Below are positions 1-64,000 of a stretch of DNA of 64,000 nucleotides, piece after piece. Under the pieces are notes generated by a model, which saw nothing but the letters and a program-made list of their open reading frames with translations, made no database searches and was not told where the DNA came from. A program made the position numbers and the translations under genes. The stretch comes from Cellulomonas xiejunii (GTDB lineage: Bacteria; Actinomycetota; Actinomycetes; Actinomycetales; Cellulomonadaceae). The stretch is taken from positions 2,790,001 through 2,854,000 of the forward strand of contig NZ_CP101987.1 in assembly GCF_024508315.1 (NCBI RefSeq), given 5' to 3'. Position 1 is the first letter of the stretch; every line of letters starts with the position of its first letter.

Positions 1-231
1 CGAGGTAGGTGCGCACCATGGCCTGCTGCACCAGCTCGTCGGCCTGGTGCGTGTCACCGCAGAGCAACCAGGCGTCCGCGCGAGCGACGGCACGGCGGTC
101 ACCATGAACGCGGCGAACTCCTCGTCGCGGCCACGGCCCGGCGGCAGCACCGTGGCCAGCGGTTCGCGCGGGCCTGCGTCGTCCGGCGGGTCGTGCTGCT
201 GCGCCCCGTGCGGTGGCGTCGACGTCCTCAT
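1..231 (-). CDS. SigE-family sigma factor, 5' fragment with an apparent frameshift
   Basis: The ATG at 231 opens a frame that reads EEFAAFMVTAVPSLART, the usual N-terminus of actinobacterial SigE-family (ECF-like) RNA polymerase sigma factors. The expected next segment, AWLLCGD..QADELVQQAMVRTYL (sigma region 2), is encoded immediately downstream but in the next frame, from about base 75 to the left edge. One base appears to be missing around 70-76: ACGCCTGG where ACGGCCTGG would keep the frame. The opened frame itself has no stop before the edge but reads non-sigma sequence after the shift. The purine-rich GAAGAGG sits very close to the ATG, so the start could lie elsewhere. It may be a real pseudogene, a phase variant or a sequencing error; only about 75 codons are visible. 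Confidence 0.6.
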   Translation of the reverse strand, partial: MRTSTPPHGAQQHDPPDDAGPREPLATVLPPGRGRDEEFAAFMVTAVPSLARTPGCSAVTRTRPTSWCSRPWCAPTS

Positions 232-293
232 GCCCTCTTCACGCACGACGCCCCACGAAGGTTGCGTCGCGGGGCGTCGGGATCGTTCCGGGA

Positions 294-785
294 TCAGGCC
301 TGGACGACTTCACCCTCACCCAGGAGCTTGCGCAGGTACGCGTACGTGAGGTCGCCGGCGGTCTGGTCGTGCTGGTGCTCGTAGCCGGCCTTGTTGTACA
401 GGGCGATGTTCTGCAGCGAGTCGCGGCCCGTGAAGACCCAGACCTCCTCGATGCCGTCCGGCAGCGTCGGCAGGATCGCGGAGAGCAGCTCGGTGCCGAT
501 GCCCTTGCCCTGCAGGTCGGGGGCCACGGCGAACCGGCCGAGCGTGGCCTTGCCGCCCTCGACGAGCACGCGGATGGAGCCGACCAGACGGTGACCCCAC
601 CAGGCACCGAGCGTGATGACGCCGTCGGCCTCCAGGTCGGCCTTGAGCTCCTTGAGCGTCTGCGTCAGCGGCGGGATGTTCGGGTCGCCGTACTGCTGCG
701 CCTCGGTGACGAAGGCGGCGCGGCGCAGCGTGAGCAGCTCACCCGCGTCGTCCACGGTCACCGGGCGGATGTCGAGGGCGGTCAT
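294..785 (-). CDS. GNAT family N-acetyltransferase
   Basis: A 163-residue single-domain protein. The acetyl-CoA binding motif A is visible as LGRFAVAPDLQGKGIGTELL (Q-G-K-G-I-G), preceded by the strand LVGSIRVLVEGG. The C-terminal half has the N-x-A-L-Y-x-x-x-G-Y-E pattern (QNIALYNKAGYE) typical of small GNAT acetyltransferases. Such enzymes transfer an acetyl group from acetyl-CoA to an amine; the substrate cannot be read from the sequence. It is divergent from purU, with about 48 bases between the two starts, so the pair shares a short promoter region. The length is normal and the frame intact. Confidence 0.85.
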   Translation of the reverse strand: MTALDIRPVTVDDAGELLTLRRAAFVTEAQQYGDPNIPPLTQTLKELKADLEADGVITLGAWWGHRLVGSIRVLVEGGKATLGRFAVAPDLQGKGIGTELLSAILPTLPDGIEEVWVFTGRDSLQNIALYNKAGYEHQHDQTAGDLTYAYLRKLLGEGEVVQA

Positions 786-819
786 GGCGCCATGGTGTCA
801 GCCCGCGGCACCCGCGCAC

Positions 820-825
820 TACTCT
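820..825 (+). promoter_or_regulatory. -10 box of a leaderless purU promoter
   Basis: TACTCT lies 8 bases before the GTG at 834. With a normal 6-8 base distance from -10 box to transcription start, the mRNA would begin at or next to the start codon. There is no purine-rich ribosome binding site between them. Confidence 0.5.
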
Positions 826-833
826 CAGACCTC

Positions 834-1700
<867 letters not shown>

Positions 1701-1874
1701 CCGCGTCGCGGCGGGGCTCCCGCCGCGCGTGTGGTCGGTCCGGCACGAAGCGTTTCGCCCCGTGCGGTCGCGCGCGCCGCGCGACATGCTCGGCCTGACG
1801 GTGCGGCAAACGTTCCCCGCCGTCGAGGAGTGCCGGTGCGCCGTCGCGCCCGGCAGGGCGAGGAGGGCACCACC

Positions 1875-3335
<1,461 letters not shown>

Positions 3336-3356
3336 CCGCCCACCCGCGCCGTGAGT

Positions 3357-3393
3357 GAGGCGGCGGCTCCTGCGACGCGGGAGCCGCCGCCTC
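3357..3393 (+). terminator. hairpin terminator after the esterase gene
   Basis: A perfect 14-bp stem (3357-3370 with 3380-3393) with a 9-base loop lies about 20 bases after the stop. There is no U-tract, as is common in actinobacteria. Confidence 0.75.
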
Positions 3394-3556
3394 GCGCGGC
3401 GCGGGGCCACGCCGCGCGATGTCACACGGACGTGACCGACGTGACTGAAGTCCGACAAATCGTTTTGCCGGGTATCTCCTTGAGAATTCACCCACCACGG
3501 TGGGGCCAGCCGGGGCCGCCGAAGGCACCGGCACCGTCCGACCGAAGGGGAACCCC

Positions 3557-4018
3557 ATGTCCGCCGATGTCGCACCCAACGCCACACCCGTCAGCACCCC
3601 GTCCTCGACGCCCCCCGCACGCCGGGCCCACCTGCTCGGCACGCTCCTGACAGCACTCGGGATCCTCATGGCCCTCGCCGGTGTCGGCACCTGGGCGGGC
3701 ATCGCGCAGGGCCTGGCGCAGGAGGAGATCACCGTCTCCGAGGACGCGGCCGCGTTCGCCGGCCAACCCGTCGTGACGCCGTGGGCCGCCTGGGCGCAGA
3801 CCGAGGTCATCCGCGCGGACCTCGCCGAGATGACCGGGGGCCTCACCTACGCGGAGATGGACCGTGAGGACCCGCAGCGTCCCGCAGTCGCCACCGGGAC
3901 CTTCCTGCGCGCCTCCCTGATCACGTCCGTCATCGCGTTCGGCGTGGCGCTCGCGCTCGTGGGCATCGGGACCGGGTTCGTGCTCGGCGGCCTCGGCCTG
4001 CGCAACGCCGCGACCTGA
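3557..4018 (+). CDS. small membrane protein of the family often mislabelled LigA
   Basis: A 153-residue protein with two predicted membrane segments (about residues 27-50 and 117-143) around a central soluble loop. The loop carries the family signature ITVSEDAAAFAG...TPWAAWAQ and YAEMDREDP. It is a paralogue of the gene at 43537-44010, sharing the ITVS(E/D)DAAAF, AWAQ, DREDP/DKEDP and FLRASL motifs. Databases often call these proteins aromatic ring-opening dioxygenase LigA, but no iron ligands or dioxygenase fold are visible, so I regard that name as wrong. The start follows GAAGGGG. The function is unknown. The gene stands alone between two terminators. Confidence 0.8.
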   Translation: MSADVAPNATPVSTPSSTPPARRAHLLGTLLTALGILMALAGVGTWAGIAQGLAQEEITVSEDAAAFAGQPVVTPWAAWAQTEVIRADLAEMTGGLTYAEMDREDPQRPAVATGTFLRASLITSVIAFGVALALVGIGTGFVLGGLGLRNAAT

Positions 4019-4045
4019 GCGCGCCGCACGCGCCGTGGAAGCGCA

Positions 4046-4077
4046 CCCAGGCCCCCGCCTCCTCGCCGGGGCCTGGG
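4046..4077. terminator. bidirectional hairpin terminator
   Basis: CCCAGGCCCC (from 4046) pairs with GGGGCCTGGG (4068-4077) between two convergent genes, so it can serve both strands. Confidence 0.7.
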
Positions 4078-4089
4078 ACGGCGCTGACG

Positions 4090-4869
4090 TCACGAGACGC
4101 GGGCCGGTGGCTGCGCGGTGTCCGCGCGGACCGCTCCCGTGATCGCCCCGAGGATCTTCTCGTAGCCCGTCGTCCGCGCGTCGAACGACCCGTTGCTGCG
4201 ACCGTGCCGCAGCACCTCGATGCGGTCCGCGACCGCCCGCACGTCGGTCATGTTGTGGCTGATGAGCACCACCCCGAGCCCGAGGTCGCGCAGGCCCTCG
4301 ATGTGAACGAGGACCTCCGCCGTCTGCGCCACCGACAGCGCCGCCGTCGGCTCGTCGAGGACCACGATGCGCGGATCGCCGATGAGCGTGCGCGCGATCG
4401 CGACCGTCTGCCGCTGGCCCTTCGACAGGTTCGACAGCGGCACCCGGACCGAGGGGATCCTGCTCGTCAGGTCCCGCAGGATCCGGCGAGCCTCCTCCTC
4501 CATGCGCTCGTCGTCGCGCACTCCGCGGGCGTCGCGCAGCTCGCGGCCCAGGAACAGGTTGGAGGTCACGTCGAGGTTGTCGCACAGCGCCAGGTCCTGG
4601 AAGACCGTCGCGACGCCCAGAGCGCGCGCGGCCGCCGGCGTCGGGATGCTCACCGGTGCGCCGTCGATCTCGATGAAGCCCGTGTCCGGGCTCAGGACGC
4701 CGGCGACCATCTTCGCGAGCGTCGACTTGCCCGCGCCGTTGTCCCCCACCAGCGCGACGACCTCGTGCCGGTGCACGTCGAGGTCGACGCCCACGAGCGC
4801 CTCGACCGCCCCGAACCGTTTGCTGATACCTCGCATCGACAGCAACGGCACCCGTGTCGCGTCAGTCAT
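4090..4869 (-). CDS. single-domain sugar ABC transporter ATPase (FrcA-like)
   Basis: A 259-residue ATPase with one nucleotide-binding domain: Walker A GDNGAGKST, Q-loop TVFQDLALC, signature LSKGQRQTVAIAR, Walker B IVVLDEPT and switch histidine in LISHN. The short cassette resembles FrcA-type carbohydrate importer ATPases rather than the fused double cassette of the neighbouring mmsA. No permease of its own is adjacent. It lies 64 bp downstream of the ROK regulator in the same direction. It may energise a permease encoded elsewhere or substitute for MmsA. I chose the ATG at 4869, which has AGGTGGA upstream; a GTG 12 bases earlier is possible. Confidence 0.85.
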   Translation of the reverse strand: MTDATRVPLLSMRGISKRFGAVEALVGVDLDVHRHEVVALVGDNGAGKSTLAKMVAGVLSPDTGFIEIDGAPVSIPTPAAARALGVATVFQDLALCDNLDVTSNLFLGRELRDARGVRDDERMEEEARRILRDLTSRIPSVRVPLSNLSKGQRQTVAIARTLIGDPRIVVLDEPTAALSVAQTAEVLVHIEGLRDLGLGVVLISHNMTDVRAVADRIEVLRHGRSNGSFDARTTGYEKILGAITGAVRADTAQPPARVS

Positions 4870-4933
4870 GCCTCGATCCACCTGCTCCCGTCGCGCACGT
4901 CCACGTGCAGTGAAGCCCCCCGCCCTCCCCCGG

Positions 4934-6166
4934 TCAACCCTCGCCTTCCTGCTCCTCGTGCTCGTCGGCGCCGCCGTCCAACCCTGCGTCGTCGTCCGCC
5001 CGCACCGCCACGTCCGCCGACGCCAGCGCGAGCACCAAGGCGCCCATCACCTCGGCACGCTGCCCCAGGGCCGCCGGGACGACCTCGAGCGGTGCGATCC
5101 GGTTGACGAGCACCCGCCGCCGCACCGCCTCGCGCAACGGTCCCAGCAGCACCTCGCCGGTCTCCGAGAGCTCGCCCCCGACGACCACGCACTGCGGGTT
5201 GACGGCCGTGCCGAGTCCCGCCACGACGGCGCCGATCATCGCGCCCGCGTCGGCCACCACGCGCGCGAACCCCGGGTCCCCGTCACGCGTCCGCGCGATG
5301 ACGTCGCGCAGGGCCAGCGAGCCGTGCGTCGCACGCAGCGACTCGACGAGCGCGCTCGACCCCACGACGGTGTCGAGGCACCCGCGCGACCCGCACCGGC
5401 AGATGTGCCCCGCCGGGTCGACCTGGACGTGCCCGATCTCCCCAGCCGTGCCGGCGAACCCCCGGTGCACCTGACCGCTGATGACGATGCCCGCGCCCGT
5501 GCCGTACGACGCCCGCACGTACACGGCGTCGCGGTACCCGCGCGCCGCTCCCAGCGTCGACTCCGCGAGCGCCCCGAGGTTCGCGTCGTTGTCGACGTGC
5601 ACGGGCCGCCCGAGCCGTTTGGCCAGCACCTGCCCCAGGTGCTCCCCCTCCCAGCCCCGCATGACACCGGGCACGGACACCATGCCGGTGTCCGCGTCGA
5701 CCGGCGCCGGCACGCCGACCCCGATGCCGACGACCTCGTCGAGACCCGAGCCGACGCGCTCGAGCAGGTCCGTGACGAGGAGCGCCGCGCGGTCCAGCGT
5801 GGTGTCCGACGGGTGCTCGTACGGCAGCGGCAGCACCTGCTCGGCGACCACCTCGTGCGCGAAGTCGCCCAGGGCGACGCGCAGGTGCCGGTGCCCGATC
5901 TGCACGCCCACCGCCAGACCCACCCGACGGGCCAACGTGACGAGCTGCGCACGCCGACCGCTGCGGGTGGTGACGGCGGTGTCGACCAGTCCGACCGCGA
6001 GCAGCTCGCGGACGATGGTCGACACCGTCGCCTGGGACAGCCCCGTGGCGGCGGCGAGCTCCACCTGGGTCAGGCCGCCGTACCGCTGGATCGTCCCCAC
6101 CACCAGCGCCTTGTTGGCCTCCCGCAGGGACGACTGCGAGCCCGCTGCTGCCGCTCGCCTGCTCAC
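4934..6166 (-). CDS. ROK family transcriptional regulator
   Basis: A 410-residue sugar-responsive repressor. Residues 15-80 form a winged helix-turn-helix (GLTQVELAAATGLSQATVSTI). The rest is the ROK sugar-kinase-like fold with the zinc motif C-R-C-G-S-R-G-C-L-D and the glycine-rich segment GIGVGVPAPVD. With this DNA-binding head it is a regulator of the XylR/NagC type, not a kinase. It lies 47 bp downstream of mmsB in the same direction and has its own leaderless promoter. It most likely controls the chvE-mmsAB importer upstream, with a monosaccharide as inducer. The start is the GTG 6 bases after a TAGGTT box. Confidence 0.9.
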   Translation of the reverse strand: MSRRAAAAGSQSSLREANKALVVGTIQRYGGLTQVELAAATGLSQATVSTIVRELLAVGLVDTAVTTRSGRRAQLVTLARRVGLAVGVQIGHRHLRVALGDFAHEVVAEQVLPLPYEHPSDTTLDRAALLVTDLLERVGSGLDEVVGIGVGVPAPVDADTGMVSVPGVMRGWEGEHLGQVLAKRLGRPVHVDNDANLGALAESTLGAARGYRDAVYVRASYGTGAGIVISGQVHRGFAGTAGEIGHVQVDPAGHICRCGSRGCLDTVVGSSALVESLRATHGSLALRDVIARTRDGDPGFARVVADAGAMIGAVVAGLGTAVNPQCVVVGGELSETGEVLLGPLREAVRRRVLVNRIAPLEVVPAALGQRAEVMGALVLALASADVAVRADDDAGLDGGADEHEEQEGEG

Positions 6167-6172
6167 GGGGGC

Positions 6173-6178
6173 AACCTA
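6173..6178 (-). promoter_or_regulatory. -10 box of a leaderless promoter for the ROK regulator
   Basis: On the minus strand TAGGTT is followed by 6 bases and the GTG at 6166, with no ribosome binding site. The regulator can thus be transcribed separately from the transporter operon. Confidence 0.55.
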
Positions 6179-6213
6179 CCGGCGCTCGTGCGCCGCACTG
6201 CGGTACCTCGGCC

Positions 6214-7449
6214 CTACTGCGTGCCCGCGCGCCGCTTGTTCACCAGGTCGAACGCGACGGCCAGCAGCAGCACCATGCCCTTGATCGCCATCTGCCACGA
6301 CGGCTCGACGGACAGGATCGACAGGCCCATGTTGAGCACGCCCATGATGAGCGCACCGACGATGGCCCCGGAGATCCGTCCGATGCCACCCGTGACGGCC
6401 GCACCGCCGATGAAGCACGCGGCGATGGCGTCGAGCTCGTAGTTCTGGCCGGCGGCCGCGATCGCGGCCCCGGAGCGGGCCGTCGTGACGACGGCCGCCA
6501 CACCGGCGAGGAACCCGATGTTGACGAAGATCCAGAAGTCGACCCTGCGGGTGTTGACGCCTGACAGCGCCGCCGCGGAGCGGTTGCCGCCGATCGCGTA
6601 GATGTGCCGGCCGAAGACGGTGCGTCCCATGAGGAACGAGTACAGGACGACGAGGGCGCCGACGATGACCAGGACGATCGGCGTCCCACCGGCGGACAGG
6701 GACAGGATGACCGTCAGTGCCCCGATGCCGACGGCGACCATGGCGATCTTGGTGAGGAAGAGCGCCGGGGCCTCGACGTGCAGGTCGTGCTTGCGCAGCG
6801 CGGCGCGCGCCCGCAGCTGGGTCACGACGATGGCCGCCACCGCGAGCACGCCGATGACGAGCGTGACGACGTCCATGTTGTTGGCGAAGCCCAGGAAGTT
6901 CGGCAGCGAGCCCTTGGAGATCCTGATGAACGCCGTCGGCAGGCCGGCGAGCGTCTCACCGACGACCGCGAGCGCCAGGCCGCGGAAGATGAGCATGCCG
7001 GCGAGCGTCACGATGAACGCCGGGATCCCCACGTAGGCGATCCAGAACCCCTGCCAGGCACCGACCAGGGCGCCGAGCGCCAGGCCGACCAGCACGGCGA
7101 CGATCCAGGGTGCGTCGAGGTCGCGCATGGTCACCGCGACCACGCCGCCGACGAAGGCGACCACGGACCCGACCGAGAGGTCGATGTGCCCGGCCACGAT
7201 GACCATGACCATGCCGATCGCGAGGATCATGACGTACGCGTTCTGCTGGAACAGCGCCGCGACGTTGTTGGCGAGCAGCAGCTTGCCGTCGGTGAGCACC
7301 TGGAACAGCAGGACGATGACGACGAGCGCACCGAAGATGCCGTACTGGCGCGCGTTGCCGCCGAGCCCCTGGAGCCGCTGACCGAGCGACACGCGCGTCG
7401 CTCCGGGCGGTGTCGGGGAGGGGACGTTGACGTCGGTGGTGGTGCTCAT
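6214..7449 (-). CDS. mmsB: multiple-monosaccharide ABC transporter permease
   Basis: A 411-residue integral membrane protein with about ten hydrophobic segments, of the AraH/RbsC/XylH permease superfamily. Recognisable segments are [13 protein letters not shown] (early) and [20 protein letters not shown] (late). At 411 residues it is longer than RbsC-type permeases (about 320), which fits the GguB/MmsB branch with its inserted membrane segments. Its ATG overlaps the stop of mmsA by 4 bases (ATGA), indicating translational coupling. It forms the membrane channel for sugar delivered by the ChvE-like binding protein. An ORF extending upstream inside mmsA was rejected in favour of the coupled ATG at 7449. 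Confidence 0.9.
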
Positions 7450-8993
7450 CGGGCGATCCCGTCCTTGTCCATCGTCATGAAGTGCATGAGGTGCTCCTGG
7501 GTCGCGTCGGCCCGGGCCACCTCGCCGGTGACGCGGCCCTGGCTGAGCGCGTAGATGCGGTCGCAGACGCCGAGCAGCTCGGGCAGCTCGGAGGAGATGA
7601 CCAGCACCCCCTTGCCCGCGTCCGCGAGCCTGTTGATGATCATGTAGATCTCGTACTTCGCCCCCACGTCGATGCCGCGGGTGGGCTCGTCGAGGATGAG
7701 CACGTCGGGGTCGGCGTGCAGCCACTTGGCCAGCACGACCTTCTGCTGGTTGCCGCCGGACAGCTTGCCGACGAGGGTGTCGACCGTGCGGGTGCGGATG
7801 TTGAGCTCACGCCGGTACCGCTCGGCGACCTCGACCTCCTCCTCACGGTCGACCACGCCGCCGCGCGACAGCGAGCCGAGGTTCGCTGCGGACACGTTGT
7901 GCTGCACGGTGTCGATGAGGTTGAGGCCGAACCGCTTGCGGTCCTCGGTCGCGTACGCGATCCCGTGCGAGATGGCCTGGCTCACGGAGCCTGCCGTGAT
8001 CTCCTTCCCGTCCTTGTAGAGGCGCCCGGAGATCCGCGTGCCGTAGGACCGTCCGAAGACGCTCATGGCCAGCTCGGTGCGACCGGCCCCCATGAGCCCG
8101 GCCAGGCCGACGATCTCGCCGCGGTGCACCGTGACGCTGGCGCGGTCGACGACCTTGCGCGACTGGTCGACGGGGTGGTGGACCGTCCAGTCCTCGATGC
8201 GCAGCACCTCCTCGCCGATCGACGACTCGTGCGCGGGGAACCGGTTGTCGAGCGGTCGGCCGACCATCCCCCGGATGATCCGCTCCTCGCTGACCGGCTC
8301 GTCGCCGTGCATGTCGAGCGACTCGATCGTCTGCCCGTCGCGGATGATCGTCGTGGTGTCGGCGATCGCCTCGATCTCGTTGAGCTTGTGGCTGATGATG
8401 ATCGAGGTGATGCCGTGCTCGCGCAGCCCCCGGATCAGCCCGAGCAGGTGGGCGCTGTCCTCGTCGTTGAGGGCGGCGGTCGGCTCGTCGAGGATGAGCA
8501 GGCGCACGTCCTTGGACAGCGCCTTGGCGATCTCGACCAGCTGCTGCTTGCCGACACCGATGTCGCTGACGCGGGTGTCGGGGCGCTCGGCGAGGCCGAC
8601 GCGGTCGAGCAGCCTGGCGGCCTCGGAGTTCGTGCGGTTCCAGTCGATGACGCCACGCTCGGAACGCTCGTTGCCGAGGAAGATGTTCTCGGCGATCGAC
8701 AGGAACGGCGAGAGCGCGAGCTCCTGGTGGATGATGACGATCCCCTGGCGCTCGGAGTCGCGGATGCCGCGGAACTCCTGCACCTGGCCGTCGAGGACGA
8801 TGTCGCCGTCGTACGTGCCGTGGGGGTAGATGCCGGACAGGACCTTCATGAGCGTCGACTTGCCGGCGCCGTTCTCGCCGCAGATGGCGTGGATCTCACC
8901 GCGCCGTACCGCGAGGGTGACGTCGCTGAGCGCCTTGACGCCGGGGAAGGTCTTGGTGATGCCGCGCATCTCGAGGATGTGCTCGGTGTCCAT
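7446..8993 (-). CDS. mmsA: multiple-monosaccharide ABC transporter ATPase (double cassette)
   Basis: A 515-residue cytosolic protein with two fused ABC domains. The N-terminal domain has GENGAGKST, a degenerate signature around [18 protein letters not shown] and Walker [12 protein letters not shown]. The C-terminal domain has the usual degenerate Walker A ([11 protein letters not shown]), the signature [15 protein letters not shown] and Walker [14 protein letters not shown]. This layout is that of XylG/MmsA/GguA importers. It energises uptake through MmsB. It is 86 bp downstream of the binding protein gene, with a hairpin in the gap, and overlaps mmsB by 4 bases. Confidence 0.92.
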
Positions 8994-9039
8994 GTGTCCT
9001 CGCTGAGTGGTCCGGGCCGGGCCGGAGGTGGGCCTGGGT

Positions 9040-9073
9040 GCCGGCCGCGCGACCCGGGGGCCGCGCGGCCGGC
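9040..9073 (-). terminator. intercistronic hairpin between chvE and mmsA
   Basis: A perfect 12-bp stem (9040-9051 with 9062-9073) sits directly after the binding-protein stop. Such hairpins often let the abundant binding protein be made in excess over the membrane parts, by partial termination or mRNA protection. That role is inferred. Confidence 0.55.
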
Positions 9074-9079
9074 GGGATC

Positions 9080-10204
9080 TCAGAGGCCGAGGTCCGCAGC
9101 CTTGTAGAACCCGGACTCGACGAGGACGTCGACGCTGTCCGGCGTGACGACCTGCGGCGGCAGCAGGTAGGTCGGGACGACCTTCTCGCCGTTGTCGTAG
9201 GTCTTCTCGTCGTTGACCTCGACGGTGTCTCCGGCCACGATCTGCTTGATCATCACGGCGACCTGGTCACCGAGGGTGCGGGTGTCCTTCCAGACCGTCA
9301 TCGACTGCTTGCCCTCGATGAGGTTGAGGACGTTGGCCTTGTCGGCATCCTGCCCCGTGACGATCGGGTACTCCGCGCCGGGCGCGTAGCCGTTGCCCGC
9401 GAGCGCCTGGGCGATGCCGAGCGCGAGCGAGTCGTTGGGCGAGAGCACGACGTCGACCTTGGTGCCGCTCGCGTAGAACGAGTTGAGGCGGATCTCCATC
9501 TCGGCCTGCGCGGTGTCGGTCTTCCACCCCTCGACGCCGATGGACTTCCAGTCGTCGTTCGTCGCCGGGGCCTTGCCGGACGGCACGACGAGCTGGCCGC
9601 TGTCGACGTACTCCGACAGGATGTCCCACGCCCCGGCGAAGAAGAACTTCGCGTTGTTGTCGTCCGGCGAGCCGGCGAACGGCTCCAGGTTGAACGGGCC
9701 GGCGCCACCCTCGAGGTCGAGGGCGTCGACGATGTACTCGCCCTGCATCGTGCCGACGCTGTAGTTGTCGAACGTCGCGTAGTAGTCGACGTTCGGCGTG
9801 CCCAGCAGGAGGCGGTCGTACGCGATGACGGTGATGTCCGCGTCGGCCGCCTGCTGCAGGGTCGGCGCGAGGGCCGTGTCGTCGATCGGGGCGATGACGA
9901 GGACGTCGGCGCCCTGGTTGATCATGTTCTCCAGCTGGGTGATCTGCTGGTCGACCTTGTTGTCCGCGTACTGCAGGCTCGTCTCGTAGCCTGCCTCCTC
10001 GAGCAGACCTTCCAGGTGGCTGCCGTCGCGGTTCCAGCGCTCCAGGCTCTTGGTGGGCATCGCGATCCCGACGAACGTCCCCTCGTCGTCGCCGCCGCCG
10101 GCGTCCGTACCGGAGTCGCGCTCGGTGCTGCAGGCCGCGAGCGACCCGACGAGCATGCCTGCGGCGACCATCGCGATCGCGCTCTTCTTCCACGCCAGTG
10201 ACAT
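9080..10204 (-). CDS. chvE: multiple-monosaccharide ABC transporter substrate-binding lipoprotein
   Basis: A 374-residue exported lipoprotein: basic N-terminus, hydrophobic core and lipobox LAAC near residue 25, followed by a Ser/Asp/Gly-rich tether. The mature part is a periplasmic-binding-protein type 1 fold of the ChvE/XylF group ([44 protein letters not shown]). It captures monosaccharides such as xylose, glucose, galactose or arabinose for MmsAB; the exact specificity cannot be read. The ATG at 10204 has GGGAGC about 8 bases upstream. It is the first gene of the operon, and two inverted repeats lie upstream. Confidence 0.9.
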
Positions 10205-10305
10205 CGTTGTCCGCTCCCTTGCGTTCGCCGCTCGACCGGTCGGGACGTCCGTCGTCCCGCCGGCCCGGCTCCGGCGGCAGTGCCGGTGAGCCGGGTGCGG
10301 CTTCG

Positions 10306-10330
10306 GTTGCATTCAAGACCTGAACGCAAC
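10306..10330. promoter_or_regulatory. candidate operator: 25-bp inverted repeat upstream of chvE
   Basis: GTTGCATTCA-N5-TGAACGCAAC is a dyad with one mismatch in ten base pairs, about 100 bases upstream of the chvE start. A plausible ligand is the ROK regulator of the same cluster or a LacI-type sugar repressor. This is an inference from symmetry and position. Confidence 0.5.
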
Positions 10331-10386
10331 GGCCGACAAGGGCCGTGACCGATCTGTGTCCTCGGCGAGACATTGGGCACGTTTGC

Positions 10387-10404
10387 GTCACTCGACGGAG
10401 TGAC
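10387..10404. promoter_or_regulatory. second inverted repeat in the chvE / pullulanase intergenic region
   Basis: GTCACTC-GACG-GAGTGAC, a perfect 7-bp dyad with a 4-base spacer, lies 66 bases after the pullulanase stop and upstream of chvE. It may be another operator or a small transcript-end hairpin. Confidence 0.35.
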
Positions 10405-10469
10405 ACCCCCGCGACATCCGGGGAGAAACGCGACGAGGACCCGATGCCTTCGCGCCCCGAAGGCACCGG

Positions 10470-13400
10470 TCACCGTCCGCCGACCCCTCCGCCATGACCA
10501 TGGCCGTGCCCGCGAGGCACCGCCTCGACGAGCACGGCGACCGTCCGAGCAGGCACCACCACCGTGCCCGTCGCCCTGTCGTACGTCGTGCCACGCACGA
10601 CCGCGTCGGTCCCGGAAGCCTGGACCGGCGACAGCGCGTAGGCCCGCCCTGCCAGGGCGTCGACCCGCTGGGTCGTCGGCTCGGCCGAGGCGTTCACGAC
10701 GACGAGCAGCCCGTCGAGCCGACGGTCGACGTCGGTGCGCCAGCGCCGTGCCGACGCGTCCCAGCCGCGCCGGTCGTCCACGTGCATCACCACGACCCCC
10801 GGGTCCGCGTCCGGCCCCGCGCCCGGGAAGGTCAGCTTCTCCTCGATCAGGCGCGCGTCGCCGAGCCGGAACAGGCGCGTCGAGGACCGCAGCTCGAGCA
10901 GCTCGGCGGCCGCCGCCGACGCGGTGGCGATGTCGTCGGACGTGGGCACGAGAGCGGGGTCGGCCAGCAGGGGCCGCTGGTACGACCACTTCGCCTCGTT
11001 GTCCGCCGCCGGTGGCAGGCCGCGGGCGAACCCGTTGGTCTGCCCGGAGAAGTCGAGGACGTTGAACCAGTCCCCCGAGTCGTAGGAGTTGCGGTCGAGG
11101 GACTTGCTCCGCAGCAGGTCGGCGCCCGCGTGCCAGAACGACGGGGTCTGCGCGAGCGTCGCCGTCGCGAGGGACACCGTGTTCATGCGCACCCGGTCCG
11201 CCATGGACGTGTCCTGCGGCAGCTTGAGGTACAGGTTGTCGAACAGCGTCTCGTTGTCGTGGGCGTCGACGTAGGTGACGACCTCCTCCGGGGAGTCGGC
11301 GTAGCCGGCGGGCTGCCCGTTGTAGTCGACCTGGTCACCACGCCGGACGGTGCCGTCGCTCGTCGCCAGCTCGTAGTCGCGCAGGTTGCCCGCCATGCCC
11401 AGCCGGACCAGGTCGGCCTGGTGCTGCACGCGCGCGAGCTGCTCGTCGGGCGTCCCGTTGACCGCCGCACCGTTCGGGTCCGTGAACGCACCCGAGCCGA
11501 AGCCCTGCAGGCGCGGGTCCTCGTCGAACGGGCCTCCGCCGCGCACGGCGTCACGCAGCCGGTCGGAGAAGGTCCCGATGCCGGTGCCGCCGAGCTGCCC
11601 CTGCGTGGCCTGCTCGAACAGCCGGTTGTCGGCCACCTCGCCGAAGTTCCATCCCTCGCCGTACAGGTACACCTTGCGCCCGTCGACGCCGTCGCGCCGC
11701 GGCGTGAGCCGGTCGAGCGCGTCGCGCACCGCCTCCATCGTCCGGCGGGAGTGGTGCCCCATGAGGTCGAACCGGAACCCGTCGACCTTGTGGTCCCGCG
11801 CCCACGTGACGACCGAGTCGACCATCATCTTCTCGGCCAGCGCGTGCTCGGTCGCGACGTTCTGGCAGCACGTCGACGTCTCGACCTGGCCCGTGGCGTT
11901 CAGCCGGTGGTAGTACCCCGGGACCACGCGGTCGAGCACGCTCTTCGCGTCCTGACCGCTCGCCGCGGTGTGGTTGAACACCTGGTCGAGCACCACCTGC
12001 AGGCCGTCGGCGTGCAGCGCGCCGACCATCGAGCGGAACTCGGCGATGCGGGCGCCACCGTGCGCGTCGACGGCGTAGGAGCCCTCGGGCGCGGTCCAGT
12101 GCCACGGGTCGTAGCCCCAGTTGAAGCCGTCGGAGCCCGCGACGGCGGTGACGCACGCCTGCTGCTCGGTCGAGTCCGGCGGCAGCGACGCGAGGTCGCA
12201 GGCCGGGGTGGCCTGGGCGGCGCGGTCCTCCTCGATCGAGGCGATGTCGAACGTCGGCAGCAGGTGCACGGTCGTCAGGCCGGCGTCCGCGAGGTCGCGC
12301 AGGTGCTCGCGCCCGTCGCTGGAGCGCACCGCGAACGCGCCGTACGTGCCGCGCAGGCGCTCGGGCACGGTCTCGTCGGAGATCGAGAAGTCGCGCACGT
12401 GCAGCTCGTAGATGGTCTGGTCGACGGGCCGGACGACCGGCTGCGCCGTGCGCTCCCACTGCCGCGGGCGGTAGCGCCGGTCGTCGAGGTCCACCAGCAC
12501 GCCGTGCGTGCTGTTGAGCGTCAGGGCGACGGCGTACGGGTCGGTCACACGGTTGACCTCGATCTGCCCGGTCGTCGGCGCGTAGACGGTCACCTCCCAC
12601 AGGTAGGCGCCACCGGACCACGACGAGGGCCCGGACGCGGTCCACGACCCGTCCCGCTGGCGCGACGCGTCGGTCCGCACGGGGTCGGCGTCGAGGTCGA
12701 CCGCGCCCCGGCGGTCGGCCGGCCACACGAGCAGGTCGACGTCCTGCGCCGTGGGTGCCCACAGCGCGAGCGACGGGCGACCCTTCGACCACGTCGTGCC
12801 GAACGTCCGCTCGACGGCCTTGCCGCTGTACAGGTCGTCCAGAACCCCGGGCACCTGCACCCCCGTCACGGCCTGGGCGACGTCGTCGGCGTCCGCCTGC
12901 CGCACCAGCAGCTGGCCGGTGAGCAGCCGCTCGACCGTGCGCCGGTCGGCGTCGACCCGCAGGGCGAGGTACCCCTCGAGGGCGGGGAACCGTGCGAGCT
13001 GGTCGGCGGTGAGCCCGCCGGGCACGAGCGTCAGCCCGACGTCGTCGCCGCCCGTGACCTGGCCGTCGACGACCTCGAGCGTGGCCTCGGCGGATCCGTG
13101 CAGCGAGAACCGCAGCGTCGCGGGGTCGGTGCCGATCGCCACGAGCGACGTGGGCCAGGCGATCGTCCGCCGGTCCAGCCACTGCGCGGCCAGCTCACCC
13201 GTGCCGGACAGCGGGGGGTCCGTGACCTGGACGGTCAGCACGTGCGTCGTCAGGTCGTACGTGAACGTCACGGGCGAGCCCCCGGGCACCGTGAACGGGA
13301 TGTCGGCACCGCCGGGCACACCGTCGGCACCGTAGTCCTCGTCCCACGTCAGCCCGTGGGCGACCTTCACGCCGTACGTCCCGGCCGCCAGGTCGGGCAG

Positions 13401-16346
13401 CGTGAACGTCGCGGTGCCGTCGCCGTCACCGTCGACCAGCGCCGCCCCCAGGCACGCAGGGTCCCAGTCCGCCGGGCAGCCCGCCTCGCTCTGGAACGAG
13501 CCCGGCAGGGTGATCAACGCGCCCTGCGCGGACGACGTGGCCTGGTGCGTCGTCGCGTCGTACACGAACGTCACCGGCTGCGGCGCGTCACCCGTGACGG
13601 TGTACGCGAGGTTCGCCCCGCCCGGCGCGCCGCCGGCGCCGTAGTTCTCGTCCCACGTGCCGCCGATCGCGACCTTGTACTCGTAGGAGCCCGGCGGGAT
13701 CGTGAACGTCCCGGAGTACACCAGACCGTTCGTCGAGGTCAGGCGGGCGGCCTCGCAGCCGGGCTGCCAGTCCGCCGGGCACCCCATGGCCGCGTTGTGG
13801 CTGCCCGGGACCGTGACGAGCACGTCCCCCGGGCCGGGCGGCGGTTCGACACCGTCGACCGCGACGCCCACGCTCGCGTACGTCGACGCGGCGCTGCGGT
13901 TCCCCGTGACGTCCTCGCGCACGGCGCGGTACTCGACCAGCGCGCCGGGGGCGAGCCCGGCCACGTCGTGGAAGACGCGCGGGTCGGCCGTCTCGGCCGT
14001 GCCCAGCGGCGTCCAGGCGTCGTCCCCCACCACGCGGTACGCGAACGACGTGGTGGCGTAGGCGTCGTCGGTGCGGGCCGCCACGGGGGCGAGGCCGGTG
14101 AGCGCGGCGCCCGCACCCGGGACGGTCAGCGTGATCGTGTCGTCGCCCGCGGCGACCGTCGCGCCGGCCCGCAGCACCACGGAGCCGTGCGCGGGCACCG
14201 TGAGCTCGACCGTGCCGTCCGCAGCAGCCTCGACGGGCGCGGCGTCGACGACGTCCGTGCCCGAGGTCGCCAGCAGCGGGGTGAACGCCGCGCCGGGCGT
14301 GAGGGTGTCGACCGTGACGACCGCCGGGGCGTCGGCGTTGTTGAGGGCGACGAGGTGCTCGACGTCGTCGTCACCGATGCGCGAGAACGCGTACACCGAC
14401 CCCGCGGCGAGCCGCTCGACCTGGGCACCCGACGTCAGCGCCGGGGTGGTCGCGCGCAGGTCCGCGAGGGCCGCGACGTGCGTGTACAGGGGCGCCGCGG
14501 TGTCGTAGCGGTCGACCGCTCCCGCCGCCGTGCCGTCGAGCAGCGCCTGGTCGGCGTACTGCGCCACCTGCGTGGCGAACAGCGACTGGCGCGCGTCCTT
14601 GTCCTTGCCGGCGAGCGGTCCCTCCCCCACGAACCCCTGCTCGTCGCCGTAGTAGACGACCGGCTGACCGCGGCTGGTGTACATCAGCGCGTGCGCGAGC
14701 CCGGACCGCGCCTGCGGGTCCGCCGCGTCCTTGACGGCGTACCCGATGCGACCCATGTCGTGGTTGCCGAGGAACGTGGGCAGCGCCTGGGCGTTGCTCG
14801 TCGTCGTCGTGTACAGGTCGTCGCTCGCGAACAGCGCCTGCAGGCCGGCGGCCGACAGGCCCGTGGCGTAGTTCGCGGCCGCGGCCTGGAACGAGAAGTC
14901 GAGGACCGCGTTCATGTCGGTCTCGCGCACGTACGGCGCGGTGAGCGCGGCGTCGGCGTCGTACACCTCGCCGAACATGAAGAAGTCCGGGTCGCCGGCT
15001 GCTGCGGCGTGCTCCGAGATCGCGGTCGTGAACTCGTCCCAGAACTCGCGGTTCACGTGCTTGACCGTGTCGATCCGGAAGCCGTCGACGCCCAGGTCGA
15101 CCCACGCCTCGTACACGTCGACGAAGCCGTCGACGACGGCGGGGTGCTCGGTCATGAGGTCGTCGAGGCCGTCGAAGTCGCCGTACGTGACGGACTCGCC
15201 CGTCCACGTCGAGTTCCCGCGGTTGTGGTAGAGCGTCGGGTCGTTGAGCCAGGCCGGCACCTTGCGGTCGGCGTCCGCGGGGTCGACGACCGGCGTGTAC
15301 GGGAACGACGTGGCGGCGTCGAGCTCCGGGAAGTCGTCGCCGCCCGCGACGTCCGCCGGGTCGAACGGGGCTCCCGCGGCGTCGCGGTAGGGCTCGGCCG
15401 ACTGCTCGACGTACGCGTAGCTCCCCTCGGCGTAGTCGATGACGTCGGCCGTGTGGTTGGTGATGATGTCGAAGTAGACCTTGATGCCGCGCCCGTGCGC
15501 GTCGTCGATCAGCGCCTCGAGCTCGGCATTCGTGCCCAGGTGCGGGTCGATGCGGGTGAAGTCCGTGATCCAGTAGCCGTGGTACCCGGCGGACGCGTCC
15601 GGCCCGGTGCCCTGCACCGGTCGGTTGAGGAACGACGGGGTCAGCCAGATCGCCGTGGTGCCCAGACCCTCGATGTAGTCGAGGCGCTCGCGCAGGCCGG
15701 CGAGGTCGCCGCCGTGGTAGAACCCCTTGTCCGTCGGGTCGAGCCCGGTCGCGAGGCGGTCGCCCGTCAGGCCGCCGGTGTCGTTCGACGGGTCACCGTT
15801 GGCGAACCGGTCAGTGAGGACGAAGTACAGCTGCTCCCCCGCGCCGGGGTCGCGCGCGGGGTCGGCGACCAGCGCGGCGTCCGTGTCGGTGTAGCCGCCC
15901 GCCACGTCGACGACGACGGACGTGCGGTGCGTCGAGTCGTCGTAGGTGAACGTCAGGTCGGCGGGCCCGGCGAGGACGAGCGGGGTGTTGGTGCCCCCGC
16001 CGTCCGCGCCGTACGCCGCGTCCCACGTGCCGTCGAGCGCGACCTTCCACTCGTGGGCGCCGCCCGGCACCCGGAACGTCGCCGAGAACCGACCGGGGAC
16101 GTCGGTCGCCGCGAGCGCGGTCGCGCCGCAGGCGGGGTCCCAGTCTCCCGGGCACCCGAGCTCGTCCTGCAGGCTGCCGACCAGGGTGACCGAACCTGCG
16201 TCCGCGGCCGCCGGCGCCCCGAGGGCGACGGCCGCGCCGGAGACGGCGACGGACGCGGCGGCGAGCGCGGCGACGGCCCGCCTCCCCCGCCCGGTGGTGT
16301 GCGGCGTGCGGGGACGGGCTGGACGTGGCAAGGGCGCGCCGACCAT
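10470..16346 (-). CDS. extracellular alpha-amylase/pullulanase, two GH13 catalytic domains
   Basis: A 1958-residue secreted enzyme. Residues 1-49 are a signal peptide. An X25-type starch module (about 50-145) precedes a GH13 amylase domain (about 165-620), with the nucleophile Asp in GVDGFRID (near 426), the acid Glu in FMFGEVYD (near 460) and the Asp in FLGNHD (near 530). Two more X25 modules (about 840 and 940; GCPADW signatures) lead to a pullulanase N-terminal domain, CBM48 and a second GH13 domain (about 1310-1750). That domain has FNWGYDP, VDGFRFDLMGHH, YLYGEGWNFGE and YVDAHDNE. A GH13 accessory domain and a His/Gly-rich tail end the protein. It should cut alpha-1,4 and alpha-1,6 bonds of starch or glycogen. 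The start at 16346 has AAGGAG upstream. A MalR-like operator lies in the leader. Confidence 0.93.
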   Translation of the reverse strand: MVGAPLPRPARPRTPHTTGRGRRAVAALAAASVAVSGAAVALGAPAAADAGSVTLVGSLQDELGCPGDWDPACGATALAATDVPGRFSATFRVPGGAHEWKVALDGTWDAAYGADGGGTNTPLVLAGPADLTFTYDDSTHRTSVVVDVAGGYTDTDAALVADPARDPGAGEQLYFVLTDRFANGDPSNDTGGLTGDRLATGLDPTDKGFYHGGDLAGLRERLDYIEGLGTTAIWLTPSFLNRPVQGTGPDASAGYHGYWITDFTRIDPHLGTNAELEALIDDAHGRGIKVYFDIITNHTADVIDYAEGSYAYVEQSAEPYRDAAGAPFDPADVAGGDDFPELDAATSFPYTPVVDPADADRKVPAWLNDPTLYHNRGNSTWTGESVTYGDFDGLDDLMTEHPAVVDGFVDVYEAWVDLGVDGFRIDTVKHVNREFWDEFTTAISEHAAAAGDPDFFMFGEVYDADAALTAPYVRETDMNAVLDFSFQAAAANYATGLSAAGLQALFASDDLYTTTTSNAQALPTFLGNHDMGRIGYAVKDAADPQARSGLAHALMYTSRGQPVVYYGDEQGFVGEGPLAGKDKDARQSLFATQVAQYADQALLDGTAAGAVDRYDTAAPLYTHVAALADLRATTPALTSGAQVERLAAGSVYAFSRIGDDDVEHLVALNNADAPAVVTVDTLTPGAAFTPLLATSGTDVVDAAPVEAAADGTVELTVPAHGSVVLRAGATVAAGDDTITLTVPGAGAALTGLAPVAARTDDAYATTSFAYRVVGDDAWTPLGTAETADPRVFHDVAGLAPGALVEYRAVREDVTGNRSAASTYASVGVAVDGVEPPPGPGDVLVTVPGSHNAAMGCPADWQPGCEAARLTSTNGLVYSGTFTIPPGSYEYKVAIGGTWDENYGAGGAPGGANLAYTVTGDAPQPVTFVYDATTHQATSSAQGALITLPGSFQSEAGCPADWDPACLGAALVDGDGDGTATFTLPDLAAGTYGVKVAHGLTWDEDYGADGVPGGADIPFTVPGGSPVTFTYDLTTHVLTVQVTDPPLSGTGELAAQWLDRRTIAWPTSLVAIGTDPATLRFSLHGSAEATLEVVDGQVTGGDDVGLTLVPGGLTADQLARFPALEGYLALRVDADRRTVERLLTGQLLVRQADADDVAQAVTGVQVPGVLDDLYSGKAVERTFGTTWSKGRPSLALWAPTAQDVDLLVWPADRRGAVDLDADPVRTDASRQRDGSWTASGPSSWSGGAYLWEVTVYAPTTGQIEVNRVTDPYAVALTLNSTHGVLVDLDDRRYRPRQWERTAQPVVRPVDQTIYELHVRDFSISDETVPERLRGTYGAFAVRSSDGREHLRDLADAGLTTVHLLPTFDIASIEEDRAAQATPACDLASLPPDSTEQQACVTAVAGSDGFNWGYDPWHWTAPEGSYAVDAHGGARIAEFRSMVGALHADGLQVVLDQVFNHTAASGQDAKSVLDRVVPGYYHRLNATGQVETSTCCQNVATEHALAEKMMVDSVVTWARDHKVDGFRFDLMGHHSRRTMEAVRDALDRLTPRRDGVDGRKVYLYGEGWNFGEVADNRLFEQATQGQLGGTGIGTFSDRLRDAVRGGGPFDEDPRLQGFGSGAFTDPNGAAVNGTPDEQLARVQHQADLVRLGMAGNLRDYELATSDGTVRRGDQVDYNGQPAGYADSPEEVVTYVDAHDNETLFDNLYLKLPQDTSMADRVRMNTVSLATATLAQTPSFWHAGADLLRSKSLDRNSYDSGDWFNVLDFSGQTNGFARGLPPAADNEAKWSYQRPLLADPALVPTSDDIATASAAAAELLELRSSTRLFRLGDARLIEEKLTFPGAGPDADPGVVVMHVDDRRGWDASARRWRTDVDRRLDGLLVVVNASAEPTTQRVDALAGRAYALSPVQASGTDAVVRGTTYDRATGTVVVPARTVAVLVEAVPRGHGHGHGGGVGGR

Positions 16347-16406
16347 CGGGACTCCTTCGTCGCGGCACCTCGTCGTGCCGTTGCTCGGGCTGTCGAACGA
16401 CCGTAA

Positions 16407-16430
16407 CAAGTTGCAACAACTTGCAGCAAG
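16407..16430. promoter_or_regulatory. MalR-like operator upstream of the amylase-pullulanase gene
   Basis: CAAGTTG-CAA-CAACTTG (16407-16423) is a perfect dyad. It overlaps a second perfect dyad CTTGC-A-GCAAG (16420-16430). CTTGCAG-type repeats are the known sites of LacI-family maltose repressors (MalR/Reg1) in front of Streptomyces amylase genes. The site lies 61-84 bases upstream of the amylase-pullulanase start, where a repressor could block its promoter. Confidence 0.7.
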
Positions 16431-16585
16431 GGTTTCGGTCATTCCTGGCGCAACGGACGGCGGCACCGCTGCCCCATCCCTCGGCCCCGTTGCCGACCAC
16501 CGACGGGCGGGGCATGGTGGATCCGACGGGCCCCGACCGGCCCGTGGACGGGGACGACGACGTCCCGCACAGGGGAGGCAGCACC

Positions 16586-17893
16586 ATGCGCACGGGCCTG
16601 CGGACCTGGATCAGCACGGGCGGCACCGTCGCCCTGACGCTCGGGCTGGCGGCGAGCGCGGCCGTCGACGTCCCAGGCGGCGGCCAGTCCACGGAGCGGG
16701 GACGCGGCGGCCCGCCGACCGCGCGCAACGTCGTCCTCGTCGTCGGGGACGGGCTCGGCGTCGCCGCCCGCGACGCCATCCGGCTCGCCACCGTCGGCCA
16801 GGACGGACGGCTCGCGATGGACGCGCTGCGACACGCGGGGTGGACGCGCACCGACTCGGCGGACCCCGTCGAGGCCGTGACCGACTCGGCAGCGAGCGCG
16901 ACGGCGTTCGCCACCGGCGTCCGCACCTACAACGGCGCGGTCTCGGTCGACGTCGAGGGGACCCCCGTGACGACGCTGCTGGAGCACGCCCAGCGCGCGC
17001 GCAAGGCCACCGGCCTGGTCACCACGGCCCAGGTCACCGACGCCACTCCCGCGGCGTTCGGCGCGCACGTGGCAGACCGGGCGGACCAGAGCGAGATCGC
17101 CCGCCAGTACGTCGAGGTGACGCGGCCCGACGTGATCCTGGGCGGTGGCGAGGACTGGTGGTACCCGGAGGGCGACGAGGGCGCGCACCCCGACGACCCC
17201 GACGACCCCCGCCCCGAGGTGTCGCGCAGCACCGCCGGTGACCTCGTCGCGCGCGCCGAGGCCGTCGGCTACGACCACGTGACGACGGCCGAGGAGCTGG
17301 CCGCGACGCGGTCCGGCCGGATCCTCGGGCTCTTCGCCAACGAGGAGATGTTCGAGCAGGCACCCGAGGGTCAGGGTGACGAGTACGAACCGACCGTCCC
17401 GCTGGCCACGATGACCGCGAAGGCGCTGGACGTGCTCTCACGCGACCGGCAGGGGTTCTTCCTGCTCGTCGAGGAGGAGGGCGTCGACGAGATGGCGCAC
17501 GCCAACAACGCCGCGCTCGCCATCCGGGCAGGTCAGGCCCTGGACGAGACGGTCGACCTCGTGCGGGACTTCGCCGACCGGCACCCCGGAACCCTCGTCG
17601 TCGTCGTGGGCGACCACGAGACCGGCGGTCTCGCTGTGGAGAACGTCGATGTCGAGGACGAGTCCGGTGACACCGGCAGCACGGAGCCGTCCGTGACGCA
17701 GAGCGTCGAGGACGGCCCCTTCACCGTCGCGGGCAGCGACCTGCAGTTCACCGTCGACTGGACGACCGGCAGCCACACGGGTGGCGCCACGCCCCTGACC
17801 GCACAGGGACCCGGTGCCGACCGTCTCGCGCGCACGCAGCACAGCACGGACGTCTTCGACGTGCTCCGCGACGCACTGGGCGGACGTCGCTGA
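16586..17893 (+). CDS. secreted alkaline phosphatase (PhoA family)
   Basis: A 435-residue exported enzyme that hydrolyses phosphate monoesters outside the membrane. A signal peptide spans about residues 1-27. Metal ligand D55 is in VVGDGLG. The catalytic serine is S101 in TDSAASATAFATG, aligning with Ser102 of E. coli PhoA. Later metal ligands appear in LLVEEEGVDEMAH, GDHETGG and SHTGG. The ATG follows GGGGAGG by 7 bases. It is divergent from the amylase-pullulanase and shares its 239-bp intergenic region. No PHO box could be identified with confidence. Confidence 0.9.
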   Translation: MRTGLRTWISTGGTVALTLGLAASAAVDVPGGGQSTERGRGGPPTARNVVLVVGDGLGVAARDAIRLATVGQDGRLAMDALRHAGWTRTDSADPVEAVTDSAASATAFATGVRTYNGAVSVDVEGTPVTTLLEHAQRARKATGLVTTAQVTDATPAAFGAHVADRADQSEIARQYVEVTRPDVILGGGEDWWYPEGDEGAHPDDPDDPRPEVSRSTAGDLVARAEAVGYDHVTTAEELAATRSGRILGLFANEEMFEQAPEGQGDEYEPTVPLATMTAKALDVLSRDRQGFFLLVEEEGVDEMAHANNAALAIRAGQALDETVDLVRDFADRHPGTLVVVVGDHETGGLAVENVDVEDESGDTGSTEPSVTQSVEDGPFTVAGSDLQFTVDWTTGSHTGGATPLTAQGPGADRLARTQHSTDVFDVLRDALGGRR

Positions 17894-17931
17894 CCCCCCG
17901 CGGCCCGCCCGAGCCGCGGCGTGCGCAGCCG

Positions 17932-19852
<1,921 letters not shown>

Positions 19853-19910
19853 GGGCTCAGCTCCTCGGGAGAACGGTTCCGCGGCCGACGCTGGTCGTCG
19901 TCACGGGGCG

Positions 19911-20465
19911 TCAGGCGTAGACGGCGAACAGGTCGAGCCCGCCGGCAGCAGCGCGCTGGACCATGGCGATCAGCTGCACCAGGTCCTCCTCGTCCTCCGG
20001 ACCCAGGTGACCGCAGTCGTCGGGCAGCCCGCGGGCCACCGCTGCCCGCAGGTCTGCGTTGCTCACCCACCCGACCGACGGGTCGTCCTCCAGGGTGGTG
20101 CCCGCCAGCTCACGGCCCAGCAGGTGCTCGACGAGGCCGCCGCCGAACGTCTCGTCGGCCGGACCGGCCAGGAACGCACGGAACTCCTCCCCGCCGGACG
20201 AGGAGTGCACCAACGCCCCGTACCAGTGCGTCAGGCGGTGCAGGACCGCGACCACGTACGCGGTCGAGTCCTCGTCCAGCAGGCCGCCGGCGGTCGCAGT
20301 CCCCTGCGCGACGCCCTGCGCGATCTCGGACCAGCGGTCGACCACCTCGTCGTCGAGGTCGAACCCGATGGTGGACGCGACGTCCGCAACGGTCAGCGTC
20401 GGCGCCGCCAGCTCCGCGACGACCGCCTCGACCGACCCCACGCGCAGCTCCAACGTGTACCCCAC
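19911..20465 (-). CDS. hypothetical acidic protein
   Basis: A 184-residue acidic cytosolic protein starting MGYTLELRVGSVEAVV. Not recognised as a named family. It resembles the small acidic helical proteins of toxin-immunity neighbourhoods, with a conserved-looking tail (DEEDLVQLIAMVQRAA..DLFAVYA). The GTG at 20465 has GGGAGG upstream. It probably forms a transcription unit with the 277-residue gene downstream. It is separated from icd by a strong terminator, so it should have its own promoter in the 158 bp between them. Confidence 0.6.
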   Translation of the reverse strand: MGYTLELRVGSVEAVVAELAAPTLTVADVASTIGFDLDDEVVDRWSEIAQGVAQGTATAGGLLDEDSTAYVVAVLHRLTHWYGALVHSSSGGEEFRAFLAGPADETFGGGLVEHLLGRELAGTTLEDDPSVGWVSNADLRAAVARGLPDDCGHLGPEDEEDLVQLIAMVQRAAAGGLDLFAVYA

Positions 20466-20622
20466 CTGGCACCACCTCCCGGTCCGACCGCACACCGACG
20501 GCACTGCCGGCACGACGTCCCACCGCGGTCGGTGCGAGCGCCCTCGGCCGACGGCGTCGAGATGGGCATCTGGCGGGCGAGCGTAGCCAAGGGACGCCTC
20601 GGTGCACAGGCCCCCGACGCGC

Positions 20623-20654
20623 GACGGCGCCCTCCCGTGCGGGAGGGCGCCGTC
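20623..20654 (-). terminator. terminator of icd
   Basis: A perfect 15-bp GC stem (20623-20637 with 20640-20654) around a 2-base loop, 15 bases after the icd stop. No U-tract. Confidence 0.85.
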
Positions 20655-20668
20655 CGTGCGAGAGACGC

Positions 20669-21886
20669 TCAGCCCAGGCGCGCAGCGAGGTTCTCGTCGA
20701 GCGCGGCGAGGAACTCCTCGGTCGTCAGCCACGCCTGCGCGGGCCCGACGAGCAGCGCGAGGTCCTTCGTCATCTTGCCGCTCTCGACGGTCTTGATGAC
20801 GACGTCCTCGAGGGTCTCGGCGAACTGCGTGACCTCGGGCGTGCCGTCCAGCTTGCCGCGGTGCTTCAGGCCACCGGTCCACGCGAAGATCGACGCGATC
20901 GGGTTGGTCGACGTCGGCTTGCCGGCCTGGTGCTGGCGGTAGTGCCGCGTGACCGTGCCGTGCGCCGCCTCGGCCTCGACGGTCTTGCCGTCGGGCGTCA
21001 TGAGGACGGACGTCATGAGGCCGAGGGAGCCGAAGCCCTGGGCGACGGTGTCGGACTGGACGTCGCCGTCGTAGTTCTTGCACGCCCAGACGTAGCCGCC
21101 CTCCCACTTCATCGCGGCGGCGACCATGTCGTCGATGAGGCGGTGCTCGTACGTCAGGCCGGCGGCGTCGAAGTCCGCCTTGAACTCGGCGTCGAACACC
21201 TCGGCGAAGATGTCCTTGAACGCGCCGTCGTACGCCTTGAGGATCGTGTTCTTCGTCGACAGGTACACGGGGTAGCCGCGCCGCAGGCCGTACGCGAACG
21301 AGGCACGCGCGAAGTCGCGGATCGACTCGTTGAAGTTGTACATGCCCATCGCGACGCCACCGGTCTCCGGGTACGTCACGACCTGCTGCTGGATCGGCTC
21401 CGAGCCGTCGGCGGGCGTGAACGTCAGCGTCAGGGTGCCGGCGCCCGCCACCTTGAAGTTGGTCGCCTTGTACTGGTCGCCGTGGGCGTGACGGCCGATG
21501 ATGATCGGCTTGTTCCAGCCCGGGACCAGCCGCGGGATGTTGGAGATGATGATCGGCTCGCGGAAGACGACGCCGCCGAGGATGTTGCGGATCGTCCCGT
21601 TGGGCGAGACCCACATCTTCTTCAGGCCGAACTCCTCGACGCGCGCCTCGTCGGGCGTGATCGTCGCGCACTTGACGCCGACGCCGTGCTCCTTGATGGC
21701 GTGGGCCGCGTCGATCGTCACCTGGTCGTCGGTCGCGTCGCGGTTCTCGATCGACAGGTCGTAGTAGCGCAGGTCGATGTCGAGGTACGGGTGGATCAGG
21801 CGGTCCTTGATGAACTGCCAGATGATGCGCGTCATCTCGTCGCCGTCGAGCTCGACGACCGGGCCGACGACCTTGATCTTCGCCAT
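20669..21886 (-). CDS. icd: NADP-dependent isocitrate dehydrogenase
   Basis: A 405-residue TCA-cycle enzyme of the dimeric, eukaryote-like class. It starts [21 protein letters not shown] and has the substrate motif [14 protein letters not shown], the NADP-region motif [14 protein letters not shown] and [12 protein letters not shown]. It converts isocitrate to 2-oxoglutarate and CO2 with NADP+. The ATG at 21886 has AGGAGG about 11 bases upstream. The ORF is open another 372 bases upstream, but that part has no homology to the family. A TAACCT box at 21924-21929 may be its -10. Confidence 0.96.
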
Positions 21887-21923
21887 GCGGGGGCCTGCCT
21901 CCTGTGCCGTGGGTGTGGCGGCC

Positions 21924-21929
21924 AGGTTA
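21924..21929 (-). promoter_or_regulatory. candidate -10 box for icd
   Basis: TAACCT on the minus strand, 37 bases upstream of the icd ATG, consistent with a short leader carrying AGGAGG. The -35 box is not evident. Confidence 0.35.
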
Positions 21930-22127
21930 CTCGACGTCGAGAGACCTGCGTGGCTCCATCCGGGACGCCCGCCGCGTGCCCGTGCTCCACCTGCGCACGC
22001 ACAGGCCGGGCTGGCATGCTGTGCTTGCGTAGTTCGCCCCGTTGCCGTCCCACACGCCCACACCGAGGTGCGGCCCGACGACGCGGCACCGACCGGTGGC
22101 TCACCCACCTGACACGACAGGACCGAC

Positions 22128-23189
22128 ATGTCCCAGCAGAAGCCAGAGACCCCCGACGGCACCCCGGTGCCCGAGGACGCCACCCCGGACACCTCCTCGC
22201 GGGTCGAGCCCGTCGAGGAGGTCGTCGTCGAGGAGGTCGTCGTCGAGGCGGACGACACGCCCGCGGTCGCGCAGCCTGCCCCGGCCCGGCCCGCTCCCGT
22301 CGAGGTCGACGATGACGACGACGACGATGACGACGACTCCTACGTCGTGCCCGCTGGCACCGTCGTCGCCGCTGCGCCCGGCCTCGCCGCACGTCTGGGC
22401 GCCGAGGCGTTCGGCACGTTCTTCCTCGTGCTCGTCGGCGTCGGCATCGCCCTGTACGCGGCGTTCAGCAACGTGGGCGGGGGGCTCGGCGTCGCCCTCG
22501 GGTTCGGTGTCGCGGTGCTGGCCGGCATCGTCGCGGTGGGCCACGTCTCCGGGGGGCACTTCAACCCCGCCGTGACGCTCGGCGCGTGCCTCGCCGGGCG
22601 CACGCCGTTCCGTGACCTGCTCCCCTACTGGGTCGCCCAGATCGTCGGTGGCGTCCTCGCCGCCGCCATCCTCTTCCTCACCGTGCCCACCTCGCTCCCG
22701 GCTCTCATCAGCCAGGGCGAGTCCACCGGCGTCCGCGCCTTCTTCAGCGGCACGGCCAACGGCTTCGGCCCGCACTCCCCCCTCGCGACGCTGTCGAACG
22801 GGCAGGCGGAGTTCAGCCTGGTCGCGGCGCTCCTGGTCGAGGTCATCGGCACGGCCGTGTTCGTCGGCGTCATCCTCGGTGCGACCGACCGCCGCGCGAA
22901 CAAGCAGCACGTGCCGTTCGCGGTCGGTCTGACGCTCACGGTCGTGCTCCTGCTGGCCACGCCCGTGACGAACGGCTCGATCAACCCGGCGCGCTCGCTG
23001 GCCGCGGCGATCTTCTCGGAGTCGTGGGCGCTGGAGCAGGTGTGGCTCTTCTGGGCCGCTCCCCTGCTCGGTGCGGCGATCGCGGCACTCATCTACCGCG
23101 CCTTCGCTGCCGAGCCCGTGGAGGACTCGCTGTTCGGCGAGGACGAGCTGTACGTGGCCGAGGACGACGTGGTCGTCGTCGACCGCTGA
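22128..23189 (+). CDS. MIP family channel (aquaporin) with acidic N-terminal extension
   Basis: A 353-residue membrane channel. Residues 85-340 form the six-helix aquaporin fold with both NPA boxes: HFNPAVTLG (N146) and SINPARSLA (N286, with the selectivity-filter Arg directly after). It should conduct water, perhaps also small neutral solutes. About 80 residues precede the first helix, unusually long for the family. They are rich in Glu, Val and Pro and include a run of ten aspartates (61-70), which suggests a disordered cytosolic tail. The C-terminus is also acidic. The ATG follows a purine-rich GACAGGACCGAC. Confidence 0.92.
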
Positions 23190-23199
23190 CACCGCACGT

Positions 23200-23236
23200 C
23201 ACGAGGCCCCGGGAGCGTCGCCCCCGGGGCCTCGTG
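23200..23236. terminator. hairpin terminator after the aquaporin gene
   Basis: A perfect 14-bp stem (23200-23213 with 23223-23236) between convergent genes. It can act on both strands. Confidence 0.85.
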
Positions 23237-23252
23237 CCTGCGTGAGCCGGTA

Positions 23253-23702
23253 TCAGCCCGGGGGCAGCACGGACGCCAGGACCGCGAGCGCGACGGCACC
23301 GGCCAGGAGCATCGCGACGTCGAACGGCCTGGACCGCACGGCCAGGGCGACCGGGCCCGGCTCACGCCCGAGGGCACGCGCGATCGCCGCGCCGAGCAGC
23401 ACCAGCGCGAGCACGTACGTGCCGGTGACAGCGTCCACGAGGTAGGCGACCGCGACGGACGCCACGATCCCCGATGTCGTCCACCACAGGGAACGACTGC
23501 TCCCCGCGGCGAGGGACGCACGCGCGATGCTGCGCGCGTCCAGCTGGCTACCCTGCGCGGGGGCGTCGGGAACGGGCTCGGACACCGGCGCGTCGACGGG
23601 CTCGGGTGCCGCGCGCTCCGCAGGGGCGACCGGTGCGTGCTGACGCGGCGACCGGACAGGACCGGGTAGACCGGCCGACGGCGTGCGCGCAGGCGTCGAC
23701 AT
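23253..23702 (-). CDS. DUF3017 membrane protein
   Basis: A 149-residue protein. The first 60 residues are Pro/Ala-rich and disordered. The rest has three hydrophobic segments (about 72-90, 92-108 and 128-148) with the DUF3017 pattern WWTTSGIVASVAVAYLVDA and RAREPGPVALAVRSRPFDV-like spacing. DUF3017 proteins are actinobacterial and of unknown function, often near mdh or folD. The ATG at 23702 has GGAGG 11 bases upstream. It faces the aquaporin across a shared terminator. Confidence 0.8.
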   Translation of the reverse strand: MSTPARTPSAGLPGPVRSPRQHAPVAPAERAAPEPVDAPVSEPVPDAPAQGSQLDARSIARASLAAGSSRSLWWTTSGIVASVAVAYLVDAVTGTYVLALVLLGAAIARALGREPGPVALAVRSRPFDVAMLLAGAVALAVLASVLPPG

Positions 23703-23825
23703 CGGTTCCGTTTCCTCCGTCCGGCTCCGGGGCGCCACGTGGGCGGACCACACGCTCGACAGCCCCGCGGACGTCGCCCCGGGACCTTGCACGGTCGGCC
23801 CAGCGTACCGCCGCGAGGCCCGGGC

Positions 23826-23831
23826 TACCGT
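23826..23831 (+). promoter_or_regulatory. -10 box of a leaderless promoter
   Basis: TACCGT ends 6 bases before the GTG at 23838. There is no ribosome binding site. Confidence 0.55.
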
Positions 23832-23837
23832 GATCCC

Positions 23838-25109
23838 GTGACCGACCCGTCCCGCGCGCCCGCCCCTCCGGCCGACGTCCTCGTGGTCGGCGGGGGTCTT
23901 GCCGCCCTGCGGACGGTCGCCGCCCTGCGGGACCACAGCTACGACGGCCCGGTGGGCCTCCTGGGGGCCGAGGGACTGGCGCCGTACGACCGACCGCCGC
24001 TGTCGAAGCACCTCCTCGACCGCACCTCACCCACGTGGCTCGCCGACGACCTCGGCCACGACCTGGACGCACTCGCCGACGAGGTCCACCTCGCCCGGCC
24101 CGCTCGCGGTCTGCGCCTGCGTCCCGGCGGCGGCGCAACGGTCCTCACCGACGACGGTGAGGTCACGTCGTCGTGCGTGGTGCTCGCCACGGGCGCCCAC
24201 GCGGTCTCCGTGCCCGGCTGGCGGGGCGCGACGCTGCACACGGCGGCCGACGCCGACGCGCTGCGGGCCGCGCTCGGGGGCGGCACCCGCCGGCTCGTCG
24301 TCGTCGGGGCCGGGTGGATCGGGGCCGAGGTGGCGGGTGTCACCGCCGCTGCCGGGCACGACGTCGTGGTGGTCGAGGCCCGGGCAGCGCCGCTCGCGAC
24401 GGCGCTCGGTGAGCGGGTCGGCGCGCTCACGGCCCCCTGGTACGCGGCGGCCGGCGTCGAGCTGCGGACGTCCACCCCGGTCGCCGCCGTGGACAGCACG
24501 GGCGTGGACCTCGCGGACGGGACCCACCTGTCCGCCGACGCCGTCCTCGTCGCGGTGGGCGCACGCCCCGCGACCGGCTGGCTGGCGGGCGTGGTCCCGC
24601 TGCGGGCCGGTGCGGTCCCCGTCGACGAGTCGTACCGCGTGCTCGGCACGAGCGGCCCCCTTCCCGGGCTGCTGGCCGTGGGTGACGTCGCGGTGCGTCG
24701 CTCGGCCCGCCACGGCTGGGTGCCCGGCGGGCACTGGGACGAGGCGCTCCACGGACCGGACGTCCTGGTCCGGCGGCTCCTGGGTGTGGCGGTCGACGAG
24801 CCGGAGGCCGTCCCCTACGTCTTCTCGACGCAGCTCGGTCACGACCTGACCGTCTTCGGGCTCCCTGCCCGGCAGGACGGGGTGACCGTGCTGGGCGACC
24901 CCGGGGTGACCGGGTGGACGGCCTTGTGGACCCGCGGCGACACCGTCACGGGTGCGCTCGTGGTGGACCGGCCGCGCGACGTCGGTGCTGCGCGTCGCCT
25001 GTTCGCGCGCGGCGACCTGCCGCGCGTGACCCTGCCCGGCAGTGAGCTGCCCGGCAGTGAGCTGCCCGCGGACCTGCGGACGCTCCTGCGCGCGTCCCCG
25101 GCGACCTGA
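23838..25109 (+). CDS. ferredoxin-reductase-like FAD/NAD(P) oxidoreductase
   Basis: A 423-residue flavoprotein with two nucleotide-binding folds. FAD binding is at residues 14-40 (VLVVGGGLAALRTVAAL), followed by APYDRPPLSKHLL, typical of class-A oxygenase-linked ferredoxin reductases. NAD(P)H binding is at VVVGAGWIGAEVAG. The FAD-closing motif is LLAVGDVA. A reductase C-terminal domain follows. It should pass electrons from NAD(P)H to a ferredoxin, but none is adjacent and the partner is unknown. A 15-base tandem duplication near the end gives GSELPGSELP. The GTG at 23838 is apparently leaderless. Confidence 0.85.
   Translation: MTDPSRAPAPPADVLVVGGGLAALRTVAALRDHSYDGPVGLLGAEGLAPYDRPPLSKHLLDRTSPTWLADDLGHDLDALADEVHLARPARGLRLRPGGGATVLTDDGEVTSSCVVLATGAHAVSVPGWRGATLHTAADADALRAALGGGTRRLVVVGAGWIGAEVAGVTAAAGHDVVVVEARAAPLATALGERVGALTAPWYAAAGVELRTSTPVAAVDSTGVDLADGTHLSADAVLVAVGARPATGWLAGVVPLRAGAVPVDESYRVLGTSGPLPGLLAVGDVAVRRSARHGWVPGGHWDEALHGPDVLVRRLLGVAVDEPEAVPYVFSTQLGHDLTVFGLPARQDGVTVLGDPGVTGWTALWTRGDTVTGALVVDRPRDVGAARRLFARGDLPRVTLPGSELPGSELPADLRTLLRASPAT
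25032..25061 (+). repeat. 15-bp tandem duplication inside the reductase gene
   Basis: CTGCCCGGCAGTGAG occurs twice in direct succession (25032-25046 and 25047-25061). It encodes a repeated PGSEL and keeps the frame. Confidence 0.9.
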
Positions 25110-25113
25110 CGTG

Positions 25114-25156
25114 GCGGCTCGACCGCCCTCGTGCGTGACGAGGGCGGTCGAGCCGC
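25114..25156. terminator. long perfect hairpin terminator
   Basis: A 19-bp perfect stem (25114-25132 with 25138-25156) and a 5-base loop, between the convergent reductase and purH genes. Confidence 0.9.
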
Positions 25157-25180
25157 GCGACCCCGCGGGGTCGCGCCCGA

Positions 25181-26815
25181 TCAGTGTGCGAAGTGGCGCG
25201 TGCCCGTGAGGTAGAGCGTCACGCCCGCGGCGGCCGCCGCGGCGACGACCTCCTCGTCGCGCACGGACCCACCCGGCTGCACCACGGCGCGCACGCCCGC
25301 GTCGAGCAGGACCTGCAGCCCGTCGGCGAACGGGAAGAACGCGTCGGACGCCGCGACGGCGCCCCGTGCCCGCTCGACGTCACCGGCGTTCGCGCGCTCG
25401 ACGGCCAGCCGGCACGAGTCGACCCGGTTGACCTGCCCCATCCCGACCCCGACCGACGCACCACCGTCCGCCAGCAGGATCGCGTTGGACTTCACGGCCC
25501 GCACGGCCCGCCACGCGAACGCCAGGTCCGCCAGGGTGGCGTCGTCGGCGGCGTCGCCGGCGGCGAGCGTCCACGCCGCCGGGTCGTCCCCCGGCGCGTC
25601 GATCCGGTCGACCGACTGCACGAGCAAGCCACCGGACACCGGGCGCGTCTCGACGAGCGCCGTCGGCGGGGCGTCGACCACGAGCAGGCGGATGTTCTTC
25701 TTCTGCGACAGCAGCTCGAGCGCGTCGTCGTCGAACGCGGGCGCGACGACGACCTCCGTGAACACGGGCGCGATCTGCTGCGCAGCAGCGAGCGACAGCC
25801 GTTGGTTCGTGGCGATCACGCCGCCGAACGCCGACACGGGGTCGCACGCGTGGGCGCGGGCGTGAGCCTGCGCGACGTCCGCACCGACGGCGATCCCGCA
25901 CGGGTTGGCGTGCTTGACGATCGCGACCGTGGCGGTGTCACCGTGGTCGTGCGCGGCACGCCACGCGGCGTCGGCGTCGACGTAGTTGTTGTAGCTCATG
26001 GCCTTGCCGTGCAGCTGGCGCGCCTGGGCCAGGCCGGCCGGACCGTGGCCGGTCGTGTACAGCGCCGCGCGCTGGTGCGGGTTCTCGCCGTACCGCAGGA
26101 CGTCCGAGCGCTCCCAGGTCGCGCCGATCCACGCCGGGAACCCGGTCGCCACGCCGTCGACCTCGTCGGTCGTCGTCGCGACGTTGCCCATCCACGACGC
26201 GACGGCGACGTCGTACGAGGCCGTGTGGACGAACGCGTCGGCCGCGAGCCGCGTGCGCTCGGCGAGGGTGAAGCCACCGGCGGCCACCGCTGCCACGACG
26301 TCGCCGTAGCGCGCGGGGTCGACGACGACCGCGACGCTCGGGTGGTTCTTGGCGGCCGCCCGCACCATCGAGGGTCCACCGATGTCGATCTGCTCGACGC
26401 ACTCGTCGACGCCCGCACCCGACTCCACGGTCTGGGTGAACGGGTACAGGTTGACCACGACGAGCTCGAACGCCGCCACACCGAGCTCGTCGAGCTGGGC
26501 GAGGTGCTCGGGGCGGCGCGTGTCCGCGAGGATCCCGGCGTGCACCCGGGGGTGCAGGGTCTTGACGCGGCCGTCGAGGCACTCGGGGAAGCCGGTGACG
26601 TCCTCGACACGCGTCACGGGGACGCCCGCCGCCGCGACGGTCGCCGCGGTGGAGCCGGTCGAGACCAGCTCGACGCCGGCGCCGTGCAGCGCGGTGGCGA
26701 GCTCGACCAGGCCGGTCTTGTCGTACACCGACAGCAGAGCGCGGCGCACGGGGCGGCGGGTGGTGTCGGCGGTCGCGTCGGCGACGGCGGCGAGGGGGGT
26801 CGGGTCGTGCGTCAT
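25181..26815 (-). CDS. purH: bifunctional AICAR formyltransferase / IMP cyclohydrolase
   Basis: A 544-residue enzyme for the last two steps of IMP synthesis. The N-terminal IMP cyclohydrolase domain (about 25-225) carries [16 protein letters not shown] and [12 protein letters not shown]. The C-terminal AICAR transformylase domain (about 230-544) carries the catalytic [11 protein letters not shown] and [11 protein letters not shown]. The ATG has AGGAAGG upstream. purN lies 172 bp upstream in the same direction, but purH has its own promoter and a ZTP riboswitch in between, so it is controlled separately by the purine/folate state. Confidence 0.97.
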
Positions 26816-26865
26816 GGCACACCTTCCTGGGTCGGTCGGCGGTCCGGAGGGACCTCAGCGGTAGA

Positions 26866-26952
26866 CCCCGGCACCCAGGCGGGCGGTGCACGGCAGGGGG
26901 TGTGCTCGGTCGCTCCCCGGTGGTCCTCCACCTGCGCCAGTCACGACCGGGG
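26866..26952 (-). promoter_or_regulatory. ZTP (pfl) riboswitch upstream of purH
   Basis: Read on the minus strand, the leader contains the hallmark pieces of the ZTP/pfl aptamer in order. The P1 strand is CCCCGG (26947-26952), then GTGACTGGCG, the GTGG-A-GGACCAC hairpin, CCGGGGAGC and the second conserved block CCGCCTGGG, closed by CCGGGG (26866-26871). This class senses ZTP/ZMP, the intermediate that builds up when 10-formyltetrahydrofolate is short, and turns on purine and folate genes. PurH uses up ZMP, so the placement fits. The aptamer begins close to the predicted transcription start. Confidence 0.9.
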
Positions 26953-26955
26953 CCG

Positions 26956-26961
26956 AGTCTA
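26956..26961 (-). promoter_or_regulatory. -10 box of the purH promoter
   Basis: TAGACT on the minus strand. The predicted start falls about 7 bases downstream, exactly where the riboswitch P1 stem begins. This supports a dedicated purH promoter between purN and purH. Confidence 0.6.
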
Positions 26962-26987
26962 GCGGCCGCCGTCGTTCCCGCCGCCGC

Positions 26988-27644
26988 TCAGCCCAGGCGC
27001 GCGTGGCGGCCGTCGACGTCCAGGCCGTGGCGCGCGATCCGCCCGACGACGTCCACCAGCAGCCGCCGCTCGACGACCTTGATCCGCTCGTGCAGCGTCT
27101 CCTCGGTGTCGTCGTCGGCGACGGGCACCGCCTCCTGCGCGATGATCGGGCCCGCGTCGACGCCGTCGTCGACGACGATCACCGAGCACCCGCTGACCTT
27201 GACGCCGTACGCGAGCGCGTCGCGCACGCCGTGCGCGCCCGGGAACGAGGGCAGCAGCGCCGGGTGCGTGTTGACGGTCCGCCCGCCGAACCGCCCGAGG
27301 AAGGCGGCACCGACCAGCTTCATGAACCCGGCGCAGACGACCGTGTCGGGCGAGAAGACCCCGACCGCCTCGGTGAGCGCCCGGTCCCACGCCGCGCGGT
27401 CCGGGAAGTCCCGCAGGGCGACGACGGCGGTCGGGACGCCGGCCTGGCGGGCGAGGTCGAGCGCGGCGATCCCCGGCCGGTCCGACACCACGCCCACGAC
27501 GCGCGCACCGTACGCGGGGTCGCGGTGCGCGTCGAGCAGCGCCGCGAGGTTCGACCCCGCACCCGAGACGAGCACGACCAGACGGTGGCTCGCCGCCACG
27601 GCGTGGGCAGGCGGGACAGGACGTGGCTGTGTGGAGGACGTCAC
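26988..27644 (-). CDS. purN: phosphoribosylglycinamide formyltransferase
   Basis: A 218-residue enzyme that adds the first formyl group in purine synthesis (GAR to FGAR, with 10-formyltetrahydrofolate). Motifs: VLVSGAGSNLAALLDA (phosphate binding) and VNTHPALLPSFPGAHG with the catalytic Asn and His. The catalytic Asp is in SVIVVDDGVDAGPIIAQE. The GTG at 27644 lies 7 bases after a TAGGTT box and has no ribosome binding site, so it is probably leaderless. The open frame extends far upstream but without family similarity. It is followed by purH. Confidence 0.95.
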   Translation of the reverse strand: MTSSTQPRPVPPAHAVAASHRLVVLVSGAGSNLAALLDAHRDPAYGARVVGVVSDRPGIAALDLARQAGVPTAVVALRDFPDRAAWDRALTEAVGVFSPDTVVCAGFMKLVGAAFLGRFGGRTVNTHPALLPSFPGAHGVRDALAYGVKVSGCSVIVVDDGVDAGPIIAQEAVPVADDDTEETLHERIKVVERRLLVDVVGRIARHGLDVDGRHARLG

Positions 27645-27651
27645 GCCGCGC

Positions 27652-27657
27652 AACCTA
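27652..27657 (-). promoter_or_regulatory. -10 box of a leaderless purN promoter
   Basis: TAGGTT on the minus strand, followed by 7 bases and the GTG at 27644. Confidence 0.55.
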
Positions 27658-27677
27658 CCCGCCCGCAGCGCGGACGG

Positions 27678-27697
27678 CGTGGGTTCGTCCACCCACG
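27678..27697. promoter_or_regulatory. 7-bp inverted repeat between purN and a divergent gene
   Basis: CGTGGGT-N6-ACCCACG is a perfect dyad in the 73-bp divergent intergenic region. It might bind a regulator of either gene; nothing else supports this. Confidence 0.25.
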
Positions 27698-27717
27698 ACG
27701 TGCGGGAGAATGGCCAC

Positions 27718-28386
27718 ATGGGCAACCCGTGGGCACCGCCGGACGACTCGCAGGAACTCGGGCAGCGGACACCCGCGCACGTCCCGTCACAGGCTCCGGC
27801 CGCGACCCGCGACGGCGCCCCGCCCACCTCCGACGGCGCCCCGCCGCGCACCCCGCAGGGTGCTCCTGCGCACGCTCCGTCCCACGCCCCCGTCGGTGAC
27901 GGCTGGCCCCCGGCTCCCCCGGGCCACCTGCCCGCCCCCGGGACCCCCGGTCCGCACCCCGTCCAACCGCCGGACCCGGAGGGCGTCGCGCGGGCGTCCC
28001 GCACGTCCGCCTGGACCGCCGGCGCGCTGCTCGCCTCGGTGCTGCTGATGAGCGCGCCGTGGCCCGCCATGCTCGCCGCGCCGGCCGCCGCGCTCGCCGG
28101 TGTCGTGCTCGCGCTCGTCGCCGTGGTGCGCGCCGCGCGGGCTCGGGCGCGCGGGTCCGTCGTCGCATTGCCCGTCGTGCTGCTCGTGGCGTCGCTGGTC
28201 TGGGTGGGCCTGAGCTCGCAGACGCTCCTGTACGTCGACGCGTCCCGGGACTTCGCGCAGTGCAAGTCGGCCGCGCTCACGCACCAGGCGCAGCGCAACT
28301 GCGCGACCCAGCTCGAGACCGACATGCGCGAGCGGCTCGAGACGGTGTTCGGGCGCCTCGGCGTGCCGGTGCCTCCGTCGTCGTGA
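27718..28386 (+). CDS. hypothetical proline-rich membrane protein
   Basis: A 222-residue protein, not recognised. Residues 1-100 are Pro/Ala/Gly-rich with several GAPP/HAPS repeats and look disordered and cytosolic. Two to three membrane segments follow (about 102-124, 128-145 and 150-172), then an external tail with two cysteines (FAQCKSAALTHQAQRNC) that could form a disulfide. The layout resembles DUF4190-like actinobacterial envelope proteins. GGGAGAA precedes the ATG. It is divergent from purN. Confidence 0.65.
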   Translation: MGNPWAPPDDSQELGQRTPAHVPSQAPAATRDGAPPTSDGAPPRTPQGAPAHAPSHAPVGDGWPPAPPGHLPAPGTPGPHPVQPPDPEGVARASRTSAWTAGALLASVLLMSAPWPAMLAAPAAALAGVVLALVAVVRAARARARGSVVALPVVLLVASLVWVGLSSQTLLYVDASRDFAQCKSAALTHQAQRNCATQLETDMRERLETVFGRLGVPVPPSS

Positions 28387-28430
28387 CCGGTCCGACCTGA
28401 CCCGTTCGGCCCGCGGCCGGCGACGGACGG

Positions 28431-29708
28431 TCAGTCGGCGGCGACGTCCGCCGCCACCCCGCGACGACGCGCACGGCGCGCGCGCAGCGCGTCGCGCACC
28501 GTCCGGTCGAACGGCACGGCCGCACCGGCTGCACCCAGGCCGCACCCCGCGACGCTGAGCAGTCCGACCCAGAGCGGGCTCGCCCCGACGTGGGCCATGC
28601 GGCCGGGCCCTGCGGCACCCCCGGCGAGCGCGACGAGCAGCGCCACCAGGACCCCGACGGTGCACGCCACGACTCCCACCGCCACCACGACGTCGCGCGC
28701 CCGGACCGGCCTGAGCCACCGGCGCACGGCCAGTCCCGCCAGCACGCCGACCCCGACGACGAGCAGCGGTGCGAGGAGGACCGGGCCGCCCTGCGCGCCG
28801 GGCAGAGCGCCGAGCAGCGGCAGCGCGGGCAGCGGGCCCGCGACGACCGCGTCGGGCGCGAAGCGCGTCCCCGCTCCCACGGCGAATCCCGGACCGGCGA
28901 TCCACGCGAGGGCCCACACGACGAGGTTGGGCACGAACGCGAGCTCGGCGAACGCCAGGACCACCCCGCCGACGGCGTCGAGCGAGAGACCGCGCGCGAC
29001 GTCGATGATCGTCGCGTGGCCCGCGAGGACCCACAGCGTCGTCAGGAGCGCCGCGAGCGCCAGCAGGCCGGCGGCCGCCACGAACCCGGCGCGCAGACCC
29101 ACGACCACCGGCTCCGGCAGCCGGTCTCGCAGCGGCGCGACGACCTGCGCCCATGGCGCTGCCTCCGGACGGCGCAGCAGGCCCGCGCCCAGGCCCAGGG
29201 CTCCGACGACCAGGCCACCGAGGACGGCGCGCAGGACTCCCAGGACACCCGCGCCCGCGACGAGCCCGACGAGACCGGTGAGCAGCGCGTAGCCGCCGAT
29301 CGAGGCGACGGCACCGGTCCGGGTCGCGTGGCCCGACCGGCGGGCCGACGCGTAGCAGGTGAACACCGCGAGCATCGTCAGACCGAGCGGGATCACGGAG
29401 ACGACCGCACCGCCGAGGCCCGCAGGGACCCCGTGGGCGAGCAGCCACAGGTTGGTGGCGACGACGACGGCACGCGTCCACGCCACCTCGGCGTGGGCGG
29501 GGTCGGACGCGGTCGTGACGAAGACCGCGATCGCGGGCACCGCGAGCGTGAGCAAGGACAGTGCGGCCGCCTGCACGGCCGTGAGCACGCCGATGGTCCA
29601 GCGCGGCGCACCGTCGATGGCCGACGTGAAGAACGTGGGGTGCGGGTCGTCCTGCAGGACTCGGCGGACGCGACCCGCGAGGGGGACGGGACCGGTGGAC
29701 GGGGGCAC
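28431..29708 (-). CDS. DUF6350 (PerM-like) membrane protein
   Basis: About 425 residues with roughly ten hydrophobic segments. It matches the DUF6350 actinobacterial family (RWTIGVLTAVQAAALSLL near the start; FVPNLVVWALAWIAGPGFAVGAGT in the middle), whose mycobacterial member PerM is linked to cell division under stress. Its position between sucCD and purNH, in the same direction, is conserved in many actinobacteria. The start is uncertain: the GTG at 29708 gives a short cytosolic head before the first helix, but the frame is open to 29792. A terminator separates it from sucD. Confidence 0.75.
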   Translation of the reverse strand: MPPSTGPVPLAGRVRRVLQDDPHPTFFTSAIDGAPRWTIGVLTAVQAAALSLLTLAVPAIAVFVTTASDPAHAEVAWTRAVVVATNLWLLAHGVPAGLGGAVVSVIPLGLTMLAVFTCYASARRSGHATRTGAVASIGGYALLTGLVGLVAGAGVLGVLRAVLGGLVVGALGLGAGLLRRPEAAPWAQVVAPLRDRLPEPVVVGLRAGFVAAAGLLALAALLTTLWVLAGHATIIDVARGLSLDAVGGVVLAFAELAFVPNLVVWALAWIAGPGFAVGAGTRFAPDAVVAGPLPALPLLGALPGAQGGPVLLAPLLVVGVGVLAGLAVRRWLRPVRARDVVVAVGVVACTVGVLVALLVALAGGAAGPGRMAHVGASPLWVGLLSVAGCGLGAAGAAVPFDRTVRDALRARRARRRGVAADVAAD

Positions 29709-29831
29709 CCGCCCATGGTGACCGGTGGCTCGGGCGCGTCGCCGGACCCGGCCCGGCGCGTCGCCACCGGCGGCGCGCGAGGCCGCCCCCACCCGCGCGG
29801 TGACGGCGTGCTGCGTCGACCGGGTGCGGGA

Positions 29832-29872
29832 CGCACCGCGGCCCCGGTCCGTGGGACCGGGGCCGCGGTGCG
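29832..29872 (-). terminator. terminator of the sucCD operon
   Basis: A perfect 19-bp GC-rich stem (29832-29850 with 29854-29872) with a 3-base loop, 17 bases beyond the sucD stop. Confidence 0.9.
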
Positions 29873-29888
29873 ACGCGTGACGCGTTCG

Positions 29889-30767
29889 TCAGGCGCTGAG
29901 GATCTCGCGCGCGAGCTGGGCGGTCTCGGACGGCGTCTTGCCGACCTTGACGCCGGCGGCCTCGAGGGCCTCCTTCTTGGCCTGCGCGGTGCCCGACGAG
30001 CCGGACACGATCGCCCCGGCGTGACCCATCGTCTTGCCCTCGGGGGCGGTGAAGCCCGCGACGTAGCCGACGACCGGCTTGGTGACGTGCTCGGCGATAT
30101 AGGCCGCGGCACGCTCCTCGGCGTCGCCCCCGATCTCGCCGATCATCACGATGACCTCGGTCTCGGGGTCGGCCTCGAACGCGGCGAGCGCGTCGATGTG
30201 CGTCGTGCCGATGATCGGGTCGCCGCCGATGCCGATGGCGGTGGAGAACCCGAAGTCCCGCAGCTCGAACATCATCTGGTAGGTCAGCGTGCCCGACTTC
30301 GAGACCAGACCGACCTTGCCGGGTCCCGTGATGTCGGCAGGGATGATGCCGACGTTGGACTTCCCGGGGCTGATGAGGCCGGGGCAGTTGGGGCCGATGA
30401 GCCGCACGCCCTTCTCCTGGGCGTAGGAGAAGAACTCGGCCGTGTCGGCCACCGGCACGCCCTCGGTGATGATGACCACCAGCGGGATGCCCGCGTCGAC
30501 GGCCTCGATCACGGCGCCCTTGGTGTGTGCCGGCGGGACGAAGATGACGGACACGTCGGCACCGGTCTTGTCGATGGCCTCGGCCACCGATCCGAACACG
30601 GGGACGTCGACGTCACCGAACGTCACGGTGGTGCCGGCCTTGCGGGGGTTCACCCCGCCGACCACGTCGGTGCCGGACGCGAGCATGCGGTTCGTGTGCT
30701 TCTGGCCCTCGGAACCCGTCATGCCCTGGACGATGACCTTGGAGTCCTCGGTCAGGAAGATCGCCAT
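29889..30767 (-). CDS. sucD: succinate-CoA ligase, alpha subunit
   Basis: A 292-residue subunit that carries the phosphohistidine and CoA-binding fold. The start is [21 protein letters not shown]. The CoA-site motif is [18 protein letters not shown], and the active-site histidine is in GHAGAIVSG near the C-terminus. It works with SucC in the TCA step succinyl-CoA to succinate, forming a nucleoside triphosphate. It lies 31 bp downstream of sucC in one operon. The ATG at 30767 follows AGAGAAGC. Confidence 0.97.
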
Positions 30768-30798
30768 GTGAAGTCTGCTTCTCTCTGCGTCGGGGGTC

Positions 30799-31980
30799 TC
30801 AGGCGGCGCTGTGCGCCAGGCGGGCGGCCGCGTCGGCCCCGCCGTCCATCGTGTCGGCGAGCGTGACGAGCGGGTGCCCGGCATCCGCGAGGATCTGGCG
30901 GCCCTCGACGACGTTGTTGCCGTCGAGGCGCACGACCAACGGCTTGGACGCCTCGTCCCCGAGGATCTCGAGGGCCGCGACGATGCCGTTGGCCACCGCG
31001 TCGCACGCGGTGATGCCGCCGAAGACGTTGACGAACACCGACTTGACCTGCGGGTCCGTGAGGATGATGTCGAGACCCGCGGCCATGACCTCGGCCGACG
31101 CGCCGCCGCCGATGTCGAGGAAGTTGGCGGGCTTCACGCCGCCGTGCGCCTCGCCGGCGTACGCGACGACGTCGAGCGTGCTCATCACGAGTCCCGCGCC
31201 GTTGCCGATGATGCCGACCTCGCCGTCGAGCTTGACGTAGTTGAGGTCCTTCTCCTTGGCCTTCGCCTCGCGCGGGTCGGCCGCGGCCTTGTCCTCGAGC
31301 GCGGCGTGGTCGGGGTGCCGGAAGTCCGCGTTGGCGTCGAGCGTGACCTTGCCGTCGAGGGCCACGACCTCACCGTCCTCCGTGAGGACCAGCGGGTTGA
31401 CCTCGACGAGCGTCGCGTCCTCGTCGCGGTACACGAGCCACAGCTTCTGCAGGACGTCGGCGACCTTGCCCGCGATCTCGGGCGCGAACCCGGCGGCGGC
31501 GACGATCTCGTCGGCCTTGGCCTGGTCGATGCCCGTCTGCGGGTCGACGGCGACCTTGGCGAGCGCCTCGGGGCGCTCGACCGCGAGCTGCTCGATGTCC
31601 ATGCCGCCCTCGACGGAGGCCATCGCGAGGTAGCGACGCTCGGCGCGGTCCAGCAGGAGCGAGAAGTAGAACTCCTGGGCGATCCGTGCGCCGGCCGCGA
31701 TCATCACGCGGTGCACGGTGTGGCCCTTGATGTCCATGCCGAGGATCTCGCCGGCCTTCTCGGCGGCCTCATCGGCCGACCGCGCGAGCTTCACGCCGCC
31801 CGCCTTGCCGCGACCACCGGTCTTGACCTGCGCCTTGACGACGACCACGCCGCCGTCGGGCGGCAGCAGCTGCTCGGCCGCCGCGCGCGCCTCCTCGGGC
31901 GTCGTGGCGACGATGCCGCCGAGCACGGGCACGCCGTGCTTCTCGAAGATGTCACGTGCCTGGTACTCGAACAGGTCCAC
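30799..31980 (-). CDS. sucC: succinate-CoA ligase, beta subunit
   Basis: A 393-residue ATP-grasp subunit. It has [18 protein letters not shown] at the start, the nucleotide-site lysines in [27 protein letters not shown] and [10 protein letters not shown] near the C-terminus. It binds the nucleotide and contacts the SucD phosphohistidine. The GTG at 31980 has GAGGAAA about 10 bases upstream. It is the first gene of sucCD. The leader of about 60 bases starts after a TAGCAT box at 32045-32050. Confidence 0.97.
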
Positions 31981-32044
31981 CTGGTCCGGTTTCCTCTCGT
32001 CGACCGCGCGCAGCGACCTCGGTGCGGCCGCATCGCCCGCACGC

Positions 32045-32050
32045 ATGCTA
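32045..32050 (-). promoter_or_regulatory. candidate -10 box for sucCD
   Basis: TAGCAT on the minus strand, 65 bases upstream of the sucC start. The -35 is not clear: a TTGATG nearby is too far away, at a 23-base spacing. Confidence 0.35.
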
Positions 32051-32175
32051 TCGCCGGGACCGAGGTCCCTCGACATCAAGAGACTGTGGCCGGGCTCACC
32101 TTCTCAGCGGACCGTCCGCGGCGAGCCCGATCCCGGACCGCGCGGGCGACCGCCCCGTCCATCGCGCCCGGCCGG

Positions 32176-32181
32176 TACCGT
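32176..32181 (+). promoter_or_regulatory. -10 box of a leaderless promoter
   Basis: TACCGT, followed by 7 bases and the GTG at 32189. The same hexamer and spacing class occurs before the reductase gene at 23838. Confidence 0.55.
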
Positions 32182-32188
32182 CCGCCCC

Positions 32189-32857
32189 GTGACCGACGAG
32201 CGCAGCCGGGTGCTGCACCGCGTGGCGGCGGCCGTGCCGGACGCGCACCGCCTCGGACGCCCGGTGCGGGTGGGCGTGGACGGCGTGGACGGCGTGGGCA
32301 AGACGACGTTCGCCGACGACCTCGCGGACCTGCTGCGCGCGGACGGCCGCGAGGTGCTGCGAGCGTCCGTCGACGGGTTCCACCGGCCGGCCGACGAGCG
32401 CTACCGCCGCGGACGCACCAGTCCCGAGGGGTTCTTCCTCGACTCGTACGACCTCGACGCCTTTCGGCGCATGCTGCTCGACCCGCTGGCACCAGGCCGC
32501 ACGGGCCCGCGGCGGGTCCGGACGGCGGTGCGCGACGTCGTCACCGACACGGCCCTCGAGACCCCCTGGCGCGACGTCACCGACACGACGGTCGCCGTGG
32601 TCGACGGCGTCTTCCTGCAGCGTGGCGAGCTCGTGGACGCGTGGGACCTGCGGGTGTGGCTCGACGCGCCGTTCGAGGCGACGTACGCGCGCATGGCGGC
32701 GCGCGACGGCTGCCCGCCGGACCCCGCCCACCCCGCGAACGCGCGGTACCGCGAAGGTCAGCTGCTCTACCTGGCGGCGTGCCGCCCCGTCGAGCGCGCG
32801 CACGTGGTGCTCGACCACACCGACCCGAGCCGACCGCGGGTGGTACGAGGGGCCTGA
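32189..32857 (+). CDS. uridine kinase-like P-loop protein
   Basis: A 222-residue protein with Walker A GVDGVGKTTF near residue 30, the SVDGFHRP motif of the uridine kinase/phosphoribulokinase superfamily near residue 60, and VAVVDGVFLQRGEL (Walker-B-like) near residue 133. It probably phosphorylates a nucleoside or related small molecule; the substrate is not determined. It is divergent from sucC, leaderless and not in an obvious operon. Confidence 0.82.
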   Translation: MTDERSRVLHRVAAAVPDAHRLGRPVRVGVDGVDGVGKTTFADDLADLLRADGREVLRASVDGFHRPADERYRRGRTSPEGFFLDSYDLDAFRRMLLDPLAPGRTGPRRVRTAVRDVVTDTALETPWRDVTDTTVAVVDGVFLQRGELVDAWDLRVWLDAPFEATYARMAARDGCPPDPAHPANARYREGQLLYLAACRPVERAHVVLDHTDPSRPRVVRGA

Positions 32858-32903
32858 CGGTGACGGCGCCCGTCACGGACGGGCGACCCTCTGCGGGCAC
32901 GCC

Positions 32904-33404
32904 TCAGACGTCGCCACCCTCCCACGGGTAGCCGTGCCGCACGAAGGCCGCGCGCACCGCGTCCTTCGGCCCCTCGACGTCGTCGGCGAACAGCTCGCGG
33001 CCCTGCGCGCTCTCGACCACGACCTTCGACCCGCGCCGGTGGACGCCGTCGACCTGGTCGCGCCGGATGACCCGCTCGACCTGACCTCGGCGCACGACCT
33101 CGACCTGCGCGTCGCTGAGGACCAGCACGGCGGTGCCGGTGACGACCCACGCGGCGAGCAGCAGCCCGAGGACGGCGCCGAGCAGGGGACGCCCCCAGAC
33201 GAGCCAGCTCCCGTCGAACGAGGCGAGAAGGCGCAACGGCCCCTGGAACGGCACCCACGGCAGCCCCGCCGCCCACCTCGCGAGCAGGGGCAGCAGCAGC
33301 CCGAGCGCCGCTCCCGCGGCCGCGAGCAGCCCGGCGACGAACCACCGCCCCTCGGTGTCGAAGCCACCCACCCGCGTCTCGCCGTTCGCGCTCTCCGTGA
33401 CCAC
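32904..33404 (-). CDS. YqeB-like membrane protein
   Basis: A 166-residue protein with two membrane helices (about 18-40 and 68-92) joined by a loop with LPWVPFQGPLRLLASF. A small PH-like domain follows, with the pattern VVRRGQVERVIRRDQVDGVH...ESAQGRELFADD and the ending FVRHGYPW. This matches actinobacterial YqeB-family proteins of unknown function. I chose the GTG at 33404, 6 bases after a TACGGT box; a GTG two codons earlier overlaps too closely with that box. Confidence 0.7.
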   Translation of the reverse strand: MVTESANGETRVGGFDTEGRWFVAGLLAAAGAALGLLLPLLARWAAGLPWVPFQGPLRLLASFDGSWLVWGRPLLGAVLGLLLAAWVVTGTAVLVLSDAQVEVVRRGQVERVIRRDQVDGVHRRGSKVVVESAQGRELFADDVEGPKDAVRAAFVRHGYPWEGGDV

Positions 33405-33410
33405 GAGCAC

Positions 33411-33416
33411 ACCGTA
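33411..33416 (-). promoter_or_regulatory. -10 box of a leaderless promoter for the YqeB-like gene
   Basis: TACGGT on the minus strand, with 6 bases before the GTG at 33404. Confidence 0.5.
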
Positions 33417-33589
33417 GTGGCGTGACCCGACCGTCGGGAGCGGCGGTCCGGGACGACACCCACCGGGTCGCCGGGACCCACCGCCCCGCCGCTGAGCGCC
33501 TCCGTCACGGGCACGCCGGTCGCGAGCGGTTCGTCCTCGACCCGTACGCCCGCCCTGCACGGGTGGCACGACGCGGAGCCGGTCCGCGG

Positions 33590-35164
33590 TCAGCCGTCGA
33601 CGACGGGCACGTCGGTGAGCCGGAACGGCGCACGGCCGGCGATCTGCACGCCGGCGATGCTGCCGTGGAACCGGGGGGCGACGTCGACCGTGACGGTGTC
33701 GGTCCCGGGGTCGGGCCAGACCACGGTGACCAGCCGCGTCTCGCCGGGGTCGATGCTGTTGACGATCCGGTCGGACAACGGCTCGCGCTCGTCGTCCTGC
33801 GGGTCGGTGCGGTAGTCGACGGGGTACAGGCGCGTGCCACCGGAGACGAGCGTGACGTTGGTGGGTGCGGTCTGCAGCTGCGGGTCGAACGACCCGCGCG
33901 AGTCCCACGCGCCGACCGAGAGGGATCCCAGGGACAGGTCGGCGGCACCGGTGTTCGTGACCTCGAGACCACCGACGACGTAGCGCCCGACCCGGCGGAC
34001 CTGCTCGAGCCGCACGTCGAAGACGTCGTCGCCGGCCACGGAGACGCCGGTCGGACCAGGGGCGACCGGGCCCTGGGGGTCCGGCAGCGACCCGACGGCC
34101 TCGACGACCTCCTCCGGCTCGGGCCCGCCCGAGGTCTCGAGCACCAGCTCCACGCGCCGGTTCAGGGCACGCTCGGCCTCACCGCTGCCCGCCACGGCCG
34201 GCTGCGTCTCCCCCCGCCCCTCGACGGCGACGTCGAACGCCGCCAGGTCCGCGAGCCCGGCCATGCGCGCCGCGACCGTCGCCGCGCGGCGCTGCGAGAG
34301 GTCGAGGTTGTACGCCTCGTCGCCCTGGTCGTCGGTGTGACCGACGACCGTGAGCCTGCCGCCGTCGTGCCCCGCGACCTGCGCGGCCGCGGCCTGCAGG
34401 ACGCCGTCGGCGTCGGGGGCGAGCTGGTCGGAGTCGAACGCGAAGAGCACGTCTGACGACACCGCGACCTCGAGGCGCTCGGTGCTCTGCCGCGACCGCA
34501 CCTGGCCGCCCAGCACCTCGGTGTACGCCTCGAGCGTGAACGCGTCCTGCTGGACCGGAGCCCCCTCGACCAGCTCGGACGGCGGGACGGTGAGCACGCC
34601 GGCGTGGTCGGCGCTGACGACCGGGACCCCGGGGACCCACCCGGCGGCGGGCAGCAGCACGTCGACCGTCGCCGCGTCGGGCACGGGGAACGCGACGTAG
34701 AGGATCACGACGTCGTCGCCGGCGGCCTCGTCGGCCGCGTCGGTCGCGGGCCCGCCCGGGGTGCCGTTGCGCGTCATGACGACCCTGTCGTCGTCGGTGC
34801 GCAGCGCCCGCGTCACGGTCCCGGCGTCCAGGTCGACCACCCGGACCCCGTTGGGGCCCGGGCTGCCGATGCTCTCGAACACGAAGGAGAACGCGGACAT
34901 CAGCGTCGGGTACGTCGCGCTCGCCGCGAGCCTGAGCACCGCCGCGTCGTCGTGCACGGCCAGCGGCCCGACCTGGAGGTCGACGGTCTCACCGTCCAGC
35001 ACGGTCTCGACGACGACCGGCTCGACCGGCTCGACCGGTGCAGCCGCGGTGGCGGTCGCGCTCGGGGTCCCCGCCGGCACCGGCACGGCGCCTCCCCCGG
35101 TGCAGGCGGTCAGTGCCACCACCGCACCGACGGCCACCGCCAGAGCGGTCCTGGTCCTGCTCAC
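33590..35164 (-). CDS. OmpA-domain lipoprotein with a fused C-terminal domain
   Basis: A 524-residue exported lipoprotein with lipobox LTAC near residue 21 and a Pro/Ala/Val tether. An N-terminal domain (about 60-230) is followed by an OmpA/MotB peptidoglycan-binding domain (about 245-360): VLFAFDSDQLAPDA, VVGHTDDQGDEAYN and LSQRRAATVAARM. A further beta-rich domain (about 380-524) has no name I can give. Its layout parallels the separate genes at 54914-55999 (OmpA protein) and 54303-54917 (lipoprotein), which look like the same two halves unfused. It probably anchors to peptidoglycan in the cell wall. The GTG at 35164 has GGGAGC upstream. Confidence 0.8.
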   Translation of the reverse strand: MSRTRTALAVAVGAVVALTACTGGGAVPVPAGTPSATATAAAPVEPVEPVVVETVLDGETVDLQVGPLAVHDDAAVLRLAASATYPTLMSAFSFVFESIGSPGPNGVRVVDLDAGTVTRALRTDDDRVVMTRNGTPGGPATDAADEAAGDDVVILYVAFPVPDAATVDVLLPAAGWVPGVPVVSADHAGVLTVPPSELVEGAPVQQDAFTLEAYTEVLGGQVRSRQSTERLEVAVSSDVLFAFDSDQLAPDADGVLQAAAAQVAGHDGGRLTVVGHTDDQGDEAYNLDLSQRRAATVAARMAGLADLAAFDVAVEGRGETQPAVAGSGEAERALNRRVELVLETSGGPEPEEVVEAVGSLPDPQGPVAPGPTGVSVAGDDVFDVRLEQVRRVGRYVVGGLEVTNTGAADLSLGSLSVGAWDSRGSFDPQLQTAPTNVTLVSGGTRLYPVDYRTDPQDDEREPLSDRIVNSIDPGETRLVTVVWPDPGTDTVTVDVAPRFHGSIAGVQIAGRAPFRLTDVPVVDG

Positions 35165-35252
35165 GCGCGTGCTCCCGTCCTCGGCGTCCCGGCGGGACAC
35201 GGTAGCGGACGGCGCGCACCTGCCCGCCCGGGGACGGGCACGGGCCACCCCG

Positions 35253-37814
35253 CTAGAGCTTGGTGACCGGGGAGTACCGCAGCAGCAGCCGCTTCTCGCC
35301 GTTGCTGCCGAAGTCGATCTTGGCGACGGCGTTCTGCCCGGCGCCCTCGAGCGCGATCACGGTGCCGAGCCCGTACGCGTCGTGCGTGACCTTGTCGCCG
35401 ATCGCCAGGTCAGGGACGGCACCACGCGGCGTCGCCGAGCCGAACGACGCGCCCGTGCGGGGCAGCGGCTCGCGCTTCTCGCTGCGCACCGGGCCGCTGC
35501 TCGACCCCGAGCCACCACGCTCGCCCCACGACGACGCGCCGCGCGTCCCGCCGCCGGCACCGAAGCCCGAGCCCCAACCGCCGCGCAGCCGCGACGTCGA
35601 GGACTCCCGACGCCGCCAGTCGACGAGCTCCTCGGGGATGTCGTCGAGGAACCGGCTGGGCGGGAACTCGTTGGGCACGCCCCACGCGGTGCGCACCGCG
35701 GCACGCGACACGTAGAGGCGCTGCCGCGCTCGCGTCAGCCCCACGTACGCCAGGCGCCGCTCCTCCGCGAGCTGGTCCGGGTCCGCCAGCGAACGCATGT
35801 GCGGGAACGTGCCGTCCTCCATGCCCGTGAGGAAGACGACCGGGAACTCCAGGCCCTTGGCGGTGTGCAGCGTCATGAGGGTGACCACGCCCGCGTCACG
35901 TGCGGCGGCCGCGGTCGCCTCGTCGTCGACGCCGTCCGGCACGGGGATCTGGTCGGAGTCGGCCACGAGGGACACACGCTCGAGGAAGTCGGTGAGGTCG
36001 CCCTCGGGGTCGGACTCCTCGAACTCCGCGGCCACGGCGTGCAGCTCGGCGAGGTTGTCGACGCGCGAACCGTCCTGCGGGTCGTCGCTGCCGCGCAGGG
36101 TCGTCAGGTAGCCGCTGCGGTCGAGCGCGGCCCCCAGCACCTGGGCGGGCCCGGCGCCGGACGCGGCGAGGTCGCGCAGCTCGTCGAGCATCGCGGCGAA
36201 CGCGCGCAGCCCGGTCAGGGCACGGGTGCCCAGGCCGGGCACCTCGTCCAGGCGCGTGAGCGCGGCCCCGAACGAGACGCGCTCCCGCTCGGCGAACGCC
36301 GCGACCATCGCCTCCGAGCGCTCCCCCAGCCCGCGCTTGGGCTCGTTGAGGATGCGGCGGGTGCTGACGTCGTCGTCGGGGTTGGCCACGGCGCGCAGGT
36401 ACGCGATCGCGTCCTTGATCTCCTTGCGCTCGTAGAAGCGCGTGCCGCCGACCACCTTGTACGGCAGGCCGACGCGGACGAGCACCTCCTCGAGCGCACG
36501 CGACTGGGCGTTGGCCCGGTAGAAGATCGCGACGTCGCCGGGGCGCACACCCGCGGAGTCGCCGAGCCGGTCGATCTCCTCGGCGACGAACCGCGCCTCC
36601 TCGTGCTCGGTGTCCGCGACGTACGCGACGATCTGCGGGCCGGCACCCGAGTCGGTCCACAGCCGCTTGGCCTGCCGCCCGGAGTTCTTGCTGATGACCG
36701 CGTTCGCGGCCGACAGGATCGTCTGCGTCGAGCGGTAGTTCTGCTCGAGCAGGATCGTCGTGGCGTCCGGGTAGTCCTCCTCGAACTCCATGATGTTGCG
36801 GATCGAGGCGCCGCGGAACGCGTAGATCGACTGGTCGGCGTCGCCGACGACCGTCAGCTCGCCGCGCTCGACGCCGCCTTCAGTCGGCGCGCCCACGCCC
36901 GCGAGCTCGCGCACCAGCACGTACTGCGCGTGGTTGGTGTCCTGGTACTCGTCGACGAGGATGTGCCGGAACCGGCGCCGGTAGTGCTCGGCGACCTGCG
37001 GGAACGCCTGCAGCAGGTGCACGGTGCGCATGATGAGGTCGTCGAAGTCCAGCGCGTTGGCCTGCTGCAGCCGCTGCTGGTACCGCGTGTAGACCTGCGC
37101 GAGGACGGTGTCGAAGTCGTCCGCGCGGCCGCCGCCGTTGCTCGCGGCGAACGCGTCGGGGTCCACCAGCTCGTCCTTGAGCGCGGAGATCTTGTGGCTG
37201 AGCGCCTTCGCCGGGAACTTCTTCGGGTCGAGCTCGAGCTCGCGTGCCACGAGCGTGAGCAGGCGCTGGGAGTCCGCCTGGTCGTAGATCGAGAAGCTGG
37301 TCCGCAGCCCCAGCGTCGCGGCCTCGCGCCGCAGGATGCGGACGCACGCGGAGTGGAACGTCGAGACCCACATCCGCTGCGCGGACGGCCCGACCAGGTG
37401 CTCGACGCGCTCGCGCATCTCGGCTGCGGCCTTGTTGGTGAACGTGATCGCGAGGATCTCCCCCGCCCGCGCGCGGTGCGTGGCCAGCAGGTGCGCGATG
37501 CGGTGGGTGAGCACGCGCGTCTTGCCGGACCCGGCGCCCGCCACGATGAGCAACGGACCACCGGAGTGCAGCACGGCGGCGCGCTGCTGGGGGTTGAGCC
37601 CGTCGAGCAGCGCGGGGGCGCGGCTCGCGTCCGCGGCGGCGCGCTCGGCGGCGGGACCCGTCCGGTCGTCGGCGGGCTCGTCGTCGCGCGGTGGGACGAC
37701 GAGCGGGAGGCCGGACGACTCCCCGGCGTGCGAGCGCGCGACGGCGGCGCGCGCGTCCGGTGCGGCGGGCGCTCCGGGGACGGGCAGGGCGAGGCTCTCG
37801 AACAACGACGTCAT
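35253..37814 (-). CDS. pcrA: ATP-dependent DNA helicase PcrA/UvrD
   Basis: An 853-residue superfamily-1A 3'-5' helicase. All motifs are visible: Q-motif LNPQQRAAVLH, Walker A AGAGSGKTRVLTHRIA, motif II VDEYQDTNH, motif III VGDADQSIYAFRGA, motif IV EQNYRST, motif V MTLHTAKGLEFPVVFL and motif VI YVGLTRARQRL. A disordered Gly/Ser-rich region precedes a C-terminal Tudor-like domain (GDKVTHDAYGLGTVIAL) known to bind RNA polymerase. It acts in nucleotide excision repair and conflict resolution. A TAGGCT box lies 10 bases before the ATG, giving a very short leader. Confidence 0.95.
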   Translation of the reverse strand: MTSLFESLALPVPGAPAAPDARAAVARSHAGESSGLPLVVPPRDDEPADDRTGPAAERAAADASRAPALLDGLNPQQRAAVLHSGGPLLIVAGAGSGKTRVLTHRIAHLLATHRARAGEILAITFTNKAAAEMRERVEHLVGPSAQRMWVSTFHSACVRILRREAATLGLRTSFSIYDQADSQRLLTLVARELELDPKKFPAKALSHKISALKDELVDPDAFAASNGGGRADDFDTVLAQVYTRYQQRLQQANALDFDDLIMRTVHLLQAFPQVAEHYRRRFRHILVDEYQDTNHAQYVLVRELAGVGAPTEGGVERGELTVVGDADQSIYAFRGASIRNIMEFEEDYPDATTILLEQNYRSTQTILSAANAVISKNSGRQAKRLWTDSGAGPQIVAYVADTEHEEARFVAEEIDRLGDSAGVRPGDVAIFYRANAQSRALEEVLVRVGLPYKVVGGTRFYERKEIKDAIAYLRAVANPDDDVSTRRILNEPKRGLGERSEAMVAAFAERERVSFGAALTRLDEVPGLGTRALTGLRAFAAMLDELRDLAASGAGPAQVLGAALDRSGYLTTLRGSDDPQDGSRVDNLAELHAVAAEFEESDPEGDLTDFLERVSLVADSDQIPVPDGVDDEATAAAARDAGVVTLMTLHTAKGLEFPVVFLTGMEDGTFPHMRSLADPDQLAEERRLAYVGLTRARQRLYVSRAAVRTAWGVPNEFPPSRFLDDIPEELVDWRRRESSTSRLRGGWGSGFGAGGGTRGASSWGERGGSGSSSGPVRSEKREPLPRTGASFGSATPRGAVPDLAIGDKVTHDAYGLGTVIALEGAGQNAVAKIDFGSNGEKRLLLRYSPVTKL

Positions 37815-37824
37815 GGCACCACCC

Positions 37825-37830
37825 AGCCTA
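37825..37830 (-). promoter_or_regulatory. -10 box of the pcrA promoter
   Basis: TAGGCT on the minus strand, 10 bases before the ATG at 37814. The leader would be only a few bases long. Confidence 0.4.
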
Positions 37831-37865
37831 GGCGCCGCCGCCGACATACCCGTGCGCGGCGCAGG

Positions 37866-38360
37866 TCATCGCGCGAGGAGCGCGCCGAGCCACACGCCGA
37901 CCACGAGCATGGCCGTCGCGAGCTCCACGAGGATCGTCAGGCCCGTGGCCTGCAGTGCGCGCAGCGTCGCGCGCCGGGCCGTCGGGACGTCGCGCGCCCG
38001 GAGCCACTCGACGAGGAACACCGCGCCGACGAAGAACAGGAGAAGGCCCACGACCGGGACGACGAAGAACCCGACGACACCTGCGACCCCGCCCCACACG
38101 AGCGTGCTGCTGCGCACGCCGGAGCGCTGCATGTGGCGGCCCGCGACGAGGTACTTGACGACCTGCCCGGCCGCGGTGAGCACCACCGCGACGACGGCGA
38201 CCGCCCATCCGAGCCCGGTGCCCTGCAGCGCGCCCCAGAGGGTCACGGCACCACCGACGAGGAACGCGCCGGGAAGCACCTGCACGACGACACCGACCAG
38301 CCCGACGACCACGAGGACCGTCACCAGCAGGTCGAGCTCCGCGGCCCAGTCGATCGTCAC
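37866..38360 (-). CDS. DUF456 membrane protein
   Basis: A 164-residue protein with four to five hydrophobic segments and the DUF456 pattern of glycine-rich helices (GVVVQVLPGAFLVGG, VWGGVAGVVGFFVVPVVGL). The family is widespread and of unknown function. The GTG at 38360 follows a TAGCCT box by 7 bases and has no ribosome binding site. It lies 51 bp upstream of pcrA in the same direction. Confidence 0.75.
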   Translation of the reverse strand: MTIDWAAELDLLVTVLVVVGLVGVVVQVLPGAFLVGGAVTLWGALQGTGLGWAVAVVAVVLTAAGQVVKYLVAGRHMQRSGVRSSTLVWGGVAGVVGFFVVPVVGLLLFFVGAVFLVEWLRARDVPTARRATLRALQATGLTILVELATAMLVVGVWLGALLAR

Positions 38361-38367
38361 GGACGTG

Positions 38368-38373
38368 AGGCTA
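38368..38373 (-). promoter_or_regulatory. -10 box of a leaderless promoter for the DUF456 gene
   Basis: TAGCCT on the minus strand, 7 bases before the GTG at 38360. Confidence 0.55.
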
Positions 38374-38435
38374 ACGACTACGCCCCGCCCGCGCCGACCG
38401 AGGCCTCAGCCCCGGGTCGGCGCGGGACCGGTCCG

Positions 38436-38768
38436 TCAGTGCCAGAGGACGGCGAGCGCGACGTTCACCACGACGAGGCCGGAGATGGCCCCGAGGGAAC
38501 CGCGCGTCACCTTCTCCGGGCGGCGTCGGCCGAGCACGACGAGGACCGTCACGAGCAGCGTGATGACGAGCTTGACGGCGATCTTCACGTGGTTCGCGTC
38601 CGCGCCCAGGAGCCCGGTCAGGATGATGCCCGTGACGAGCGCGGTGAGGATGCCGTGGAAGGTGCCCGACGGCAGGGTCGTGCTCTTCATCCCCGCGAGA
38701 GCGCCGCCCAGGACGACCGCCCACCCGATGAGGTGCAGCACCAGGGAGATTCCGTGAACAGTGTCCAT
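38436..38768 (-). CDS. small four-helix membrane protein
   Basis: A 110-residue protein, MDTVHGISLVLHLIGWAVVLG..., with four hydrophobic segments and a basic loop (LGRRRPEKVTRG) before the last one. It resembles actinobacterial integral membrane proteins of unknown function; histidines in the first and third segments (HGISLVLH, ANHVKIA) are a possible cofactor site. The ATG at 38768 lies 6 bases after TAGCAT; a GTG one codon earlier is too close to that box. It is divergent from the HIT-like gene. Confidence 0.65.
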   Translation of the reverse strand: MDTVHGISLVLHLIGWAVVLGGALAGMKSTTLPSGTFHGILTALVTGIILTGLLGADANHVKIAVKLVITLLVTVLVVLGRRRPEKVTRGSLGAISGLVVVNVALAVLWH

Positions 38769-38774
38769 CACGAC

Positions 38775-38780
38775 ATGCTA
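38775..38780 (-). promoter_or_regulatory. -10 box of a leaderless promoter
   Basis: TAGCAT on the minus strand, 6 bases before the ATG at 38768. Confidence 0.5.
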
Positions 38781-38900
38781 GAGGACCTGACACCCCGTCA
38801 GATCAAGGAACTCGCCCGCCTCCCCTGTGAAACCCGTCACCCGCCGGAGCGCCGAGCGTTACGCTCGCGCAGGTCTCGCACGCCACGGCAGGAGGATCCG

Positions 38901-39515
38901 ATGACCACGCCCCGAGCGACGGACGCCGCTCTCGACGTCCCCGGCCTCGTCGCACGAGCCCGCGCCGCGTCCGGCACCGACGGCCGGCTCGCCGTGGGTG
39001 ACATCGCCGGCTGGGACACCTTCCCCTTCGAGCGGGAGGGACTGCGGATGCGCGCGCTGGAGGACCCGGTGGTCCCCGAGCCGCCCCGGCAGGACGAGGA
39101 CGCCGCGACCTGCGGACGCTGCGCCCGTACCGACGAGCACTTCGCCTGGACGGACGGCACGTGGCGCCTCAGCGCGTCGAGCACCGTCAGCGTCCCGTCG
39201 GTCATCCTCGACCGACGCGCGCACGGCGACCTGAACGACCTCGACGACGACGCCGCCGCCGAGCTCGGGCGGATGATCGTCCGTGTGGAGCGCGCGCTGG
39301 CCGCCGTGCCGGGCGTCGGGCGCGTCCACGTGCAGCGCTGGGGCGACGGCAACGGGCACCTGCACGTGTTCTTCTCCGCACGCCCCGAGGGCATGCTGCA
39401 GCTGCGCGGGCTCGTCATGCCGCTGTGGACGCTCCACCTGCCGGCGCTGCCCGACGAGGAGTGGGCCGCGATCCTCGCGTCCGTCGTCGCGCGCCTCGAC
39501 GCCGCACGCACCTGA
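38901..39515 (+). CDS. HIT-like protein with an altered histidine triad
   Basis: A 204-residue protein. It has a CxxC pair (C71, C74; CGRCARTDEHFAWTD), as in zinc-binding HIT hydrolases, and a C-terminal GHLHVFFSARP (H153, H155). The usual HIT motif is H-x-H-x-H; the third histidine, which attacks the phosphate, is replaced by Phe. It may be inactive, nucleotide-binding only, or a different branch. AGGAGG lies 6 bases before the ATG. It is followed by a convergent response-regulator gene. The substrate is unknown. Confidence 0.7.
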   Translation: MTTPRATDAALDVPGLVARARAASGTDGRLAVGDIAGWDTFPFEREGLRMRALEDPVVPEPPRQDEDAATCGRCARTDEHFAWTDGTWRLSASSTVSVPSVILDRRAHGDLNDLDDDAAAELGRMIVRVERALAAVPGVGRVHVQRWGDGNGHLHVFFSARPEGMLQLRGLVMPLWTLHLPALPDEEWAAILASVVARLDAART

Positions 39516-39539
39516 CGTCACCGGCCCACAGGCCTGCCG

Positions 39540-40193
39540 TCACAGCAGCCGGCGCGCCGCCGCCCACCGGGTCAGCTCGTTGCGGTTCGACAGCTGCAGC
39601 TTGCGCAGCACCGCGGACACGTGGGTCTCGACGGTCTTGATCGAGATGAACAGCTCGGCCGCGACCTCCCGGTACGTGTACCCGCGGGCGATGAGGCGCA
39701 TGACCTCCCGCTCGCGCGCCGAGAGCCGGTCGAGCTCGTCGTCCCCGGTCGCGACGTCACCCGCGGCCGTGCCGAACGCGTCGAGCACGAAGCCGGCCAG
39801 GCGCGGCGAGAACACGGCGTCCCCGCCCGCGACCCGCAGCACCGCGTCCGACAGCGCCTTGGGGTCGATCGCCTTGGTGACGTACCCCCGCGCGCCCACG
39901 CGGATGACCGCGACGACGTCCTCGGACGCGTCCGACACCGACAGCGCGAGGAACCGCGTGCCCGGCACGTCGACGCACCTGCGGACCACCTCCGCGCCGC
40001 CACCGCCGTCCCCGCCGGGCAGGTGCACGTCGAGCAGGACGACGGGTGGGCGCAGGTCGTGCACCACCTGCACCGCCTCGTCGACCGTCGCGGCCTCCCC
40101 CACGACGCGCACGCGCGCGTCGAGCGACGCCTTCACGCCCGCACGGAACATGTGGTGGTCGTCCACCAGCACCACGTCGACCTGCTCGCTCAC
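39540..40193 (-). CDS. LuxR-family response regulator
   Basis: A 217-residue NarL-type regulator. The receiver domain (5-120) has the phosphoacceptor Asp in VVLLDVHLPGGDG. The C-terminal helix-turn-helix (about 150-215) has LSAREREVMRLIARGYTYREVAAELFISIKTVETHVSAVLRKL. Its GTG overlaps the kinase stop by 4 bases (GTGA), so the two are co-translated. The partner kinase carries a PspC domain and the divergent gene is PspC-LiaF-like. A likely job is sensing envelope stress and controlling the divergent pair. Confidence 0.92.
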   Translation of the reverse strand: MSEQVDVVLVDDHHMFRAGVKASLDARVRVVGEAATVDEAVQVVHDLRPPVVLLDVHLPGGDGGGGAEVVRRCVDVPGTRFLALSVSDASEDVVAVIRVGARGYVTKAIDPKALSDAVLRVAGGDAVFSPRLAGFVLDAFGTAAGDVATGDDELDRLSAREREVMRLIARGYTYREVAAELFISIKTVETHVSAVLRKLQLSNRNELTRWAAARRLL

Positions 40194-41521
40194 GCGTCGC
40201 GCTCCTCGTCCTCGTCCGGTCCCCTGCCGGACCCGCCGCCACCGACGGGCATGCACAGGTGGACCTCGGTGCCCCGCTCGGGGCTGCTCGTCACTCGTGC
40301 CGTGCCACCGCGGCGCCGCACGCGTCCCATGATCGACTCCCGGACACCGAACCGGTCGGGACCGACACCGTCCAGGTCGAAACCGTCGCCGTGGTCCCGC
40401 ACGAAGACCTCCACGGACTGCGGACCGACCTCGAGGTACAACGACACCGGGGGCCGCCCGTGCACGACGGCGTTGACGAGCGCCTCGCGCGTGGCCTGCA
40501 GCAGCGCGAGGGTGTCGGGCTCGGGCACACGGTCCCCCACGACGACGACGTCGACGGCCACCGGCTCGCCCCCCGGTCCGGAGCGCGAGTCCTCGACCTC
40601 GGCGACCACCGCCCGCAGCGCCGCCGCCAGCGACACGCCCGGCTCGTTCCGGTCGTCGTACAGCCACTCCCGCAGCTCGCGCTCCTGCGCGCGGGCCATC
40701 CGCGCGACCTCGGCGGGCTCGTCGGAGCGCGCCCGGATCAGCGCGAGGGTCTGCAGGACCGAGTCGTGCAGGTGCGCCGCGATGTCGGCCCGCTCCGCCT
40801 CCCGGGCGCGCGCGGCGCGCTCGTCCCCGAGCGCGCGCACCAGGCGCACCCACCACGGCGCCATGACCAGCCCGACCCCGAGCAGCACGGCGAGCGCCGC
40901 GACGCCGGACTGCACCAGGAGCATGGGCTCGACCCCCCGCCCCACGACCTGCCCGACGACCAGCAGCACACCGGCTGCCGCAAGCAAGCCACCGCCGATG
41001 AGGCGCAGGACGCTGATGCGGCGCCCGTCCTGCCGCCCGTGCTGCAGCGCGTCGAGCTGGCTCCAGGCGAGCGCCACACCGACGAGCACGACGAGGACGG
41101 GCAGGGCCCAGGCGGCGTCGATGCTCGCCCCCAGACGCGAGCCCACCAGCACGGCGGCCGTCAGGACGAGCAGTCCGCCGAGCGCGAGCTCCGCCCACGG
41201 GACGCGGCGGCCGTCGGCTCGCAAGGGCTGGCGCCGGGCGAGCCGCTGCATCGTGCTCGGCCGTGCGGCGGCGGCTGCTGCCGCGGGGTCCCCGACGGGC
41301 ACGACGAGCCACCAGAACCCGTAGAGCGCCGCGCCGACGCCGGCGACGGGCACGAGTGCCACCAGCGCGATCCGCACGACCGCGACGGGGAGGTCCAGGT
41401 GGGCCGCGAGCCCGGTGGCCACACCCGCGATCCAGCGGCCGCGTTCAGGACGGCACAACGGCAGGCGGGCGCGCGGGGACGCGCCGGGCTGCGCCGGGGC
41501 GCCGTACGGGACAGGGGTCAC
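40190..41521 (-). CDS. PspC-domain sensor histidine kinase
   Basis: A 443-residue membrane kinase. An N-terminal PspC domain (about 20-85; GRWIAGVATGLAAHLDLPVAVVRIALV) is followed by more membrane segments. The dimerisation helix carries the phosphoacceptor His in HLHDSVLQTLALI, and a HATPase domain has the N-box REALVNAVVHG and DHGDGFDLDG. This is the NarL/DesK-LiaS kinase class with a built-in PspC sensor. The GTG at 41521 is the best start, but no clear ribosome binding site is seen. It is divergent from a PspC-LiaF gene 148 bp away. Confidence 0.9.
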   Translation of the reverse strand: MTPVPYGAPAQPGASPRARLPLCRPERGRWIAGVATGLAAHLDLPVAVVRIALVALVPVAGVGAALYGFWWLVVPVGDPAAAAAAARPSTMQRLARRQPLRADGRRVPWAELALGGLLVLTAAVLVGSRLGASIDAAWALPVLVVLVGVALAWSQLDALQHGRQDGRRISVLRLIGGGLLAAAGVLLVVGQVVGRGVEPMLLVQSGVAALAVLLGVGLVMAPWWVRLVRALGDERAARAREAERADIAAHLHDSVLQTLALIRARSDEPAEVARMARAQERELREWLYDDRNEPGVSLAAALRAVVAEVEDSRSGPGGEPVAVDVVVVGDRVPEPDTLALLQATREALVNAVVHGRPPVSLYLEVGPQSVEVFVRDHGDGFDLDGVGPDRFGVRESIMGRVRRRGGTARVTSSPERGTEVHLCMPVGGGGSGRGPDEDEERDA

Positions 41522-41669
41522 GCACAGATCGTCACACGCCGGACCCCGTGCGCAGGTGCTCCGGCCACCAGGTTCAGGGGTCGGGACGAGGAGATGGGGG
41601 TGCAGGCCAGGGTCGGGTCAGGGATGGTCCCGGATGTCCCGGGGACCATGGTGCGGTCAGGATCGAGCC

Positions 41670-43085
41670 ATGGACACGCAGACTCCCGCCGGTGCTGATG
41701 CCGGCACGCCGGGCCCGACGCCCGGCACGGGCCCCGGACCGCACCCGGGCTCCACGCCCCCGCCCGCTCCCCCCGCCTTCTGGGCCGGGGTGCGTCGGAC
41801 GGGGCTGTACCGCTCCGACGAGCGCTGGGTCGGCGGCGTGGCCGGCGGCCTGGCGGAGCGTGCCGGCGTCGACCCGCTGCTCGTGCGCGGCCTGTTGGCC
41901 GTGACGTTCCTCGTGGGTGGGCTCGGGCTCGTGCTCTACGGCGTCGCGTGGGCGCTGCTGCCCGACGCCCGGGACAACCGGATCCTGCTCGAGCGCCTGG
42001 GCGCGGGCGACGCGGACGGCGCGCTGCTCGGCTCGCTCGCGTTCGTCGTCGTCGGCCTGGCCAGGGGCGACGGCTGGTGGTGGTTCTGGGACGGCGGGAG
42101 CGCCCTGGGCGGCGCGCTGTGGCTCGTCTGCATCATCGGCCTCGTCGCGCTCGTGGCGACCGCGGTGCAGCGTCGCAGCCGGTGGCAGCCGCCCGCAGGC
42201 TGGGCGCCTCCCGGCGGCGCGCACCACCCGACCGGCCCCGCGACGTCGGCGGCGGCGGCGTGGGCGGCGCAGGCACCCACCGCACCCCTGCCGCCGAGCG
42301 CGCAGGCACCCGCCACGCCTGCGGCTCCTGGAACCCCCCAGCCGCCGTACCCGCCGGCGCCCCCGTACCCGCCGTACGGCAGCGCGCCGGTGTCTCCGGT
42401 CCCGCCCGCACCCCCCCGGCCCCCGCGGCGCGGCGCCGACGGCGCGACCGTCGGCGCGGTCGTCGGCCTCAGCGTGGTGGGGCTCGGGGTCCTGATGCTC
42501 GCCGAGCGCACGGGCGCGTACGACGGCCCGCTGGGGCTCACCGCGGGTGGCGTCGCGCTGATCATCGCGGGACTGGGCATCGTGACGCTGGGCCTGCGAG
42601 GTCGCAGCAGCGGCTTCGTCGGCTTCCTCGCGATCGTGGGGGCCCTGGTGTGGGCCCCGACGGCGCTGCTGCACCAGACCGATTGGGCGGACACCGTCCA
42701 CGGCGCCTGGGACGGGCAGCAGCGGGACGTCGTGGTGACGAGCCGCGTCGTCGCGAGCAACGGGTTCGAGCTCGCGGCGGGCAGCTCCCGCATCGACCTC
42801 ACGGGCGTCCCGCTCGAGGACGACGTCCTCACGGTGCCGATCTCGATCGGTGCCGGGCAGCTCGTGGTCGTCGTGCCGCAGGAGGCGGCCGTCCAGGCGA
42901 ACGTCACGAACGGGATCGGGGCGGTCCGGTTCGAGGTCGACGACGACGTCCACGAGCAGAGCGGCGTGGGCCTCGGCGACCTGGTGTACCAGGACGACGA
43001 CGCCGCCGCCGGTTCACCGAACCTCGTGCTCGACATCAGCGCGGGTGTCGGCGAGGTCCGCATCATCGAGGAGGTCGCACCGTGA
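41670..43085 (+). CDS. PspC / LiaF-like membrane protein
   Basis: A 471-residue protein. A Pro-rich head precedes a PspC domain (about 45-105; ERWVGGVAGGLAERAGVDPLLVRGLLAVTF). Further helices and a long Pro/Ala segment (PPYPPAPPYPPYG) come next. The C-terminal domain resembles LiaF/DUF2154 (SSRIDLTGVPLEDDVLTVPISIGAGQLVVVVP). LiaF-type proteins inhibit LiaS kinases in the absence of cell-envelope stress. With the divergent PspC-kinase and regulator this makes a LiaFSR-like set. The ATG at 41670 follows GGATCGAG. Confidence 0.85.
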   Translation: MDTQTPAGADAGTPGPTPGTGPGPHPGSTPPPAPPAFWAGVRRTGLYRSDERWVGGVAGGLAERAGVDPLLVRGLLAVTFLVGGLGLVLYGVAWALLPDARDNRILLERLGAGDADGALLGSLAFVVVGLARGDGWWWFWDGGSALGGALWLVCIIGLVALVATAVQRRSRWQPPAGWAPPGGAHHPTGPATSAAAAWAAQAPTAPLPPSAQAPATPAAPGTPQPPYPPAPPYPPYGSAPVSPVPPAPPRPPRRGADGATVGAVVGLSVVGLGVLMLAERTGAYDGPLGLTAGGVALIIAGLGIVTLGLRGRSSGFVGFLAIVGALVWAPTALLHQTDWADTVHGAWDGQQRDVVVTSRVVASNGFELAAGSSRIDLTGVPLEDDVLTVPISIGAGQLVVVVPQEAAVQANVTNGIGAVRFEVDDDVHEQSGVGLGDLVYQDDDAAAGSPNLVLDISAGVGEVRIIEEVAP

Positions 43086-43399
43086 GCACCGACGACAGCA
43101 CCCTGCACGACCCCGTGCGGGACACCGCCCGGCAGGACACCGCCCGGCACGACACCGTCGCACCCGACGACGCGACGCCCCGCACCCCGGGCGTCAGCGC
43201 GCACCGCGCCGGCGTGCGGGTGGGGACGATCGTGTGGGGCCTCATCGTCGCCTTCGTGGGTCTGGGTGTCGTCCTCGTCACCGCCGGGTACACGATCGAC
43301 GTCCAGCTCGCCGCCATCGTGCTGCTCATCGCCGGTGGTGTCGGGCTCATCGTGGGCCCCCTGTTCCAGGGGGTGCGCCGCAACCGCAGCGAGCAGTGA
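43082..43399 (+). CDS. small two-helix membrane protein
   Basis: A 105-residue protein whose GTG overlaps the stop of the PspC-LiaF gene by 4 bases (GTGA), so it is translationally coupled. The first 45 residues are charged and include a tandem RDTARQDTARHDT. Two membrane helices follow (about 48-68 and 72-92), then a basic end (RRNRSEQ). Not recognised as a named family. Its position suggests a helper in the same envelope-stress unit. Confidence 0.75.
   Translation: MSTDDSTLHDPVRDTARQDTARHDTVAPDDATPRTPGVSAHRAGVRVGTIVWGLIVAFVGLGVVLVTAGYTIDVQLAAIVLLIAGGVGLIVGPLFQGVRRNRSEQ
43121..43150 (+). repeat. 15-bp tandem repeat in the small membrane protein gene
   Basis: GACACCGCCCGGCAG (43121-43135) is repeated with one change at 43136-43150, and its first 8 bases recur at 43151. 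It encodes the DTARQ/DTARH pattern. Confidence 0.85.
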
Positions 43400-43435
43400 C
43401 TCGCGCGCCGACCTGCACGGCGGGTCGGCGCACGG

Positions 43436-43472
43436 CAGAAGGCCGGCACCCGTGACGGGTGCCGGCCTTCTG
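43436..43472. terminator. hairpin terminator between convergent genes
   Basis: A perfect 16-bp stem (43436-43451 with 43457-43472) and a 5-base loop. The TTCTG end gives a short T-containing tail on the plus strand. Confidence 0.9.
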
Positions 43473-43536
43473 GTGTCTGCCGCGCGGTCCGCTCACCGGA
43501 CCGCGCGTGTCGCGAGCCGCGAAGGCCGCGACCTGC

Positions 43537-44010
43537 TCAGACGGACTGGGCGACGGGCGCGGAGCCGATCGGCGTATCGATCCGGGCGGCGATGCGGCGC
43601 AGGGCCTCGCCGGTGACGATGAAGACGATGCCCAGGCCGAAGACGAGGAGCCCGACGCCGAAGGCGACGACCGAGGTGAACAGCGAGGCGCGCAGGAACG
43701 AGCCGTTCATGACGGTCGCGCGCGCCGGGTCCTCCTTGTCGAGCTCGGCGTAGGTCTTGCCACCCGAGCCGGCGAGCGCGTGCGTGTTGATGATGTCGGC
43801 CTGGGCCCACGCCTCCCACGGCGTGTCGACCAGCGCGCCGCCGAACGCCGCGGCGTCGTCGGAGACGGTGATCTGCTCGGCGCGGAGGTTGCTGGACACG
43901 GCGATCCAGGTGCCGGCGCCTGCGACCGCGAAGACGACGCCGAAGACGAGGACGATGATCGCCAGCACCTTGAGGTGGGCGGGCTTGCTCTGGACTGCTT
44001 CGTTCGACAT
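43537..44010 (-). CDS. second small membrane protein of the LigA-mislabelled family
   Basis: A 157-residue paralogue of the protein at 3557-4018, with the same layout: one helix (about 13-36), the loop ITVSDDAAAFGG...TPWEAWAQADI and YAELDKEDPARA, then a second helix after FLRASLFTSVVAFG. Unlike its paralogue it has a longer C-terminal tail (RRIAARIDTPIGSAPVAQSV). The ATG at 44010 has GGGGAGAT upstream; the frame is open to 44082 but without support. The function is unknown; the ring-opening dioxygenase label does not fit. Confidence 0.8.
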   Translation of the reverse strand: MSNEAVQSKPAHLKVLAIIVLVFGVVFAVAGAGTWIAVSSNLRAEQITVSDDAAAFGGALVDTPWEAWAQADIINTHALAGSGGKTYAELDKEDPARATVMNGSFLRASLFTSVVAFGVGLLVFGLGIVFIVTGEALRRIAARIDTPIGSAPVAQSV

Positions 44011-44228
44011 CTCGATCTCCCCGATCGTTAGGACTGGACCCCCGCGTGACCGGAGGTCCGGCCCGGTGAGCGACGTGCTCACGTGAACAGCGTCGTCGCA
44101 GGTGAGGCCATTCAGGTGGGACCCTGGTCCCGTGGGCGTGTCGCCCTGCTCACCCGGACGAGTGAAACACGGGACCGACCCCGGACCTTAGGCCTGTTGC
44201 GGTGTGCCCACCTGGCCCGACGCGGCGC

Positions 44229-44280
44229 AGCACGCGGCGGGTGCGGGCACAGCACGCGGCGGGTGCGGGCACAGCACGCG
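44229..44280 (+). repeat. 22-bp tandem repeat downstream of the glycosyltransferase gene
   Basis: AGCACGCGGCGGGTGCGGGC-AC is present twice without mismatch (44229-44250, 44251-44272), followed by a third partial copy (44273-44280). It lies in the 290-bp gap between the LigA-like gene and the glycosyltransferase, just after the latter's stop. The rest of the gap shows only a GGGACC-CTG-GTCCC dyad near 44129. Confidence 0.9.
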
Positions 44281-44300
44281 CCCGGTCCAGCACGCACGCG

Positions 44301-45446
44301 TCACACGAGCGTGCGCGCCCTCGCGTACTGGACCTCGGCCGCGTCGAGCACGTGCTCCCAGTCGAAGGGCGGCGGGACGCTCGCCGCACGACGGCGCATC
44401 CCCGCCAGCAGGTCCCGGTCCCGGGCCAGCAGGACGACCGCCTCGATCATCTCCGCGTCGTCGGCGACGAGGAACCCGTCGAGGCCGTCGGTGACGAACT
44501 CCCCCACACCCGTCCCGGCGTGCGCCAGCACGGCGAGTCCAGCGGTGCGCGCCTCGAGCGCCGCGATCCCGAACGCCTCCAGGCGGGCGGGCGCCAGGAA
44601 AACGTCGGCGTCGCGGTACGCCGCCCGCACCTCCGCGCGCGGGAGACGCCCGCGGAGCTCGACGACGCGCTCCAGCCCGGCCGCCGCGACACGCGCGCGG
44701 ACGGCGTCGCGCGCGGGGCCGTCGCCGATCAGGGTGAGGTGCAGGGCGTCGGGCGGCAGGCGCCGGGCGGCGGCCGTGACGACGTCGACCAGGGGTACGG
44801 CACGCTTGCGTGGCGCCAGGCGCATGGTCGCGACGAGGCGCAGCGGCGCCTCGGGCGCGCCGTCCTGCGGGACTGCCGGTGCCGCGCGCCCGGCCGGGGG
44901 CGCCCACGCGGCGACGTCGATGCCGTTGGGCACAACGTCGACGCGCGCGTCGAACAGCTCGCGGACCCGCTCCGCTGCCGCACCGCTCACGGCGCTCAGC
45001 GCCGCGGGCAGGCCACGCCACCGGGTGTGCCGCACGAGCGGCCGTCCCAGGCGCACCGTGCCGTCGAGCATGCAGTGCCACGTGATCGCCGTCGGCAGGT
45101 GCAGTGCGGTCGCGACGCGGACGCCGTCGAACGCGAACGGTGACAGGACGCCGGCGTGGACGTGCACGGCGTCGGGTCGCACGTCGCGCAGCGCGGACCG
45201 GATCAGGCCCGGGCCCGCGACGGGGTTGACGGGCAGGTCGAACGGCAGGCGCGCCCCGAGCCGGTGCACGTGCACGCCGTCCTCGACGTCCACGACGCCG
45301 CTGCGCGCCCCGCCCTCACCGAGGGTGGCCGTCAGCACGTGCACCTCGTGGCCCGCACGCGCCTGGTGCCGGGCGAGGTCGCCCACCTGTGTCTCGATGC
45401 CCCCGGTCCGCGGCGCGAAGCAGTCGGAGACGTGGACGATCCGCAC
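44301..45446 (-). CDS. GT4 family glycosyltransferase
   Basis: A 381-residue retaining GT-B enzyme. The N-terminal half starts VRIVHVSDCFAPRTGGIETQVGDLA. The C-terminal half has the GT4 signatures VVPNGIDVAAW, LVATMRLAPRKR and the E-x7-E-like region DVFLAPARLEAFGIAALEA. It transfers a sugar from an activated donor, perhaps to a cell-envelope lipid or glycan; donor and acceptor cannot be read. The GTG at 45446 was chosen since the upstream open frame overlaps the DUF3817 gene. It lies 17 bp downstream of that gene in the same direction. Confidence 0.87.
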   Translation of the reverse strand: MRIVHVSDCFAPRTGGIETQVGDLARHQARAGHEVHVLTATLGEGGARSGVVDVEDGVHVHRLGARLPFDLPVNPVAGPGLIRSALRDVRPDAVHVHAGVLSPFAFDGVRVATALHLPTAITWHCMLDGTVRLGRPLVRHTRWRGLPAALSAVSGAAAERVRELFDARVDVVPNGIDVAAWAPPAGRAAPAVPQDGAPEAPLRLVATMRLAPRKRAVPLVDVVTAAARRLPPDALHLTLIGDGPARDAVRARVAAAGLERVVELRGRLPRAEVRAAYRDADVFLAPARLEAFGIAALEARTAGLAVLAHAGTGVGEFVTDGLDGFLVADDAEMIEAVVLLARDRDLLAGMRRRAASVPPPFDWEHVLDAAEVQYARARTLV

Positions 45447-45463
45447 GCGTCGGCCGTCCGGCG

Positions 45464-45883
45464 TCAGGCCTGCGGCCCGGTGGCCGCGGTGATGCGGGCG
45501 TCCGCGTCCGCGTGCACGCGCCGCTCCAGGACGAACGACATGACCGGCACGACGCCCGCCGCGGCCATCGCCAGGAACCGCCGGAGCCGCCAGCGCAACG
45601 TCGACCACAGGTCGAACGCGGTGACGAGGTACACGACGTACACCCAGCCGTGCACCATCGCGATGATGCGCGCCGCCTCGTGCCGCGGATCGCCCTCGAC
45701 GTTGAACCCCGGGAGCTTCAGCACGTACTTGAACAGCATCTCGACGCAGAGGATGAGCAGCATCACGCCCGTGATCCACGCCATCACGCGGTAGCGCCTC
45801 AGCGACCCCCGGGCCTTGCGCCCCCAGGTCGTCGCGTCGGACGTCCCGACCTCGGTCGGGGTGCTGGTCGGTTCGGTGGTCAC
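45464..45883 (-). CDS. DUF3817 membrane protein
   Basis: A 139-residue protein with three membrane helices and the DUF3817 signature: RYRVMAWITGVMLLILCVEMLFKYVLKLPG, HGWVYVVYLVTAFDLW and RRFLAMAAAGVVPVMSFVLERR, split by loops. The family is common in actinobacteria, often beside guaA, as here, with unknown function. The GTG at 45883 has AGAGGACC upstream. It is likely co-transcribed with the glycosyltransferase. Confidence 0.85.
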   Translation of the reverse strand: MTTEPTSTPTEVGTSDATTWGRKARGSLRRYRVMAWITGVMLLILCVEMLFKYVLKLPGFNVEGDPRHEAARIIAMVHGWVYVVYLVTAFDLWSTLRWRLRRFLAMAAAGVVPVMSFVLERRVHADADARITAATGPQA

Positions 45884-45932
45884 GCTGGTCCTCTCGTCGT
45901 CGCTGGTCGATTCTGCCCCACGGGGCGCAGGC

Positions 45933-46370
45933 TCAGCGCCCGAGCACCAGGCTGACGGTCACGAACCACAGCCCTGCGCCCACGAGGAGCAGACCCATGA
46001 GGATCAGCAGCACACCGCCCATGGACGACGCGGACGCCCCGGACGACAGCCGCACGGCAGCCGGGTCGCGCGGGTCCACCCACACGGTGATCCGGTCCCC
46101 CTGCTGCGCGACCCGCCCCTGCCCGTTCGTCACCGGCAGCCCTTCGACCCGCCGCGCGCGCAGCCACCCACCGGGCACCGGGTAGTCGAAGGTCACGCTC
46201 GACGGGCGGACGTGGCTCGTGCGGTGCACGACGACCGCCTCGACGGGCACGCGCGACGTCGGCAGGCGCGCGTTGCGGCGCAGCATCACCGCACCCACGA
46301 CGGCGACGGCCGCACCGGTGGCGATGAACCCGACCGCGAAGAGCCCGAACGCCAGCACGCCCATCGTCAC
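45933..46370 (-). CDS. DUF3592 membrane protein
   Basis: A 145-residue protein with a membrane helix at each end (about 5-30 and 118-140) and an extracytoplasmic beta domain between them (VEAVVVHRTSHVRPSSVTFDYPVP...VWVDPRDPAAVRL). This is the DUF3592 layout. It starts 13 bp after the guaA stop, so it is probably co-transcribed. A paralogue lies at 48745-49185, on the other side of guaA. The GTG at 46370 or the ATG two codons later may be the start. Confidence 0.75.
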   Translation of the reverse strand: MTMGVLAFGLFAVGFIATGAAVAVVGAVMLRRNARLPTSRVPVEAVVVHRTSHVRPSSVTFDYPVPGGWLRARRVEGLPVTNGQGRVAQQGDRITVWVDPRDPAAVRLSSGASASSMGGVLLILMGLLLVGAGLWFVTVSLVLGR

Positions 46371-46383
46371 GTGACGGTCCCGC

Positions 46384-47985
46384 TCATTCCCACTCGATGG
46401 TGCCCGGCGGCTTGCTCGTGACGTCGAGCACGACCCTGTTCACCTCGGGCACCTCGTTGGTGATGCGCGTCGAGATGGTCGCGAGCACGTCGTACGGCAG
46501 GCGCGTCCAGTCGGCCGTCATGGCGTCCTCGGACGACACGGGCCGCAGCACGATCGGGTGCCCGTACGTGCGGCCGTCGCCCTGCACGCCGACCGACCGC
46601 ACGTCACCCAGCAGCACCACGGGGCACTGCCAGATCTCGCGGTCCAGCCCGGCACGCGTGAGCTCCTCGCGCGCGATCGCATCAGCGGCGCGCAGCGTCT
46701 CGAGCCGCTCGGCCGTGACCTCGCCGACGATCCGGATGCCCAGCCCGGGGCCGGGGAACGGCTGGCGCCACACGATGACCTCGGGCACGCCCAGCTCGAG
46801 ACCGACCGCCCGCACCTCGTCCTTGAACAGCGTGCGCAGCGGCTCGACGAGCTCGAACTGCAGGTCGTCCGGCAGGCCGCCGACGTTGTGGTGCGACTTG
46901 ATGTTGGCCGCGCCCTCGCCGCCGCCCGACTCCACGACGTCCGGGTAGAGCGTGCCCTGCACGAGGAACTTCACGGTGTCGCCGTGCGCACCGGCGTCCT
47001 CGACGACCTCGCGCGCGGCGTCCTCGAACACGCGGATGAACTCGCGGCCGATGATCTTGCGCTTCGTCTCCGGGTCGGACACGCCCGCGAGCGCGGTCAG
47101 GAAACGCTCGCGCGCGTCCACGACCTTGAGCTGCACGCCCGTCGCCGCCACGAAGTCCTTCTCGACCTGCTCGGCCTCGCCCGCGCGCAGCAGGCCGTGG
47201 TCGACGAACACGCAGGTGAGCTGGTCACCGACCGCGCGCTGCACGAGCGCCGCCGCGACGGACGAGTCGACGCCGCCGGACAGGCCGCAGATCACGCGCG
47301 CGTCGCCCACCTGGGCACGGATGCGCTCGACCTGCTCGGCGACGACGTTGCCCGGGGTCCAGTCGGGCTTCAGCCCGGCGCCGCGGTACAGGAAGTTCTC
47401 GATGGCCGCCTGACCCAGCGGCGAGTGCTTGACCTCGGGGTGCCACTGCATCCCGTACAGGTGCCGCTCCCGGTCCTCGAACGCCGCGACGGGGCTGCCC
47501 GCGCTGGTCGCGAGGACCTCGAAGCCCTCGGGTGCGGCGTGCACGGCGTCGCCGTGGCTCATCCACACCGTCTGCGCCTCGGGGCTGCCGTCCAGCACGG
47601 TCCCGGGGTCGGTGATCTCGACGGCCGTGCCGCCGTACTCGCGCTGCCCGGTCTGCGCGACGGTGCCACCGAGGGCCTGGGCCATCGCCTGGAAGCCGTA
47701 GCAGATCCCGAGCACCGGCACCCCGGCCTCGAAGAGCTCGGGACCGACGAACGGCGCGCCGGCCGCGTAGACCGACGACGGGCCGCCGGACAGGATGATC
47801 GCCGCCGGGTCCTTCGCGAGCATCTGCTCGACGGTCGCGGTGTGCGGCACGATCTCGGAGTACACGTTCGCCTCGCGCACGCGCCGCGCGATGAGCTGCG
47901 CGTACTGGGCGCCGAAGTCGACGACGAGGACCGGCCGGTGGGTCGTGGGCTGCGGGGGCGTGGCGGGATCGGGGGTCTGCGTCAC
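46384..47985 (-). CDS. guaA: GMP synthase (glutamine-hydrolysing)
   Basis: A 533-residue enzyme converting XMP to GMP with glutamine and ATP. The class-I glutamine amidotransferase domain (about 22-210) has the nucleophile Cys in [10 protein letters not shown] and the His/Glu pair in MQWHPEV. The ATP-pyrophosphatase P-loop is [15 protein letters not shown]. The dimerisation domain ends with [19 protein letters not shown]. The GTG at 47985 lies 7 bases after a TAGGCT box and has no ribosome binding site, so it is probably leaderless. Confidence 0.97.
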
Positions 47986-47992
47986 GCAGACC

Positions 47993-47998
47993 AGCCTA
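47993..47998 (-). promoter_or_regulatory. -10 box of a leaderless guaA promoter
   Basis: TAGGCT on the minus strand, 7 bases before the GTG at 47985. Confidence 0.6.
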
Positions 47999-48125
47999 GT
48001 CCGCGTGCCGCGGGGTTCCGACGCCCCGATAGGCGTCGACGTCCGGCGTCGTCGTGCTGCGCCCCGGGTACGGCATGGGCCCCGCCGTGGGCTCGCAGGC
48101 CCACCGGCGGCACACGCCCGCGACC

Positions 48126-48131
48126 TAGCGT
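48126..48131 (+). promoter_or_regulatory. candidate -10 box for the gene at 48199
   Basis: TAGCGT, about 68 bases before the ATG at 48199, leaves a leader that contains GAAGGACC. Confidence 0.35.
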
Positions 48132-48198
48132 GGAGCGGGTCGACGAGGACATGCCCCTCGTCACCGCCGACGACACCGATCCGTGAAGGACCTGCTCC

Positions 48199-48618
48199 AT
48201 GCAACCTGCACTCGTCGCCCAGGTGGCCGTCACCACCGGGTCGGCTGCCCTGCTCAGCCGGTTCGCGGCCGGGTACCTGGCGCAGCAGACCGGCGACCTG
48301 CAGGCCGGGCTGGTACTGCGCGTCCTGCTCGTCACGGCGGCCCTGCTCGCGGCGACCTGGCTCGCGGTGCGCCCACGGCTCCTGCAGGGAACCCGTGCGC
48401 AGCTCCGCGTGGGCGCGACGCTCGGGCTCGGGCTCGGATACGCGCTCAGCCCGACCACGTGGACCGGACGCACCTACGCGGCGGAGCTCGTCACCGCTCC
48501 GGGGGCCACGACCGTGCTGCTCGACCTCGCCCTGTGGCTGCTGGTGGGCGGTGCCACCGTCGCCGTCGCGAGCGCCCCCGCGGGTGCTCGGGAGCGCGCG
48601 ACGTACGCACCTCGCTGA
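48199..48618 (+). CDS. hypothetical membrane protein
   Basis: A 139-residue protein with about four hydrophobic segments (near 8-25, 42-60, 70-85 and 105-127). Not recognised. GAAGGACC lies before the ATG. It is divergent from guaA and convergent with the DUF3592 gene; the 126-bp gap after it holds no clear hairpin. Base composition is like the surroundings. Confidence 0.6.
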
Positions 48619-48744
48619 GGGGTGTCGATCATCGGCGGCGTGGTCGTCGAGGCGTCACCCATCGACGGCAACGCCAACCCCGCCCGGAGGTCACGGCGGT
48701 CAGCCCGAGGGCGACCGTGACGCCGCGACGCCGCGACGTCATGC

Positions 48745-49185
48745 CTACGAGGTGAGGAAGACCGTGGTGGCGACCGCCATGACGAGCGCACCGACGCACG
48801 CCATCACGCCGAGGACCATCAGCAGCACACCGCCCGCCCCGGAGGCGCTCCGGGCCCCCGGGAGCCGGACGTCCGAGGGATTCCGGGGGTTCACCCAGAC
48901 CGGGATGCGTTCACCGGGCCGCCGGACCGCGCCGCGCTCACCGGGCGTCGGGACGCCCTCGACCCGGGTGGCACGAGCCCACGAGCCGTCGGGCAGCGGG
49001 TAGTCGAAGGTGATGCGCGCCGGGTCGGTGAACGAGGTCCTCTCGACGACCACGGCCTCCACCGTCACCAACCCGCGCGCGTCCGACGAGCGTCCTGCGA
49101 GTGCCCGCCCTGCGACGAGCATGCCGACCCCCGCCAGGAGGAGCACCACGATGGGGATCGCCCCCAGCACCAGACCGATGGCCAC
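48745..49185 (-). CDS. DUF3592 membrane protein, second copy
   Basis: A 146-residue paralogue of the protein at 45933-46370, with the same helix-beta domain-helix layout and shared motifs (VEAVVVERTSFTDPARITFDYPLP, WVNPRNPSDVRLPG). The GTG at 49185 starts 3 bases after the stop of the small lipoprotein gene, so the two are one unit. The function is unknown. Confidence 0.75.
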   Translation of the reverse strand: MAIGLVLGAIPIVVLLLAGVGMLVAGRALAGRSSDARGLVTVEAVVVERTSFTDPARITFDYPLPDGSWARATRVEGVPTPGERGAVRRPGERIPVWVNPRNPSDVRLPGARSASGAGGVLLMVLGVMACVGALVMAVATTVFLTS

Positions 49186-49188
49186 CGC

Positions 49189-49443
49189 TCAGCCGAGCGT
49201 CAGCGAGCGCAGCACCCGCTCGGCGTCGGAGTCCGCCATCTCGCCCTCGGGCGTGAGGGCGAGCACGATGACGGTCGTCCCGTCGTCGTCCTGGGTCGTC
49301 AGCCGGGACGCCGGGGTCGTCGGGTCCTGCGGACCCGGGGGCGAGCTCGCGGGATCCCCGCCGTCCGTCGCGCAGGACGCGAGCAGGACGACGAGCGCCG
49401 CGAGGCCGGCTGCTCCTCGGAATCGGTGGCGGTCTGCAGTCAA
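49189..49443 (-). CDS. small putative lipoprotein
   Basis: An 84-residue protein with a lipoprotein signal (RHRFRGAAGLAALVVLLASC; lipobox LASC), then a Pro/Ser linker and a short Asp/Glu-rich end (EGEMADSDAERVLRSLTLG). Not recognised. The only start in frame is a TTG at 49443, with AGGA about 9 bases upstream, so the start is uncertain. The tail DAERVLRSLTLG resembles the ends of the two 179-residue lipoproteins nearby (EQIEASLSF, GIEESIAVL), suggesting a shrunken relative. Confidence 0.55.
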   Translation of the reverse strand: MTADRHRFRGAAGLAALVVLLASCATDGGDPASSPPGPQDPTTPASRLTTQDDDGTTVIVLALTPEGEMADSDAERVLRSLTLG

Positions 49444-49506
49444 GGGTGTCCACGTCCTGTCGAGTGCTCGGTGTCCGTGGCCGGGCCGCTCCTGAACCGT
49501 CGGCGC

Positions 49507-50046
49507 CTACTTCTGCGCGTCGAAACTCAGGCTCGCTTCGATCTGCTCGATGGTCTCGTCGTCGACCTCACCCGTGAGCTGGATCGCCGCAGGCTGTTCG
49601 CGTCCCGCACCGAGCGCCCACAGCACACCCTGTGCCGTCGCCCCGTCCGTGGTCTCGTAGACGTAGCGCGCACGTGCGAAGTCCGCGTCGAGGTCGATCG
49701 GGTCGGGCGTACGCTCGACGACCTCGTACCCCGCCATCGCCGGCATCGTCTCCAGGAGGTGGGCGACGACGAGGCCCGCCTTCGGACCGTTGCTGAGTAT
49801 GTCGTACTCAACGGCGATCGAGGTCACCACGGTGTCACCCTCGACCACCTGCCAGGCGTCGGTCCAGTACTCGCCGCCGCTCTCGGCGCGCTCCCAGCCG
49901 GGCGGCACGGCCAGGCGCAGGGCACCGACCTGCTCGTCCTGCCATCCCTGCGGCACGACGCGGTCGTCGTCTCCACCCGAGCACGCCGCGAGGGACAGGA
50001 CACCGGTGACCATCACGACCACCGCGGCACGAACCGACTTCGACAC
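49507..50046 (-). CDS. 179-residue lipoprotein, copy A of the pilin-like module
   Basis: An exported lipoprotein with lipobox LAAC near residue 22. The mature part starts VVPQGWQDEQVGALRLAVPPGWERAES and ends AIQLTGEVDDETIEQIEASLSFDAQ. It is a paralogue, of identical length, of the protein at 51622-52161. Shared features are P-x-GW, GAL-x-x-AVP-x-x-W, a DAW/VGW segment, an ARYVYETTDG-like strand and (I/L)QLTG near the end. It lies 49 bp downstream of the giant pilin-like gene at 50096, as its paralogue lies near the giant gene at 52624. AAGGAG lies 5-6 bases before the GTG. The function is unknown. Confidence 0.8.
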   Translation of the reverse strand: MSKSVRAAVVVMVTGVLSLAACSGGDDDRVVPQGWQDEQVGALRLAVPPGWERAESGGEYWTDAWQVVEGDTVVTSIAVEYDILSNGPKAGLVVAHLLETMPAMAGYEVVERTPDPIDLDADFARARYVYETTDGATAQGVLWALGAGREQPAAIQLTGEVDDETIEQIEASLSFDAQK

Positions 50047-50095
50047 TGGCACTCCTTCAGTTGACGCATCACGGACCGACGGAACCGCTGCACCC

Positions 50096-51547
50096 TCAGT
50101 CACACTTCGTGTGAGGGAGGAACGGACGCTCCCCGTTCGCGCGCGGCGAACCGAGGAAGTGCGCCTCGGCCACCTGCCGCGTCCCCGTGTTCCCGTTGAC
50201 TTCGAACCCGCCGCCGACGCCAGCGCTGACACCGACACCCGCGCTGCTTGACGTGTCGGTCGCCTCGTACACGTTACGCGAGGTCTTCCCACGCTCGTAG
50301 AGCTCCTGCAGCATCGCGTCCTCAGGAGAAGGCGAGCTGGGGATCACGGGGCTCATGGGGAGCGCGGCGTCGAACCCGCCGTCGCGCACTGCGAGCCACT
50401 CCTCGACGAACTCCCTGTTCTCGTTCGTGATCTCGAGCACCGTCGTGGTCACCACCACGTCGTTGCTGTCGCGGCCGCCACTGAAGGACGGGGACGTGGT
50501 GTGGGGCGCGGCGTGCCGGCCCGAACCCGTCTTGTCGAGCTCGACGTCCAGTCCCATGGTGCCTGACACCCCGCCGCGGGCGACGGTGTCGAAGGTGATC
50601 TCCAGGAGCGCACCGCTCGCGTCACGCTTGACCGAGAGCGATCCTTCGCGCGACACCTGGGCGCTCCCGCCGACGACCACGACGCTCGCCTCGGCGGAGG
50701 CGGAGCCGGTCATCGTGTAGGTCCAGGTCACGCTGTCGTCCTGCGCGTTCCTCTCCCGCTTGACGGAGACGGATCCGGAAGCCTGCGCGGACGCGCCCGC
50801 TGCCGTGATGCGCCCACCCCTCTTCGGGTCGGCGGCCTCGATGTCGCGGTCGACCTTGGCGTTGGCCGCCACCTGGGCCCGCCCTCCGCCCTCGTGGGAC
50901 GTGACGTCCGGCGGGCGCGGCTCGCTCGCTCCCCACCACGAGCCGGCACCCAACCAGCGCCACCCGGACTGGTCGAAGTAGTCCTTCGCGTTGCGCTCGA
51001 ACTCCGGCCACTCGTCCCTCGGGACGATCCACGCGTCACCGTGCTGGTACGTCAGCTCGGCCGATGCCGAGGCAGACACGTCCACCACGCCCCCTTTTCC
51101 CTTGGCCTCGGCCTGGACACCCCCGGACGCACCGTTCGTCACGCGCGCGTGGTACTCGTCGTTGAACTCGGTCACCTGCAGGCCCCAGTCGGCTCCGAGC
51201 TTGACGAAGCCGATGTCGACGCCGACGCCACCGCCCTCCGAGGTCTGCGCGAGCATGCAGACGGGCGGCTGCAGCTGCTCGTCCGTAGGCGGGCCGTCCG
51301 CGGTCACGTCGACTGCGCAGTCACCACCACCGCCGACGACGTCGGTGATCCGGCACAGCGCCGCCTGCGTGTACTCGGGGAAGACGACGACGGAGCCGAC
51401 GACCGCCCCGATCAGGAGCGCGGCGACCACGAGGACACCCTGGAACTCGATGGTCCCCGAACCACGGTCGTCGTGCCACCGTCGATGCGCGCCGACCTCC
51501 TTCGGAGGAACGCGCTCGCCCATGAGGCCATACCGATCGTCGATCAC
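50096..51547 (-). CDS. giant Flp-pilin-like protein, copy A
   Basis: A 483-residue protein. Near residue 28 it has a type IVb prepilin signal: DRG, then SGTIEFQGVLVVAALLIG, with Glu at +5 as in the window's Flp pilin. Instead of ending after about 40 residues it continues with a large extracellular domain of about 400 residues. That domain has conserved cysteines at 65, 77 and 97 (PPVCML) and a penultimate Cys482. It is homologous along its length to the gene at 52624-54057 (GFVKLGADWG, TTTVLEITNENREFV, AHFLGSP). It may be a minor pilin, tip subunit or adhesin of the Tad pilus; that is inference. The start is a GTG 6 bases after TAGGCT, with no ribosome binding site. Confidence 0.8.
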   Translation of the reverse strand: MIDDRYGLMGERVPPKEVGAHRRWHDDRGSGTIEFQGVLVVAALLIGAVVGSVVVFPEYTQAALCRITDVVGGGGDCAVDVTADGPPTDEQLQPPVCMLAQTSEGGGVGVDIGFVKLGADWGLQVTEFNDEYHARVTNGASGGVQAEAKGKGGVVDVSASASAELTYQHGDAWIVPRDEWPEFERNAKDYFDQSGWRWLGAGSWWGASEPRPPDVTSHEGGGRAQVAANAKVDRDIEAADPKRGGRITAAGASAQASGSVSVKRERNAQDDSVTWTYTMTGSASAEASVVVVGGSAQVSREGSLSVKRDASGALLEITFDTVARGGVSGTMGLDVELDKTGSGRHAAPHTTSPSFSGGRDSNDVVVTTTVLEITNENREFVEEWLAVRDGGFDAALPMSPVIPSSPSPEDAMLQELYERGKTSRNVYEATDTSSSAGVGVSAGVGGGFEVNGNTGTRQVAEAHFLGSPRANGERPFLPHTKCD

Positions 51548-51553
51548 GGCGCG

Positions 51554-51559
51554 AGCCTA
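51554..51559 (-). promoter_or_regulatory. -10 box of a leaderless promoter for giant pilin-like copy A
   Basis: TAGGCT on the minus strand, 6 bases before the GTG at 51547, identical in sequence to the guaA box. This module can be transcribed separately from the upstream copy. Confidence 0.55.
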
Positions 51560-51621
51560 GGGGTTTGTCCCGACTCGGCGATGGGCCCAGCGGCTCAAAG
51601 CTGACGCAGGTCGCGGCAGTC

Positions 51622-52161
51622 TCAGCCCTCGTCGACGCGCAGGACGGCGATGCTCTCCTCGATGCCCGCGACGACCTCCGGCGGCAGGTCGCGGCCCGTG
51701 AGCTGCAACCCGACGGCCCGGCCCGAGTCCGGGTCCGACGCTGTCCAGACGACGCCCTCGACGTCGTCGTACGTGAAGTCGTTGCGCTGCACCTCGAGCG
51801 CCGCGGTGTCGACGGGCGTCGACCTGCCCGTGGAGCCGTACCCCCACCCGCCGACCTGGGCGCCCGCGACGAAGGTGTCGAGGGCCTGCTCGGCACCGTC
51901 GTCACCGAGGTCGGCCGCACCGACGACGAGCAAGGAGCCCGGTCCGGGCGCGGCGTCGGTCGACCATCCGACGCCCCACAGGTCGTCCGACTGCGGCACC
52001 TCGACCCAGTCCCCCGGGACGGCGAACGTCAGGGCACCCGACTCGACCCGCTGCCAGCCCTCCGGTGTCGTGAGAGCCACCTCCTCGGGTGCCGCGCACC
52101 CTGCCAGGACGACGCCGAGCACGGCACCGCAGACCGTCACCATCGCCGCACGACGGGCCAC
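51622..52161 (-). CDS. 179-residue lipoprotein, copy B of the pilin-like module
   Basis: An exported lipoprotein (lipobox LAGC near residue 22) with the same length and domain as the one at 49507-50046: TTPEGWQRVESGALTFAVPGDW near the start and VGLQLTGRDLPPEVVAGIEESI near the end. It has an extra Asp/Gly-rich middle (VGAADLGDDGAEQALDTF). The GTG at 52161 starts one base after the upstream stop, with GGAGG about 10 bases before it, so it is co-translated with the membrane protein gene. The function is unknown; a chaperone or anchor for the pilin-like partner is one guess. Confidence 0.8.
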   Translation of the reverse strand: MARRAAMVTVCGAVLGVVLAGCAAPEEVALTTPEGWQRVESGALTFAVPGDWVEVPQSDDLWGVGWSTDAAPGPGSLLVVGAADLGDDGAEQALDTFVAGAQVGGWGYGSTGRSTPVDTAALEVQRNDFTYDDVEGVVWTASDPDSGRAVGLQLTGRDLPPEVVAGIEESIAVLRVDEG

Positions 52162-52162
52162 C

Positions 52163-52591
52163 TCAGACCACCTCCACGTAGGACGACCGGGCTGCCGGCG
52201 CCCAGCGTACGTGGGCGACGGCACCGCCCAGCGCGCCGGTGACGAGCAGGACCAGCGTCGGCACCGCCACATCGAGCACGAGGAGCAGGAGTGCGATGTC
52301 CGCGCGCGCGGCCGCCTCGACGGCGGCCCCGACGGACATGCCCAGCGCCGCCAGGGCCGGTACTGCCACGGCGACCAGACCGCGTCGCCGCGGCGGCCGC
52401 TGTGCGGACCGCGCCGTCGCCACGACGACCGCGATCACGCCTGCGAGCGCGCCGGGGACCACGAGCAGCGGCCAGGCGACCACGACCTCGCCGGAGCCCG
52501 CTGCCAGGACACCGACGAGCACGGCACCCCCCAGCAGAACGCCGACGTACGTCGCTGTCCCTGCCACCCACGCCCACACGAGCCCACGCAT
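52163..52591 (-). CDS. hypothetical four-helix membrane protein in the pilin-like module
   Basis: A 142-residue protein with four hydrophobic segments (about 5-32, 38-58, 70-90 and 98-120) and a short basic/aromatic tail (RWAPAARSSYVEVV). Not recognised. The ATG follows AGGTGGG. It lies 32 bp downstream of giant copy B and one base upstream of lipoprotein copy B. Copy A of the module lacks an equivalent gene. Confidence 0.65.
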   Translation of the reverse strand: MRGLVWAWVAGTATYVGVLLGGAVLVGVLAAGSGEVVVAWPLLVVPGALAGVIAVVVATARSAQRPPRRRGLVAVAVPALAALGMSVGAAVEAAARADIALLLLVLDVAVPTLVLLVTGALGGAVAHVRWAPAARSSYVEVV

Positions 52592-52623
52592 CGTTCCCAC
52601 CTCGTCCCGTCCTCGCCCGACGC

Positions 52624-54057
52624 TCAGTTGCACAGGGCGTCGTCGACCATCTGCCGAGTGCCGTCCTGGCCCGGTGCTCCCAGGAACGACGCGTCCGTCT
52701 TGGTAGCCGTGGCCTCCTCGGCGCTGATGTTGAAGCCGAACTCCCAGCCCTTCTTCACCGCCGCACCGAACTCCCAGGAGTCCTTCACGTTGTGGTAGGT
52801 CACCTGGCTGAGCTTGGCCTTCTCGTACATCAGCTGCATGAAGGGGTCGTTCGACGGCTTCTCCGGGATCATCGCCGCGAACGGCAGCGTGAGGGTCTGA
52901 CCGGCGGCGTTGTCGTCGATCCAGCCCTGCACCAGAGCCCTGTTCTCGTCGGTCACGTCGAGCTTGGTCGTCGTGACCACGGAGCGGCTCTCACCGTCGG
53001 CGAGCTTGCCGTTCGCCGACTTGAACGTGTTGTTGCCCAGGCTCGCGCTGCCCCCCACCTCGTACGCCGACTTGAAGGCGATCTGCGAGAGGTTGCCGCT
53101 CTTGTCGTACGTCGTCGTGAACGCGCCCGTCACCGATCCCTCACCGGTCGCGTGGCCGACCACCATGCTGCCGCCCAGCGTCCCCTTGCCGCTCAGCTCG
53201 TAGGTGTAGCTCTTGGCGCCGGTCTCCTTGTCGTTCATGACGATCACCGAGCCGCCGGCGGTGAGGGAGCCGTTGACGCCCACCTTGGGGTCGATGAGCT
53301 TGTCCTTGCCCTTCTCGTCCTTGCTCGTGCCGGGGATGCGCGTGCCGGCGCTGGCCTTCAACGCGGCCTCGAGCGTGATCTTCGCGTACGAGACCTTCGG
53401 GTCCTTCGGCGCGTCGACCCAGCCGTCGGTCAACGACAGGTAGATCGCCATGCCCGCCGCGCCGCGCCCCTTCATCTGCTCCTGCTGGACGAGGTAGTCG
53501 TCGAGCTGGTCGCGCATCGACTCCCACTGCTCGTTCGAGTCGAACTGCCACGTCGAGCCGTACTCGAACTTCAGGTCGCCACCCAGGCTCACCTCGGCCC
53601 CGGCGTTGTCGCCGTCACCGAGCTTGCCGGCGTCGAACGTCTTGGATCCGACGTTGCCGCTGACGCCGATCCCGGCACCGTCGGTGAGCGTGGCCCGCAC
53701 CGTCTTGTCGGAGAACTCCTGGACGATGAACCCGGAGCTGTCGCTGAGCTTGACGAACCAGATCTTGACCTCGGCGCTGTACTTCTCCTTGGTCTCGGAG
53801 AGCATGCAGACGCCCGGGTGGTAGTCCATGTCGTCCGGGGGCGTGGGGGGTGCTGGGACGTCGCACCCACCGGTGCCGCCGTCGAGCGCCGTCACGACAC
53901 GACACAGGGCCGACGCCGCGTAGGGGGCCACGGTGGTCGTCCCTGCGACGGTGGCCGCGACGAGGATCGCCGCGAGCGCCAGGATCCCCGTGTACTCGAG
54001 CGTCCCCGCACCCTTGTCGCCCACCCCGGCACGCGCCCGTAGGGTCCGCAGCACCAC
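52624..54057 (-). CDS. giant Flp-pilin-like protein, copy B
   Basis: A 477-residue paralogue of the protein at 50096-51547. The prepilin signal lies near residue 16 (DKG, then AGTLEYTGILALAAILV, Glu at +5). It is followed by cysteines 52, 65 and 84 (HPGVCML) and a penultimate Cys476, in the same spacing as copy A. Shared stretches include WFVKLSDSSGFIVQEFSD, SVVTTTKLDVTDENRALV, SLGG/VVGHATGEGS-like beta strands and DASFLGAPG. The beta-rich 400-residue domain matches nothing I can name. The GTG at 54057 has AGGAGG 5 bases upstream, so this copy is not leaderless. It is probably processed by a TadV peptidase outside the window. Confidence 0.82.
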   Translation of the reverse strand: MVLRTLRARAGVGDKGAGTLEYTGILALAAILVAATVAGTTTVAPYAASALCRVVTALDGGTGGCDVPAPPTPPDDMDYHPGVCMLSETKEKYSAEVKIWFVKLSDSSGFIVQEFSDKTVRATLTDGAGIGVSGNVGSKTFDAGKLGDGDNAGAEVSLGGDLKFEYGSTWQFDSNEQWESMRDQLDDYLVQQEQMKGRGAAGMAIYLSLTDGWVDAPKDPKVSYAKITLEAALKASAGTRIPGTSKDEKGKDKLIDPKVGVNGSLTAGGSVIVMNDKETGAKSYTYELSGKGTLGGSMVVGHATGEGSVTGAFTTTYDKSGNLSQIAFKSAYEVGGSASLGNNTFKSANGKLADGESRSVVTTTKLDVTDENRALVQGWIDDNAAGQTLTLPFAAMIPEKPSNDPFMQLMYEKAKLSQVTYHNVKDSWEFGAAVKKGWEFGFNISAEEATATKTDASFLGAPGQDGTRQMVDDALCN

Positions 54058-54093
54058 GTCGGCCTCCTGGTCCTCAGCATCTGTCCAGGAAGG

Positions 54094-54099
54094 ACGCTA
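54094..54099 (-). promoter_or_regulatory. candidate -10 box for giant pilin-like copy B
   Basis: TAGCGT on the minus strand, 37 bases upstream of the GTG at 54057. The leader would hold the AGGAGG. Confidence 0.4.
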
Positions 54100-54191
54100 C
54101 GTACCGTTCCGCCGCCGGCCGAGGGTCGCCGGTTCTAGCTCCGGGCCCGTTGCCCGCCGGTGGAGTAGGACCCAGGGCCCACCGATGCCAC

Positions 54192-54231
54192 CGATCGGTC
54201 GGCCCGGTCAGGTCCGCCGGCCGACCGACCG
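54192..54231 (-). terminator. hairpin after the lipoprotein gene at 54303
   Basis: A 13-bp stem with one imperfect pair (54192-54204 with 54219-54231), flanked by a further AGGGCCC/GGGCCCT pair (54174-54180 and 54231-54237). It fills the 245-bp gap between the OmpA-lipoprotein genes and giant copy B and likely separates the two transcripts. Confidence 0.5.
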
Positions 54232-54302
54232 GGCCCTAGGAGACCGGCACGGCGTCGGCGGTTCGGGAGCTCCTGCGAGGCGACGGTGGGCGTGCCGCGC
54301 GC

Positions 54303-54917
54303 TCACGAGCGGGTGACAGGCACTTCGACGGGTTCGAACCCCGGCAGCCCCAACGTCGCCGTCTCGACCCCCGCCGGCAGCGGCGGGAAGAGCGCGGTGA
54401 GCACTCGCCGGTCACCGTCGAGGCTCAGAGGGAAGTCCGAGCAGGCGCACAGCATGTCGAGCCCGTCCGCGACGTGCGTCATGACGGTGTACGGGCGGAG
54501 AGATGTCGCGGTGGTCTCCACCGTCAGCGTGATGCCCCGGACGTCGCTGAAGGCCGACTCCCCCGGCGTCGTCCAGGACCTGGTCGGTCCCCATCCGGTG
54601 GTGGACCCGTCGCCCGTCGCGACGGTGAACGTCATGTCGGTCCCCGTCGCCGTGGTGTCGAGCGTGAGCACGTCCACGCTGAGCGGTACGCCAGGGTCCT
54701 CCTCGAGGCTGCCCTGGAGCGTCACGAGCGGGGAACCCTCGTCCGCCCCCGCCTGGCCGACCAGGACGCTCTCCGCGAACTCCTCGATCGTCAGCTCATC
54801 GGTCCCCGCGGAAGGGCTGACGGTCCCCGTGCCGGTCGGGTCGGGCGCGCTCGTCGACGTGCAACCGACCAGCGCGAGCACGACGAGGGCGACCGGGAGA
54901 GCCCGGACTCTGCTCAC
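54303..54917 (-). CDS. lipoprotein co-translated with the OmpA protein
   Basis: A 204-residue exported lipoprotein (lipobox LVGC near residue 19, then a Ser/Thr/Pro tether). The beta-rich mature part ends VETATLGLPGFEPVEVPVTRS. Its GTG overlaps the OmpA stop by 4 bases (GTGA). The C-terminal half resembles the last domain of the fused OmpA lipoprotein at 33590-35164 (compare SLRPYTVMTH...LSLDGDRRVLTALFPPLP with RLYPVDYRTD...IDPGETRLVTVVWPDPG). This suggests the two loci carry the same pair, fused in one and split in the other. The role is unknown. Confidence 0.75.
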   Translation of the reverse strand: MSRVRALPVALVVLALVGCTSTSAPDPTGTGTVSPSAGTDELTIEEFAESVLVGQAGADEGSPLVTLQGSLEEDPGVPLSVDVLTLDTTATGTDMTFTVATGDGSTTGWGPTRSWTTPGESAFSDVRGITLTVETTATSLRPYTVMTHVADGLDMLCACSDFPLSLDGDRRVLTALFPPLPAGVETATLGLPGFEPVEVPVTRS

Positions 54918-55999
54918 TGGTCCTCCACCTGGTACGAGATCTCGACACGCCTGTTGATCTGCATGTTCTCAGGCGAGTCGTTGGGGACCGCGGGCTCGCT
55001 CTCGCCCTTGCCGACAGCGGTGAACGTCACGGCGTCACCGGCTGCTCCACGGATCGCCTCGACGACCGCGGCTGCGCGCTGCTCGGACAGTGCCTGGTTG
55101 GAGGAGTCGCTGCCATCGGAGTCCGTGTGGCCGGTGACGAGGACCTCGCCCCTGCCCCGCGCGGCGATGTCCTGCGCGACGCGGGCGAGCACGTCCGTGG
55201 CTGCCGGGGTCAGAACGGCGGAGCTCTTGTCGAACAGCACGTTGGCGTCGAGCGTCGCGTCGACCTGCTGCCCGGTCTCCGCCGTGACGGTCGCGGCGGA
55301 CTCCGACCACTTCACGAGGTCGAAGGTCGCGAGCGTCGGATCAAGCTCGCCGAGCGACGCCCCCGAGGGCACGCGCGGCCAGCCTGTACCCGTCTGCGGG
55401 ACGACCTCGTCGACCACGGGGGCGAGCGCACCCTCCTCGACCGGGAGCCCGAGGACCCCCACCTGCTCACCACCGAAGAACAGGTCGACCACGGCGGTCG
55501 ACGGCGGCAGCTCCGGGAACACGGCGTACATCACGGCCAGCTCACCCGGGTCCGCCTGCAGGTCGAGGACAGGCGATGTCGTGCCCGGCCCGGGCAACGG
55601 TCGGTACGCCTTGCCCCCGTTGCGGTCCACGAGCAGGAGGCTGCTGAAGTTCTCACGCTCGTACGGCGCAACGCCCTGACGTGAGAGCGACGAGCCGTAG
55701 AACTTCTCGTCGAAGCTCGCGGCGATGCCCAGCGACACGTACAGCACCGTGCCGCCGTCCACGCGCCGAACGCCGTGGACGACACCATCGACGGGCGGCT
55801 GCTCAGCCTCGCCCTGCCCACGCGTGGAGAACGTCGCACGCACCGGCACGTCGAGCCCTTCCACCACGACGTCGCCGGGCACGCCGGCCGCGCCGGCGTG
55901 GGCGGCAGAGGCACCAGCGACCAGAGCGAGTGCGACGACTGCGGCCATCCCGCGGACCCCGCGGGCTGCCGGGTGTAGCGCACGACGCCGATGCCTCAT
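54914..55999 (-). CDS. secreted OmpA-domain protein of the Tad locus
   Basis: A 361-residue exported protein. A signal peptide spans about residues 1-37 (ASAAHAG, no lipobox). An N-terminal beta domain (about 40-220) is followed by an OmpA/MotB peptidoglycan-binding domain (about 235-361; VLFDKSSAVLTPAA, VTGHTDSDGSDSSN, LSEQRAAAVVEAI, NRRVEISY). Tad systems of Gram-negative bacteria often carry such a protein. Here, with no outer membrane, it may tie the pilus machine to peptidoglycan. GGAGGA lies 5 bases before the ATG. It overlaps the lipoprotein gene downstream. Confidence 0.85.
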   Translation of the reverse strand: MRHRRRALHPAARGVRGMAAVVALALVAGASAAHAGAAGVPGDVVVEGLDVPVRATFSTRGQGEAEQPPVDGVVHGVRRVDGGTVLYVSLGIAASFDEKFYGSSLSRQGVAPYERENFSSLLLVDRNGGKAYRPLPGPGTTSPVLDLQADPGELAVMYAVFPELPPSTAVVDLFFGGEQVGVLGLPVEEGALAPVVDEVVPQTGTGWPRVPSGASLGELDPTLATFDLVKWSESAATVTAETGQQVDATLDANVLFDKSSAVLTPAATDVLARVAQDIAARGRGEVLVTGHTDSDGSDSSNQALSEQRAAAVVEAIRGAAGDAVTFTAVGKGESEPAVPNDSPENMQINRRVEISYQVEDQ

Positions 56000-56046
56000 C
56001 CGGTTCCTCCGCACATGTGTCTCGTCACCCGCCCGATCGCGCAGCA

Positions 56047-56781
56047 TCATTGCACGAGCGCCGGCGTCAGCCGACCATCGAGCCAGGACCTCATGGCCGT
56101 GCGCACCGTGTCCGCACTCGGGTCCGGTCCGAAGCTCACCAACGTCGCGCCCGAGTCGGATCGGCACGTGAAGGTGTGGTGCCACCCGTAGATCGGGATG
56201 GGCGGAGGGGGCGGCGTCGGCGACGGCGTCGCTGTCGGCGACGGCGAAGGCGACGGCGTGGGGGTCGGGGTGGGCGTCGGCGGCGGCTGGTACCCGACGA
56301 TGACGCGCTGGCGACCCAGCGTGCATCGATCGAGCCAGACACCGACCTGCGCCTCTGCAGACCGGTAGGTGCTGGTCTCGCCCGCCTCCGGCAGCTCGAC
56401 CTGGACCCGTACCCGGTCACGACCGAGGTCTGCCCGGTAGGAGCCGGGGACGACACGCGTGCCGTTCCGCTCGGCGTACTGCGCGGCGGCCTCGATGCCC
56501 ACCGACGGCGGCAGCGCTGACCCGAGGGTGGTCCCGACGGGGAGCGTCCGCACCGCGTCCAGCGCCGCCTCCCGGACCCGCTGTGCACCGGCCAGCGCCG
56601 CGGCATCAGCTGCCGAGGACGACTCGCCGGCTTGCGCCGACACCTTGAGCAGCGGGAAGACGACCCACATCAGCAGTGCGAGCGCGGCCAGCGTCGTCAT
56701 GATGACGATGGCGGTCGCAGCTGCACCGCGATCGGCCGCTTCCCCCGCGAAGCGTGATCCCCACCATCGACGTACCCGCAC
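56047..56781 (-). CDS. TadG-like membrane-anchored protein with a Pro-rich linker
   Basis: A 244-residue protein. Near residue 20 an ADRGAAATAIVIMTTLAALALLMW helix resembles the N-terminal anchor of TadE/TadG and Rv3654c-type proteins, followed by SSSAADAAALAGAQRVREA, a typical TadG segment. It lacks the pilin Glu at +5. A long TPTPSPSP linker (about 168-195) leads to a 45-residue C-terminal part (IYGWHHTFTCRSDSGATLVSF). I chose the GTG at 56781 because GGAGG lies 8 bases upstream; an ATG at 56820 is possible. It is downstream of flp, beyond a strong terminator. Confidence 0.75.
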   Translation of the reverse strand: MRVRRWWGSRFAGEAADRGAAATAIVIMTTLAALALLMWVVFPLLKVSAQAGESSSAADAAALAGAQRVREAALDAVRTLPVGTTLGSALPPSVGIEAAAQYAERNGTRVVPGSYRADLGRDRVRVQVELPEAGETSTYRSAEAQVGVWLDRCTLGRQRVIVGYQPPPTPTPTPTPSPSPSPTATPSPTPPPPPIPIYGWHHTFTCRSDSGATLVSFGPDPSADTVRTAMRSWLDGRLTPALVQ

Positions 56782-56826
56782 CGGACCGTCCTCCCCGCAT
56801 GTCAACCCGTCACCATCCATGGGACA

Positions 56827-56866
56827 CGTGTGCGCGCCGGGGCGGATCCGCCCCGGCGCGCACACG
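56827..56866 (-). terminator. perfect 40-bp palindrome ending the flp transcript
   Basis: Bases 56827-56846 and 56847-56866 are exact reverse complements (20-bp arms, no spacer). It starts 18 bases after the flp stop. It should form a very stable hairpin that ends or protects the flp mRNA and keeps pilin expression apart from the genes downstream. Confidence 0.9.
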
Positions 56867-56883
56867 TTCTCTCGACCGTCAGA

Positions 56884-57099
56884 TCAAGACTCGACGTTCT
56901 TCTTGATGTCGTCGATCCAGTGCTGCACGGTCGACGTCGGGTCCCAGGTCTTCATCGTGCCGACGACCGCCGCGATCAGCAGCGCCGCGATCACCAGGAT
57001 GCCGATGTACTCGAGCGTCCCCTGGCCCTTCTCACTGTCACCCAGCCGCTCGATAGCCTTCTGAACGCGGACCTGCGTGGCGACGAACATGCGAGTCAT
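56884..57099 (-). CDS. flp: Flp-type pilin (type IVb)
   Basis: A 71-residue prepilin, the main subunit of the Tad pilus. The leader ends DSEKG, followed by QGTLEYIGILVIAALLIAAVVG (Glu at +5, Tyr at +6: the Flp motif) and a short polar tail (DPTSTVQHWIDDIKKNVES). The likely TadV/CpaA prepilin peptidase is not in the window. The ATG at 57099 has GGAGCAGAG upstream. It lies 149 bp downstream of the response-regulator gene, enough for a promoter of its own, and ends at the 40-bp palindrome. A TTGACA upstream is too close to any -10 to be convincing. Confidence 0.92.
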   Translation of the reverse strand: MTRMFVATQVRVQKAIERLGDSEKGQGTLEYIGILVIAALLIAAVVGTMKTWDPTSTVQHWIDDIKKNVES

Positions 57100-57248
57100 G
57101 TCTCTGCTCCTATCGGTGCCGGCGGTGTCAACACCGCTCCGCTGCTCTCCAGGCCCGCCCTACGCGTACCCGGCTGTTCTCGACAACGAGGACACTACGG
57201 ACCGGCACCGTCCGGCCGACGGGCCCACGGACCCACTTCCGGACCTAT

Positions 57249-57968
57249 TCACGACCCCTGCGCCGATGGGTACGTCGCACCACCCAGCCACACCGAGACG
57301 GCCTCCGCGCGGGTGCGTACCCCGAGCTTCGCGAAGATGTGGTTGATGTGGTTCTTGACGGTCTTCTCGGACACGAAGCACGTCCGAGCGATCTCGGCGT
57401 TCGTGCGGCCGGCCGACACGAGTTCCATGACCTCGGTCTCACGTGCCGACAGTCCGACGTCTGGCCGCGTGGGGGGCACGTCCTGGACCGGCTGGCTCCA
57501 CGACGCCCGCATGGCCGTGGCCGCGCGCTCCGACAGGACGAAGGAGCCGGACGCGACCGACAGGATGGCCCGCTGGAGGTCCTCGGCGTCGAACGCCCCG
57601 TGGACGAGGTAGCCGCTCGCACCGGCATCGAGGGCTGCGCGGACCACGTCCGGCGTGTCGGCGTACGTGAGCATGAGGATCTTGCACCAGGTGCGCACTT
57701 CTGCGGCGACCTGCACGCCGTCCCGTCGCGGCATCCGCACGTCGAGCAGCACGACGTCCGGCAACGTCGCCCGCACGACGCGGACCGCTTCCTCCCCGTC
57801 CCCCGCCTCCCCCACCACGCGGAAACGCTCCGACGCCGCCAGGAGGCTGCGCAGACCCATGCGGATGACGGGGTTGTCGTCCACGAGGACGACTGTCACG
57901 ACATCCTGCGTGGCACGCCCCTGCGACCCGTTGCCGGTCTGCTGCAGCTGCTGCTCATCCGTAGACAT
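57249..57968 (-). CDS. LuxR-family response regulator of the Tad locus
   Basis: A 239-residue NarL-type regulator. A polar Gln-rich head (1-24) precedes a receiver domain with the phosphoacceptor Asp in VVLLDVRMPRRDG. The C-terminal helix-turn-helix is LSARETEVMELVSAGRTNAEIARTCFVSEKTVKNHI. It overlaps the kinase gene by 14 bases. Its target is likely the flp promoter directly downstream or the tad operon itself. GGGAGTGG precedes the ATG. Confidence 0.92.
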   Translation of the reverse strand: MSTDEQQLQQTGNGSQGRATQDVVTVVLVDDNPVIRMGLRSLLAASERFRVVGEAGDGEEAVRVVRATLPDVVLLDVRMPRRDGVQVAAEVRTWCKILMLTYADTPDVVRAALDAGASGYLVHGAFDAEDLQRAILSVASGSFVLSERAATAMRASWSQPVQDVPPTRPDVGLSARETEVMELVSAGRTNAEIARTCFVSEKTVKNHINHIFAKLGVRTRAEAVSVWLGGATYPSAQGS

Positions 57969-59142
57969 CCACCACTCCCCGCTCGACCGACCCGGACGGG
58001 TCGTGGCTGCCGCGGTGCACCACCTCGACGCGGGTCCCCGCGCCGGGCCGCGACGCGATCCGGACCTGAATGCCGACCTCGGCGGCACGCTCGTGCATCC
58101 CCGTGAGCCCGAAGTGCCCGCGAGGGCTGTGGCCGTCAGGCTCCGGCATGAAGCCCGTGCCGTCGTCGGCCACCGTGATGCGGCAGTCCGGGCCGTCCTT
58201 CTCGAGCTCGACGCGGACCCGCGTGGCGTCCGCGTGCCGGGCCGCGTTCTCGAGGGCCTCACCGATGATCGCCAGGACCTCGTACCGCACGTCGGTCGGG
58301 AGGTCCACCGCGCAGCGAGCGACGACCTCGCACGGCACCCCGTGGTCGGCCTCCCACTGCTGACAGATGTCGCCGAGGACGTCGACGAGCGGGCGATCGG
58401 GCTGATCGGTGCGCATGCGCACGAGGATCTCCCGCGCCTCCTGCGCAGCGGTCTCGGAGGCCTCGGCGAGAGCGATCGCCTGCACCCTGGCCTGCGCAGG
58501 GTCGCGCTCGACCCACAGCACGAGCCCTCGCGCCCCCAGAGCGATCCCGTGCAACGTCTTGCCGAGCGAGTCGTGCATCTCTCGCGCGAGGCGCGCGCGC
58601 TCGTCGGACGCGGCGACGGCCCGCAGGGCCAGGTCGGCGGCCCGGTACGCCGCGACCTGCTCGCGGTGCGCAGCACGCACGGCCCCGCCGATCCCGACGA
58701 GACAGAGGTAGAGAGCGGGCACACCGACATCCAGCATGAACCCGTACTGCTCCACCTGTCCGGTCTGGACGACGAGGACGTACCCCGCTGCGAGGATGGC
58801 GGCACCGACGACCGCGAAGCGCTGCGTCCACAGCATGCCGATCAGCAACGCCGTCGGGAAGGTCGCCAGCACGAGCGGGTTCTCGACCCCCAGCACGGCG
58901 ACGAGTGCCAGGTTGAGGCTGATGTCGACGACGAGCACGAGCGGGTGCTTCCGCAGCACGTCGAGCACCCTGCCGTCGAGCAGGACGCCGAACGACGTGC
59001 CTGCGAGCGCCAGGACGCTCAGCAGGATGGGCGCCGTCATCGTCTCGCCCATGAGACCGAACAGCGCGACGACGATGGCGCCGAGCCGGACGAACATCGC
59101 TGTCGAGACGATGCGGCGGTGGAAGCCCTGGGAAGGCGTCAT
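57955..59142 (-). CDS. sensor histidine kinase of the Tad locus
   Basis: A 395-residue membrane kinase. About six hydrophobic segments span residues 15-160. The HisKA_3 helix has the phosphoacceptor His in LAREMHDSLGKTLHGIALGA. The HATPase domain has the N-box IGEALENAARHA, then VADDGTGF and FGLTGMHERA. It has no large external domain, so it may sense a membrane-linked signal. Its ATG overlaps the tadC stop by 4 bases, tying its production to pilus assembly proteins. Confidence 0.92.
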   Translation of the reverse strand: MTPSQGFHRRIVSTAMFVRLGAIVVALFGLMGETMTAPILLSVLALAGTSFGVLLDGRVLDVLRKHPLVLVVDISLNLALVAVLGVENPLVLATFPTALLIGMLWTQRFAVVGAAILAAGYVLVVQTGQVEQYGFMLDVGVPALYLCLVGIGGAVRAAHREQVAAYRAADLALRAVAASDERARLAREMHDSLGKTLHGIALGARGLVLWVERDPAQARVQAIALAEASETAAQEAREILVRMRTDQPDRPLVDVLGDICQQWEADHGVPCEVVARCAVDLPTDVRYEVLAIIGEALENAARHADATRVRVELEKDGPDCRITVADDGTGFMPEPDGHSPRGHFGLTGMHERAAEVGIQVRIASRPGAGTRVEVVHRGSHDPSGSVERGVVDVYG

Positions 59143-60056
59143 CCGCCCAGCCCTCCCGTCAGCGAGCCGACGTCGATGTCCGCGCCCACCCACAGCCCGA
59201 CGAAGATGAAGATCATCGAGGCCGGGACCAGCACCAGGGACGTCACGAGCGTGACGCGCGGGGCCATGCGCGACGCCGCCTGGCGCTGCCGCTGGCCGCT
59301 GTCGCGTCGCATGTCCTGGGCGATCTGCTTCAGCGACTGCGCGAGCGGTGCACCGAGCTCCTGGGACTGCAGCAGCGCGGAGACGAACTGGCCGACCGGC
59401 TCGGACGAGCTGCGCTGGCGCAGCGCGACGAGCGCATCGCGCACCGAGGCCCCGTTGGTGATCTGGTGCAGCGTGAGCTGCACCTCCTCGCCGAGGGCGC
59501 CGTCGAACCGCTCCGAGACCCGGGCGAGGGCCTGACGGAACGAGACGCCGGCCATCACCGTGACAGCCAGCACGTCGAGGAAGTCCGGGAGGTCGCGGTC
59601 GATCTGCTCACGCCGCAGCCGCTGGCTGCGAGCGAGCTGGCTCAGCGGGAGGACCGCAGGTGCCGCGAACACCAGCGGGACGTACAGCAGGTTGCCCTGG
59701 AGGACGAAGACGACCGCCAGGGGCAGCATCAGGACGAACCACCAGGCGATCCGCTCGAGCAGGCCGTCGACCGTGAGCCCGTCGGGCCGACCAGCCTCGT
59801 CGACACGCTTCTGCAGCGCTGCGAGCCGCCGCGGTCCGAGCAGGCGTCGCAGTCGTGGCACCAGCCGCCGTGCGAGCCGCTGCAGCGGCGAGGTGCCTTC
59901 CGCACGTCGCCGCTGCTGACCGCGCAGGAGGTCGAGGTCCTCGACCGCGAGGGTGTCCAGGGCGTCCGTCCGTAAGGAGCGGTAGCCGACGAGCAGCAGC
60001 AGCGTGGCGGTAGCGGCGACGGCACCGGCGAGCAGCGTCACCACCATCACGTTCAT
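59139..60056 (-). CDS. tadC: Tad pilus inner-membrane platform protein TadC
   Basis: A 305-residue type II secretion F-domain protein. Membrane segments lie near 5-25, 105-145 and 275-297, with the cytosolic GspF domain between (DLPDFLDVLAVTVMAGVSFRQAL, EELGAPLAQSLKQIAQDMR-like). It forms the assembly platform with TadB. Its ATG overlaps the tadB stop by 4 bases and its stop overlaps the kinase ATG by 4 bases. Confidence 0.93.
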   Translation of the reverse strand: MNVMVVTLLAGAVAATATLLLLVGYRSLRTDALDTLAVEDLDLLRGQQRRRAEGTSPLQRLARRLVPRLRRLLGPRRLAALQKRVDEAGRPDGLTVDGLLERIAWWFVLMLPLAVVFVLQGNLLYVPLVFAAPAVLPLSQLARSQRLRREQIDRDLPDFLDVLAVTVMAGVSFRQALARVSERFDGALGEEVQLTLHQITNGASVRDALVALRQRSSSEPVGQFVSALLQSQELGAPLAQSLKQIAQDMRRDSGQRQRQAASRMAPRVTLVTSLVLVPASMIFIFVGLWVGADIDVGSLTGGLGG

Positions 60057-60976
60057 GAGGGGAACCTCGTCATCCGCCTGATCAGCAGGGCGCCACCGAC
60101 GAGGAGACCGCAGCCCACGACCAGCGCCGCCCGTCCCAGCCAGTCCTGGGTCATCTTCGCGACCGTGCCCTCCTGGAGGAAGTTGAGGAGGACCAGGATC
60201 CCCGCCCCCATCCCGACGACGGTGTAGCCGGTGGCCGTCGCCTGCGCCAGGATGGTGCGCACCTCGCGCCGGGTCTCCTTGCGCTGCTCGAGGGTGTCCG
60301 CGATGTCACGCAGCGCGGTGACGAGAGACCCGCCGCTGCGCGACGAGACGAGCAGCGTCGAGGTCAGCACGGACGCCTCCCGCGAGGGCAGGCGTTCCGA
60401 GAGCTCGCCCATCGCGGTCTCGAGGCTCGCCCCGAAGCGCATGCGGTTGGCCACCCGCTTGAGCTCGCTGCCGGCGGGGTCGTTGAGCTCCCCACCCGCG
60501 ACGCCGACGGCGGCCGCGATGGACAGACCGGCGCTCGTCGCGTTCGACAGCACCCGTGCCAGCTCGGGCATCTGCGCGATGAACTGCTCGTTCCGGCGCT
60601 CCCGCGCGCGCCCCAACCAGGTACGCAGACCGATGACCATCGCCGCGACTCCGAGGAGCCCGAACACGGGCGCCAGCAGCACCGCGAGGAGCCAGCCGAA
60701 CACGAGACCCCCGGCCGCGGCGACCCCGGACACGAGCACGGGTGACCGCTCGTCGCCCGCCAGCACGAGCTGGGCCGCCACCCACTTCCCCGCGCGGGTG
60801 CGGGCGTAGGACCTGTCCCAGGCCTCGACGCGGTCCAACCACGTGCCGCCGCCCTGGTCGACGACCTCCAGGACCATCTCGCGTCGACGGTTGCGCACGT
60901 AGAGGACGTCGGCGACCCCGACGACGAAGAGCACCGACGCCGCAGCCACCCCCACGAGGATCATGAGCACCGTCAT
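60053..60976 (-). CDS. tadB: Tad pilus inner-membrane platform protein TadB
   Basis: A 307-residue membrane protein with the T2SS F-domain signature (IAQMPELARVLSNATSAGLSIAAAV, SSRSGGSLVTALRDIADTLEQRKETRREV). Membrane segments are near 5-22, 85-125, 240-262 and 278-298. It partners TadC under the TadA ATPase. It is joined to its neighbours by ATGA overlaps on both sides. Confidence 0.93.
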   Translation of the reverse strand: MTVLMILVGVAAASVLFVVGVADVLYVRNRRREMVLEVVDQGGGTWLDRVEAWDRSYARTRAGKWVAAQLVLAGDERSPVLVSGVAAAGGLVFGWLLAVLLAPVFGLLGVAAMVIGLRTWLGRARERRNEQFIAQMPELARVLSNATSAGLSIAAAVGVAGGELNDPAGSELKRVANRMRFGASLETAMGELSERLPSREASVLTSTLLVSSRSGGSLVTALRDIADTLEQRKETRREVRTILAQATATGYTVVGMGAGILVLLNFLQEGTVAKMTQDWLGRAALVVGCGLLVGGALLIRRMTRFPS

Positions 60977-62364
60977 GAGACCGCAGCCTGACCGGGCGAC
61001 GGGACGCGGCCCGTGGCAGCTCTTGCTGCGGACGCCTGGATCCCGATCGGTTCACCCGCGATCCGGAGCTTGTCAGCGAGCGCTTGGGGCATCGGGTGCA
61101 GCACGAACGTCCCCGGCGTCCCGCTGGGACCCTCCGCCTCAGGGTCCCAGTGCATGATCGGGCGGACCTCGAAGTCCTCGCGATGCCGGGACGCGACCCA
61201 ACCGACCTCGACGACGCGCCGGGTCCCGTCGGAGCCGCGCAGCAGCTGCACGACGATGTCGATGGCGTTGTTCACCTGGTCCCGCAGGGCGTGGAAGGGC
61301 ACGTCGACGTCGCTCATCGACGCCAGCGTCTCGAGGCGGATGAGCGCGTCGACCGACGAGTTCGCGTGCACCGTGGCCAGCGAGCCCTCGTGACCCGTGT
61401 TCATCGCCTGGAGCATGTCCAGCGCCTCGCCCCCGCGCACCTCGCCGACGATCACACGGTCGGGGCGCATCCGGAGCGCGTTGCGGACGAGGTCGCGGAT
61501 CGTGACCTGACCCTGGCCCTCGACGTTCGCCGGCCGGGTCTCGAGCCGGATGACGTGCTCCTGCGAGAGGGAGAGCTCAGCGGCGTCCTCGATGGTGATG
61601 ATCCGCTGGCGGCCCTGGATGAACGCCGACAGGGCGTTGAGGAACGTCGTCTTCCCGGAGGACGTCCCGCCCGACACGACGATGTTGGCCCGCGCACGGA
61701 CGCAGGCGGCGAGGAGCTCGGCGGTGGCGGCGTCGAGCGTGCCTCGACGGAGGAGCTCGTCGAGCCCGTAGGCGCGCGGGAACAACCGGATCGTGACGGT
61801 CGGCCCGTCGAGCGCGAGCGGAGGGAGGACGACGTGCACGCGTGCACCGCGCGGCATGCGCTCGTCCGCAGGCAGACGCGCATCGACCATCGGGCTCGAC
61901 TCGTCGACCCGGCGGTTGACGGTGGACACGATGCGGTCGATCGTCTGCCGCAGCTGCTCCTCCGACGCGAAGGCCGTCCCCACGCGCTCGAGCTGGCCGA
62001 ATCGTTCGACGTACAGCGTGTCATGACCGTTGATCATGATCTCCGAGACCGTCTCGTCCGCGAGCAGCGGCTCGAGGACACCGAGCCCGATCGACTCGTC
62101 CACGACACGCCGGATGAGGGCGTTGCGCTCACGCGTCGTCAGGATGACGCCCTCGGTGGACACGAGGTGCGCGACCACGCGCTCGAGCCGCACACGGCGC
62201 TGACCCGGTTCGAGTCGGCCGAGCTCGTGGAGGTCGACCTCGTCGAGCAGCTTGCGCTTGAACTGCCCGACGAGCTGCTCGTCGAGCTCGGACCGCGCGA
62301 AAGGGCTGCTGGTGACGGCCTGCTGGGCCGGAGGGTCCTGCGAGAACTCGGTGTACCCGCTCAT
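60973..62364 (-). CDS. tadA: Tad pilus assembly ATPase TadA/CpaF
   Basis: A 463-residue cytosolic hexameric ATPase that powers pilus assembly. Walker A is [15 protein letters not shown], the Asp box is [10 protein letters not shown], and the Walker B/His box region is [31 protein letters not shown]. The N-terminal domain has [16 protein letters not shown]. The ATG at 62364 overlaps the TadE stop by 4 bases; the open frame upstream runs through tadE and was rejected. Confidence 0.95.
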
Positions 62365-62711
62365 CGTCCCGTCCTCGGCATCGCGACCTCCCGGGCGACG
62401 GTGATCGGGGGGAACATGCTGACCCGCCGGACGTCGAGCTGGACGCGCACGGTGTCCGGCGCCGGGTAGGTGATCCGGCCGTCGAGGTCGCCCGGCAGCG
62501 AACGGTCGACCGCCGCCCGGACGTCCAGGCTCAGGCTGCGCGCACGGGCTCCGTCGCGGGCCGCCTGCCCGGCTGCGTCGACCGCGATGGCGAACCACGC
62601 CGCCTGCACGATGCACACGAGGGTGATCGCTATGAGGACGACCCCTCCGACGGCCTCGATCGTCGAGGTCCCCCGGTCGCCGCGGGAGAGCCTGCGTCGC
62701 AGGACGGTCAT
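62361..62711 (-). CDS. tadE: TadE-like pseudopilin
   Basis: A 116-residue minor pilin. The short basic head LRRRLSRGDRG is followed by TSTIEAVGGVVLIAITLVCIV (Glu at +5) and a small extracellular domain. It overlaps the TadZ-TadE fusion gene upstream and tadA downstream by 4 bases each. Confidence 0.88.
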   Translation of the reverse strand: MTVLRRRLSRGDRGTSTIEAVGGVVLIAITLVCIVQAAWFAIAVDAAGQAARDGARARSLSLDVRAAVDRSLPGDLDGRITYPAPDTVRVQLDVRRVSMFPPITVAREVAMPRTGR

Positions 62712-64000
62712 GGCTCGAGCACCACCTCTCGGGACATGGTGATCTTCCAGGGCGACGACGCGAGACCCGGCGCGAGGATCGGCACGTGCGTGCTGACCGT
62801 CACCCGACGACCGGTCGCGTCGCGCGAGACCTCGAGACCGCCGTGCATCGCCGACGGCATCGCGTCCTCGGCCGCTTTGCGCACCTCGTACGAGGTCGCC
62901 TGCAGTGCGGTCTCCCGCGCCGCCGAGCTCGCTGCGTACCCGGTCCAGACGAGCGTCAGAGCGACCACGACCATCTGGACGAGCGCGGCGCCCATGATCA
63001 CCAGCCACGGCATGACGCCGACGAACTCGAGGGACGCCGAGCCGTCGTCCCGCCCCGAGCGCCGGCGCCCTGTGCGCGACGCCGGGTCCGGCGTGCCGTC
63101 GGGGGTCGTCACGCGGGCCACGCCGAGCCGTCGCCCGAGCGCGCGGACGACCTGCCACCAGGCGACGTCGGTGACGTACTCGGGAGACCGGGAGTTCACC
63201 GCACGCTCGACCTTGCGCCCGAGGTCCGGCAGACGCTCCTCGAGCAGAGGGCTCGGCGACAGGCGTGCCAGGGTGTCCGGCTGGATCTCGTCGGCGCGGT
63301 TGTGGCGGTTGAGGACGACGAAGGTCCCTTCCGGCTTGCGGACCGACAGCGTCTCCCAGGTCGCGACGTTGCGACGCAGGGCACGCACGCTGACGAGGTC
63401 CGGCGTGGCGACCGCCACGACCTCGTCGGCGATCTCCACGACCGCAGCCTGCAGCGGCGTGACGCGCGCACCCACGTCGATCACGATGAGGTCGTACTGC
63501 TGCCGCACCAGGCCGACGATCTGCCGGATCGCCCGGGGCGTCACGTGCTCGACCTCACGCACGTCCTCGGGCGGCAGCAGCAGGTGCAGGCCTGACTCGT
63601 GCTCGTAGATGGCGTCGGCGACCGTGCGGAAGGACAGGTCGTCCGACACCTTCGCGAGGTCGGCGATCGACGTGCGGTGGCGGGCCTCGATGAAGCTGGA
63701 GACGTCGCCCTTCTCCAGGTCGAGGTCGATCAGCAGGACGCGGTGCGAGGGGAGCTCGCGTCGCACGTCCCAGGCCAGGTGCGTCGCCAGCGTCGTGGCA
63801 CCGACACCTCCCTTCGTGCCGGCGATCGCGAGCACGAGCGCCCGGTGTCCGCCCTCCCCGGCGTTCTGCTCGATCAGGAGCGACTGGAGACGCAGCGACC
63901 AGTCGATCGCGTTCGTGATGCGCTGCTGCACCTCGGCGAACGACAGCGGGTAGGTGAGGAGCCCTCGTGCTCCCGCGTCGGTCGCGGCTGCGAGCGTCTC
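62708..64000 (-). CDS. TadZ/CpaE ATPase fused to a TadE-like pseudopilin segment (partial)
   Basis: At least 430 codons; the 5' end lies beyond the right edge. The visible start is the end of a receiver-like domain (ETLAAATDAGARGLLTYPLSFAEV). A MinD/CpaE ATPase follows, with the deviant Walker A GTKGGVGATTLATHLA and RVLLIDLDLEKGDVSSF. After a basic linker (RTGRRRSGRDD) the same frame continues into a TadE-like signal (DDG, then SASLEFVGVMPWLVIMGAAL, Glu at +5) and a roughly 90-residue extracellular part. TadZ is cytosolic and normally a separate protein, so the fusion is unusual. A GTG at 63931 is internal, not the start. Confidence 0.85.
   Translation of the reverse strand, partial: ETLAAATDAGARGLLTYPLSFAEVQQRITNAIDWSLRLQSLLIEQNAGEGGHRALVLAIAGTKGGVGATTLATHLAWDVRRELPSHRVLLIDLDLEKGDVSSFIEARHRTSIADLAKVSDDLSFRTVADAIYEHESGLHLLLPPEDVREVEHVTPRAIRQIVGLVRQQYDLIVIDVGARVTPLQAAVVEIADEVVAVATPDLVSVRALRRNVATWETLSVRKPEGTFVVLNRHNRADEIQPDTLARLSPSPLLEERLPDLGRKVERAVNSRSPEYVTDVAWWQVVRALGRRLGVARVTTPDGTPDPASRTGRRRSGRDDGSASLEFVGVMPWLVIMGAALVQMVVVALTLVWTGYAASSAARETALQATSYEVRKAAEDAMPSAMHGGLEVSRDATGRRVTVSTHVPILAPGLASSPWKITMSREVVLEP

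What the first reader, a model, noticed from the sequence alone, without database searches (positions are those of the whole stretch)
49507..54057. Duplicated module of giant Flp-pilin-like proteins and 179-residue lipoproteins in a Tad pilus locus
Two proteins of 483 and 477 residues begin with a genuine-looking type IVb prepilin signal (Gly, then x-G-T-(L/I)-E-(F/Y), Glu at +5, as in the Flp pilin at 56884). They then carry a beta-rich domain of about 400 residues that I cannot match to a family. They align along their length, including FVKL, TTT-x-L-(E/D)-(I/V)-T-(N/D)-ENR and FLG-(S/A)-P. Each is linked to a lipoprotein of exactly 179 residues, and the two lipoproteins are also paralogues (P-x-GW, GAL-x-x-AVP, QLTG). 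A unit of large processed pilin plus surface lipoprotein, duplicated beside tad genes in a monoderm, could be a pilus-tip adhesin or a new wall-anchored fibre. The homology and signals are seen directly; the role is inferred.
Basis: partly seen in the sequence, partly recalled or inferred. Interest (0 to 1): 0.92.

Follow-up and report, generated by a model that had tools for sequence, protein, structure and literature searches.

The report
Giant modular Tad pilins with lipoprotein partners
Beside a bacterial hair-like pilus (Tad) gene cluster lie two oversized pilin-like proteins, each followed by its own surface lipoprotein; this pairing is conserved across many Actinobacteria, and the same pilin-like front end elsewhere carries enzymes and toxins, so it probably marks proteins displayed or delivered by the pilus.

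Summary
Two full-length paralogues (477 and 483 aa; 29% identity, E 7e-44) start with a textbook Flp prepilin signal. Each is followed by a lipoprotein of 179 aa; a small membrane protein lies in the first unit. No Pfam or NCBIfam family matches the large domain. AlphaFold (moderate confidence) makes it a 12-stranded, autotransporter-like beta-barrel. Four cysteines conserved in 67-68 of 68 homologues fit a stapled barrel. The lipoprotein has a PsbP/Mog1-like fold.

The module is a near-constant part of this Tad locus: among 60 genomes of the genus, full-length giants occur in 17 of 18 tad-positive and 0 of 42 tad-negative genomes. Giant and lipoprotein distances correlate at r=0.93, and swapping paralogues within a locus never reaches that.

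The same N-terminal module also carries a calpain (in this genome), SGNH hydrolases and, in other Actinobacteria, polymorphic toxins (PT-HINT, colicin D). A related calpain sits on an apparently T7SS-type N-terminus in tad-negative genomes. Best reading: modular Flp pilins, probably tip subunits, each with a cognate lipoprotein. Whether they adhere or attack is undecided. This is a new variant of a known kind (modular pilins).

The parts
52624..54057 (-). giant Flp-type modular pilin, type A (477 aa)
   Evidence: full-length homologues of the family in 17 of 18 tad+ genomes of the genus; AlphaFold model
53923..54057 (-). prepilin leader (residues 1-16, ends Lys-Gly), Glu at +5 (E21), hydrophobic helix to about residue 45
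   Evidence: read from sequence; G16 and E21 kept in 52 and 54 of 68 homologues, nearly all others being gaps from truncated or miscalled starts
52672..53805 (-). predicted 12-stranded beta-barrel-like module (residues 85-462), flanked by C84 and C476
52163..52591 (-). 142-aa multi-pass membrane protein of the type A unit
   Evidence: equivalent genes of about 135-160 aa in relatives
51622..52161 (-). 179-aa lipoprotein of type A, PsbP/Mog1-like fold
50096..51547 (-). giant Flp-type modular pilin, type C (483 aa)
49507..50046 (-). 179-aa lipoprotein of type C
56884..57099 (-). major Flp pilin (71 aa)
   Evidence: weak Class III signal hit PF04021
54914..55948 (-). OmpA-domain envelope protein of the tad locus
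   Evidence: PF00691 E 5e-15
54303..54917 (-). separate 204-aa lipoprotein next to the OmpA-domain protein, not of the giant-linked lipoprotein family
56047..56865 (-). TadE/TadG-like minor pilin candidate
   Evidence: weak Tad PF13400 and TIGR03816 hits
57249..63931 (-). tad machinery: LuxR-type regulator, histidine kinase, TadC, TadB, TadA/CpaF ATPase, TadE-like pilins, TadZ/CpaE-like
   Evidence: with recognition from sequence

Best explanation
The two proteins are modular Flp-type (Tad) pilins. The prepilin peptidase would cut after Gly16/Gly29, the helix would be inserted into the Tad filament or sit at its tip, and a bulky, disulfide-stapled beta-barrel-like module would be shown outside the cell. 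Each is made with its own membrane-anchored PsbP/Mog1-fold lipoprotein, which binds the module at the membrane as a loading chaperone or protector before assembly, plus a small membrane protein in the type A unit. The giants are a near-constant part of this kind of actinobacterial Tad locus. The same N-terminal module is reused as a Tad-linked carrier for enzymes and polymorphic toxins. Shown: sequence, homology, conservation, linkage, co-evolution, co-occurrence. Inferred: processing, incorporation into the pilus, tip location, contact between module and lipoprotein.
For: Prepilin signal with G-1/E+5. Peptidase A24 in the genome. Full-length giants in 17 of 18 tad+ and 0 of 42 tad- genomes of the genus. 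46 of 70 giants have a lipoprotein of the same profile family, and 64 of 70 some lipobox protein, within 3 genes. Giant/lipoprotein Mantel r=0.93 on 56 pairs; 0 of 5000 within-locus swaps reach it. Calpain: the pilin-headed form occurs in 8 genomes, all tad+; tad- genomes carry related calpains without the pilin head. C52, C65, C84 and C476 are kept in 67-68 of 68 homologues. Models of the giant (pLDDT 68, pTM 0.63; best VIA-align match EspP barrel, Z 18.4, rmsd 2.8 over 218) and of the lipoprotein (pLDDT 88.6; CyanoP, Z 14.2).
Against: No experiment on processing, export or location. Barrel model confidence is only moderate: the five models average pLDDT 49-68, and Foldseek TM-scores (by query length) are 0.1-0.3. 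In Micrococcus luteus the predicted minor pilins TadE/F were not found in sheared pili (PMC4322843), so minor Flp pilins may stay in the membrane. One tad+ genome (G694) has no full-length giant. Co-occurrence was not corrected for phylogeny.
Confidence: 0.6

Rival explanations
1. The giants are Tad-delivered effectors: the beta-barrel module attacks neighbouring cells (for example as a pore) and the lipoprotein is a surface immunity protein.
For: The same pilin module carries PT-HINT and colicin D toxins with adjacent small genes, and a barstar gene lies inside one tad locus. One-to-one co-evolving lipoprotein. The PsbP/Mog1 fold is also used by T6SS immunity proteins Tsi3 and Tli4/TplEi and by Eag chaperones. 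The own type B lipoprotein is intact while its giant is apparently frameshifted.
Against: Giants are near-constant in tad+ genomes, and type A is 78-84% identical in some relatives while the major pilin is 51-59%, unlike fast-changing toxins. No toxin family match. The hydrophobic strand face is slightly more conserved than the polar face, which leans to a soluble barrel.
Confidence: 0.25
2. The pilin-like segment is only a membrane anchor: the giants are membrane-bound surface proteins that never enter a pilus.
For: One hydrophobic helix would suffice as an anchor. Minor pilins were not detected in M. luteus pili (PMC4322843).
Against: The prepilin signature is kept in nearly all homologues with an intact start, and giants occur only with the Tad machine. 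The calpain domain has the pilin head only in tad+ genomes.
Confidence: 0.15

Closest known systems
Modular type IV pilins (PilB/PilC of Streptococcus sanguinis; PMC8179133)
   Same: N-terminal pilin part with a bulky C-terminal module, in a monoderm; thought to be tip-exposed
   Different: Those are defined by the IPR012902 pilin signal and have a small globular pilin part. These have a Flp/Tad-type pilin part, a barrel-like module of no known sequence family, and a cognate lipoprotein partner
Tad pilus Tips of Myxococcus (KilL/M/N, TadE/F/G-like; PMC12075869)
   Same: Several paralogous large minor pilins of a Tad system with exposed variable domains and predicted disulfides
   Different: Kil Tips are TadEFG-type heterotrimers. 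The giants match no Tad/TadE Pfam model and sit beside separate TadE/G-like genes
Polymorphic toxin systems (PMC3482391); ARC toxins, some fused to Flp pilins (PMC12605009, one passing mention)
   Same: Shared N-terminal module with interchangeable C-termini and an adjacent partner gene; true for other members of this family
   Different: The window's own modules match no toxin domain and are near-constant parts of the tad locus. The 2012 survey, in the text held, never mentions prepilin or pilus
Autotransporter translocator barrels (EspP, NalP)
   Same: Predicted 12-stranded barrel, rmsd 2.5-3 over about 220 residues
   Different: No outer membrane expected here, no sequence similarity (6-8% identity), prepilin head instead of a passenger. 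Fold resemblance only
PsbP/Mog1-fold lipoproteins (LpqN, MTC28), Eag chaperones, Tsi3, Tli4
   Same: Predicted fold and, for LpqN, membrane anchoring
   Different: No sequence match to solved chains; tied to giant pilins

Membership tests
Flp/Tad (type IVc) pilin | Gly at -1, Glu at +5, about 20 hydrophobic residues after the leader | tested here: met
   Tyr at +6 in the 477-aa protein, Phe in the 483-aa one
Flp/Tad (type IVc) pilin | very small mature protein without a globular domain (major pilin) | tested here: not met
   477 and 483 aa; so not major Flp pilins
Flp/Tad (type IVc) pilin | processing by a prepilin peptidase | not testable with these tools
   a PF01478 gene is present in the genome
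Modular type IV pilin | pilin part fused to a separate module | tested here: met
   shared N-terminal module with exchangeable C-termini
Modular type IV pilin | module displayed on the filament | not testable with these tools
   needs pilus purification or microscopy
TadE/F/G or Kil Tip minor pilin | sequence homology to TadE/F/G | tested here: not met
   no Tad/TadE hit to either giant at E up to 1
Polymorphic toxin | shared trafficking module with varied C-terminal domains | tested here: met
   at family level only
Polymorphic toxin | recognisable toxin domain in the window proteins | tested here: inconclusive
   no Pfam/NCBIfam match; new domains cannot be excluded
Polymorphic toxin | adjacent gene gives immunity | not testable with these tools
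   lipoprotein co-evolves; function untested
Autotransporter beta-domain | 12-stranded barrel | tested here: inconclusive
   predicted model only, moderate confidence
Autotransporter beta-domain | sequence match to the family | tested here: not met
   no Pfam match
PsbP/Mog1-fold lipoprotein | lipobox plus PsbP-like fold | tested here: met
   lipobox in sequence; model pLDDT 88.6, Z 14.2 to CyanoP; predicted, not solved

The most novel reading that the evidence does not exclude
The actinobacterial Tad pilus is a contact-dependent delivery machine. The Flp-type N-terminal module is a general trafficking module for polymorphic toxins, and the window's giants are its dedicated tip subunits: membrane-inserting barrels that breach the target envelope, held harmless at home by their lipoproteins.
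Probability: 0.2. Interest if true: 0.93.

Novelty: new variant of a known kind. Interest (0 to 1): 0.7.

Why it matters
Tad pili of monoderm bacteria are poorly understood and were thought to need very few parts. A near-constant giant modular pilin with a cognate lipoprotein adds likely missing parts. The reuse of its head on enzymes and toxins, with calpain apparently swapping between a T7SS-type and a Flp-type head according to whether the genome has Tad, makes Tad-dependent protein display or delivery directly testable in harmless soil bacteria.

Tried and rejected
Single-protein scan of genome contigs found nothing; the profile scan gave nine named loci. PDB sequence search with the giant profile gave only chance nanobody hits, and the lipoprotein profile none. 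A Foldseek top list of FadL/CymA porins was not taken as homology: TM-scores by query length are 0.1-0.3, and only the 12-strand topology is retained. Strand hydropathy could not decide between soluble and membrane barrel. Lipoprotein pairing by simple BLAST is too weak, so profiles and distance matrices were used. A wall-anchored fibre was rejected: no sorting signal was seen. The membrane protein-lipoprotein fusion in Cellulomonas timonensis (L026/L040) was left out of the structure alignment as a likely assembly artefact. No structure was predicted for the 483-aa protein (cap); its fold is assumed by homology.

Full report
Observation. The window is an actinobacterial chromosome segment (G000 C1:2790001-2854000; the closest named relatives found are mostly Cellulomonas). 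On the minus strand a tad locus (TadZ-like, TadE-like, TadA, TadB, TadC, kinase, regulator, Flp, TadE/G-like, OmpA-domain protein, lipoprotein) is followed by giant pilin 477 aa, membrane protein 142 aa, lipoprotein 179 aa, giant pilin 483 aa, lipoprotein 179 aa. The giants are paralogues over their whole length. The lipoproteins are weakly similar pairwise but clearly related in the family alignment.

More copies in the genome. A search of the whole genome found a third copy 2.5 kb beyond the window on the other strand, followed by a 184-aa lipoprotein, and a fourth between rpoC and rpsL. The third reading frame loses homology near its end and the matching C-terminus continues in another frame, so it is apparently frameshifted; a sequencing error cannot be excluded. 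The fourth shares only the N-terminal module. Its C-terminus is a calpain protease (PF00648, E 2e-17) and three small lipoproteins follow.

Distribution. In the family sample 12 of 150 genomes match the 477-aa protein; in the order sample 22 of 297 match the profile. In 60 genomes of the genus, TadB homologues and profile hits occur in exactly the same 18 genomes. Short hits include ordinary Flp pilins, so the meaningful count is full-length giants: 17 of 18 tad+ and 0 of 42 tad-. 'tad-' here means no homologue of this TadB at E 1e-10; a very different Tad system would not be seen. G694 is the exception. Cellulomonas sp. B6 carries three types (A, B, C) in tandem, each with its own lipoprotein; a genome elsewhere in the class has four giants beside three identical Flp genes. 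These counts are not corrected for phylogeny.

Pairing. Among 70 giants in the loci read, 46 have a lipoprotein of the same profile family within three genes, and 64 have some lipobox protein; only one such lipoprotein lay away from a giant, though loci were chosen around giants. Across 56 pairs the distance matrices of giant and lipoprotein correlate at r=0.93. Swapping paralogues within a locus gave at most 0.84 in 5000 trials. That argues for cognate pairs rather than shared descent of the genomes alone.

Structure. AlphaFold on 15 sequences gave a helix followed by 12 long antiparallel strands (pLDDT 68, strands mostly 70-90, pTM 0.63). VIA-align's best matches are 12-stranded autotransporter barrels (EspP Z 18.4, rmsd 2.8 over 218; NalP Z 17.9, 2.5 over 219). 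Foldseek ranks similar porins but with TM-scores of 0.1-0.3 by query length. Cysteines 52, 65, 84 and 476 are kept in 67-68 of 68 distinct giants. C84 and C476 bracket the module, which fits a bond joining first and last strand of a closed barrel; that bond is inferred. The strands are amphipathic; the hydrophobic face is slightly more conserved, leaning to a soluble barrel. The lipoprotein model is better (pLDDT 88.6) and PsbP/Mog1-like: CyanoP Z 14.2, SciW/EagT6 about 10, LpqN 9.0, Tli4/TplEi 8.3-9.6, Tsi3 8.2.

The shared N-terminal module. A 24-row alignment of the first 60 residues (prepilin signal, helix, two cysteines) keeps G and E invariant and matches 106 of 297 genomes of the class, plain Flp pilins included. 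Members with other C-termini are SGNH/GDSL hydrolases, each with a lipoprotein neighbour; calpains; a PT-HINT pretoxin (L084) and PT-HINT plus colicin D (L134). Further PT-HINT proteins, one with a BURPS668_1122-type deaminase, lie in or near tad loci (L133, L136). Some of these N-termini were assigned by motif and gene-calling; in L136 the called starts do not show a clear pilin head, so those two should be rechecked. A barstar gene lies in one tad locus.

A natural control. Searching the genus with the calpain protein gave eight full-length matches, all in tad+ genomes. Four tad- genomes have calpains that align only from residue 104-113 on. Their N-termini look helical and sit beside a WXG100/EspC-like gene (weak hits, E 0.2 and 0.002), followed in one case by a DUF6406 protein; weakly DUF6406-like lipoproteins also follow pilin-headed calpains. 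So related cargo seems to change heads with the available secretion machine. The T7SS assignment is tentative.

Mechanism. I judge the giants to be modular Flp pilins, likely tip subunits, with the lipoprotein as a membrane-bound partner. They are near-constant and, for type A, better conserved than the major pilin in some relatives (84% against 59% in G725), which speaks against a rapidly changing toxin. Type A identity falls in two groups (78-84% and about 50%) while TadB varies little, suggesting module exchange. An effector/immunity role remains the main rival because of the company the module keeps.

Literature. Modular pilins are known and widespread (PMC8179133, PMC6916266), Tad tips with variable domains are known in Myxococcus (PMC12075869), and one 2025 paper notes in passing a toxin domain fused to Flp pilins (PMC12605009). 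The main polymorphic-toxin survey does not mention prepilins or pili in the text held (PMC3482391). I found no description of the giant/lipoprotein module in the library searched, which lacks most subscription journals.

Noticed in passing
L024:2569-3965 (own genome, 2.5 kb beyond the window): Third tad-side giant (type B) apparently frameshifted near its C-terminus while its lipoprotein (L024:3998-4552) is intact; intact type B copies exist in relatives.
   Followed up: partly
L025:4410-5864 and L175, L179, L180, L182, L183, L185, L188: Pilin-headed calpain conserved between rpoC and rpsL in tad+ Cellulomonas-like genomes, followed by one to three small lipoproteins.
   Followed up: yes
L191:2834-4237, L192:2676-4073, L193:2750-4219, L194:2690-4159: In tad- genomes related calpains carry a helical N-terminus beside a WXG100/EspC-like gene, suggesting head swapping between T7SS and Tad.
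   Followed up: partly
L134:4463-5914; L084:5813-7330; L133:5288-7171; L136:6529-10593: PT-HINT polymorphic toxins with, or lying near, Flp-type pilin modules in other Actinobacteria; one ends in colicin D, one in a deaminase.
   Followed up: partly
L089:7823-8191: Barstar gene (PF01337, E 8e-20) inside a tad locus just before a giant pilin; no barnase partner seen.
   Followed up: no
L127:9995-11551: Three Flp pilin genes of identical protein sequence beside four giant pilins.
   Followed up: no
L040:9398-10534 / L026:11183-12319: Fusion of membrane protein and lipoprotein with the peptide MCIRDS at the joint, probably an adapter-derived assembly artefact.
   Followed up: no
window 45933-46370 and 48745-49185: Two paralogous small membrane proteins (VEAVVVxRTS...ITFDYPxP) downstream and upstream of guaA.
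   Followed up: no
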